From: Salinarchaeum sp.
GTDB lineage: Archaea > Halobacteriota > Halobacteria > Halobacteriales > QS-1-68-20
DNA: 37,580 nt
Assembly: GCA_007122875.1 (NCBI GenBank)
Contig: SKSS01000101.1
Span: 1 to 37,580, forward strand
Direction: 5' to 3'
Part shown: piece by piece, positions 1 to 37,580 of the stretch
Numbering within the stretch: position 1 is the first letter of the stretch
How the letters are laid out: each line of letters opens with the position of its first letter
Translations under genes and position numbers: made by a program
Notes under the pieces: model-generated
Told to the model about the DNA's origin: nothing
The model's database searches: none
What the model saw: only the letters and a program-made list of their open reading frames with translations

Positions 1-582
1 CAGTTCTCGGGCGGCATGCGCCAACGTGCGGTGATCGCGATGGCGCTCGCCTGTGATCCCGACCTGTTGATCTGTGACGAGCCGACGACCGCGCTCGACG
101 TGACCATTCAGGCGCAGATCCTCGAACTGCTCCAGCAGCTCCAACGCGAGCGCAACCTGGCGATGATGTTCATCACCCACGACATGGGCGTCATCGCCGA
201 GATCGCCGACCGGGTGAACGTGATGTACGCCGGCCAGATAATCGAACACGCCGACGTCCAGACGATATTCGACGAACCAAAACACCCCTACACCAGGGGG
301 CTGCTCGAAAGCATCCCCGGACGGAACCCCGATGCCGATCGCCTGCCGACCATCGAGGGCGACGTTCCGACCCCGACCGAACCGGCGCAGGATTGCCGGT
401 TCGCCCCCCGCTGCGGGGAGGCGTTCGACGCCTGCCACCGGGTCGCGCCGCAGGCCGTCGCCGTCGGTGAAGGAGAGCACCACACGGCCTCGTGTCTGCT
501 CTACCCGGAGGACCGGTCGAGAGAGGACGCGATCGACCACCATCGACGGCTGCTCGCAGGCGAGGAGGGTGAGGACTCGTGA
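1..582 (+). CDS. Peptide ABC transporter ATP-binding protein, DppD-like (5' partial)
   Basis: This is the C-terminal half of an ABC ATPase that would energise uptake of di- or oligopeptides. The window opens inside the ABC signature (QFSGG at the first five codons), so the Walker A and Q-loop regions lie outside. Visible are the Walker B segment ([12 protein letters not shown]), the H-loop (FITHD) and the family's C-terminal oligopeptide/dipeptide extension with [11 protein letters not shown] followed by a cysteine-containing [14 protein letters not shown] segment. The stop overlaps the start of the next ATPase gene by 4 nt (GTGA), which indicates translational coupling. The permease and binding-protein genes are presumably upstream of the window. 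The family is certain; the substrate is inferred only from the DppD/OppD type. Confidence 0.93.
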
Positions 583-1928
583 GCCAGAACGTCGAACAGG
601 CTGCCCACGAGCGTGCGAGTGTCGGCGAGGCGCTCGTGCAGATCGACGGTCTGAAGACGTACTACGAGGACGGTGGACTGCTCTCCAGCCATCCCGTCAA
701 GGCCGTCGACGGCGTGAGCTTCGAGATCGACAGAGGGGAGACCCTCGGGTTGGTCGGCGAATCCGGCTGTGGGAAGACGACGCTCGGACGGACGCTCGTC
801 CAGCTCGAATCGGCCACCGATGGCGAGATCCTTTTCGACGGGACCGACATCACTGAACTTCGCGGAGACGATCTCAAGGAGTGGCGGCGGCGGACTCAGA
901 TGGTGTTTCAGGATCCCGATTCCAGCCTGAACAACCGGATGACGATCGGAGAAATCGTCCGTGAACCGCTCGACGTGCACGCGGTGGGAACGCCGCGAGA
1001 GCGTCGTGCACGGGTGCGAGAACTCCTCGAAGTCGTCGGACTACGCGAAGAGCATTACTACCGGTACCCCCACCAGTTCTCCGGCGGGCAGCGCCAGCGG
1101 ATCGGCATCGCACGGGCGCTCGCGCTCGAACCCGAGTTCATCGTCCTCGACGAGCCGGTGAGTGCGCTCGACGTCTCCGTCCAGGCACAGATCCTCAACT
1201 TACTCGAGGATCTCCAGAAAGAGTTCGATCTTACCTACCTGTTCATCGCCCACGACCTCTCGGTCGTCCGCCACATCTGCGACCGCGTCGCCGTGATGTA
1301 TCTCGGACACGTCATGGAGATCGGCGCCACCGAGGAGATGTTCCGTGACCCGGCGAACCCGTACACGCAGTCGTTGCTGTCGGCGATCCCCGAACCCGAT
1401 CCGTCCCACGACACCGACCGGATCACCCTTCGAGGGACCCCGCCGAGCCCCCGCGATCCGCCCGAGGGCTGTCCGTTCAGCACGCGCTGTCCGATGAAGG
1501 TCCGACCGTCGGCGTACCGCGATCTCGACGGAGAGGTCTGGGAGCGCATCCAGATCTTCCGTGAGGTGCTCCGCCAGCGGATGAACGCGGAGATGGGATT
1601 GAAAGATCGGATTCGTGATCTGCTGGGGCGTGACACCCGCTTTAGCGACATCGACGAAATTCGCGAAGAGCTGTTCGGCGACGTCACCCTTCCGGATTCC
1701 GTTCGTGGCCATATCGAGGAGGCGATCGATTACGTGGCCGATGCCGACGAGGCGGCAGCACACCAGTACCTCGACGAGCAGTTCGGAAGCACCTGCGACG
1801 AGGACCCCCCAATCCAACACGACGTGGGAGGCGGACGGCTCAGCCTCTGTCACCGCCACCTCGACGATCACGCGAACCCCGAGGACGTTCACGACGAACT
1901 GAACGTCTTTACGGGAGAGTCGGAGTAA
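579..1928 (+). CDS. Peptide ABC transporter ATP-binding protein, DppF-like, with a long helical insertion
   Basis: This is the second ATPase of the peptide importer, 449 residues, starting at GTG inside the upstream stop. Walker A is at about 60-68 (GESGCGKTT), the Q-loop glutamine at 111, the signature FSGGQ at 167-171, Walker B at 186-192 and the H-loop His at 225, so it should be catalytically complete. The C-terminal oligo_HPY cysteine motif is split: Cys298 and Cys304 lie before, and Cys406 and Cys424 after, a charged, probably helical insertion of about 90 residues (roughly 312-403). I recall similar insertions in other haloarchaeal DppF-type proteins, so it is probably a clade feature and not damage. 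The usual family length is about 320-350 residues. The gene is the last in its operon; the next one has its own promoter. Confidence 0.93.
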
Positions 1929-2037
1929 CACCTCACGCCTCCGGTGGGGAGAACCGTACGGGTTCGCGCTGATTCTTCTCGCGTGTGACGATGATTCTTC
2001 CTCACGGTTCGCGTCGAGCGCCCGGGTGAGCAACACC

Positions 2038-2044
2038 CATATAC
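2038..2044 (+). promoter_or_regulatory. TATA-like box for the 2068 gene
   Basis: CATATAC lies 24-30 nt upstream of the ATG at 2068 with no Shine-Dalgarno sequence between, which fits a leaderless haloarchaeal promoter. The position is inferred from spacing only. Confidence 0.5.
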
Positions 2045-2067
2045 GCTCGCGTTAGAAAAGGCCGACC

Positions 2068-2577
2068 ATGGCGGGATTTCGAGAGCAAGACCCCGACGGC
2101 TCCCCGAGAGAACCCGACGTGTACCGAAACGCCTGGCAGCACACGCTCGACGACATGGAGGCGATGGCCGACGAACTCGAAGCTGACGGGTGGGAGGTGG
2201 TGACGATTCCCGCCGGAGATACCGCTCCGGAACACCCGGATGTCGGCGATAGCGACCGGTTCGGGCTGGTCCACGTGGTTCCCGGCAACAAGGCGGACGA
2301 CCTCGCCGAGTTGGTCGACGGACGTGAGTTCCCGACATACGATGTCTACCGGGCGACGTTCCAGCGGCGGGTGTTTCTCGTGACCGCGTTGTTCGATGAG
2401 GACGCGAAGTGTGCGATCATGATCGCCGGAACGTACGAGCGCAAGCACGCTCGTCAGTTGATCGAGACCGCACGGGAGGAGGGTGTGATGTACACTCACG
2501 TCCAACGGATCGACAAGACGCCGGTCGCGAGGTTCGAACACACCGACGTAGAGAAGTTCTTCCCGGAAACCGAGTGA
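2068..2577 (+). CDS. Conserved haloarchaeal protein, unknown function (DUF7529-like)
   Basis: A 169-residue soluble, acidic protein without signal peptide or membrane segment. I do not know its function; I believe the family is a haloarchaeal DUF (DUF7529, from memory). It is clearly related to the product of 14157-14762 in this window. Both open with a helical segment followed by a DGWEVVT- or EGWEVVT-type strand, then a VVPG motif, a segment on phenylalanine/tyrosine-rich strands (YDVYRATFQRR here), an AIMIAGTY/AVIVPAYY strand, a basic helix, and an EEGVMYTHV or QEGVMRTHI motif before a conserved phenylalanine-histidine stretch near the C-terminus. The start is set by the ATG 24-30 nt after a TATA-like box. 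It lies alone between the transporter operon and the deacylase gene. Confidence 0.85.
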   Translation: MAGFREQDPDGSPREPDVYRNAWQHTLDDMEAMADELEADGWEVVTIPAGDTAPEHPDVGDSDRFGLVHVVPGNKADDLAELVDGREFPTYDVYRATFQRRVFLVTALFDEDAKCAIMIAGTYERKHARQLIETAREEGVMYTHVQRIDKTPVARFEHTDVEKFFPETE

Positions 2578-2672
2578 TCGCCGTTCGTGCGCTGCGACTC
2601 GCTCCGGATGGCGGCCGCAGTCGAGGCTGCCGCCACCGGTAGGTACTTGCAACGGGCAACGGTGGTGGTAAT

Positions 2673-3656
2673 ATGTCAGTCACACACCGCAGCGAGCGAA
2701 TCGAACTCGCCCGGTTGCCCTCCGGAGTCCGGATCGAAACGACGGTTCACACCTACGAGGGCGACGAGGACGGCCCGACGCTCTACACGCAGGCCGCCCA
2801 GCACGGCCGCGAGGTCAACGGAACCGCTACCCTCCGACGGCTTCACGAACGGCTGCTTGACGCCGACGGCTTCGCCGGACGACTGGTTGCCGTTCCCGTC
2901 GCCGATCCGCTCACGTTCGATCACGTCTCCTACACGACGCCGGAGATCCTCGACAGCGTCAACGCGAACATGAACCGGTGCTGGCCGGGCGACGAGGACG
3001 GGTCGCTGCACGAGCAGATGGCCGCGACGCTCTGGGAGCACGCGACCGAGGCCGACGCCATCGTCGACCTTCACACCGGGAGCCCGGACATGGCGACGCA
3101 CGTCGTGTTCATGGAGGGCGACGGTCCCTCCCGCGATCTCGCGCTCGCGTTCGGTACCGACCTGCTCCTCGGCGAGCAGGCGGGCGAGGACGCCGACGAG
3201 GAGTGGGAACAGCGTGACTTCTCCGGAAAACTCCGGGTCGCCGCCACCCGCGAGGGGATTCCGTCGATCACGCCCGAACTCGCACACAGCAAGCAAATCG
3301 TTGAGGACGCCGTCGAGATCGGCGTCGTCGGCATGGAGAACGTCCTCCGCGAACTCGACATGCTTCCGGGCGATCCCGTCGAGAACGGCGATCCCGTCCT
3401 CGCACGCAATCACCTCGGACGGGTGACGGCCGAGACCTCTGGGCTGTTCCGCTCGAACCCCGACATCGCTGTCGGCCAGCGGATCGAGGAGGGCCACCCG
3501 CTCGGGACGCTCTACGATCCCACGACGTTCGAGGTCCTGCAGGAACCCGTCACCGACCGCGACGGGGTGCTGTACTCGCTCGCGCTGGAGGCGACCGTCA
3601 CGTCGGGGGCTGGGCTGGGGAACGTGGCGATGATCCGCGACGAGAACCCCGAGTGA
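2673..3656 (+). CDS. Succinylglutamate desuccinylase/aspartoacylase family (M14-type) zinc hydrolase
   Basis: A 327-residue zinc-dependent deacylase or carboxypeptidase-like enzyme of the AstE/AspA family. The zinc ligands expected for the family are visible: His44 and Glu47 in QHGRE and His134 in VDLHTGS. The probable catalytic glutamate is Glu202 in ITPELAHS. The C-terminal part (about 235-320) forms the beta-barrel-like domain typical of this family. The enzyme removes an acyl group from an N-acylated amino acid or similar amide, but the substrate cannot be read from the sequence. It is cytoplasmic. It sits between a peptide transporter operon and an M20 amidohydrolase, so a role in using imported amino-acid conjugates is possible but only inferred. 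Confidence 0.88.
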   Translation: MSVTHRSERIELARLPSGVRIETTVHTYEGDEDGPTLYTQAAQHGREVNGTATLRRLHERLLDADGFAGRLVAVPVADPLTFDHVSYTTPEILDSVNANMNRCWPGDEDGSLHEQMAATLWEHATEADAIVDLHTGSPDMATHVVFMEGDGPSRDLALAFGTDLLLGEQAGEDADEEWEQRDFSGKLRVAATREGIPSITPELAHSKQIVEDAVEIGVVGMENVLRELDMLPGDPVENGDPVLARNHLGRVTAETSGLFRSNPDIAVGQRIEEGHPLGTLYDPTTFEVLQEPVTDRDGVLYSLALEATVTSGAGLGNVAMIRDENPE

Positions 3657-3668
3657 TCGGCTTCGCGT

Positions 3669-4175
3669 TTACAGTTGTGCTTCGATCTCTTCTCGCAGCG
3701 CCATCGTTTTCAGTTCCACTCGTACGTCCTCAGCGCTCATCGGTGCCCGAGGGTCCGCACCGATACGCGTCGCGAAGGCCTCGACCGTAGGCAGTGCGAT
3801 CTCGAAATGATCGAGGTCCGAACGGACCGGTATCGTCTCCTCGTAGCGTTCGTTCATACGGACGAGTACTTCTGCTCCAGTCACGGGGTCCTGTATGAGT
3901 GTGTACTCCGACGCGATAGCCGGGACCATCGCGCGCTCGGTCCGCAGGACATCATAGGACTCTTCGATCAGGAGTGTCAGTTGAGGAGGATCACGCCCCT
4001 GTCGGTCGTCCCGTTTTGCGTACGTGAAAAACGACTGTTCGTCGAGGGCTGCGGTGAGCGTCACGTGCTCGGCATCATCGTCGATGCCACCGAGCAGATC
4101 GGCGATCGTCTCGGCATCGACTGGATCGAAGACGGCCCGGAGAACGGTCTCCAGCGTCTGCTCCGGTCCCTTCAT
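3669..4175 (-). CDS. Hypothetical haloarchaeal protein
   Basis: A 168-residue acidic soluble protein that I do not recognise. The frame stays open further upstream, but the upstream part overlaps the M20 gene, is rich in Arg/Thr/Ser and looks like non-coding translation, so I place the start at the ATG at 4175 (MKGPEQTLE). The protein has alternating helical and strand segments, no cysteine motif, no signal peptide and no membrane segment. It has an ALDEQSFFTYAKRD segment near residue 35 and a highly charged C-terminal helix. A possible TATA-like box (ACTATTC on the minus strand) is about 30 nt upstream. The gene converges with the deacylase gene with a 12-nt gap. Confidence 0.7.
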   Translation of the reverse strand: MKGPEQTLETVLRAVFDPVDAETIADLLGGIDDDAEHVTLTAALDEQSFFTYAKRDDRQGRDPPQLTLLIEESYDVLRTERAMVPAIASEYTLIQDPVTGAEVLVRMNERYEETIPVRSDLDHFEIALPTVEAFATRIGADPRAPMSAEDVRVELKTMALREEIEAQL

Positions 4176-4317
4176 GACAGCGATCGAGTGCGGCGAGCGA
4201 ATAGTCGTTTCGGAGGGCGTCGATCCCGCCGTGTTCACGAGCGGTCCGTGAAAATGTTCGATATCGTGATCGTCGACACGAGTTATCCCCGTCGGTCGAT
4301 AGCTCACATGTGGGAGA

Positions 4318-5586
4318 TCAAAGCGACCGGACCGTCCGTGCCAGCACGTCCACGCCGATCGGAAGTGAGTCCTCGTCGATGTCGAAGCGTGCGGTGTGGT
4401 GGCCGGCGGGATTGCTCGCGCCGATCCCGACGTACGTGGCCGTTCCGCCATTCTCCTGTACCTCCCGGATCAGATAGGAGGCGTCCTCGCTCGCGCCGAA
4501 GTCCACTCGGCCGACGACTTCGTCGACACCATCGGCTCCGCTCGCGGCATCGACGACCGTCTCCACGAGGTCGTCGTCGGCCTCGAACGTCGTCGTCTTC
4601 CCGTACAGCGAGGTCTCCACGTCGACCTGGTGGGCCGTTGCGGCACCGTCGATGATCGACCGCGCCCGGTCGAGCATGTACTCGTTCAACTCGGCGGTTC
4701 GTCCGCGGACCTCGACGCGCATCGTCGCGCGTTCGGAGATGACGTTCTGGGCGTTCGGCGAGTACACCTCGCCGACGTTGATCCGGGTGACGCCATCGGC
4801 GTGTCGCGGAATCCCGTAGAGGTTCTGGATCGCCGTCGCGGCCGCCTGCAGGGCGTTCCGGCCGGCGTTCGGTTCGCCGCCTGCGTGAGCGGGTTCGCCC
4901 TCGAACGTCACGTCGAGTTTCGCGTTCGCCAGCGGGCGCTCGTAGGAGGCGATCACGGTTCCCGTCTCGCGGCCGAGACCGAGGTGGACCGCGAGCAGGT
5001 GATCGACGTCGGTGAGATGCTCGGTCCGGCTCATCGGGAGACCGCCACGACCGCCCTCCTCGGCCGGCTGGAAGAACAGCTTCAGCGTGCCGTCGAAGCC
5101 GCTCGACTCGTCGAGTTCTCGCGCCAGCCCGAGACCGATCGTCGCGTGGCCGTCGTGGCCGCAGGCGTGCATCTCGCCATCGTGCGTCGAGACGAACCCC
5201 TCGCGAGCGGGGCGGTGGTCGTCGTCGGTCGCCTCCTGGCGTTTCAGCGCGTCGATGTCCACCCGAATCCCGACGGTCGGCCCGGAGCCGTCACCGTACG
5301 TCTTCTCGGCGACGACGCCCGTGATCCCGTCCATCTCCTCGAGGTACTCTTCCGGGGCCCCCTCGTCGCGAGCGCGCTCCTCGGCGGCCGTGAGCGTGTC
5401 GTCGTCGGGTACGCCCAGTCGCTCGCCAGGGGCCACGGCGTCCGAGCCGAGGTGGAGGTCGAAGCCGCGCTCGTCGAGTTCTTCAGCGAGCAGTGCGGTC
5501 GTCCTGAACTCGGTCCAGCCGACCTCCGGGTGAGCGTGGAGGTCGCGTCGAAGCTCCGTGAGATCCATGTCGGCAGTGCTGACCAT
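4318..5586 (-). CDS. M20-family amidohydrolase, aminobenzoyl-glutamate hydrolase A-like
   Basis: A 422-residue di-metal amidohydrolase of the M20D group, cytoplasmic, cleaving an amide between an acyl group and an amino acid. The metal-binding HACGHDGH motif is at 140-147 and the glutamate pair of PAEEGG at about 174-179. A dimerisation (lid) domain follows at about 215-330, and a terminal HHTARFDIDED segment supplies the last metal ligand. The charged insertion around residues 56-90 (LGVPDDDTLTAAEE...) resembles the AbgA subunit of p-aminobenzoyl-glutamate hydrolase more than the IAA-amino acid or hippurate hydrolases; this sub-assignment is from memory. No AbgB partner is visible. Translation could start at 5586 or at the internal ATG at 5568. 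Confidence 0.88.
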   Translation of the reverse strand: MVSTADMDLTELRRDLHAHPEVGWTEFRTTALLAEELDERGFDLHLGSDAVAPGERLGVPDDDTLTAAEERARDEGAPEEYLEEMDGITGVVAEKTYGDGSGPTVGIRVDIDALKRQEATDDDHRPAREGFVSTHDGEMHACGHDGHATIGLGLARELDESSGFDGTLKLFFQPAEEGGRGGLPMSRTEHLTDVDHLLAVHLGLGRETGTVIASYERPLANAKLDVTFEGEPAHAGGEPNAGRNALQAAATAIQNLYGIPRHADGVTRINVGEVYSPNAQNVISERATMRVEVRGRTAELNEYMLDRARSIIDGAATAHQVDVETSLYGKTTTFEADDDLVETVVDAASGADGVDEVVGRVDFGASEDASYLIREVQENGGTATYVGIGASNPAGHHTARFDIDEDSLPIGVDVLARTVRSL

Positions 5587-5708
5587 GGTGATGAGAGGGC
5601 AACGAACGGAGAAAACGGTGTGGATACCGGCCAGTCGTCGAGTGCTCGTCGCGGGGCGAGTCGTCAGCGTCGCCGGATGGGCATCGGTCGGATCGGTGGC
5701 CTGACTTC

Positions 5709-5730
5709 GCCCACGACCTCAGCCGTGGGC
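5709..5730. repeat. Imperfect hairpin resembling IS200/IS605 (IS1341-type) end structure
   Basis: Arms GCCCACGAC and GCCGTGGGC flank a CTCA loop with one mismatch. The motif resembles the CCCACGNCTNAAGNCGTGGG hairpins found beside haloarchaeal IS200/IS605 and IS1341-type genes. A second, perfect copy of this type is at 23258-23277. No transposase or TnpB frame is nearby, so it may be a remnant or an orphan element. Confidence 0.5.
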
Positions 5731-5758
5731 GGAGCCAGATCGAGCAGTAGCTTACTTC

Positions 5759-5780
5759 AAGGTAACGTTACACTTACCTT
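5759..5780. promoter_or_regulatory. Inverted repeat AAGGTAA-N8-TTACCTT, candidate operator
   Basis: Two perfect 7-bp arms are separated by 8 nt (CGTTACAC). The left arm overlaps a self-complementary GTAACGTTAC. It lies just upstream of the AT-rich patch that could be the promoter of the lipoprotein/fibre gene pair. Binding of a dimeric regulator is inferred. Confidence 0.4.
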
Positions 5781-5953
5781 CCAGTCAGAGTACACTTATT
5801 ACCCATCCTTCGCTTGTCAGTTTCGAACCGGGATCGAAGGGATATGTCGCAGAATCCAGAGTATCGGGGCCATCGGTTGAGGAGAAAACCCCGACGATGC
5901 CGACCGACTCGACGCAACTGCTGAAGCGCTGTGGGATCCGGGAGCATGTGAAG

Positions 5954-6220
5954 ATGACAGACAAACAACAACCGACGACGAGGCGACGTGCGTTGGTGGG
6001 GGTCGGTACCCTGTTAGCGACGGTCTCGAACGCTGGCTGTACGGTCACTATCGGCGATCACGAGATAACCGTCTTCGACGGGGAGGGAGGTTCGCCCCGC
6101 GAAGCCGACGGGACGACGCCATCGACGCCGACCTCAGAGGAGACGCCGACGCTCGAACCGACCGAGGAGTACGGAGGCCATGGGTACGGCGAGGATGGCT
6201 ACGGGGGCGTCGACCCGTGA
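5954..6220 (+). CDS. Small Tat-type lipoprotein
   Basis: An 88-residue predicted secreted lipoprotein. The N-terminus has an RRR motif (TTRRRALVGVGTLL), a hydrophobic stretch and a cysteine after SNAG (about residue 29), which reads as a Tat signal ending in a lipobox. The remaining mature part is short, acidic and low in complexity: a Ser/Thr/Pro/Glu linker followed by a glycine- and tyrosine-rich tail (YGGHGYGEDGYGG). I chose the ATG at 5954 over the upstream ATG at 5897 because it puts the arginine motif at the expected distance from the start. The fibre-like gene begins 19 nt downstream, so the two are probably co-transcribed and the lipoprotein could be its surface partner. I do not recognise a family. 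Confidence 0.68.
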   Translation: MTDKQQPTTRRRALVGVGTLLATVSNAGCTVTIGDHEITVFDGEGGSPREADGTTPSTPTSEETPTLEPTEEYGGHGYGEDGYGGVDP

Positions 6221-6228
6221 TGCGACCC

Positions 6229-6233
6229 AGGAG
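6229..6233 (+). promoter_or_regulatory. Shine-Dalgarno sequence for the S74 fibre gene
   Basis: AGGAG ends 6 nt before the ATG at 6240. It supports that start rather than the upstream in-frame ATG at 6180, and it supports co-transcription with the lipoprotein gene. Confidence 0.55.
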
Positions 6234-6239
6234 AACGAC

Positions 6240-7421
6240 ATGACTCGAACACCAAACCACAGATACAACGTACCCGAGGAGGGTGAGCAGAACTGGCACG
6301 TGCCGCTGAACGAGAACTTCGAACGGTACGACGTCGACATCGAAATCCGCGACGAGAGCCACGCGATCGACGAGTACGAACCGAGAGAGGGCGCGAAGTT
6401 TCTGGCGACAGACACCGGCGTCGTCTACATGGGTGATGGAACGGACTGGGAGGAGGCGTTCGATCTCGGGGGGTCCGGCATCCAGAGCGTCGGCAGCGTC
6501 GAACCGGACGACGACGGGAATCTAGCTCTCGTCTCGCCGGACGGGTCACTGAGCATCGCGCCGGACGATACCGAACACGCGATCGAACTCAGCGTCCCCG
6601 CCATCTCCGACCTCGCCGACGCCATTGGGGTTCCCATCGAGCAGCTCAACGGCACGCCGCCCGACGGGGATGGAAATCTGGATCTCGTCTCGCCGGACGA
6701 GTCACTGAGCATCGCATCGAACGAGACCGAAAACATGATCGAACTCAGCAGTCCTGCCATGTTCGATCTTGCCGACGCCGTTGCTGAGACGGTCAGACAG
6801 GTCAACAGCACGCCGCCCGACGGAGCTGGAAATCTGAATCTCGTCTCACCGGACGACTCGCTGAGCATCGCGCCAAACGAGACCGAAAACACGATCGAAC
6901 TCAGCGTGCACAGCCAGACGCAGTTGAATGACGATGGCGACCTCGTCGGCGTACGAAACGTCTTCGCGAACGATGTGTTCGAGAACTCGGACGCCCGTCT
7001 GAAGCAGAACGTTTCGCCGTTTGAAAACGGGCTCGAAACGGTGAATGCGCTCCGTCCGGTCACCTTCGAGTGGGCCGACGACGACGAAGGGAATGATCGC
7101 CAAGTGGGGCTGATCGCCCAGGACGTCGCGGACGTCCTCCCGGAGATCGTTGAACGTCGAAAAGACGACGCAGACGGGGAGGAGGGACACCTCGGGGTCA
7201 ACTACTCGAAGCTGGTTCCGGTGCTTCTCGACGCCGTTCAGCGCCAGCAGGCGGAACTTGCGGACCGGGACGAGCGGATCGACGCCCTTGAAACCGAGCG
7301 TAACCGGAACGCCGACCGGATTGACACCCTCGAAACCCGAAACGAGTCACTGGAAGACCGGCTGGAAACCCTGGAGGCGCGCGTAGGTTCTGCAACGAAC
7401 GGAACTCCATCTGACGACTGA
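6240..7421 (+). CDS. Fibre-like repeat protein with C-terminal S74 intramolecular chaperone domain
   Basis: A 393-residue protein built like a phage tail fibre. An N-terminal domain (about 1-80) contains a FLATDTGVVYMGDGTDW-type segment. Three copies of a repeat follow with an exact 52-residue period between equivalent Asn residues 94 and 146 (consensus PPDGxGNLxLVSPDxSLSIAxxxTExxIELS; copies begin near 86, 138 and 190). Then comes an S74 (chaperone of endosialidase) domain from about 246. The S74 Ser-Lys dyad is visible as Ser250 and Lys255 in SDARLK, with the later GLIAQDVADVLPE and NYSKLVPVLLDAVQ motifs. The last 45 residues form a heptad-rich coiled coil. In known S74 proteins this domain trimerises the fibre and then cuts itself off at the serine. 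No signal peptide is seen, and no phage structural genes are nearby. Confidence 0.85.
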   Translation: MTRTPNHRYNVPEEGEQNWHVPLNENFERYDVDIEIRDESHAIDEYEPREGAKFLATDTGVVYMGDGTDWEEAFDLGGSGIQSVGSVEPDDDGNLALVSPDGSLSIAPDDTEHAIELSVPAISDLADAIGVPIEQLNGTPPDGDGNLDLVSPDESLSIASNETENMIELSSPAMFDLADAVAETVRQVNSTPPDGAGNLNLVSPDDSLSIAPNETENTIELSVHSQTQLNDDGDLVGVRNVFANDVFENSDARLKQNVSPFENGLETVNALRPVTFEWADDDEGNDRQVGLIAQDVADVLPEIVERRKDDADGEEGHLGVNYSKLVPVLLDAVQRQQAELADRDERIDALETERNRNADRIDTLETRNESLEDRLETLEARVGSATNGTPSDD

Positions 7422-7551
7422 TGTCTCGTCAGTCGACCGTTCCACCACGAGACCATGGGACCCCCTGAACGATACCGTCGACCGGCTGGAAGGTGTGGCG
7501 ATATTGACTGGCTGGACGGTGCGGACGGTTCCGTCTCCGATCGAACCGCGA

Positions 7552-9261
7552 TCAGTCTCGCGTCAATCCGGGGTTCGTGACCGCCCCTTCGGATGCGGAG
7601 TCGAACATCGCGCCGTACTTCGCCAGCACGCCCGCGTCGTACGGTGGCTCGGGCTCATCCCAGGCCTCGCGTCGACGGTCGAGTTCCGCCTCGCTCACGT
7701 TCACGTCGAGCGTTCGATCCGGCACGTCGACCGTGATCGTGTCACCGTCTTCCAACAGCCCGATCGGGCCACCGACGAACGCCTCGGGTGCGACGTGGCC
7801 GATCATCGGGCCGCGGGTTCCACCGGAAAACCGTCCATCCGTGATGAGCGCGACGTCGTCCTCGTGGCCGGCCCCGACGACGGCAGCCGTCACGCCGAGC
7901 ATCTCGCGCATCCCGGGACCGCCACGGGGACCCTCGTTGCGGATGACGATCACGTCACCCGACTCGACGTGCCCCTCCTGGACGTAGGCCATCGCATCCT
8001 CCTCGTTCTCGAAGAGTCGGGCCGGTCCCTCGTGGTGAAACTGATCCCCCCCGGTGGCTTTCAACACGGCCCCGTCCGGCGCGAGGGTTCCCGAGAGGAT
8101 CTTGATCGCGCCCTCCTCCTCCTTCGGGTCGTCGACCGAGTAGAGAAACTCCGCGTCGATCTCGTCGTCGGGCGCGAGTGGGAGCCGTTCGAGTTCCTCG
8201 ACGATCGTCCGCCCAGTGACCGTCATCGCGTCGCCGTGTATCAGATCCGCATCGAGCAGCCGCCGAATCACGACGGGGACGCCACCGAGTTCGTGAAGGT
8301 CGTTCATCACGTGTGAGCCGCCGGGCTGGAGGTCGGCAATCTTGGGCGTCCGCTGTGAGACCGCATCGAAGTCCTCGATGTCGAGGGCGATGCCCGCCTC
8401 GCGGGCCATCGCGAGCAAGTGTAAGACGCCGTTGGTCGAGCCGCCGATCGCCGTCTGGACGGCGATGGCGTTCTCGAACGATTTCCGCGAGAGGATGTCG
8501 GACGGTCGGCGATCCGCCTCGACGCACTCGACGGCGAGTTCGCCGGCCTGCCGGGCGACGGCGTACCGCTCGTGGTGTTCGGCCGGCGCACCGGCGCTTC
8601 CCAGCGGTGCAAGCCCGATCGCCTCGGAGATCGAGGCCATCGTGTTCGCGGTGAACATCCCGCCACACGAACCCGCACCGGGACAGGCCTTCCGTTCGAG
8701 GTCGTCGAGTTCGTCTTCGGACATCTCGCCGGAGGCGACCGCCCCGACGCCCTCGAACACCTGGACGATCGTCACGTCACGGCCGTCGTGCTCGCCGGGC
8801 ATGATCGAACCGCCGTAGAGGAACACGGAGGGGAGATCCGTGCGGATCGCGGCCATCATCATTCCGGGGAGGTTCTTATCACAGCCCGCGACCATTACGA
8901 GCCCGTCGAGACGCTCGCCGAACGCGACGAGTTCGACCGAGTCGGCGATGAGTTCCCTGGAGATGAGCGACGCCTTCATGCCCTCGGTTCCCATCGAGAT
9001 CGCATCGCTGATGGTGATCGTCCCGAACTCGATCGGCATCCCACCGGCCTCGTCGGTCCCCTCGATCGCCGACTCGGCGACATCGTCGAGGTGGACGTTA
9101 CAGGGCGTGATGTCCGCCGCCGGGTTCGGGACGCCGATCATCGGCGAGGCGAAGTCGTCGTCGTCGAAGCCCATCGCCCGGAACATCGAACGATGGGGGG
9201 CTCGTTCGGGACCCTCGGTAACGTCGTTGCTCGGGAGGCTCGGATCCTTCTGGTCGCTCAT
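7552..9261 (-). CDS. ilvD: Dihydroxy-acid dehydratase
   Basis: This 569-residue enzyme converts 2,3-dihydroxy-3-methyl acids to 2-oxo acids in valine, leucine and isoleucine synthesis. The predicted iron-sulfur ligands are Cys54 (ITPCNVH), Cys127 ([12 protein letters not shown]) and Cys199 ([14 protein letters not shown]). Lys129 next to Cys127 is the residue expected to be carbamylated, and the C-terminal TDGRFSGGT motif is intact. I start it at the ATG at 9261 (MSDQKDP); the open frame further upstream reads as intergenic. A TATA-like CTTAAG lies 25-30 nt upstream on the minus strand. It stands alone, diverging from the GHMP-family gene, with no other ilv gene in the window. Confidence 0.96.
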
Positions 9262-9285
9262 AACCCGAGGATGGCACCCGACTGG

Positions 9286-9291
9286 CTTAAG
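9286..9291 (-). promoter_or_regulatory. TATA-like box for ilvD
   Basis: CTTAAG within GGGCTTAAGCC on the minus strand is 25-30 nt upstream of the ilvD ATG, the spacing expected for a leaderless transcript. Confidence 0.55.
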
Positions 9292-9391
9292 CCCGGCTAC
9301 CGGACAGCCCCCTCCGTCGAACCCGACGTGGGACGCCGCCACGATCTCCGCCGTCGAAACCCCCTTGTCGGGCCCCCCCAAACCCGGATTC

Positions 9392-10372
9392 ATGTCCGCA
9401 CGGGTCGTCGCCCCGGCTCGCCTCCACTTCGGCTTCGTCAACCTTTCACCGGCCCGCGAGCGGCTCTACGGCGCTCTCGGGGTTTCCCTCGACGGGTTTC
9501 GAACGAGCGTCGAGGCCACCCCGGCCGATCGGGTCGAGTGTTCCGATCCCGAAGCGCGTCGATACGCCGAGCGCGCCGTCAGCCATCTCAAGGTCCCCGG
9601 GGCGACCGTCCGGGTCGAGAACTCCCCTCCCCGGCACGTCGGTCTCGGGAGCGGCACACAGCTTGCGCTCGCCACGCTCGTCGCCGTCGGAGCGGCCTAC
9701 GGCGAACGGCCTGCGGCCCGCAGACTCGCCCCCAACCTCGGACGAGGGGGTCGAAGCGGCGTTGGCGTCGCCGCCTTCGAGGGCGGCGGATTCGTCCTCG
9801 ACGCCGGCCACCCGACGGGACGGTTCACCGCGGAGCCACCCGCTCGCGGCGAGTGGACCGTCCCCCCGATCGTTTCACGCCACGAGATACCCGACGACTG
9901 GCGGTTCGTCCTCGCGCTTCCGGACGCCGATCCCGGCCGGAGCGGCGCGGACGAGGACGACGCCATGCGCCGAACGGTGGAGGACGCCGACCCAGCCGTC
10001 GCCGACGAGATCGCCCGAACCGTCGTCCATCGCGTGCTTCCGGCGGTCGCCGAAGGGGACGCGAGGGCGTTCGGAGCGGCCGTCTCCGAGATCGGCCGGT
10101 TGAACGGGGCCTGGTACGCCGACGCGCAGGGTGGGATCTACCGGCCGCCGGTCGGAACGATCGTCGAGGCACTCGCCGACGATCCGGCGGTCGACGGGGC
10201 CGGGCAGTCCTCGTGGGGGCCGGCGACCTACGCGATCACGACGGCGGACCGGGCGGAGCGCGCGCTGGACGCGGCTCGTCGAGCGCTCGACAAAGCGGGG
10301 GTCGATGGCCGGGTCGAGGCGGTAGCGGGGTGTAACGAGGGGGCACAAGTGGAACGCAAACATGGCGCGTGA
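9392..10372 (+). CDS. GHMP-kinase family protein, beta-RFAP synthase homologue
   Basis: A 326-residue member of the GHMP superfamily, close to beta-ribofuranosylaminobenzene 5'-phosphate synthase. That enzyme joins 4-aminobenzoate (or 4-hydroxybenzoate) to PRPP with loss of CO2, the first committed step of methanopterin synthesis in methanogens. Evidence is the opening APARLHFGF strand, the GHMP loop [16 protein letters not shown] at about residues 79-94, the [24 protein letters not shown] segment in the middle and a WYADAQGG...[10 protein letters not shown] region near the C-terminus. Haloarchaea are believed to use folate-type cofactors and not methanopterin, so the true role is open. The ATG at 9392 matches the family's N-terminus. 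Confidence 0.82.
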
Positions 10373-10414
10373 GGGCGGTGGAGTTTTTGAGTGCCGGGCG
10401 AGTACGTCCTCGAT

Positions 10415-10738
10415 ATGCAGTTCTGCGACGACTGCGGTTCGATGATGAAAGCGGCGGACGACGAGATGGTCTGTTCGGCCTGCGGAAACCGCGAGCCCCG
10501 CGACGAGGAGCGTGCGGCCGCGTTCGTCAGCACGGAAGAGCAGGCAGACGACGACGTGATTGAGACCGAGGAGGGTGCGGACTTCGAGGGCAAGCCGACC
10601 GCGAAAGACGTACACTGCGACGAGTGCGGCCACGACAGGGCGTGGTACACGATCAAGCAGACGGCCTCCGCGGACGAGCCACCAACGCGGTTTTTTAAAT
10701 GTAAGGACTGTGGCAATAGGTGGCGAGAATATAACTAA
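10415..10738 (+). CDS. tfs: Transcription factor S (TFS), RNA polymerase transcript-cleavage factor
   Basis: A 107-residue protein that rescues stalled RNA polymerase by stimulating cleavage of the nascent RNA, the archaeal relative of TFIIS and Rpb9. Two zinc ribbons are visible: Cys4, Cys7, Cys20, Cys23 at the N-terminus and Cys68, Cys71, Cys96, Cys99 at the C-terminus. The acidic pair Asp87-Glu88 of the SADEPPT hairpin tip, which enters the polymerase active site in this family, is present, so the protein should be active. A TTTTTG box about 27 nt upstream of the ATG is a plausible TATA element. The final codons (10690-10738) are noticeably AT-rich and appear to double as a promoter for what follows. 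Confidence 0.95.
   Translation: MQFCDDCGSMMKAADDEMVCSACGNREPRDEERAAAFVSTEEQADDDVIETEEGADFEGKPTAKDVHCDECGHDRAWYTIKQTASADEPPTRFFKCKDCGNRWREYN
10730..10735 (+). promoter_or_regulatory. TATA-like box at the end of tfs
   Basis: TATAAC, overlapping the last codons of tfs, lies 28-33 nt before the ATG of a 26-codon frame at 10763. The spacing fits a leaderless promoter. Confidence 0.45.
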
Positions 10739-10762
10739 CGTGGTTGGCGTAGTATCATTTCC

Positions 10763-10843
10763 ATGTTAGTTCTGGTCGCCGAGACCTGGGAGTTCATTCG
10801 GACGGACGTCGGCCCGGAGATCCTTCGCTGGCTGGTGAGCTAA
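10763..10843 (+). CDS. Possible 26-residue micro-protein
   Basis: A short open frame reading MLVLVAETWEFIRTDVGPEI and ending LRWLVS before TAA. It could form a single amphipathic or membrane-associated helix, with hydrophobic ends and acidic residues in the middle. A TATA-like box is correctly placed 28-33 nt upstream, which is the main reason to list it. Third-position GC is moderately high. I know of no family, and chance occurrence cannot be ruled out for a frame this short. Confidence 0.3.
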   Translation: MLVLVAETWEFIRTDVGPEILRWLVS

Positions 10844-10928
10844 TCGGCCTCCGACCCGGATGTGCGCGTCGAGTGACCGACTCGTGGACGAGCAGAACCA
10901 TTACCTGCTAGCCGGACGTATCACGGCC

Positions 10929-11741
10929 GTGAACGTCTCGATCGATGGAACGAAGCTGCTGTACGCCGTCGGCGTGCTGCTCGGCGTGGTGGCGCTCGGC
11001 TACTTCGGCTTCGAACTGCTCACCGGGCTCTCACCGACGATCACGGCCATCCTCCTCGCGATCGTCTTCGTTGGCCTGCTGTCGGTCGCGCTGACGATCG
11101 ACGGCGGCGGACTCGAAACGGTCACCTACGCCCTCACCGCCGGATCGTACCTCGTGACCATCGCGTACGTCCTCTCGCGGTTCGACCTCGGGGACGTGGG
11201 CGTCTTTCTCGTCCTCGCGCTCTCGTCGGCGCTGTTCGTCGGTCTCGGCTACGGCGTCCGCGAACGAGGGATTGCGCTCACCCGCCCGCAAACCGCTCGA
11301 ATCGTCGTCGTGCTCGCGGTCGCAACCGCCCTCCTCGTAGGCGTCGATGTCGTTGGGGCCCAACCGACCTACGAGGTGGAGACCGAAGACGAAATCGAGA
11401 TGCTCGAACCGCGCGAGCAGCGCAGCATCGGAACCGTGACCGCCGAAAACGGGTTCGTCCTCTCGCGCTCGGTCGACTCAGTCACCCTGCGGATCTGTGT
11501 GACCGGACCGGAGCCCGAGCAGCTCTCCGCCCACGCGTTCCGATCCCAGGTGCTCGCGGGCGGGGAGTCGGTCGAAGGCGAACTCACGATCGCCGGTGGG
11601 ATCTTCTACGACCGCGATGGGGAGCCTCGGGACGCCTTCGCCGATCTCGAGTCGATCCCCGTCGATACCCACGACGGGACCGAGTGTCCGACCGACGACG
11701 AGGTTCGACTCGTCGTCCTCACGGGCGATCTCGGCGAGTGA
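10929..11741 (+). CDS. Multi-pass membrane protein with extracytoplasmic C-terminal domain, unknown function
   Basis: A protein of about 270 residues that I do not recognise. Starting at the GTG at 10929 it reads MNVSIDGTKLLYAVGVLLG, followed by about five hydrophobic segments in the first 145 residues, ending with a helix at ARIVVVLAVATALLVGVDVVG. After that comes a soluble acidic domain of about 120 residues with a cysteine near LRICVTG and another at GTECPTD, which could form a disulfide outside the cell. The ATG at 10860 is an alternative start, but no TATA-like box sits before it, while ACCATTACC lies about 28 nt before the GTG. The gene is monocistronic between tfs and the ProRS leader. 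Confidence 0.75.
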   Translation: MNVSIDGTKLLYAVGVLLGVVALGYFGFELLTGLSPTITAILLAIVFVGLLSVALTIDGGGLETVTYALTAGSYLVTIAYVLSRFDLGDVGVFLVLALSSALFVGLGYGVRERGIALTRPQTARIVVVLAVATALLVGVDVVGAQPTYEVETEDEIEMLEPREQRSIGTVTAENGFVLSRSVDSVTLRICVTGPEPEQLSAHAFRSQVLAGGESVEGELTIAGGIFYDRDGEPRDAFADLESIPVDTHDGTECPTDDEVRLVVLTGDLGE

Positions 11742-11897
11742 GAAAGACTTATTGCTCGGATGGGCCACCTGCAAACTGATGCGTCGCGCATACACGAACC
11801 GCGGGTCCAGCACGGCCCGTGGACGCGTTCCGAGCGGAGTATCGAGCGAGTAGTCACTTCTGTGCGACGCGCCGTGAATTCCGATCTGCGAGCGGCG

Positions 11898-11964
11898 CGT
11901 CCGTCACCCGATCGATCGTCGACGCTGCGTCCGTCACCCGATCGATCGTCGACGCTGCGTCCGT
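11898..11964 (+). repeat. Tandem 30-bp repeat, 2.2 copies
   Basis: Two identical 30-nt units (11898-11927 and 11928-11957) begin CGTCCGTCACCCGATCGATC and end GTCGACGCTG; a third copy is cut off after CGTCCGT. Each unit contains the self-complementary CGATCGATCG. It lies about 40 nt before the ProRS start codon. Confidence 0.85.
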
Positions 11965-11992
11965 AACACACACATCCACACCCGCCACCCCC

Positions 11993-11998
11993 GGAGGT
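11993..11998 (+). promoter_or_regulatory. Shine-Dalgarno sequence that decides the ProRS start
   Basis: GGAGGT, a full match to the anti-Shine-Dalgarno core, ends 7 nt before the GTG at 12006. It favours that start over the GTG at 11997. Confidence 0.65.
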
Positions 11999-12005
11999 GG
12001 TTGCC

Positions 12006-13283
12006 GTGCGGCGTAGCGACCTCTTCCTCCCCGCCACCAGGGAGACACGCGGTGCGGGGACGGAGACGACCAAACTCCTCGTCCGGGCCGGACTCGTCCG
12101 AGCGTTCGGGAGCGGTCTGTGGGGGTATACGCCCGCCGGGGTTCGCGTCCGTCGGAAGCTGATCCGACGACTCCGCGCCGGCATGGACGCCGTTGGCGGA
12201 CAGCGGGTCCGACTTCCCGGTCTCCAGCCCCGACGACGGTGGGACGAGAGCGGGCGCTGGGCAAACTTCGAGGGCGAGATGTTCACCCTCGAAAACCGGG
12301 ACGGGAAGGACATCTGTCTCGCGCCCAGCCACGAGGAGGGAATGGTTCACCTCGTCGACGGCCGCATCCGGTCCTACGACGACCTCCCCCTGTTGCTGTA
12401 TCAGATCGAGTCGAAGTTCCGTGACGACCATGCTCGAAACGGACTCGTCCGCTGCAAGGAGTTCACCATGAAGGACGCCTACAGCTTCCACGCCGACGAG
12501 GACTGTCTCGATCGGACATACGGCGAGGTTCGAGCGGCGTACGAACGCATCTTCGCGGATCTCGGCCTCTCGTTCGCGATCGTCGAGGCCGACGCCGGGG
12601 TGATGGGCGGCTCGAACTCCGAGGAGTTCGTCGCCCCCGTCGAGAACGGGTCCAACCGGCTGGTCTACTGTACGGCCAACGGCTGTCGGTTCGGCGTCAC
12701 GGACGAACACGCCGATTTCGACCGCTACACCGTGGCTGACTCCTGTCCCGAGTGTGGAACCCTCCTCGCCGAATCAGCCGGAACCGAACTCGGCCACGTG
12801 TTCCAGCTTGGAACGCGCTACTCGGACGCGATGGGGCTCACGATCGACGACCGGGCGGGCCGCGAACTCCCCGTCCTGATGGGCAGTTACGGCATCGGCG
12901 TCGATCGGTTGCTCCAGACGCTCGTCCAGCAGGGAGGGATCGACCGCTGTCGGTGGCCCGTCACCGACTGGGGCTGTGTCGCGCCCTACCGCGCGGCCGT
13001 CGTCCCCGTTGGCTACGAGGGCGAGGTTCGCGAGGAGGCTGACCGTCTCCACAAACGGTGTGGTCCCGAGGACACCCTGCTGTTCGACGATCCCGAGCAG
13101 TCGGTCGGTGAACGCTTCGCCGAGAGCGAGTTGCTGGGCCTCCCCGCTACGATCGTCGTCGGAAACCAGTACCGCGAAACCGGTCTGGTCGACGTCGAGA
13201 CCCAGGACGGCCGAACCGAGACGGTCGATCCCGAGGCCGTCCCCGAGGTCGTCGAGCGGTTCGCTGCTGGAACCACCGGATAG
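12006..13283 (+). CDS. proS: Bacterial-type prolyl-tRNA synthetase lacking the editing (INS) domain
   Basis: A 425-residue class II aminoacyl-tRNA synthetase that should charge tRNA with proline. It is of the bacterial type, whereas archaea normally use the other (archaeal/eukaryotic) ProRS type. From the N-terminus it shows RRSDLFLPATRET, LQPRRRWDESGRW, the ATP/proline loop APSHEE (106-111), motif 2 with Phe138-Arg139-Asp140-Asp141 where bacterial enzymes usually read FRDE, KDAYSF (156-161), and motif 3 MGSYGIGVDRL (292-302). The anticodon-binding domain (about 330-425) is complete. The roughly 180-residue editing domain is absent. What remains is a short bridge with Cys222, Cys227, Cys247 and Cys250, matching cysteine motifs that flank the insertion in many bacterial enzymes. 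The start matches the bacterial N-terminus and has a Shine-Dalgarno sequence. Confidence 0.9.
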   Translation: MRRSDLFLPATRETRGAGTETTKLLVRAGLVRAFGSGLWGYTPAGVRVRRKLIRRLRAGMDAVGGQRVRLPGLQPRRRWDESGRWANFEGEMFTLENRDGKDICLAPSHEEGMVHLVDGRIRSYDDLPLLLYQIESKFRDDHARNGLVRCKEFTMKDAYSFHADEDCLDRTYGEVRAAYERIFADLGLSFAIVEADAGVMGGSNSEEFVAPVENGSNRLVYCTANGCRFGVTDEHADFDRYTVADSCPECGTLLAESAGTELGHVFQLGTRYSDAMGLTIDDRAGRELPVLMGSYGIGVDRLLQTLVQQGGIDRCRWPVTDWGCVAPYRAAVVPVGYEGEVREEADRLHKRCGPEDTLLFDDPEQSVGERFAESELLGLPATIVVGNQYRETGLVDVETQDGRTETVDPEAVPEVVERFAAGTTG

Positions 13284-13347
13284 CTCGGCTCGGATCGTCC
13301 GACCGCCGCGCACAATCCTTTTGTCGGGTCGCTGGGAACGTCCCGGC

Positions 13348-14160
13348 ATGACCGACGAGCCGGGCGATCCAGCCGAGTCAGCCGACCCGGACCCGAGACG
13401 ACGTGTCGCCTCCCGGACGGACGATGAGTACGACGATACCGACGAATCCGGTTTCGATACGTCCGGCCGCAGCGACGACGGAGATACCGAATCCGGAAAC
13501 AGTAACACGGAACTCGAAGATGCCGACACGGAACCCGGAGACACTGACACGGGATCCGAAGAGCGTGATGCGGAACCTGAAAACGGCGAGACGAAACCCG
13601 ACGGCGCCGACGAGCGGGACGTACCCGAGGACGTGCAAACGTACGAGCGGTTCACGAAGGTCGACGGCGCGGAGTACGAGCGCGTCAACGAGTTCCTCCG
13701 CAACCGGACGCACATCACGGCCCGCGAGTGGGCCATCGCACGGCTCTGCTCGGATTTCCGCACGGAGACGGGCGTCGAGATGACCAAAATCGGCGAGAAC
13801 CTCCCGGAACTCGTCCCGTTCATGACCGACACGTACACCCCGCAGGCGGTCAATCAGGCGCGGGCCTCGTTCGAGGAGAAGATTCGGATGGCGGGTGCGA
13901 CGTTCCTCTACGGCGCGATGTGTGATTTCTTCACGGCCGAGGAACTCGACGACGTGATGTACGAGGCGACCGAGGTCGCGAAGTTCCTCCTCGAAGTCGA
14001 GGGCGTCGAACTCTCCGTCGAGGAGGAACTGGAGGCCGAAGAGCGCATCTCGACGGTGATGCGTGAGGTTCGGGAGGCGAGCCAGCAACTCCGAACCGCC
14101 GAGGAACTCGAACTCGACGGCTCCTGTCCGCACTGCGGGGAGGAACTCACGGACGACTAA
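13348..14160 (+). CDS. Conserved haloarchaeal protein with acidic repetitive N-terminus (DUF5806-like)
   Basis: A 270-residue protein of unknown function; I associate the family with DUF5806, from memory. Residues 1 to about 92 are disordered and extremely acidic, made of short imperfect D-T-E-x-G/D-A-E-P-type repeats that look like slippage expansion. The conserved part begins near VQTYERFTKVDGAEYERVNEFL and is mainly helical, with WAIARLCSDF and NLPELVPFM segments and a long charged helix at about 205-255. The C-terminus ends with a CPHCGEEL single CxxC pair. It is cytoplasmic. The frame is open further upstream, but that overlaps ProRS; CCTTTTG about 28 nt before the ATG at 13348 supports this start. 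It overlaps the convergent gene by 4 nt. Confidence 0.8.
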   Translation: MTDEPGDPAESADPDPRRRVASRTDDEYDDTDESGFDTSGRSDDGDTESGNSNTELEDADTEPGDTDTGSEERDAEPENGETKPDGADERDVPEDVQTYERFTKVDGAEYERVNEFLRNRTHITAREWAIARLCSDFRTETGVEMTKIGENLPELVPFMTDTYTPQAVNQARASFEEKIRMAGATFLYGAMCDFFTAEELDDVMYEATEVAKFLLEVEGVELSVEEELEAEERISTVMREVREASQQLRTAEELELDGSCPHCGEELTDD

Positions 14161-14762
14161 CGGGAGTCCGACCGATCGTCGTCCGACGTGTCCGGGTCGG
14201 CGTCATCGGACTCGGTTCGTTCGTCGTTCCTCGCCCGCCACCGTCGGCGCGCTTCGAGACCGCGTCGTCGTCGATCCGCCGCCGGATCTGCCTCAGGGTT
14301 GTGTCGATTGAGTGGTAAGAACGGCTCGGCGTTGTCGTGGACGAACGTCACCCGGTCGTCTCCCGACAGCGGGCGGATGTGCGTCCGCATCACGCCCTCC
14401 TGGCGGGCCCGGCGGAACATCGGCCGATCCCCGATCCACCGGTAGTACGCCGGGACGATCACGGCGACCTCCTCGTCGGGGTTCTCGATTGCGGTGACGT
14501 AGTAGATGATGGCGTCATCTCTCGCTTTGAACACCTGAAAGCGGTCGAAGTCGGCCGCGTCCGTGACGACCTCCTCGACGGCCGCGTACTCCTCACCGGG
14601 AACGACGACGGTCACCCCGAACTGGTCGTCGGTCCGCGCGGTCACGTCACCGGGGGTGACCGTCACGACCTCCCACCCCTCCGCGTCGTACTCCGTGGCG
14701 GTCGCCTCCGCGTCCTCGATCACGTCGCTCCACACGTCGCCGGGGGGGCTGTGAGCGTCCAT
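14157..14762 (-). CDS. Conserved haloarchaeal protein, paralogue of the 2068-2577 product
   Basis: A 201-residue protein of unknown function, related to the product of 2068-2577 by its order of motifs: EGWEVVTVTPGD, VTVVVPGEEY, FDRFQVFKARDD, VAVIVPAYYR and QEGVMRTHIRPL. The C-terminal 45 residues are extra and low in complexity, with an arginine-rich stretch (RRRGLEARRRWRARN) followed by an Asp/Ser/Thr tail. I start it at the ATG at 14762 (MDAHSPPGD) because the upstream in-frame sequence is basic and unlike the family. It is soluble and acidic apart from the arginine patch. It shares four bases with the convergent gene's stop and lies just downstream of pyrC on the same strand, with a 37-nt gap. 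Confidence 0.8.
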   Translation of the reverse strand: MDAHSPPGDVWSDVIEDAEATATEYDAEGWEVVTVTPGDVTARTDDQFGVTVVVPGEEYAAVEEVVTDAADFDRFQVFKARDDAIIYYVTAIENPDEEVAVIVPAYYRWIGDRPMFRRARQEGVMRTHIRPLSGDDRVTFVHDNAEPFLPLNRHNPEADPAADRRRRGLEARRRWRARNDERTESDDADPDTSDDDRSDSR

Positions 14763-14799
14763 GTGTCGATGAGGGTGGGGACCGTCGAAAAGGGTTGTC

Positions 14800-16095
14800 T
14801 TACCCGCGAACGTTCCGCCCGACCGCCTCGCCGAACCGCTCCTCGCCGTCACGGTCGTCGTAGACGATCCGCCCTCGAACGACCGTGAGTTCCGGGAAGA
14901 CGCCCGTCATCCCCTCGTAGGGCGTCCACCCGCACTTCGAGTGGAGATCCGATCCGCGAATCTCGCGGACGTTCTCCGGATCGACCAGCACGAAGTCGGC
15001 GTCCATTCCCGCTTCGATCCGCCCCTTGGTCGGGAGGTCGAACACGTCCGCCGGGTTCGTGGCCGTCAGATCACGGACCCGCTCCCAGGTCAGCCGGCCG
15101 TCACGGACCGCGGCGAGCAGCAGGGGGAGGGTCGTCTCCACGCCCGGAACGCCGCTCGGGGCCGCCGCGACCGCGGCCTCCTTCTCCGCTGTGAGGTGCG
15201 GAGCGTGATCGGAGGCGACGATGTCGACGGTGCCGTCTGCGACCCGCTCGAAGACGCCCTCGCGGCGCGCCTCACTTCGAAGTGGCGGGTTCATCTGGCC
15301 GAACGTCCCGAGGTCGTTGAGGTCGTCGCGAGAGAGAAATAGGTGGTGGGGACAGACCTCGCAGGTCGCGCCGTGCTCGACGGCCGCGTCGATCGCCTCC
15401 GGGGACGTGGTGTGAGCGACGTGCAGATCCGCACCCGCCTCCGTCGCGCGCTCGCAGGCGAGATCGATCGCGTCGACTTCCGCGCGGGCGGGTCGGTAGG
15501 CGCTCCAGGCGTCCGCGTCGGCATCCCGGCCGGTCCCGCTGCCGGCCGTTTCGAGGGCCGACTCGTCGAACAGCGCGTCGTCCTCGGCGTGGACGGTGAG
15601 GGTGAGATCCGCCTCTGCGGCCCGTTCGGCGGCGACGGAGAAGAGATCGGCGTCGATGCCCATCCCGCCGGTCGAATCCGCGAGGAACACCTCGCCGAGG
15701 GCGAACAGCGGGCGCGAGAGGAGGGTGTCGGGATCCCAGTCGGGAATCACGCCGCCGGAGATACCGTAGTCGACGAGCGACTCCTCGGCGACAGCGTCTT
15801 TCGCGTCGTAGCCCGCCCCGTCGATCGTGGGCGGATCGGTGTTGGGTTGGTCGACGATCGTGGTCACGCCGCCGGCCGCGGCCGAACGGCTGGCCGTCCC
15901 CCACGTCTCCTTGTGTGTGAACCCCGGCTCCCGGACGTGGACGTGCGCGTCGATCACCCCGGGAAGGAGGCGCTTTCCGGTCGCGTCGACGATTTCCTCC
16001 CCCGAGAGATTCTCTCCGACGGCCGCGATCCGGCCGTCCTCAACCGCCACGTCCCGGATCCGGCCACCCGCGAGGGTCGCGTTCCGAACGAGCAT
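14800..16095 (-). CDS. pyrC: Dihydroorotase
   Basis: This 431-residue zinc amidohydrolase closes carbamoyl aspartate to dihydroorotate in pyrimidine synthesis. The metal-binding DAHVHVREPG motif is at about 49-58 (His51 and His53), with GGVTTIVDQPNT, VHAEDD, VAHTTSPEA and VCPHHLF providing the expected barrel strands and histidines. The catalytic aspartate motif is ASDHAPH. A C-terminal composite beta-sandwich segment (GRIEAGMDADFVLVDP) completes the fold. Length and motifs match the long class I dihydroorotase. The start ATG at 16095 gives the usual MLVRNATL beginning. No other pyr gene is in the window. Confidence 0.95.
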   Translation of the reverse strand: MLVRNATLAGGRIRDVAVEDGRIAAVGENLSGEEIVDATGKRLLPGVIDAHVHVREPGFTHKETWGTASRSAAAGGVTTIVDQPNTDPPTIDGAGYDAKDAVAEESLVDYGISGGVIPDWDPDTLLSRPLFALGEVFLADSTGGMGIDADLFSVAAERAAEADLTLTVHAEDDALFDESALETAGSGTGRDADADAWSAYRPARAEVDAIDLACERATEAGADLHVAHTTSPEAIDAAVEHGATCEVCPHHLFLSRDDLNDLGTFGQMNPPLRSEARREGVFERVADGTVDIVASDHAPHLTAEKEAAVAAAPSGVPGVETTLPLLLAAVRDGRLTWERVRDLTATNPADVFDLPTKGRIEAGMDADFVLVDPENVREIRGSDLHSKCGWTPYEGMTGVFPELTVVRGRIVYDDRDGEERFGEAVGRNVRG

Positions 16096-16222
16096 TACCG
16101 ACCGTGGGGGAGAGAGCGCCCTAAGTCTCTCGATTCGGAATACGCCGTGGACGGTTGGGCCGGCAACCCCACGGTCGGACGAACCACCGTAGAAATGACT
16201 ACAAAACGATCAATGGAGAAAG

Positions 16223-16230
16223 TATTTATT
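16223..16230 (+). promoter_or_regulatory. TATA box of the modular secreted protein gene
   Basis: TATTTATT lies 25-32 nt upstream of the ATG at 16255, preceded by the purine-rich GGAGAAAG, which may be the TFB-recognition element. Confidence 0.65.
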
Positions 16231-16239
16231 GATGGCTGG

Positions 16240-16255
16240 TGCACTTTTTCGTGCA
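16240..16255 (+). promoter_or_regulatory. TGCAC-TTTTTC-GTGCA inverted repeat at the start codon
   Basis: Five-base perfect arms surround a 6-nt spacer, and the right arm includes the A of the start codon. It sits at the probable transcription start and could be a small operator or hairpin. It may also be chance. Confidence 0.3.
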
Positions 16256-18981
16256 TGAAACAGCCCTCCAGGCGACGCTTCCTTACCGGTAGCGCTGCCA
16301 CAGTCGCCGGGATAGCCGGCATCAGCGGCGGATCGAACGCGAAGCAGTTCGACAGCAGCGATGTCGATCTGTCCGACGACGCTGACGACGTGTTCGCGCT
16401 CGTCCCGTCGGGATCAGCGGTCGACGCCGGGTACCAGGCGATCGTCCTCATCGATGTCGACGGCGATGACGACGCGACCGCCGGTCACGAGGTACGGTCG
16501 ATTCTCGATTCGGTCGACGAGGTGAGCGTCGACGACATCTCCCAGGTCGTGTCCGCTTACCTGACGGACGCTGGGGGACAACTCGGGGTCGCCGTCGGGT
16601 CGTTCGATCGACCCGAACCCGGACGGATAACCGAAGAGCGGAGCGACTGGCGACTCGCCGAGGAGACCGGGCGAACGTATGCGACGGCGGACGATCGACT
16701 GGTTGTCGCTCAGCGTGACGAGTCCGGCGATCTCGTCGATGCGGCGGTTGCGGCCGACGCGGGAGAGGCCGATACGTTCCTCGGTTCCAACGCCGACGCC
16801 AAGACGGCGTTCGAGTTACTGGCCGACCAGTCGCGGGTTCACTTCGTCGCCAATGCCAACCAGGCAGGTGTACCTGGAGTTGCGGCGGAAGCCATCGATG
16901 CGTTCGCCGCTGGCTTCGAGACGGTCCCGACACAGATCGACGGCACGGCCGAGAACGAATACGTGCTGTTTCCGGCCGACGACGCCGATCTCGACGATGA
17001 CGCCGTCGAGCAGATCGTGACCGAACTCGAACCTGGGACCGTCGTCACGCTGGACGCCGAGCGCGAGGATGACTTCATCTACGCGACCGTCGTCACCGAA
17101 GAACCGCCGGAGCGGGACCGTGACGCGGCACCAATAGCCCGGTTCGACACCGAGATCGACCACGAAGACGGCACCGTCGTTTTCCGCCACGGCGAGGGTG
17201 AGCCGGTCGACACAGCCGATCTTGAACTGTGGCGCGACGGTGACCTCGCCGACGAGCAACCGGCAGACGACCACGACGTACTCGAAGCGGGTGACGAGCT
17301 GATCGTCGACACCGATCCGGTGGCCACCTTCACCCTCCGGTGGTTCGACGAGGACGAGAACGTGTATTACCCGTACACGTCGATCCTCGTCGGACGGGAG
17401 TCCTTCGAGATCGAGTACGACGCCGAATCGGAGCGAATACGAATCGAGTACGGTGGCGAACGGCCGGCCGATCCGGAGAAGCTGACGGTCCGATACCGCT
17501 CCGAGGACGAGATCCGCTCACGGGATGACTTCGCGAGCGAGTACGACACGATCACCGCCGGCGACTCGATCACGATTGAGGGAGTCAGCGTCGGCGACCG
17601 GATCTCGCTGGAACTCGACGTTCCGAACCGGCCACAGCGCGCTCGCCGTCAACTTGCCCACTATCGCGTCCGCCCGCCACGACTGCATCTGCATCGGCGT
17701 CCACGCGACGGCATGATCGCCTACTACCGCGGCGACCAGGAGCGTGACGCCGGTGACTTCCGACTGCTGGTCGACGGCGAGGAGGGCGACACGCAGTTCG
17801 ATGACGTCGCGGACACCCTCGAAGACGGCGACACCGTACCGCTCGGCGAGTACGATCTCGGAACGACGCTGACCGCCGAGTGGACCGCACCCGAGGAGCC
17901 GGTGAACGTCGGCGAACTGATCGTGACCCCACAGGTCAGAACCGAGATGGAGTACGACGACGCGGACGGGGTCCTAACGATCGCTCATCGCGACGGCGAC
18001 GCCGTCGATGTCGACGACTTGGTGGTGGTGATCGACGGCGAGCCAGTCGACGGCGCGGTCGATGGAGACTCCGAGCGCTACGGACCGGGCGACAGCCTGG
18101 AAGCCGACGTCGATCCCTTCGCCACGGTCGAACTCCGCTGGAAACACGCCGAATCCGATCACGAAACCTCGCTCGGACGGACGGTGACCGCCGCCGAAAC
18201 GTTCGAAGCGAGCTACGACGGTAGCACCCTAGAACTCACGTACGTGGGGAAACAGGACGTTGATCCCGACCGACTCGGCGTCCATCGTCGATCGTCCGGT
18301 GGACCCGGTCGCGACGACCCCGAGCCGCTGTTCGCTGCGGAGTACGACACGCTGACGACGGGCGACGGAATCGAGCTAGAGGATGTCGAGATCGACGAGT
18401 GGATCTCGGTCGTGCTCCGCGATGACGACGGCGGCTACCGCCACCCGTTGTTCCAGTTCACGCCGAACCCCCGGTCTGCGTTCAGATTCCGTTCCGACGA
18501 CGGCGATGTCGTCGCGGCCTACACCGACGAGGTGTCCCGTGATCCTGGTGCGTTCCGGATCCTCGCGGACGGCTCCGAGACGGACGTTCAACCCGGCGAC
18601 GAGTACGACGAGCTTACTGCGGGCGACGAGATCGTCCTCGGATCCTTCGATTCGGGTACGGAACTCGTCGTCGAGTGGACCGATCCGGACGATCCAGTCA
18701 CGCTTCGCGACCACATCGTCACCCCCGAGGCCGAGTTCGACGTCGAATTCGACGACGAGAGCGAGGAGGTGACGGTACGCCACGCGGGTGGCAACGAACT
18801 CGACGCGGAGGACGTTCACCTGTACGTCGAACCCGGCGGGGGGACACTGATCGAGTGGGACGACGACGGAACCGTCGAGGCCGGTGACAGTCGATCGCTG
18901 ACGGTTGAGGAGGAGCCACACGTCGTCCTCGTCGTGTTCCGGGAACGGGACGTGATCTACGAGGGTCGGCTCGACGGCTGA
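16255..18981 (+). CDS. Large Tat-exported modular repeat protein, unknown function
   Basis: A 908-residue acidic secreted protein. The Tat signal RRRFLTGSAATVAGIAGISGG is at residues 6-26. Residues about 40-290 form one unique domain (opening DDVFALVPSGSAVDAGYQAI). The rest is made of three kinds of beta-rich modules of about 75-95 residues in the order B-C-A-B-C-A-B: B1 294, C1 383, A1 about 485, B2 563, C2 649, A2 743, B3 828 to the end. B modules carry a VVFRHGEGEPVD / LTIAHRDGDAVD / VTVRHAGGNELD strand that resembles parts of haloarchaeal pilin-like proteins. C modules share EYDTITAGD / EYDTLTTGD, and A modules share an EWTxPxxPV motif followed by IVTP. No membrane anchor or PGF-CTERM is seen at the C-terminus. 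Residues 458-484 are arginine-rich and may be out of frame. Confidence 0.82.
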   Translation: MKQPSRRRFLTGSAATVAGIAGISGGSNAKQFDSSDVDLSDDADDVFALVPSGSAVDAGYQAIVLIDVDGDDDATAGHEVRSILDSVDEVSVDDISQVVSAYLTDAGGQLGVAVGSFDRPEPGRITEERSDWRLAEETGRTYATADDRLVVAQRDESGDLVDAAVAADAGEADTFLGSNADAKTAFELLADQSRVHFVANANQAGVPGVAAEAIDAFAAGFETVPTQIDGTAENEYVLFPADDADLDDDAVEQIVTELEPGTVVTLDAEREDDFIYATVVTEEPPERDRDAAPIARFDTEIDHEDGTVVFRHGEGEPVDTADLELWRDGDLADEQPADDHDVLEAGDELIVDTDPVATFTLRWFDEDENVYYPYTSILVGRESFEIEYDAESERIRIEYGGERPADPEKLTVRYRSEDEIRSRDDFASEYDTITAGDSITIEGVSVGDRISLELDVPNRPQRARRQLAHYRVRPPRLHLHRRPRDGMIAYYRGDQERDAGDFRLLVDGEEGDTQFDDVADTLEDGDTVPLGEYDLGTTLTAEWTAPEEPVNVGELIVTPQVRTEMEYDDADGVLTIAHRDGDAVDVDDLVVVIDGEPVDGAVDGDSERYGPGDSLEADVDPFATVELRWKHAESDHETSLGRTVTAAETFEASYDGSTLELTYVGKQDVDPDRLGVHRRSSGGPGRDDPEPLFAAEYDTLTTGDGIELEDVEIDEWISVVLRDDDGGYRHPLFQFTPNPRSAFRFRSDDGDVVAAYTDEVSRDPGAFRILADGSETDVQPGDEYDELTAGDEIVLGSFDSGTELVVEWTDPDDPVTLRDHIVTPEAEFDVEFDDESEEVTVRHAGGNELDAEDVHLYVEPGGGTLIEWDDDGTVEAGDSRSLTVEEEPHVVLVVFRERDVIYEGRLDG

Positions 18982-19047
18982 TCTGATCGGTCCAACGACT
19001 GATCGATCGGCGATACTCGAACGATTTTTCGATCTCACCGCCGTTGG

Positions 19048-19752
19048 CTACTCCTCGATCGGCTTTTCGTCGAGCCACTCGTCCACTCGTTCGAACATTG
19101 GCTCTCGTGATCCAACCAGCCGCTCCTCGATGGCCCGCGCCACGGTTCCCGAGTCGGCCGTTCCGCCCGCCCGTTCGACGCTCCCGACCGAGTCGGGGTC
19201 GAACGGCACGCCGATGGCGTCGTAGATCGGACCGAGCACCCGGGCGATCTCCTCGTGACCGTCGACGATGACGACGCCCGAGACGAGTGCGGCATCCCCA
19301 CGAACCCGCTGTGCGATGCCGACAATCTTCCCGTAGTACGACAGTGAGTGGGAGCCCGGACAGAACGAGTCGTCGGGTTCGCCGCGCTGAGCCGGCACGC
19401 CAACGTCCCAGAGCGCACGCTGAATACGGGCGGTGACGGCCTCGTACCGGTCGGTTAGCCCCTCTCGCGGATCGTCGATGGGGCGGACGTAAGCGAACGC
19501 AAGCGTCGTCTCGACGTAGGCGACGGCATGGCCGCCGACGCTCCGCTCGATCGAGAGAAAGCCCGCTGTCTGGGCGATCTGTCTCGCCTGATCGTACCCC
19601 GGTGCGCGGGCGTCCCGTCGCCCGAACGCGACCTGTCTTCCGGGTGCCCAGACCCGGATCGATGGCTCACCGTCGCCCGCGCGGTCGAGCATCCGGGAGA
19701 CGACCGCGCGATCGGCGTCGAGATCACGAAGCCGGCCGCGGAGCACGCGCAT
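19048..19752 (-). CDS. Lipoate-protein ligase family protein
   Basis: A 234-residue member of the BPL/LplA/LipB fold, which attaches lipoate or a related acyl group to a lysine of a carrier domain. The opening RVWAPGRQVAFGRRDA and the RSVGGHAVAYV segment (about 70-80) correspond to the RRxGGGxV substrate loop. Lys142 in YYGKIVGIAQRV corresponds to the catalytic or substrate-contacting lysine. It lacks the C-terminal accessory domain of E. coli LplA. In minus-strand sense a CCCTTATCATTATCG region about 30 nt upstream is a likely TATA element. Whether it uses lipoate, octanoate or another acid cannot be told. Confidence 0.85.
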   Translation of the reverse strand: MRVLRGRLRDLDADRAVVSRMLDRAGDGEPSIRVWAPGRQVAFGRRDARAPGYDQARQIAQTAGFLSIERSVGGHAVAYVETTLAFAYVRPIDDPREGLTDRYEAVTARIQRALWDVGVPAQRGEPDDSFCPGSHSLSYYGKIVGIAQRVRGDAALVSGVVIVDGHEEIARVLGPIYDAIGVPFDPDSVGSVERAGGTADSGTVARAIEERLVGSREPMFERVDEWLDEKPIEE

Positions 19753-19833
19753 ACACCCCCCACGTTCGAACGCGGGGGCGATAATGATAAGGGCCGACGA
19801 ACGGTCGTCGAGCGTGCCTCTCTCCGACCACGA

Positions 19834-21048
19834 TCACCCGTTCCCACCCAACCGAGTCGCCTCGGGGAGCGTCCGCAGTGTGAGCATCGCGAGCGTTCCG
19901 AGTATGGGACCGACGACCAGCGGGGCGAACGCCCACCGCCAGCCGACGGCCGCCTGAACGATCGGGATCAGCTGGATCGTGACGATGGTGAGCAGGAAGC
20001 CGATGGCGGTCTGGAGGGTCAGTGCCGTCCCGACGTAGCTGTCCTCGGCGAGTTCGGAGACGGCCGCCGAGAACTGCGCGGAGTCCGCGACGATGACGAA
20101 CCCCCAGACGAGGACGAACGGCACCAACACGACGAGCGAGGAACCGAACACGACACCCGCGAGCAGGCAGGCGCTTCCGGAGACGATCATCGATGCGCTC
20201 GTGACGAGCGGCCGCCCCCAGCGGTCGGCGGCCGAGCCTGCGAGCCACGCCCCGACGCCCCCGATGGCGATCGTTCCGAAGGCGAGCAGCGCGGCGATCC
20301 GCTCGGCGTCGGCCGTCCCGCTCGCTTCGAGGCTGGCGACGAGGAACACCGGAATCCACGTCCAGACGGCGTACAGCTCCCACATGTGTCCGAAGTACCC
20401 CGCGTTCGCAAGCACGACGCCGCGATCGGAGACGATCCGACGGACTGCCCCCGGATCGAACGGGGCCGTGCGGGGCTGGTGGGGACCGTCCTCGTAGGCG
20501 AGGACGAGGACGCCGGCAACGGCGGCGAGACCGGCGGTTCCGAAGAGGACGGTCCGGGGCTGGCCGATTCCGCCGAGCGCCCGGAGGAGGTGTGGCGTGG
20601 CCGATCCCACGGTGAGCGCGCCGACGAGTACGCCGATGGCGAGCCCGCGACCGCGTCTGAACCACGCGGCCATCATCTTCATTCCGGTCGGATAGACGCC
20701 GGCAAGCGCGACACCCGTGAGGAAGCGCAGGACGATGGCGGGAGACCCGCTGTCGACGACGCCGGCGATGAGCGCGGTTGCGGCCGCACCCGCGAACGCA
20801 CAGGCGGCAAAGAGTGTTCGCGGACGGATCACGTCGGCGATCGTGAGCGTCGCCGAGAGGAGCGCGCCAACGACGAAGCCGAGTTGGACCGCGTTCGTCA
20901 GCCACGCCGTCTCCGTCGGCGTGAGTCCCCACAGCTCGGCCAGCTCCGGACCGACCGCGGAACCGCTGAACCAGAGCGTCATCGCGAGCAGCTGGGCGAC
21001 GCCGACGAGCACGAGCGCACGCCACTTCGTCGCCGCGATACGGGCCAT
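19834..21048 (-). CDS. Major facilitator superfamily transporter
   Basis: A 404-residue integral membrane transporter with about 12 hydrophobic segments in two halves. The start is taken at MARIAATKWRALVLVG (ATG 21048), followed directly by the first helix. Loop 2-3 reads TIADVIRPRTLF and the matching loop of the second half reads GSAADRWGRPLVT, close to the MFS G-x3-D-R-x-G-R-R motif. A short soluble loop in the middle (EDGPHQPRTAPFDPGAVRRIV) separates the halves. The substrate cannot be inferred. It lies 61 nt downstream of the trans-sulfuration enzyme gene on the same strand, so the two may share a transcript. Confidence 0.88.
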   Translation of the reverse strand: MARIAATKWRALVLVGVAQLLAMTLWFSGSAVGPELAELWGLTPTETAWLTNAVQLGFVVGALLSATLTIADVIRPRTLFAACAFAGAAATALIAGVVDSGSPAIVLRFLTGVALAGVYPTGMKMMAAWFRRGRGLAIGVLVGALTVGSATPHLLRALGGIGQPRTVLFGTAGLAAVAGVLVLAYEDGPHQPRTAPFDPGAVRRIVSDRGVVLANAGYFGHMWELYAVWTWIPVFLVASLEASGTADAERIAALLAFGTIAIGGVGAWLAGSAADRWGRPLVTSASMIVSGSACLLAGVVFGSSLVVLVPFVLVWGFVIVADSAQFSAAVSELAEDSYVGTALTLQTAIGFLLTIVTIQLIPIVQAAVGWRWAFAPLVVGPILGTLAMLTLRTLPEATRLGGNG

Positions 21049-21109
21049 CGATTGCTCTCCGGCGTACCGTTGGTCGGAGGTTACAAAACCGTGCTGGACG
21101 GCGAGGAAC

Positions 21110-22321
21110 TCACTCGGCCAGCGGCGACAGCGCCCGGTCGAGATCCGAGAGCAGGTCGTCAGGATCTTCGAGTCCGACGGGCGCGCGGACGAGCGAGTCG
21201 CTGATTCCTGAGGCTCGCCGCTGCGCTTCGGGGACGTATCCGGCGGACATGCTCGCGGTGTGTTCGACCAGCGACTCCGCGCCACCGAGCGAGACCGCGA
21301 GTGAGAAGCATTCGAGCGCCTCGACAACGGCTCTCGTTTCCGCGATGTCTCCATCGACCTCGAAAGAGACGACGCCGCCGTAGCCGGTCATTTGCTGGCG
21401 GGCGAGGTCGTGCTGTGGGTGCGTCTCCAGTCCGGGGTAATTCACCGTCCGGACGGCGTCGTGGTCGGCGAGGAACTCCGCGACCCGCTGGGCGTTCGCC
21501 TCGTGGCGATCCATCCGTGCGGGAAGCGTCTTCAAGCCACGGAGAACGAGATAACAGTCGAACGGCGAGAGCGGGGCCCCCACACCGTGAACCTGCATGA
21601 ACGACAGCGCCGGTTCGAGGGCGCCGTCGTTCGTGACGACGACCCCACCCATCGCGTCGCTGTGACCGTTGAGGAACTTCGTCGCCGAGTGGACGACCGC
21701 ATCGACGCCGAGTTCGAGCGGTCGCTGGAAGTAGGGGCTGGCGAAGGTGTTGTCCGCGACGACGGTTGCCGGATGCGAGGAGAGGCGTTCGGCGATCGTC
21801 CCGAGGTCACAGAGCCGGAGGAGTGGGTTTGTCGGCGATTCGAGCCAGACGAGTCTCGTATCCTCCCGAACCGCGTCGAGGATGTCTTCGGGATCGGTTT
21901 CGTCCGCGTAGGTCACATCGACGCCGAGTTGATCGTCGAGAAACTCGTCGAACAGGATCTTCGTCCCGCCGTAGGCCCCGCGAACCAACACCGCGTGATC
22001 GCCCGGATTGAGGGTCGCAAGCGCCGTCGCTGCCATCGCGGTCGTCCCCGAGGCGAACGTTCGGGCGTGGGTTCCGCCGCAGAGCGAGGCAAGTCGTCGT
22101 TCGAGTACATCCCGCGTCGGATTCCCGTTCCGGTCGTAGGTGTACGATCCGGGCTGATCGACTCGTTCTCGCTCGAACGTCGCAGCCAGATGGATGGGAA
22201 CGGTAGCGTCTCCGTAACCGCGCTCGGTCGGGTCGTAGCCGGCACGGATCGCTCGCGTCCCAAAGCCCGTGCGGTGCTCGTCGCCACGGTCTTCGCCACG
22301 CCCCTCGTACTCACCGCTCAT
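21110..22321 (-). CDS. Cys/Met-metabolism PLP enzyme (cystathionine gamma-synthase/lyase type)
   Basis: A 403-residue pyridoxal-phosphate enzyme of the trans-sulfuration family. The PLP lysine is Lys215 in HSATKFLNGHSD and the aspartate that holds the pyridine nitrogen is Asp190 in VVADNTFASPY. SYTYDRNGNPTR near residue 59 gives the tyrosine and arginine that contact the phosphate of the neighbouring subunit. Members make or break cystathionine, or add sulfide to O-acetylhomoserine or sulfinate to related substrates; these activities cannot be separated by eye. The first 15 residues are a hydrophilic, acidic extension. It begins a minus-strand pair with the MFS gene and diverges from the M23-like gene. 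Confidence 0.9.
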   Translation of the reverse strand: MSGEYEGRGEDRGDEHRTGFGTRAIRAGYDPTERGYGDATVPIHLAATFERERVDQPGSYTYDRNGNPTRDVLERRLASLCGGTHARTFASGTTAMAATALATLNPGDHAVLVRGAYGGTKILFDEFLDDQLGVDVTYADETDPEDILDAVREDTRLVWLESPTNPLLRLCDLGTIAERLSSHPATVVADNTFASPYFQRPLELGVDAVVHSATKFLNGHSDAMGGVVVTNDGALEPALSFMQVHGVGAPLSPFDCYLVLRGLKTLPARMDRHEANAQRVAEFLADHDAVRTVNYPGLETHPQHDLARQQMTGYGGVVSFEVDGDIAETRAVVEALECFSLAVSLGGAESLVEHTASMSAGYVPEAQRRASGISDSLVRAPVGLEDPDDLLSDLDRALSPLAE

Positions 22322-22434
22322 GGCAGGAAACCCCCGCGGATTGGCTTGAATGTATCGGAGAGACTACGTTCCCTGTCGATTGATCGATCCCTGTCCCGTC
22401 ACGGCTATGGTTGCGGGATCCCGAACGCCAGGTG

Positions 22435-23268
22435 ATGGCCGTCACACTCCCGTCGTCGCTGTTCGACCGCTATCCCCGATTCACCCTCTACAACTCGCCG
22501 TATGCGGCCCACGACGACGGGTGTGCGATCGATCTGTATCCGATTTCGGGGGCCCCTTCCCCCGTCGAAGGCGAGGTCGTCGATGTCCGAACCGTCCGCG
22601 CGCCACCGAAACCATATGCCCCAGAACACGACCATCTGATCGTCATCGACGACGGAACCCACCTCGTCCGGATCCTCCACGTCGACCCCACTGTCGAGAT
22701 CGGTGAGTACGTCGAGGAGGGCGAGCAACTCGGAAACACGGTTCGAGCAGGCTTTTTCGCGCCGTGGGTGGACGATCACCTCCACGTCGGCGTTCGTCCC
22801 CGCGGCTCCGACCCCGTTCGCGCGTCCGGGTCGATTCGGCTTCGGCTTCCCGATGACGTACACGTAACGGGGCTGTCGTGGAACGGCACGGGAACCGTCG
22901 TCGAAACTGGGGACACGTACGCTGTCCTCGACTCCCCGGCGCATCCTGCTCCCGGCGAGCGATTCGTCGGGATCGCCGCGGACGATGGCGGGGTGCTCGA
23001 CGGTGGTGTTCCACACTACGATGGTGGCGGACTGCTGGGTGGGGCAAGCGGACCCGTTCGGTTGCTCGGCACCGAGATCGGCACGGGGGACGGACGGACC
23101 GTAGACTGGCACGACGTGACCGTCGTCGCCAACGGCGAACCGATCACCGGCCTGTCGTTCTTCTTCGCACGGGACGGAGAGTTCGGGGCGAAGCTGATCT
23201 GTCCGGGTCACGCGTTCGCGATCGGGGATCGGGTGCGGGTTGGGTTTCGGTCATCGACCCACGACTGA
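22435..23268 (+). CDS. Cytoplasmic protein with an M23 (LytM-like) metallopeptidase fold
   Basis: A 277-residue protein whose first 120 residues match the LytM/M23 pattern. His26 and Asp33 lie in AHDDGCAIDLYP, a GEVVDVRT strand follows, then DHLIVIDDGTHLVRILHVDP with His82, a lipoyl-like turn VEIGEYVEEGEQLGNT, and His115 and His117 in DHLHVGV. These are the positions of the zinc ligands and catalytic histidines in M23 endopeptidases. There is no signal peptide or membrane segment. Residues 130-277 form a second beta-rich domain I do not recognise. Archaea have no peptidoglycan, so an ordinary M23 substrate is unlikely. The ATG at 22435 was chosen because the upstream in-frame ATG at 22411 adds only eight unconvincing residues. 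The stop codon lies inside the 23258-23277 hairpin. Confidence 0.75.
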   Translation: MAVTLPSSLFDRYPRFTLYNSPYAAHDDGCAIDLYPISGAPSPVEGEVVDVRTVRAPPKPYAPEHDHLIVIDDGTHLVRILHVDPTVEIGEYVEEGEQLGNTVRAGFFAPWVDDHLHVGVRPRGSDPVRASGSIRLRLPDDVHVTGLSWNGTGTVVETGDTYAVLDSPAHPAPGERFVGIAADDGGVLDGGVPHYDGGGLLGGASGPVRLLGTEIGTGDGRTVDWHDVTVVANGEPITGLSFFFARDGEFGAKLICPGHAFAIGDRVRVGFRSSTHD

Positions 23269-23277
23269 AGTCGTGGG
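23258..23277. repeat. Perfect IS200/IS605-type (IS1341-like) hairpin
   Basis: CCCACGACTGAAGTCGTGGG pairs perfectly over 8 bp with a short loop. This sequence type is common beside haloarchaeal IS200/IS605 and TnpB genes. Here it contains the stop codon of the M23-like gene and may also act as a terminator. No transposase is nearby. Confidence 0.65.
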
Positions 23278-23332
23278 CCTCCGCCTCGAATACGTGTGAG
23301 CGGGTACGGAACGAACGGGTGGGAGACAACAC

Positions 23333-23338
23333 ATATAC
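23333..23338 (+). promoter_or_regulatory. TATA box of the 23363 gene
   Basis: ATATAC within CACATATACG lies 25-30 nt upstream of the ATG at 23363. Confidence 0.55.
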
Positions 23339-23362
23339 GTGGCGAAGAAAGCGATCTAGTAG

Positions 23363-24205
23363 ATGGCGATTGACTCCTCTCGGCGGACGGTCATCGCCGG
23401 TACGGCACTCGCAGCCGGCGTTGGTGTACTCTTGTTCGGTTCAGACAGTGACGCCCACCTTTCGAGTGCGATTTCGCTACCGCAGACACCTATCGACGGT
23501 CGAAAGAAGCTTTCACCGGGTGACGACCGGATCACGTACGATGCAGACGACTTTCGAGAGGGGCTAGTCGGCTCCGACGTTCAACGGCGCGGCTCGGCGT
23601 CGGCGGACATTGAACCTGGATATCGATACGCTGTGCAAGCGAGCACCTACGGCGGTCGGAGCGCGGAGGCGATGCTCGGGACGTGGGTTGACTTCGACAT
23701 CGAAGCCTCCGCTGGCTCGACTCGGCTCTGGATCGGAATCGAGTACGAGTATCGGGCGACCCTCCAGACCGGCCACCTCCACGAGCGTCCCCGCACCTCG
23801 GAGGAGGAGTCAGTCGAACGCTCCGACGGTGATGAGCCACGCTACGACCCGTCGGCATCGGAACGGCCGATACGACTTTCCGGGTCGAGACTCCTCTCCC
23901 CGATGACGGATACCGTTGGAATGGCTGTCGGGTGTCGACTGTACGGTCTCGATGACGGAACCGTCGTTGACACGGATACACACGCCAAAGCGGCAACACA
24001 TCGCTTGAGCGGACTTCGAGACCGTGAAATTCGTGAGCGACACAGTACGTTGGAGATGACCAGGGGAGTGGACCCGAACCGGACGTACCGAGTCGCCATC
24101 CCGTTGATCGCAGTCGCACAAACCGGTCTCGGTCCGTCAGCGGTGGATCTCCGCACTGGTGGAAACCACTTCACTATCCGCGAGATTGCGGTCGAACGCT
24201 ATTGA
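23363..24205 (+). CDS. Tat-exported protein, unknown function
   Basis: A 280-residue protein that I do not recognise. The N-terminus SSRRTVIAGTALAAGVGVLLFG is a twin-arginine signal or signal anchor. The mature part is beta-rich, with aromatic strands such as GYRYAVQASTYGG and TWVDFDIEASAGSTRLWIGIEYEYRA. An acidic loop (about 145-165) interrupts it and a C-terminal strand (HFTIREIAVERY) closes it. No cysteine pattern or catalytic motif stands out; the cysteine at about 193 is single. Codon use is somewhat less GC-biased than in neighbouring genes, and it lies next to an IS605-type hairpin, so recent acquisition is possible. It has its own TATA-like box. Confidence 0.72.
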   Translation: MAIDSSRRTVIAGTALAAGVGVLLFGSDSDAHLSSAISLPQTPIDGRKKLSPGDDRITYDADDFREGLVGSDVQRRGSASADIEPGYRYAVQASTYGGRSAEAMLGTWVDFDIEASAGSTRLWIGIEYEYRATLQTGHLHERPRTSEEESVERSDGDEPRYDPSASERPIRLSGSRLLSPMTDTVGMAVGCRLYGLDDGTVVDTDTHAKAATHRLSGLRDREIRERHSTLEMTRGVDPNRTYRVAIPLIAVAQTGLGPSAVDLRTGGNHFTIREIAVERY

Positions 24206-24269
24206 CGCTGGGGCTGGACCGGTCCATCGAACCGACGCCTACAAACCCCGGTCGGTCGAACGACCAGCG

Positions 24270-24731
24270 ATGTCCGAGTTCCCCGACGAAGCCGCCGACT
24301 GGCTCCAGACGTACATCGACGAGAACCACGAGTTTCTGTCGTGGCTGGGAACAAGCATCGACGAACTCGATGAGGGCTACATGCGGATGGTCGTCCCCTA
24401 CGATCGAAAGCTGACCAACCGGCGGCCGGACGGCGGCGGCGAGGAGCCTCTCGAGATGCACGGCGGGGTGGCGGCGACGCTGATCGACACGGCGGGCGGG
24501 TTAGCGCTGCGGACGGCGCTCGACGATCCCGTCTCGGGGGGCGTCGCGACGATCAACCTGAACGTGAACTACCTCCGACGGGCGACCGCCGATCTGGTCG
24601 CCGAAGCGGAGGTCGTCCGCGCCGGGGGGAGCGTCGGCGTCAGTCACGTTTCGGTCGAGAGCGAGGGACCGAACGGTGAACGCCGGCCCGTGGCGACCGG
24701 ACAGGGTGCATACCGGCTGTTTCGGAGGTGA
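24270..24731 (+). CDS. PaaI-type hot-dog fold thioesterase
   Basis: A 153-residue acyl-CoA thioesterase of the PaaI/YbgC-like hot-dog group. It has the characteristic HGG (64-66) leading into a central helix GVAATLIDTAGGLAL with the probable catalytic Asp73, followed by strands TINLNVNYLRRA and AEAEVVRAGGSVGVSHVSV. It hydrolyses thioesters of CoA, probably aryl or medium-chain acyl; the substrate is unknown. It is cytoplasmic. The frame is open further upstream, but a TACAAAC box 24-31 nt before the ATG at 24270 and the family length support this start. It converges with the PIN-domain gene. Confidence 0.86.
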   Translation: MSEFPDEAADWLQTYIDENHEFLSWLGTSIDELDEGYMRMVVPYDRKLTNRRPDGGGEEPLEMHGGVAATLIDTAGGLALRTALDDPVSGGVATINLNVNYLRRATADLVAEAEVVRAGGSVGVSHVSVESEGPNGERRPVATGQGAYRLFRR

Positions 24732-24778
24732 ACGGCGGAGGATCAGCGGTCGAACGGTGAGGTCAGTGGAGCGAAGCG

Positions 24779-25297
24779 TCACGAATCGTCGGGGAGAACC
24801 TCCTCGACCCGGTCGATCGGTGCGTAATATCCGCGATCTTCGATCCAAACGGTCAACCATTCGTTCGCAGACTGGACCGAGAGATCGCCGCCATCGACGC
24901 CGCGAACGAGTAATCCAACCGACCCAGTCACGTTGATTCCTGCCGAGTTCGCTGCTCTCCGGGCCGCTCCATCGTCGGTTGCGAGCGTCCACTCCTTTTC
25001 GACTGCCAGCATGAGTGCTTCGAACTCTCCAGCATCGAGCCGGTCGGTTTCGGCTGAGAACGGTGATTCGAGATCCGAATCGAATTCCATCGTTTCGATG
25101 GCACCGGAGTCGAGTGCCCTCCGTGCCGGTTTCAAAAACTCGTGACCGGCTTCGGTTCCGTCTATCAGTTCGTTCCGGACCGCAGGAACGGTGTACAGTG
25201 TCTCACATTCGTCGACCAGCCAGTCGACGGCATCCGAACTGGCAAAGTTGCTGAGTACGGTGGCGTCGAGAACCACTGCTGTCCCGTCTCCACTCAT
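24779..25297 (-). CDS. PIN-domain toxin (VapC-like, DUF3368 type)
   Basis: A 172-residue predicted metal-dependent ribonuclease. The acidic residues expected of a PIN active site are present: Asp11 (VVLDATVLSNF), Glu43 (VRNELIDG), Glu91/Glu93 (LDAGEFEAL) and Asp108/Asp109 (LATDDGAARRAA). The C-terminal SAGINVTGSVGLLVRGV segment is typical of the DUF3368 subgroup. Its start overlaps the antitoxin stop by 4 nt (ATGA), the usual arrangement for a toxin-antitoxin operon with the antitoxin first. The RNA target is unknown. The C-terminal 25 residues (WLTVWIEDRGYYAPIDRVEEV) resemble extensions seen in archaeal members. Confidence 0.85.
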   Translation of the reverse strand: MSGDGTAVVLDATVLSNFASSDAVDWLVDECETLYTVPAVRNELIDGTEAGHEFLKPARRALDSGAIETMEFDSDLESPFSAETDRLDAGEFEALMLAVEKEWTLATDDGAARRAANSAGINVTGSVGLLVRGVDGGDLSVQSANEWLTVWIEDRGYYAPIDRVEEVLPDDS

Positions 25298-25521
25298 TCG
25301 ATATCGAGCGCGGCGTCGATCTCGTCGTCAAGCGCTGCCCGCGACCGGGGACCATACCGTCGCTCGACGCCGGATTGTTCCAGAATGGATTCCATTTTCC
25401 AGCGTGAGACCCCCGCCCGCTCGGCTGCGTTGCCGAGCGAAATACGTCCGAGGACGAAGAGTCCGATGGCTTCCGCGAGCTTCTCGTCGCCATCACCGCC
25501 GGACTCCGTACGGGTTCCCAT
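25294..25521 (-). CDS. UPF0175-family antitoxin
   Basis: A 75-residue protein matching the UPF0175 pattern: a helix AEAIGLFVLGRISLGNAAERAGVSRWKMESIL that includes a helix-turn-helix-like AAERAGVSRW core (about 32-41), followed by a charged C-terminal helix expected to wrap the PIN toxin. It would neutralise the toxin and repress its own promoter. It is the first gene of the pair and is translated just before the toxin. A TATA-like box is 26-33 nt upstream of the ATG. The first 12 residues (MGTRTESGGDGD) are disordered. Confidence 0.82.
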   Translation of the reverse strand: MGTRTESGGDGDEKLAEAIGLFVLGRISLGNAAERAGVSRWKMESILEQSGVERRYGPRSRAALDDEIDAALDIE

Positions 25522-25546
25522 GAACGTGGGTAGTCCCCGATCATTC

Positions 25547-25554
25547 TTTAATAC
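25547..25554 (-). promoter_or_regulatory. TATA box of the toxin-antitoxin operon
   Basis: On the minus strand TATTAAAG lies 26-33 nt upstream of the antitoxin ATG. It is one of the clearest TATA boxes in the window. Confidence 0.65.
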
Positions 25555-25590
25555 TCGGTCGGTGTGCCTCCACCAGCCGACTCGATCTCG

Positions 25591-26166
25591 TCACCCCTCG
25601 AACTCGATCTCCTCGCTCGTGACGACCTCGCCGAACAGGAAGTCGGCGTGATCGAGGGCGTACGCCCGATCGTCCTCCTCGATGTATCCGACGGCGTCTT
25701 CAACGATCACCGGGCGGTGGTCCCGAAGGCCTGCGGAGGCGGCCGTGTGGAGGACGCAGACGTTCGCGAGCGTCCCACAGATAACGAGATCCGTGATCTT
25801 TCGTGCGGACAGCCAGCCGTCGAACTCCGTTTGCTGGAACGCGTCGTAGGTGTGTTTCTCGACCACGTGATCGTCCTCACGGACATCAAGTTCGTCGACG
25901 ATCTCGGCCTCCCACGATCCCTCGAGTACGTGCTCGCCCCAGCGGTCGAACTCGTCGTAATAGTGGGCGTCCTCGAACTGCTCGGGCGGGTGTACGTCCC
26001 GCGTGTAGATCACCTGTACGCTCGCATCACGGGCCCGATCGACGAGCGCCGATACCGGATCGATCGCTGCCTCGCTTCCGGGAGCGTACAGGCTCCCGTC
26101 CGGATGACAGAAGCCGTTTTGCATGTCGACGACGACGACCGCGGTGCTGGCTGGGTCGACGTTCAT
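25591..26166 (-). CDS. Isochorismatase-family cysteine hydrolase, possible nicotinamidase
   Basis: A 191-residue cysteine hydrolase. The triad is visible as Asp14 (VVVDMQNGFC), Lys104 (VEKHTYDAF) and Cys137 (GTLANVCVLHTA), with a cis-peptide segment just before the cysteine. Family members hydrolyse nicotinamide, isochorismate, N-carbamoyl compounds or ureidoacrylate. The metal-binding DxHxxxxxH of classic PncA is only partly present (Asp57-Val-His59 in TRDVHPPEQF), so nicotinamidase is a possibility and not a firm call. A nicotinate phosphoribosyltransferase gene lies about 3.3 kb away. The start is the ATG at 26166. It diverges from the first HExxH surface protein gene. Confidence 0.86.
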   Translation of the reverse strand: MNVDPASTAVVVVDMQNGFCHPDGSLYAPGSEAAIDPVSALVDRARDASVQVIYTRDVHPPEQFEDAHYYDEFDRWGEHVLEGSWEAEIVDELDVREDDHVVEKHTYDAFQQTEFDGWLSARKITDLVICGTLANVCVLHTAASAGLRDHRPVIVEDAVGYIEEDDRAYALDHADFLFGEVVTSEEIEFEG

Positions 26167-26221
26167 ACGTGATCGATCGCTCCGTTCGAGGAAAATTCTT
26201 CTCGTCTTCGCGGCAACCGTG

Positions 26222-26230
26222 GCTTTTTTG
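26222..26230 (+). promoter_or_regulatory. TATA-like T-rich box for the Hvo_1808-type genes
   Basis: GCTTTTTTG lies 24-32 nt upstream of the ATG at 26254 and probably drives both surface protein genes. Confidence 0.45.
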
Positions 26231-26253
26231 CTGTTCACTCCGATGAGGGTGGC

Positions 26254-27912
26254 ATGCGCTCCCGACTCGTCGCGGCCCTGACCGTGGCGCTGCTCGTCGT
26301 CGGGTTCGCCCTGGTCGCCGGGGGCGCGGCGGCCGAGGTCGACGACGAGTACACGCCGATCTCCGAGTGCGCGGCGACCCCGCCCGACAACTTTTCCGAT
26401 CCCGACGATACCGGGATCGGCTGGGTCGACGGGTACTGGTACAACGAATCGATCGACGTCGAGCAGGGTGATACGCTGACCGACGACGATCTCGATGCGG
26501 TCGTCGCCCGATCGATGGCGCGCGTCGAGGCGATTCGGTGTCTCGAGTTCGAGGACGACGTACCGGTCGACGTGATCGACCGCGAGGAGTTCCAGGAAGA
26601 GCAAGCCGGGTTCGAGCCCGATGACGATCTGCGCACGTTCGACAACGCGCGGTACAAGGCACTGTTCATGGTCGGCGACGACGAGGACTCCGTCGAGGTC
26701 ATGCTCGACAACCGCGGCGACGCCGTCGGGGGATACTACGCGCCCGCCGAGAACCGGATCGTACTGGTTTCGGACGATCCCGACGAACTCACAATCGAGG
26801 AGGTCACGCTCGGCCACGAGCTCGGCCACGCCCTCCAGGATCAGCACTTCAATCTGAGTCGGTTCACCGCCGAGACGACCGACGGAAACGCAGCCGAACT
26901 CGGGCTGATCGAAGGCGACGTGGTCCACGTCGAGAACATCTACGCGGAGAACTGCGATGAGGAGTGGGACTGTCTCGAAGAGGACTCCGATCCTCCCGAT
27001 ACCGATGATATCCACATGGGACTGTATCTCACGATGTTCCAGCCGTACAACGACGGCCCGGTCTGGGCTGAAGCGCTTCGTGACCGAGGCGAAGGCGAGT
27101 GGGACGAACTCGACAGCGCGTACGACGCTCCACCGAACACGACCGAGCAGATCATCTATCCCGATCGGTACCTCGACGTCGAACCGCGAAACGTGACGAT
27201 CGACGACCGCAACGATCCCGACGAGTGGGACCGAGTGAGCGTCGACGGCGAGGATGCCCACGACCGATTCGGACAGGCCGCAATCGTCTCGATGTTCGTC
27301 TATCCGACCTATCACAGCGAAGGAACGACCGAGATAATTAGCGCCGAGTCGTGGTTGAATGTCGACGAGGGCGACGATCAGGAGCCAGTACAGCCGCTGG
27401 ACTTCGATCAGCCACAAGGTGATGGGTGGGACGGCGACCGCTTCCACGCCTACGAGAACGACGACGAGATCGGCTACGTCTGGCAGACCGCCTGGGAGTC
27501 CGAGGCCGACGCCAGGGTGTTCGTATCGAGCTACCAGCGGCTCCTCGACTACTGGGGTGGCGAACGGATCGCCGAGAACGACACCACCTACGTCTACGAG
27601 ATTCCGCCTCACGAATCGTTCGCCGGCGTTTACCACGTCGACTTCGACGGCGACGAGGTGCGGATCGTCCACGCACCGTCCGAAGCGGACCTTCCGCTGA
27701 TCTACGAGAACGCAACCGTCGACGACCTCGACGACGTCGGCGACGATCCGACGCCGATCGCCACGCCGACGCCGGTCGGTACGCCGACGCCGACCAACGA
27801 CACCGGGGGCGTGGCCGATGGCGTCGCCGACGAAACCGTCCCCGGATTCGGTCTGGTTGCCGTCGCGCTCGTCGCCGTCGCCGGCATGCTGGCCGCGGTC
27901 CGCCGCCGGTGA
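26254..27912 (+). CDS. Hvo_1808-type surface protein with HExxH motif and PGF-CTERM anchor
   Basis: A 552-residue cell-surface protein, probably a zinc metalloprotease-like enzyme. It has a Sec signal peptide (about 1-27, ending GGAAA). The gluzincin-like motif HELGH is at 188-192, followed by ALQDQHF and a possible third ligand Glu220 in GLIEGD. Four cysteines (SECAATP, AIRCLEF, ENCDEEWDC) could form disulfides. The C-terminus has a TPTPVGTPTPTND linker, then the archaeosortase substrate tail VPGFGLVAVALVAVAGMLAAVRRR, so the protein should be processed and lipid-anchored. It resembles the family NCBI calls Hvo_1808 surface protein, as I recall. A paralogue begins 3 nt after its stop. No substrate is known to me. 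Confidence 0.88.
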   Translation: MRSRLVAALTVALLVVGFALVAGGAAAEVDDEYTPISECAATPPDNFSDPDDTGIGWVDGYWYNESIDVEQGDTLTDDDLDAVVARSMARVEAIRCLEFEDDVPVDVIDREEFQEEQAGFEPDDDLRTFDNARYKALFMVGDDEDSVEVMLDNRGDAVGGYYAPAENRIVLVSDDPDELTIEEVTLGHELGHALQDQHFNLSRFTAETTDGNAAELGLIEGDVVHVENIYAENCDEEWDCLEEDSDPPDTDDIHMGLYLTMFQPYNDGPVWAEALRDRGEGEWDELDSAYDAPPNTTEQIIYPDRYLDVEPRNVTIDDRNDPDEWDRVSVDGEDAHDRFGQAAIVSMFVYPTYHSEGTTEIISAESWLNVDEGDDQEPVQPLDFDQPQGDGWDGDRFHAYENDDEIGYVWQTAWESEADARVFVSSYQRLLDYWGGERIAENDTTYVYEIPPHESFAGVYHVDFDGDEVRIVHAPSEADLPLIYENATVDDLDDVGDDPTPIATPTPVGTPTPTNDTGGVADGVADETVPGFGLVAVALVAVAGMLAAVRRR

Positions 27913-27915
27913 CCC

Positions 27916-29391
27916 ATGGGGCTACGGAATCACCCCGGTCCGGTGATCGCGCTCGCAGTCGTCGCGACGATGCTCCTCGTCGGATGTACGGCTCCAACGG
28001 CCCCGGTCGACGATGGGTCGCTCCAGAGCGATGGACTCGGCACCGTCGACGGCGTCGCCTACGACGACGAACTCGACGTGAACGCCAGCACGGGGCTCAC
28101 CGACGAGGAACTCGACCTCGTCGTCGCACGGACGATGGCCCGCGTCGAGGTGCTCCGCGGACTCGAGTTCGAACGACGGGTTCCGGTTGAGGTGATCGAC
28201 CGAGCGGAGTTTCAGGAGCGTCGGGCGAACGGCGGCGAACCCAACGCCACCGAGGCCGCCTACGAGAATCAGGTGTGGGAAGCGCTGTTGATCGTCGACG
28301 AGGAGACGGACGCCGACGACGCGTTCCAGACCCTCTATGGTTCGGCGGTCGCGGGGTACTACACCACGGCCGACGACGGGAAGATCGTCCTCGTCAGCGA
28401 CGAGGAGCGACCGGTCGTCCACGAGGATACGCTCGTCCACGAACTCATCCACGCCCTCCAGGATCAGCACTTCGGACTCGGTCCACGTGGCACGGTCCTC
28501 GACGAGCAGCTCGCACGTAACGGCCTGCTCGAAGGGGACGCTGATTACGTCCCACAGCGGTACGAAGAGCGGTGTGCCTCCGGCGAGTGGCAGTGTCTCG
28601 ATACGCCGCCGCGGACCGCAACTGACCGCCCCGACGACTTCAACGAGGCGCTGTTTCTGACGATCTATCAGCCGTACAGCGACGGTCCGGCGTTCGTCGG
28701 CGATCTGTACGACCGGACGGACGATTGGTCGGTCGTGAACGCGGCGTACGACGATCGACCGGAGAGTGCGACGCAGATCATCCATCCCGATCGCTATCAC
28801 GACGACGGGCCGCGCAACGTGTCGGTTCCGGATCGATCCGACGATGGCTGGGAGCGCTTCGAGGATCGGCCGAACGACCGCCCCGAAAAGGAGCGAGTCG
28901 GCGAGGCGGCACTCGTGGCGACCTTCTACGCACAGGGAGAACTCGATCGATCGGACCTCGTCACGGACGACCCACGCTCGGTGTACGACTACGACCAGAA
29001 CGTCACCCGCGGCTGGGATGGCGACGCACTCGTCCCCTACCGGAGCGAAGATGGCGAGACCGGCCACGTGTTCGTCACCGCCTGGCGATCGACCGAGGAC
29101 GCCGACACGTTCGCCGAGGCCTACGAGCGAACGCTCGAGCGGATGGACGCCGAGCACCGCGACGACGTCCACGTCGTCCCCGAAAACCGATCGTTCAGCG
29201 GCGCGTATCGCGTCACGGTTGACGACGACGAGGTGACGATCGTCCACGCGCCCGACCGGGACGCACTCGACGGGATTCATCCGGTCGAGAGCGAAGACTC
29301 GCTCGACACCGTGACGATAGCCGATCCCGACTTTCGCGCTCCGGCAGCCGGCCTCGAAGCACCGACCACCATTCCGGCGACCACTGGGTAG
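27916..29391 (+). CDS. Hvo_1808-type surface lipoprotein with HExxH motif
   Basis: A 491-residue tandem paralogue of the preceding gene, sharing the DDELDxVVARTMARVEVLRGLEF opening, HELIH at 175-179 with ALQDQHF, Glu206 in LLEGD, a TIYQPYSDGP segment, the IIHPDRYHD strand and the GxYxVxxDDDEVTIVHAPDRD ending. The signal peptide ends in LLVGC (Cys24), a lipobox, and there is no C-terminal PGF-CTERM, so this copy is anchored at the N-terminus as a lipoprotein. Only some of the paralogue's cysteines remain (ERCASGEWQC). It begins 3 nt after the upstream stop and is surely co-transcribed. The pair may be processing proteases of the cell surface, which is inferred from motif and location only. Confidence 0.87.
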   Translation: MGLRNHPGPVIALAVVATMLLVGCTAPTAPVDDGSLQSDGLGTVDGVAYDDELDVNASTGLTDEELDLVVARTMARVEVLRGLEFERRVPVEVIDRAEFQERRANGGEPNATEAAYENQVWEALLIVDEETDADDAFQTLYGSAVAGYYTTADDGKIVLVSDEERPVVHEDTLVHELIHALQDQHFGLGPRGTVLDEQLARNGLLEGDADYVPQRYEERCASGEWQCLDTPPRTATDRPDDFNEALFLTIYQPYSDGPAFVGDLYDRTDDWSVVNAAYDDRPESATQIIHPDRYHDDGPRNVSVPDRSDDGWERFEDRPNDRPEKERVGEAALVATFYAQGELDRSDLVTDDPRSVYDYDQNVTRGWDGDALVPYRSEDGETGHVFVTAWRSTEDADTFAEAYERTLERMDAEHRDDVHVVPENRSFSGAYRVTVDDDEVTIVHAPDRDALDGIHPVESEDSLDTVTIADPDFRAPAAGLEAPTTIPATTG

Positions 29392-29455
29392 CGTCACCGA
29401 CGCCCCTCCCGGCGAACACCGCGTAGCTTTTTCGCCCAGGTGACGAATTTCCGGT

Positions 29456-30607
29456 ATGGACGACGGATTCGACGTGATCACCCCGGAGGCGATCCGTGAC
29501 GGCACCGCGACCGACGCGTACTTCGAGCGGACCGAGACCGCACTGTCGGCGGCCGGCCGGAATCCGCGAGTCGTCGCCGAAGTGACCGCCGACCAGTTTC
29601 CGACCGGCTCGTTCGACCTCCTTGCCGGCGTGGCCGACGCCGCCCACCTGCTCGACGGCCTCCCGGTTGACGTGGATGCGATTCCGGAGGGGCGGCTGTT
29701 CGACGGCGGCCCAGTCATGCGGATCGAGGGACGGTATCTCGACTTCGCTCGATACGAAACGTCGCTGCTCGGCGTTCTATCACAGGCGTCCGGCTTCGCC
29801 ACCCGAGCGCTGGACGCGCGGCTCGCGGCTCCCGACTCGCAGGTGTTGAGCTTCGGCGCGCGTCACGTCCATCCCTCGATTGCGGCCGTCGTCGAGCGCA
29901 GCGCCCTCCGCGCCGGGTTCGACGGCATCTCACACGTCGCCGCGGGCGAACTCCTGGATAGGGAGGCGAGCGGAACGATGCCGCACTCGCTGGTGATCTG
30001 TTTCGGTCGCGGCGAGCAGGAGGCCGCCTGGCGGGCGTTTCACGACGGGGTCGATCCCGACGTGCCCCGGATCGCGCTCTGTGATACGTACGCCGACGAG
30101 GTCGAGGAGACCCTGCGTGCAGTCGAGGAACTCGGTGACGACCTCGACGGCGTTCGCCTCGATACCACCGGGTCGCGCCGGGGGGATTTCGAGCACATCG
30201 TCCGCGAGGTCCGCTGGGAACTCGACGCCCGCGGCTACGACGAGCTGTCGATCTTCCTCAGCGGCGGGATCGATCCCGACACCATGCGTCGACTTCGCCA
30301 CCTCGCGGATGGGTTCGGCGTCGGCGGCTACGTCACGAACGCCGATCCCGTGGAGTTCGCGCTGGACATCGTGGCCGTTGAGGGTGAGCCGGCGGCCAAG
30401 CGCGGAAAACTCTCGGGACCGAAAGAGGCGTACCGGACGCCGGACGGCGGCCACCACGTCGGCCTGGCGAGCCGTTCCGGGCCCGACGACGGCGAGTCAC
30501 TACTGGAACCGCTCGTCCGTGACGGCGAGGTCGTCCGGGAGTTCGACCTCGACGAGGCGGCTGAACGGGCGTTGGAGGACGCAAAACGGGTTGGGTTCGG
30601 CGAGTGA
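29456..30607 (+). CDS. pncB: Nicotinate phosphoribosyltransferase
   Basis: This 383-residue enzyme joins nicotinate and PRPP to give nicotinate mononucleotide in NAD salvage. The N-terminal half carries the substrate domain with DGGPVMRIEGRYLDFARYETSLLGVLSQASGFATRA and FGARHVHPS. The C-terminal half is the alpha/beta barrel, with SHVAAGELLDREASGTMPHSL, ALCDTYADEVEE, VRLDTTGSRRGDF and the phosphate-binding IFLSGGIDP. This is the short archaeal-type enzyme, related to the quinolinate phosphoribosyltransferase fold. A T-rich box (GCTTTTTC) about 28 nt before the ATG is the likely promoter. The stop codon lies inside the first unit of the 25-bp repeats. Confidence 0.93.
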   Translation: MDDGFDVITPEAIRDGTATDAYFERTETALSAAGRNPRVVAEVTADQFPTGSFDLLAGVADAAHLLDGLPVDVDAIPEGRLFDGGPVMRIEGRYLDFARYETSLLGVLSQASGFATRALDARLAAPDSQVLSFGARHVHPSIAAVVERSALRAGFDGISHVAAGELLDREASGTMPHSLVICFGRGEQEAAWRAFHDGVDPDVPRIALCDTYADEVEETLRAVEELGDDLDGVRLDTTGSRRGDFEHIVREVRWELDARGYDELSIFLSGGIDPDTMRRLRHLADGFGVGGYVTNADPVEFALDIVAVEGEPAAKRGKLSGPKEAYRTPDGGHHVGLASRSGPDDGESLLEPLVRDGEVVREFDLDEAAERALEDAKRVGFGE

Positions 30608-30680
30608 CAGGAATATCCGTTTCGGAATATGACGGGAATATCCGTTTCGGAATATGACGGGAATATCCGTTTCGGAATAG
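30606..30680 (+). repeat. Three tandem 25-bp repeats, each an imperfect palindrome
   Basis: Units at 30606-30630, 30631-30655 and 30656-30680 share GACRGGAATATCCGTTTCGG followed by AATAT (AATAG in the last). Each contains ATATCCG and CGGAATAT arms around TTT or TT, an inverted repeat with one extra base. They are markedly AT-rich against the local background. They fill the gap between the phosphoribosyltransferase stop and the small membrane protein gene at 30709, so they could be an operator array, a terminator or an expanded minisatellite. Confidence 0.85.
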
Positions 30681-30708
30681 CAATACGACACACACGAGAA
30701 CGACTGGT

Positions 30709-30975
30709 ATGCAATCGATCACCGTCCTCGAAGGGTGGCGCTATGCGCTTTCGCTGCTTCGCTACCTCATCGAGGCGATCATCCCCGGTGTTGTCGTGTA
30801 CGTGATCGCCGGTGCGATCGTCGAGTTGGGCGGGCCGCAGTGGGTCGGGTCGCTCCTCGGGGTCGTCGCGATCGTACTGATCCTCCTCGGCGTACTCGCG
30901 ACCGTGTACAAACTCGTCGTGGACGGGACTGCCCGCGCCTTGGAGGGGCGGGCCGAGCGCTCAAACGCCGACTGA
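30709..30975 (+). CDS. Small two-helix membrane protein
   Basis: An 88-residue protein that I do not recognise. It has an amphipathic start (MQSITVLEGWRYALSLLRYL), a first hydrophobic helix (about 20-41, EAIIPGVVVYVIAGAIVELG) and a second (about 46-68, GSLLGVVAIVLILLGVLATVYKLVV), then a charged cytoplasmic tail. It has no cysteine or metal motif. The start is the ATG at 30709, with GAATAGCAATAC about 25-35 nt before it as a possible TATA region at the edge of the last 25-bp repeat. If the repeats are operators this is the gene they would control. Confidence 0.72.
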   Translation: MQSITVLEGWRYALSLLRYLIEAIIPGVVVYVIAGAIVELGGPQWVGSLLGVVAIVLILLGVLATVYKLVVDGTARALEGRAERSNAD

Positions 30976-31067
30976 GCGACTGGCGTGGGGCGAATCGATC
31001 ACAGGTGCAGGATTGATGCCGGACATCGTCACCGACGTTTTTGTTCCTCAGCGGTGTTGTCCCGCGT

Positions 31068-31385
31068 ATGTCCTACGAAACGGTGAACTACGACGACGTC
31101 GAGCCGGTTGCGAACGGAATGCACTTCCTCCGCGATCCGCTCGGCTGTGAGCAACTCGGCGTGACGGTCGTCGATCTCGACGGTGACTGGACGGGCAAAG
31201 AACACGATCACGCTGACGATGGACAGGAAGAAGTGTACGTGCTGATCGAGGGCGAGGCGACGATCGAGGTCGAAGACGAGGCGATCGAGCTGTCGCCAGG
31301 GGATGCGGTCAGGGTCGACCCGGACGCGACTCGGACGCTCTCGACGGATACGGGTGGGCGACTCGTGATCGCGGGCGCGAGCTAG
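31068..31385 (+). CDS. Single-domain cupin protein
   Basis: A 105-residue beta-barrel protein. The first cupin motif is visible as His46, His48 and Glu54/Glu55 (KEHDHADDGQEEVYVLIEGEA), giving three metal ligands. The second motif (SPGDAVRVDPDATRTL) has the usual PGD turn, but a threonine stands where the final histidine is often found, so metal binding could be incomplete. Function could be enzymatic or ligand binding; none can be assigned. TTTTTG about 25-31 nt before the ATG at 31068 is a likely TATA element. Its stop is directly adjacent to the convergent AMMECR1 gene. Confidence 0.85.
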   Translation: MSYETVNYDDVEPVANGMHFLRDPLGCEQLGVTVVDLDGDWTGKEHDHADDGQEEVYVLIEGEATIEVEDEAIELSPGDAVRVDPDATRTLSTDTGGRLVIAGAS

Positions 31386-31988
31386 TCAAAGGGACTCGAC
31401 GCTTCCGTTCGGTTCGCGCTCCCGGAAGACGCGTCCCTCGAAGAGCGTCGTCAGTGCGTCCTCACGTTGCCACGTCGTCGGTGAAAGGTTCGAGACACGA
31501 CACGTTCGGTCAAGACACTGCTCGGGCGTCCAGCCGTGCTCTTCGGGGACGGTCGGCCAGAGCCACCCGCCATCGCTTCCGTACTCGACGGCCACACCGT
31601 GGGTTCCGATCTGCATGTCGGCGACGGGATCGTCCGTCAAGATGAGGTCGCCCACGACACAGACCGAGACACGGAGGTTCGGTAGCTCGGCCGCCGAGAC
31701 TTCCGACCCACAGGAGTCCTCGCTGGCGGCCTCGATCGCCGCGTCGACGATGGCGTGACCGAGTTGCTCGCTTCCGCGGTAGGCTCCAGCACAGCCTCGG
31801 AGCCGTCCGGGACCACGGGTCGATTCGAGACGCACCAGCGCCCCGGTGCGTTCGTAGAACGCTTCGCGCATGCTTCCAAGCTGTGGTCGCCGGCCGGACT
31901 CCACGAACGACGTGACGGCCTCCCGTGCGATCTCGACGGCACGGGTCCCGTCTTCGATGGTCAGGGGAACGGTCTCGGCCTCAGACAT
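31386..31988 (-). CDS. AMMECR1-domain protein (TIGR00296 family)
   Basis: A 200-residue member of the AMMECR1 family, conserved in archaea and eukaryotes and of uncertain biochemical role. The diagnostic LRGCAG (63-68; usually LRGCIG) is present, with the following helix GHAIVDAAIEAASED and strands LPNLRVSVCVVGDL, IGTHGVAVEYG and GWLWPTVPEEHGWTPEQCLDRTC. It is cytoplasmic. The ATG at 31988 is supported by a GGTTAAGCC TATA-like box about 26 nt upstream on the minus strand. It shares an intergenic region with rnpB, which is transcribed the other way. Confidence 0.92.
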   Translation of the reverse strand: MSEAETVPLTIEDGTRAVEIAREAVTSFVESGRRPQLGSMREAFYERTGALVRLESTRGPGRLRGCAGAYRGSEQLGHAIVDAAIEAASEDSCGSEVSAAELPNLRVSVCVVGDLILTDDPVADMQIGTHGVAVEYGSDGGWLWPTVPEEHGWTPEQCLDRTCRVSNLSPTTWQREDALTTLFEGRVFREREPNGSVESL

Positions 31989-32142
31989 GGGATAGTACTC
32001 GGGGCTTAACCACCTTCAAGCCTTCCCTTGCGGCGTCGGTCGGTGGTTTCTCGAACGTTACTGGTATGTACACTGCAACAGCCGCTCCCGGTCGCGCTCT
32101 CGACGACCGGTGGCGACGACCCGGCGATGCGGACACCGAACG

Positions 32143-32150
32143 CCTTAACC
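32143..32150 (+). promoter_or_regulatory. TATA-like box of rnpB
   Basis: CCTTAACC lies 21-28 nt upstream of the probable 5' end of RNase P RNA. The exact transcription start is inferred. Confidence 0.5.
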
Positions 32151-32170
32151 CGGCGGATAGCATACGTTCT

Positions 32171-32562
32171 GGTGGCAGAGGGAGCCCGACTCCCGTGGGC
32201 GAGGCCGCCCACGAGGAAAGTCCCCCCACCGTCCGGGCGGGTGACCGGGTGCAAGCCCGGGGCGGGAGACCGTCGGCACTCGAACAGAGACGAGACCACT
32301 CCGCTCGACCGATGAGGTGTGCGAACCCGTCTGCGACCAAGGATGGCCCCAGGGCCGCCCGAGAAAGCGACGGGGAGTGAACCCACCGAGGAACGACGGG
32401 GCGGCGACAGCCGCCGGTCGCACGTCGTGTGGCTCGGAGAACGGATGGAACGGCGAACCCTCGCCGGTGCAAGTCCGCACCGCTTGGTAGCCCGGACACG
32501 GGTGCGGACGCTCAGCCGAATGTCGGGTCGAAACAGAAGGGGGCTTACTCCCCTCAGCCGTC
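32171..32562 (+). ncRNA. rnpB: RNase P RNA, archaeal type A
   Basis: This RNA is the catalytic subunit of the ribonuclease that matures tRNA 5' ends. Conserved region I is seen as GAGGAAAGTCC (32213-32223) and conserved region V as ACAGAAGGGGGCTTAC (32533-32548). The 5' GGCAGAGGGAG (from 32174) pairs with the 3' CTCCCCTCAGCC (ending near 32559) to form helix P1, which sets both ends to within a few bases. Internal GC-rich hairpins such as CGGGTGCAAGCCCGGG and GGCGGCGACAGCCGCC fit the expected P9-P12 region. The total length of about 390 nt is in the range for haloarchaeal RNase P RNA. No protein-coding frame here looks real. Confidence 0.95.
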
Positions 32563-32654
32563 TTGTACGACGACGAGCGAACGCGATCGGCGTCGCCGCA
32601 TCTAACGGACGATGAACGACCGAATCATGGGTTTTGTTAACCTAACTCCGGTTC

Positions 32655-32682
32655 AGTACTAGAACTTATGGACGGGTGTACT
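32655..32682. promoter_or_regulatory. AGTAC...GTACT inverted repeat around a TATA-like box, candidate metal-responsive operator
   Basis: Five-base arms at 32655-32659 and 32678-32682 flank AACTTATG (32662-32669), a possible TATA region about 60 nt before the P-type ATPase start. Control by a metal sensor is inferred from position only. Confidence 0.3.
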
Positions 32683-32729
32683 ACTGTTGGCAGGAGTGTT
32701 CATAGCCAGTCACCACCTAGTCTGACGCG

Positions 32730-34997
32730 ATGAGCGACGCTCTCCGAGCGGTTCGTCTTCGAGTTCCGGGGATGGACTGTCCGTCCTGTGCCGGGACAAT
32801 CGAGCGGCGGCTCCGAGCCCTCGACGGCGTCGAATCGATCGAGACGCAGGTGACGGCGGGAACCGTCGTCGTCCGCTACGATCCGAGTCGAGCCGACGAG
32901 GACGCGCTCCACACCGCGATCGAGGACGCTGGTTACGAAGTTGCCGCCGAGGAGGACGACGAACCGCCACCGCCCCAGGCCGTCTGGACGAGTCCGAGAG
33001 CGGTCACGACCGCCGTCGGTGGAATCGTGCTGAGCGTCGGTCTCCTCCTCCACTTCGTCGTCCCGAACGCAGACCCCACGGTCTTCGAACTCCTGGGGCG
33101 GGAGTACTTCGCATCCCACCTCCTGTTCGTGGCGAGCGCGGCGCTCGCCGGAACACCGATCCTCCGGAGCGGCGTTCGGTCGGCACGTGCGCGGAATCTG
33201 AACATCGACGTGCTGATGAGCGTCGGAATCGTGGCCTCCGTGGCCGCTCACCACCCGTTCGAGGGGGCGCTGCTCGCGGTGCTGTTCTCGATCGCCGAAC
33301 TCCTCGAACGCTTCTCGATGGATCGCGCCCGCGACTCCATTCGCCGGCTCATGGAACTCTCACCGGAGACCGCGACCGTCGTTCGGGACCCGTCGGCATC
33401 CGGGTCCGAACCGCACTCGGCCCAGCATGAGGAGACCGTCCCCGTGAGCGAAGTCGTCCTCGGGGACCTGCTCGCGGTTCGGCCGGGTGAGAAGGTGCCG
33501 GTCGACGGCCTCGTTCGCACGGGATCGAGTCCGGTGGATCAGGCCCCGATCACCGGCGAGAGCGTCCCCGTCGAGAAGGCTCCGGGGGACGAGGTGTACG
33601 CGGGAACGATCGTCGAGGGGGGCTATCTCGAGATCGAGGCGACGAGCACGGCGGACGACAGCACGCTCGCGCGCATCGTCGACCTCGTGACGGACGCCGA
33701 ACGCGAGCGGACCGAACGCGAGCAGTTCATCGACCGGTTCGCCGCGGTGTACACGCCGGTCGTGATGGTCGCGGCGATCGCGCTCGCTGTCATCCCCCCG
33801 ATCGCGTTCGGCTGGTCCTGGGACACCTGGTTTCTGCGCGGGCTTACATTGCTGGTGATCGCCTGTCCCTGTGCGCTCGTGATCAGCACGCCCGTATCGG
33901 TGGTCTCAGGCATCACGAGCGCCGCCAGAAACGGCGTGTTGATCAAGGGTGGCCGGCACTTGGAAGCGATGGCCGCGGTCGACGCCGTCGCGATCGACAA
34001 GACCGGAACCCTCACGGCCGGGAATCTCACGGTCACGGACGTGGTAGCGCTCTCGGCCGACGACGAACGATCCGTCCTCTCGGTCGCGGCCACGCTCGAA
34101 CGGCGCAGCGAACACCCGATCGCCGACGCCGTCGTCGCGTACGCTCGGGAACGGGGCGTCGAGGCTGACGACGCCGCGGCGTTCGAAGCGCTGACCGGAC
34201 GCGGCGTCCGCGCCGAGGTCGACGGTGTTGCACACTACGCCGGAACGCCCACGCTGTTCGAGCGGCTCGGATTCGACCTCCGACGGACCAGAGTCAGAAC
34301 CGACGGCGGGCTCTGCCAACTCCCCCCGGAACGCTGTGAACGCGACTGTGAGAGCCTTCTCGAAACCGTGCTTCCCGAGTTCGAGCGCGCCGGGAAGACC
34401 ATCATGCTCGTCGGAACCGACGACGAACTGCTCGGCGTGATCGCCGTCGCCGACGAGGTTCGCCCGGAAGCCGCGTCCGCGGTCGCCGCGCTCCAGGCAG
34501 CCGACGTTCCGGTGACGATGCTGACCGGCGACAACGAGGGGACGGCGCGGACGGTCGCCGCGGCAGTCGGCGTCGAGGAGTACCACGCCGAACTGCTTCC
34601 CGAGGACAAACTCGACGCGATCCGCGATCTCGAAGCTCGATACGGAACGGTGGCGATGGTCGGCGACGGGGTCAACGACGCCCCCGCGCTGGCCACCGCA
34701 ACGGTTGGCGTGGCGATGGGGGCTGCGGGCACCGACGCAGCGATCGAGACCGCCGACGTGGCGCTGCTGGGCGACGACCTCTCGCGGCTGCCGTACCTGG
34801 TTCGGCTCGCTCGTCGTGCCAACGGGGTCATCCGTCAGAACGTCGGGGGAAGTCTCGCGGTGAAAGCCGCCCTCGCGGCCGGTGCCCCGTTCGGCGTGGT
34901 GACGGTGATCCACGCCGTCGTGATCGGCGATATGGGCATGAGCCTCGCGGTGACGGGCAACGCGATGCGGCTCTCGGGAGTCGATCCGGAGGAGTGA
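32730..34997 (+). CDS. P1B-type heavy-metal-exporting ATPase, Zn/Cd/Pb subgroup
   Basis: A 755-residue membrane pump that exports metal cations at the expense of ATP. The N-terminal heavy-metal domain carries Cys17 and Cys20 (GMDCPSCAGT). The transmembrane CPC is at 379-381 (IACPCALVIS), the phosphorylated aspartate is Asp423 (DKTGTLT), and TGES, SEHP, the ATP-domain motifs and MVGDGVNDAP are all present. In the last two helices a Lys (GGSLAVKAAL) and an Asp-Met-Gly (VIGDMGMSLAVTGNAMRL) match the Zn2+/Cd2+ group and not copper pumps, whose corresponding motifs differ. A short insertion in the ATP domain is cysteine-rich (CQLPPERCERDC) and could bind metal. It is a single gene with a leader of about 35-60 nt. 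Confidence 0.92.
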   Translation: MSDALRAVRLRVPGMDCPSCAGTIERRLRALDGVESIETQVTAGTVVVRYDPSRADEDALHTAIEDAGYEVAAEEDDEPPPPQAVWTSPRAVTTAVGGIVLSVGLLLHFVVPNADPTVFELLGREYFASHLLFVASAALAGTPILRSGVRSARARNLNIDVLMSVGIVASVAAHHPFEGALLAVLFSIAELLERFSMDRARDSIRRLMELSPETATVVRDPSASGSEPHSAQHEETVPVSEVVLGDLLAVRPGEKVPVDGLVRTGSSPVDQAPITGESVPVEKAPGDEVYAGTIVEGGYLEIEATSTADDSTLARIVDLVTDAERERTEREQFIDRFAAVYTPVVMVAAIALAVIPPIAFGWSWDTWFLRGLTLLVIACPCALVISTPVSVVSGITSAARNGVLIKGGRHLEAMAAVDAVAIDKTGTLTAGNLTVTDVVALSADDERSVLSVAATLERRSEHPIADAVVAYARERGVEADDAAAFEALTGRGVRAEVDGVAHYAGTPTLFERLGFDLRRTRVRTDGGLCQLPPERCERDCESLLETVLPEFERAGKTIMLVGTDDELLGVIAVADEVRPEAASAVAALQAADVPVTMLTGDNEGTARTVAAAVGVEEYHAELLPEDKLDAIRDLEARYGTVAMVGDGVNDAPALATATVGVAMGAAGTDAAIETADVALLGDDLSRLPYLVRLARRANGVIRQNVGGSLAVKAALAAGAPFGVVTVIHAVVIGDMGMSLAVTGNAMRLSGVDPEE

Positions 34998-35079
34998 ACG
35001 GCCGCGTCGGTGGTTCACGCGAGGAGACTCGAAAGCGCGCCGAGAGCGAACGATCCCCTCACGGTTCCGAGACGGCCGA

Positions 35080-36384
35080 TCAGTCATCACCCGGCTGTCC
35101 GCCGACGGGAACCGTCACCCCGTCACGATAGCGGACGACGATCACGGCGGTGAGCAGCGCCGACAGCAGTGCCACCGCGCCCACGCTCGCGAACGCGACC
35201 TCGAATCCCGCGGTCTCGATGATCGCGCCGAACAGCGGCGGGGCGATCGTGTTGCCGACCATGATCCCGATCGTGACGATGGCGAAGTTCCGTCCAAGAT
35301 CCGCCCGTGCCGAGAGCACGTCCGCTAACTTGTCCTTCGCTGGCGTTCCGAGGCTGCCGACGCTCCCGGCCAGCACCGCGGCGACGACGGCGGCCAGTGG
35401 CCCGAGCGCGAACGACGCCAGCGCCAGTACGAACACCGTCACCAGCAGATACGCCCCCGTGAGGATCGGTCCGGGGGTGAACCGATCCGCGAGGTCGCCA
35501 CCGACGAGGATGAACGCCGCCCCCGTCACGAACATCGCGGTCAGCGTCAAACTCGCCGTCCCCGACGCCACGCCGTAGCCCTCCTCCAGCAACACGACGA
35601 CGTAGGAGGTCACGCCCCAGTGAGCCGTCGAGGCGACCATCGCGAGGACGCCGAGCGCGAGGATCGCAGGTGTTTCCAGAATCTCCCGCCCGCCCGAGAC
35701 GAACCGGGTTCGCCAACCCGCAACCAGTGACTCCGACGTGCCGTCCGCGGTCGCAGGCGTCCGCTCGGAGACGTTCGGACGAGTGACATCGTTGCTCACC
35801 CGTCGGGCGAGCACGACGCACGCAACGAGACCGTAGAGCGCGCCGACGACCGCGATCAGCCCGAACGCGTGCCGCCACCCGAGTCCTGGGAGCGCCATCA
35901 CGCCGACGATCACGACCGGCGGTGCGGCAAACCCGAGGTTCCCGGCGAAGCCATGGACGCTGAACGCACGACCGCGGTGGGCTTCCGGCGTCGCGTCGGC
36001 GAGCAGTGAGTAGTGTGACGGGTGGTGGCCCGCGATTCCGATCCCGAGGATCGCCTGCCCGACGAGCAGCCACTCGAACGTCGGTGCCAACGCCAGAATC
36101 GCCGTTCCGAGCGCGCCGAGACCGAGGCACAGACCGAGGGTGAGCGTTCGGTCGTAGTTGTCCGCGAGGTAGCCATAGGGAAGCTGAAACGCGGTGTTGA
36201 CGAACGCCTGGACGCCCATCGCCACGCCGAGGGCGGCGAGGCTCACCTCGAACTCCGCCGCCAGGATCGCCATGATCGGCGGGAACAGCACGAGGTACAT
36301 GTGGTTGATCACGTGCGAGCCGCTGATCAGCCCGACCACCAGCGCCGTCTCGCGTGGGATTCCCTCCGGCAGTACCCGTGCCAT
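35080..36384 (-). CDS. Major facilitator superfamily transporter
   Basis: A 434-residue integral membrane transporter with about 12 hydrophobic segments. The start at ATG 36384 (MARVLPEGIPRET) precedes the first helix. Loop 2-3 reads YGYLADNYDRTLTLG, a variant of the MFS G-x3-D-R motif, and the corresponding loop of the second half reads GGDLADRFTPGPIL. The central soluble loop (RRVSNDVTRPNVSERTPATADG) is typical. A histidine pair in the first helix (SGSHVINHMYLVLFPP) is reminiscent of the fosmidomycin-resistance-type subgroup, which is a weak indication. The substrate is unknown. It diverges from the epimerase gene. Confidence 0.87.
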   Translation of the reverse strand: MARVLPEGIPRETALVVGLISGSHVINHMYLVLFPPIMAILAAEFEVSLAALGVAMGVQAFVNTAFQLPYGYLADNYDRTLTLGLCLGLGALGTAILALAPTFEWLLVGQAILGIGIAGHHPSHYSLLADATPEAHRGRAFSVHGFAGNLGFAAPPVVIVGVMALPGLGWRHAFGLIAVVGALYGLVACVVLARRVSNDVTRPNVSERTPATADGTSESLVAGWRTRFVSGGREILETPAILALGVLAMVASTAHWGVTSYVVVLLEEGYGVASGTASLTLTAMFVTGAAFILVGGDLADRFTPGPILTGAYLLVTVFVLALASFALGPLAAVVAAVLAGSVGSLGTPAKDKLADVLSARADLGRNFAIVTIGIMVGNTIAPPLFGAIIETAGFEVAFASVGAVALLSALLTAVIVVRYRDGVTVPVGGQPGDD

Positions 36385-36501
36385 CGACAGTCGGGCGGAT
36401 GCCCCCAGCCCGTAAAACGGTGTCCGATGCGGCAGGGGTACGAGGACCATTCGATCACCGCCAACCGACCGTTTTTCCGCTCTCGGGCTGACTCCCCGAT
36501 C

Positions 36502-37431
36502 ATGACCGAAACCGTCCTCATCACCGGCGGAACTGGATTCATCGGCTCACACCTCGCCGCCCAACTCGTCGACCGCGGTCACGAGGTCGTCGCGTTTGAC
36601 CGCGATGGCGACACGAAACTGCTCGACCGCCTCGGAGTCGCGGACGACGTATCGATCCGAACGGGCGACGTGAGCGATCCGACCGACGTCTTTCGAGCCG
36701 TCGCACGCTCGGGGGCGACGCGAATCGTCCACCTCGCGGCGCTCCTGTCGGCGTCCAACGTGGAGCTTCCGACCCGAACGGCAGTCAACGTCGACGGCGC
36801 GGGAACCGTCCTCGAAGCGGCTCGGATCCTCGATGACCGAGTCGATCGCGTCGTGCTCGCCTCCAGCGAGACGGTGTACGCGCCTGATTCGGCGTATCCA
36901 CACGACGAGGTTCCCGAAGATGTTACCCTCCAGCCGGAGAGTCCCTACGCCGCCGCGAAACTCTACGCCGAACGGCTCGCGTACGCGTACGCCGACGAAC
37001 ACGGGCTCTCGACCGCGGTGATCCGACCGACCGGGGTGTTCGGGGCGGGTGGACACGGCATCGAGTTCTCCGACCTGTTCGAACGGGCGGCCCGCGGGGA
37101 ACCGGTTCGAGTGGGTCCGGCCGACGGGACGATTAGCTGGCTGTACGTCCGGGACGCTGCGAGCGCATTCGCGGCCCTCGCGCTCGCGGACGAGGGCGAC
37201 CTCTCACAGCGCGTCTACAACGTCCGGGGCGAGTACGCGACGGTGGCCGAGGTCGCCGAAACCGTCCGTTCGGCCACGGACGCGCCGATCACCGTCGAGG
37301 ACGGTGATCCGCTGGAGTGGTCTGCACAGCGGACGGATGTCTCGGCCGCACGGCGTGACCTCGGTTACGAGATCGAGTGGCCGATCGAACGATTCGTGCC
37401 GGAGTATATCGAACACGAACGATCGTGGTGA
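36502..37431 (+). CDS. NAD-dependent epimerase/dehydratase, extended SDR
   Basis: A 309-residue extended short-chain dehydrogenase, cytoplasmic, acting on a nucleotide sugar or similar. The NAD-binding GGTGFIG is at 9-15, the first-strand acidic residue Asp33 (VVAFDRDGD) favours NAD over NADP, the catalytic Ser122 is in ASSETVY and the Tyr149/Lys153 pair in SPYAAAKLYAERL. The substrate domain (about 170-300) includes IRPTGVFGAG and SWLYVRDAASAF. GTTTTTC about 30 nt before the ATG at 36502 is a likely TATA element. The specific sugar cannot be inferred, and no other sugar genes are in view. Confidence 0.91.
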   Translation: MTETVLITGGTGFIGSHLAAQLVDRGHEVVAFDRDGDTKLLDRLGVADDVSIRTGDVSDPTDVFRAVARSGATRIVHLAALLSASNVELPTRTAVNVDGAGTVLEAARILDDRVDRVVLASSETVYAPDSAYPHDEVPEDVTLQPESPYAAAKLYAERLAYAYADEHGLSTAVIRPTGVFGAGGHGIEFSDLFERAARGEPVRVGPADGTISWLYVRDAASAFAALALADEGDLSQRVYNVRGEYATVAEVAETVRSATDAPITVEDGDPLEWSAQRTDVSAARRDLGYEIEWPIERFVPEYIEHERSW

Positions 37432-37554
37432 GCGAGCGACTGTCGAGCGGTCCACGTCCGCCGAAACCAGCCGTGAGTTGTCCGACGACCAGCCGTAGCC
37501 AAACGCCACGCTACACGACAGAATAGCTATTCCCTGCGATGACTTACTGCACAT

Positions 37555-37580
37555 ATGTTAGCAAACAGCACAGACTCGCC
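37555..37580 (+). CDS. Possible start of a gene cut by the window end
   Basis: ATG at 37555 opens a frame reading MLANSTDS to the end of the window. GAATAGCTATT at 37521-37531 lies 24-34 nt upstream and could be its TATA box. Nothing more can be said from eight codons. The preceding 37432-37554 shows no gene. Confidence 0.25.

Follow-up and report, generated by a model that had tools for sequence, protein, structure and literature searches.

In a window of 37,580 nucleotides (the whole stretch of DNA that was analysed, from Salinarchaeum sp.) the gene proS2 encodes a second, bacterial-type prolyl-tRNA synthetase (ProRS), and upstream of it lies a conserved leader ORF with a hairpin and a CCG proline codon. 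Our reading is that proS2 is a conditional backup ProRS beside the archaeal ProRS, with the leader CCG sensing a shortage of Pro-tRNA, and we give this reading a probability of roughly 0.7. The sensing logic of the leader CCG is well supported; we infer that this CCG is the sensor codon and that proS2 goes up when Pro-tRNA falls. The earlier note on this locus, made from the sequence alone, described the protein correctly but missed both the upstream leader and the bias in proline codons.

The ORF of proS2 starts with GTG at position 12006, ends at 13283 and was read with 0 internal stops. The start is supported by a Shine-Dalgarno sequence, the spacing of which is equal in nearly all orthologs.

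Positions 12006 to 13283, forward strand: proS2, bacterial-type prolyl-tRNA synthetase without INS, above the TIGR00409 cut-off, 425 amino acids.
Positions 11993 to 12000, forward strand: Shine-Dalgarno sequence GGAGGTGG of proS2, matching GGAGGTGA at 7 of 8 positions, 5 nt before the start codon.

Against the NCBIfam model for bacterial-type ProRS (TIGR00409) the protein scored 341.1 bits, with a cut-off of 306.7, and against the archaeal-type model TIGR00408 it reached 77 bits, below the cut-off of 437. Pfam detected the class II core (PF00587) and the HGTP anticodon domain (PF03129), so that the earlier assignment as a bacterial-type ProRS with both domains was confirmed. The class II motifs read FRDD in motif 2, APSHEE in the S-x-E loop and GSYGIG in motif 3. 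Neighbouring genes at 13348-14160 and 14157-14852 of the window encode DUF5806 and DUF7529, and further neighbours are ilvD and genes for a GHMP kinase, a TFS-type zinc-ribbon protein and a (dihydroorotase-like) amidohydrolase; no gene neighbourhood around proS2 was conserved across genera.

The alignment of the protein with solved bacterial ProRS breaks at the INS site, where residues ~226 to 234 of the query take the place of residues ~236 to 389 of the chain. In the alignments no haloarchaeal ortholog had an INS editing domain in the segment from motif 2 to motif 3. It had been claimed earlier that INS is missing between Cys222/Cys227 and Cys247/Cys250, and indeed all four cysteines are placed as described and the alignment breaks there.

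Positions 12669 to 12758, forward strand: four-Cys ribbon (Cys222, 227, 247 and 250) at the INS insertion site, from alignment positions.

This ribbon is retained in 37 of 38 orthologs. In the INS-bearing ProRS of Paenibacillus and Nonomuraea equivalent Cys pairs flank INS on both sides, and we therefore concluded that INS was cut out from inside the ribbon. A free-standing YbaK/ProX-type editing gene (PF04073) is present in the window's assembly; as a trans-editing partner it was rejected, because the presence of PF04073 does not track that of proS2 across genomes.

The window lies on contig C6 of a 1.9 Mb assembly (a MAG, 60% complete), whose contig C32 encodes an archaeal-type ProRS. The search for such an enzyme elsewhere in the genome, proposed as a check in the earlier note, thus showed that proS2 is not the only ProRS there and bore out the claim of a transferred second ProRS in a haloarchaeal host. 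Orthologs of proS2 were found in 37 of 394 haloarchaeal genomes (the window's included), patchily spread over 17 of 87 genera and with 52-72% identity; the objection that all haloarchaea might carry the same protein fails with this count. No proS2 was found in non-haloarchaeal Halobacteriota. The archaeal ProRS was also detected in all 37 carriers except G001 and G007, which belong to the same genus, are both 99% complete and contain the bacterial-type ProRS only; their other PF00587 proteins read as SerRS, ThrRS and GlyRS. Enzymes of this family are thus able to act as sole ProRS, and in this genus the bacterial-type ProRS replaced the archaeal one. The proS2 product is a real, second and sometimes sufficient ProRS.

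In the tree that we built with the haloarchaeal sequences, a quick one with SH-aLRT support only and with few, long-branched bacterial outgroups, these sequences formed a single clade (support 100) with the sole-ProRS genus as sister to the remainder (98), and the remainder was split into two subclades. Descent of proS2 from one transferred bacterial-type enzyme, with loss of INS, is supported. The gene is often in decay across haloarchaea: Haladaptatus halobius has a truncated copy together with a plasmid fragment, the copy of Halolamina pelagica is frameshifted, and in G003 (L129) and G181 (L128) the leader is intact while proS2 has been shrunk by internal deletion to short start and end pieces, the scars of recent independent losses. 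Apart from the C-terminal fragment on the Haladaptatus halobius plasmid, no phage, plasmid or viral copies were found. The plasmid search also returned Clostridioides difficile records (H32-H40) with a bacterial ProRS gene on elements of ~100-150 kb.

Three features of the active site had been taken as hints of altered substrate use, namely Ser108, FRDD and RCKEF, and these residues are present as described. The G001 and G007 orthologs likewise have FRDD, the lysine within R-x-K-E/Q-F and the shorter motif-2 loop, and since they are common to the sole-ProRS genus they are compatible with ordinary prolylation; the suggested change in substrate use was not upheld. The motif-2 loop reads x-R-D-E-x-R-P-R-x-G in 8 of the 9 bacterial sequences compared, and R-D-D-H-(A/P)-R-N-G, with minor variants and one residue shorter, in the haloarchaeal enzymes. 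All tRNA-Pro genes that were read (GGG, CGG and UGG; from carriers, one non-carrier and the sole-ProRS genus) have G1:C72 and A73, whereas bacterial tRNA-Pro has C1:G72 (PMC10164551); on these genes a bacterial-type tRNA-Pro as partner of proS2 was rejected. The motif-2 loop of the haloarchaeal enzyme may thus have been remodelled to suit archaeal tRNA-Pro. The tRNA-Pro (UGG, GGG) of the sole-ProRS genus (L068, L069; G001, G007) is still of the archaeal type. In four carriers (L167-L169, L186) the D-loop of tRNA-Pro(GGG) has two bases fewer than its counterpart in the sole-ProRS genus or that of the CGG and UGG isoacceptors.

Upstream of proS2 we examined 38 leaders, made up of 34 carriers and four named loci. 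Among proS2 carriers only G001, G007 and G118 lack the leader element, and it is present in both subclades, which split anciently. In the window the following features were located.

Positions 11748 to 11753, forward strand: TATA-like promoter box CTTATT, the best hexamer, beginning 31 nt ahead of the leader ATG.
Positions 11779 to 11853, forward strand: leader ORF MRRAYTNRGSSTARGRVPSGVSSE followed by a stop, 24 codons, an in-frame uORF conserved in all 38 leaders.
Positions 11827 to 11832, forward strand: invariant GTT-CCG (Val-Pro) with the proposed sensor codon CCG, in 38 of 38 leaders.
Positions 11855 to 11861, forward strand: pyrimidine-rich motif ACTTCTG (CTGnTTCT-like), shortly past the sensor codon.

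In 30 of the 38 leaders a TATA-like box begins 29-34 nt ahead of the leader start. Leaderless transcripts are expected to have this spacing, so we took the leader ORF to be leaderless, as transcripts in haloarchaea usually are (PMC4983044). The leader ORF is 18-30 codons long across relatives and its stop lies 44-167 nt from the proS2 start codon (38 leaders). It starts with ATG in 36 and with GTG in two leaders, in every case in frame with GTT-CCG, and the leader region contains 39 in-frame versus 6 out-of-frame ATGs. The in-frame stop follows 3-9 codons from GTT (1-7 codons after Val-Pro), and the other two frames mostly run far longer before a stop. The C-terminal pattern of the ORF is (R/H)-G-(W/R)-V-P-(R/S), after which the stop is soon reached, and only one Pro codon is conserved. 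GTT is invariant even though it accounts for 7% of Val codons, and this invariance is a feature for which codon sensing does not account. Of the 38 leaders, 36 have a CTGnTTCT-like motif at a distance of 12-33 nt past GTTCCG, with 3.9 expected in shuffles; this pattern was fitted post hoc. A perfect 30-bp tandem repeat (GCGTCCGTCACCCGATCGATCGTCGACGCT, 2.3 copies) lies at 11897-11964 of the window, between the leader ORF and the proS2 Shine-Dalgarno sequence, and because of it the spacer between leader and proS2 is longer than in most relatives.

The leader ORF contains a hairpin that is part of a conserved RNA element.

Positions 11799 to 11822, forward strand: 9-bp hairpin within the leader ORF, arms 11799-11807 and 11814-11822, 6-nt loop.
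Positions 11797 to 11838, forward strand: conserved leader RNA element, covariance model R1, 59.3 bits, E 5e-11 in the genome.

Over 35 sequences 97.5% of the hairpin cells are paired and 22 cells are changed on both sides; none of 500 shuffles reached so high a covariation, and the signal was gone when the arms were slid. Two of the covarying pairs link the third position of one codon to the second position of another, so that the stem is maintained even where this entails Gly/Glu and Arg/His replacements in the peptide. When the 42-nt model was run over the 394 genomes, with 16 candidates scored per genome, 36 genomes gave a match of at least 42 bits, one match each, and these were all 34 leader-bearing carriers and the two deletion-scar genomes G003 and G181; every match lay ahead of proS2 or of its scar. 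Six weaker matches, scoring 30-33 bits and located in other genomes, are likely chance matches. Rfam gave no match to the leader at E up to 1. The hairpin loops vary, and an anticodon-like sequence is mostly missing in subclade B. A DNA operator in place of an RNA structure is unlikely, because the stem retains G-U pairs. The predicted exposure of the Shine-Dalgarno sequence was 0.32 in the free RNA and 0.33 when a stalled ribosome was placed over Val-Pro, which gave no support to a switch by sequestration, and an alternative hairpin of the 3' arm with CCGCG showed no covariation; no switch was found in these analyses. At 11814-11830 of the window GGCC-N9-GTTC has the spacing, counted from the 3' arm, that separates the anticodon stem from the T-loop GTTC in tRNA-Pro(CGG); this likeness is possibly chance, possibly mimicry.

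The proline codons of proS2 deviate strongly from those of the surrounding genes. Among the 461 Pro codons of 35 leader-bearing proS2 genes CCG occurs 14 times (3.0%), CCA 6 times (1.3%) and CCC 415 times, and the proS2 of the window uses CCC at all 17 of its Pro codons. In the neighbouring ORFs at the same loci CCG leads the Pro codons with 52.6% (2955/5614); these ORFs were an automatic selection of long, acidic, non-overlapping frames, some of them false. The three orthologs without leader contain CCG at 28 of 57 Pro codons (49%), against 49.6% in their neighbours; one of them, G118, is nested in the leader-bearing clade and has CCG at 7 of 16. The archaeal ProRS genes of three carriers have CCG at 34 of 83 Pro codons. 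When codon-frequency distances were compared by amino acid, Pro was the outlier with 0.59, followed by Ser with 0.22, and the Ser deviation was also seen in orthologs without leader. Per 1000 codons of leader-bearing proS2, CCG was counted 0.9 times in frame 0 and 57 and 38 times out of frame. An exhaustive search of two families yielded two hold-out carriers, G638 and G655, both intact and new, with leaders at 61.3 and 59.5 bits and leader ORFs that end in HGWVPRERD and HGWVPRRS, respectively, before the stop; CCG makes up 3 of 16 Pro codons in G638 and 0 of 11 in G655. The CCG depletion is in-frame, restricted to Pro and accompanies the leader.

According to selective-charging theory, leader codons are those whose isoacceptors empty first, while an isoacceptor that is amply supplied relative to the use of its codons keeps its charge (PMC1183508). 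A CCG in the leader together with a CCC/CCT body therefore fits a gene that is needed when Pro-tRNA is short. In the mechanism that we propose the proS2 mRNA would start at the leaderless leader ORF, and as long as charged tRNA-Pro(CGG) is plentiful the leader would be read through and proS2 would stay low. Upon a drop in Pro-tRNA, with ProRS inhibited or proline short, the ribosome would slow with CCG in its A site, just past the hairpin, and proS2 would then be made, the slowing being turned into expression either by transcription or by translation. The proS2 body, which uses CCC/CCT (tRNA-Pro GGG) and shuns CCG and CCA, would remain translatable when the other isoacceptors are empty. In nature proS2 may be switched on by inhibition of the archaeal ProRS, by scarcity of proline or by some other failure of ProRS1. 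The CTGnTTCT-like motif lies roughly where the polymerase would be ahead of a slowed ribosome, and control at the level of transcription may fairly be guessed from this. It speaks against the proposal that a single Pro codon is conserved, whereas classical attenuators have several, and that no RNA switch was found. Of the roles proposed earlier for the protein, the best fit is a backup or resistance copy, given a leader and a codon usage that suit expression during Pro-tRNA shortage.

The leader could instead be the site of autogenous control: ProRS2 or another RNA-binding protein would recognise the hairpin together with GUUCCG, which would act as operator or mimic a tRNA, and would repress its own translation, the ORF being incidental. 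E. coli ThrRS represses its own translation on the thrS mRNA in such a way. The covarying hairpin, GUU-CCG being invariant at the nucleotide level and the tRNA-like spacing of GGCC-N9-GTTC, which resembles the 3' half of tRNA-Pro, would all agree with a binding site. However, such a site predicts neither the in-frame start, the nearby stop and a TATA box placed as for a leaderless transcript nor the in-frame depletion of CCG in the gene body, and its loops would hardly be expected to vary and mostly to lack the anticodon-like sequence in subclade B; we consider autogenous control unlikely. A response to damage or loss of Pro isoacceptors, for example by a nuclease acting on tRNA-Pro CGG or UGG, with the codon bias as an escape, would explain why CCG and CCA are both avoided and why nearly only codons of tRNA-Pro(GGG) remain. 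Cut tRNAs would not, however, be restored by a second synthetase, and across genera proS2 has no linked neighbour at all, which makes this explanation improbable.

That proS2 is an ordinary redundant acquired copy, whose leader and codon bias have unrelated causes such as expression level or mutation bias, draws on its patchy spread and repeated decay, from which it is evidently dispensable alongside the archaeal ProRS. Against this stand the restriction of the bias to Pro codons in frame 0, its absence from the leaderless orthologs and from the archaeal ProRS genes checked, and the retention of the leader in two subclades that split anciently, and we regard it as very improbable. Least probable of all, with hardly any weight, is a ProRS of relaxed fidelity or one supplying Pro-tRNA to a dedicated pathway. 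The missing INS would suit such a role, but most of the active-site changes are shared with the sole-ProRS genus, and the window's assembly has its own YbaK-type editing protein. The neighbouring genes hold no conserved pathway and differ between genera, so the earlier suggestion of a Pro-tRNA supplier for another pathway finds no footing. A conditional backup ProRS under a Pro-tRNA-sensing leader thus remains our preferred reading.

Switches of the kind suggested here for proline starvation are known in bacteria and, as far as could be found, have not been described in archaea. If the proposal is true, proS2 would present a leader-peptide switch in a domain for which control by structured leaders had been considered atypical, codon usage would belong to the circuit, and both sides of selective-charging theory, the sensitive leader codon and the other isoacceptors that stay charged, would meet in one transcript. 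The orthologs that lost the leader have lost the codon bias too and provide natural controls, and proS2 would offer a genetically testable bacterial-type ProRS that works on archaeal tRNA-Pro. The proS2 product is an archaeal auxiliary synthetase, probably controlled by a leader peptide. We hold it somewhat more plausible than its opposite that it exemplifies haloarchaeal amino-acid attenuation, defined by a leaderless leader ORF, a single starvation-sensitive codon and an auxiliary synthetase purged of that codon.

Among known enzymes, the alphaproteobacterial ProRS (Rhodopseudomonas palustris 2i4l; Sinorhizobium, Paracoccus) resemble proS2 in having the bacterial-type core and the anticodon domain but no full INS. 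They are, however, housekeeping enzymes, are not the nearest relatives of proS2 in the tree and keep RPRFG in the motif-2 loop, and the Sinorhizobium enzyme is without the four-Cys ribbon. The ProRS of Paenibacillus and Nonomuraea share the core and the Cys pairs around the INS position with proS2, but they carry INS and have a motif-2 loop that is one residue longer. With regard to regulation, Firmicutes have T-box-controlled auxiliary synthetases, for example Bacillus thrZ, in which a backup enzyme is induced by uncharged tRNA; the T-box RNA reads the tRNA directly, whereas the proS2 leader is without any Rfam match. The nearest precedent is the Streptomyces gene for an auxiliary, antibiotic-resistant TrpRS under ribosome-mediated transcriptional attenuation (Vecchione and Sello 2010, cited in PMC4787780). 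It is reportedly induced when its tRNA is uncharged and has several Trp codons and a terminator in its leader. As with proS2, the synthetase is an extra one besides the housekeeping enzyme, and a short ORF containing a codon for its own amino acid precedes the gene. The proS2 system differs in being archaeal, in its leaderless leader ORF, in the single invariant Pro codon and in that no terminator was identified, and to this it adds a coding sequence that shuns the sensor codon.
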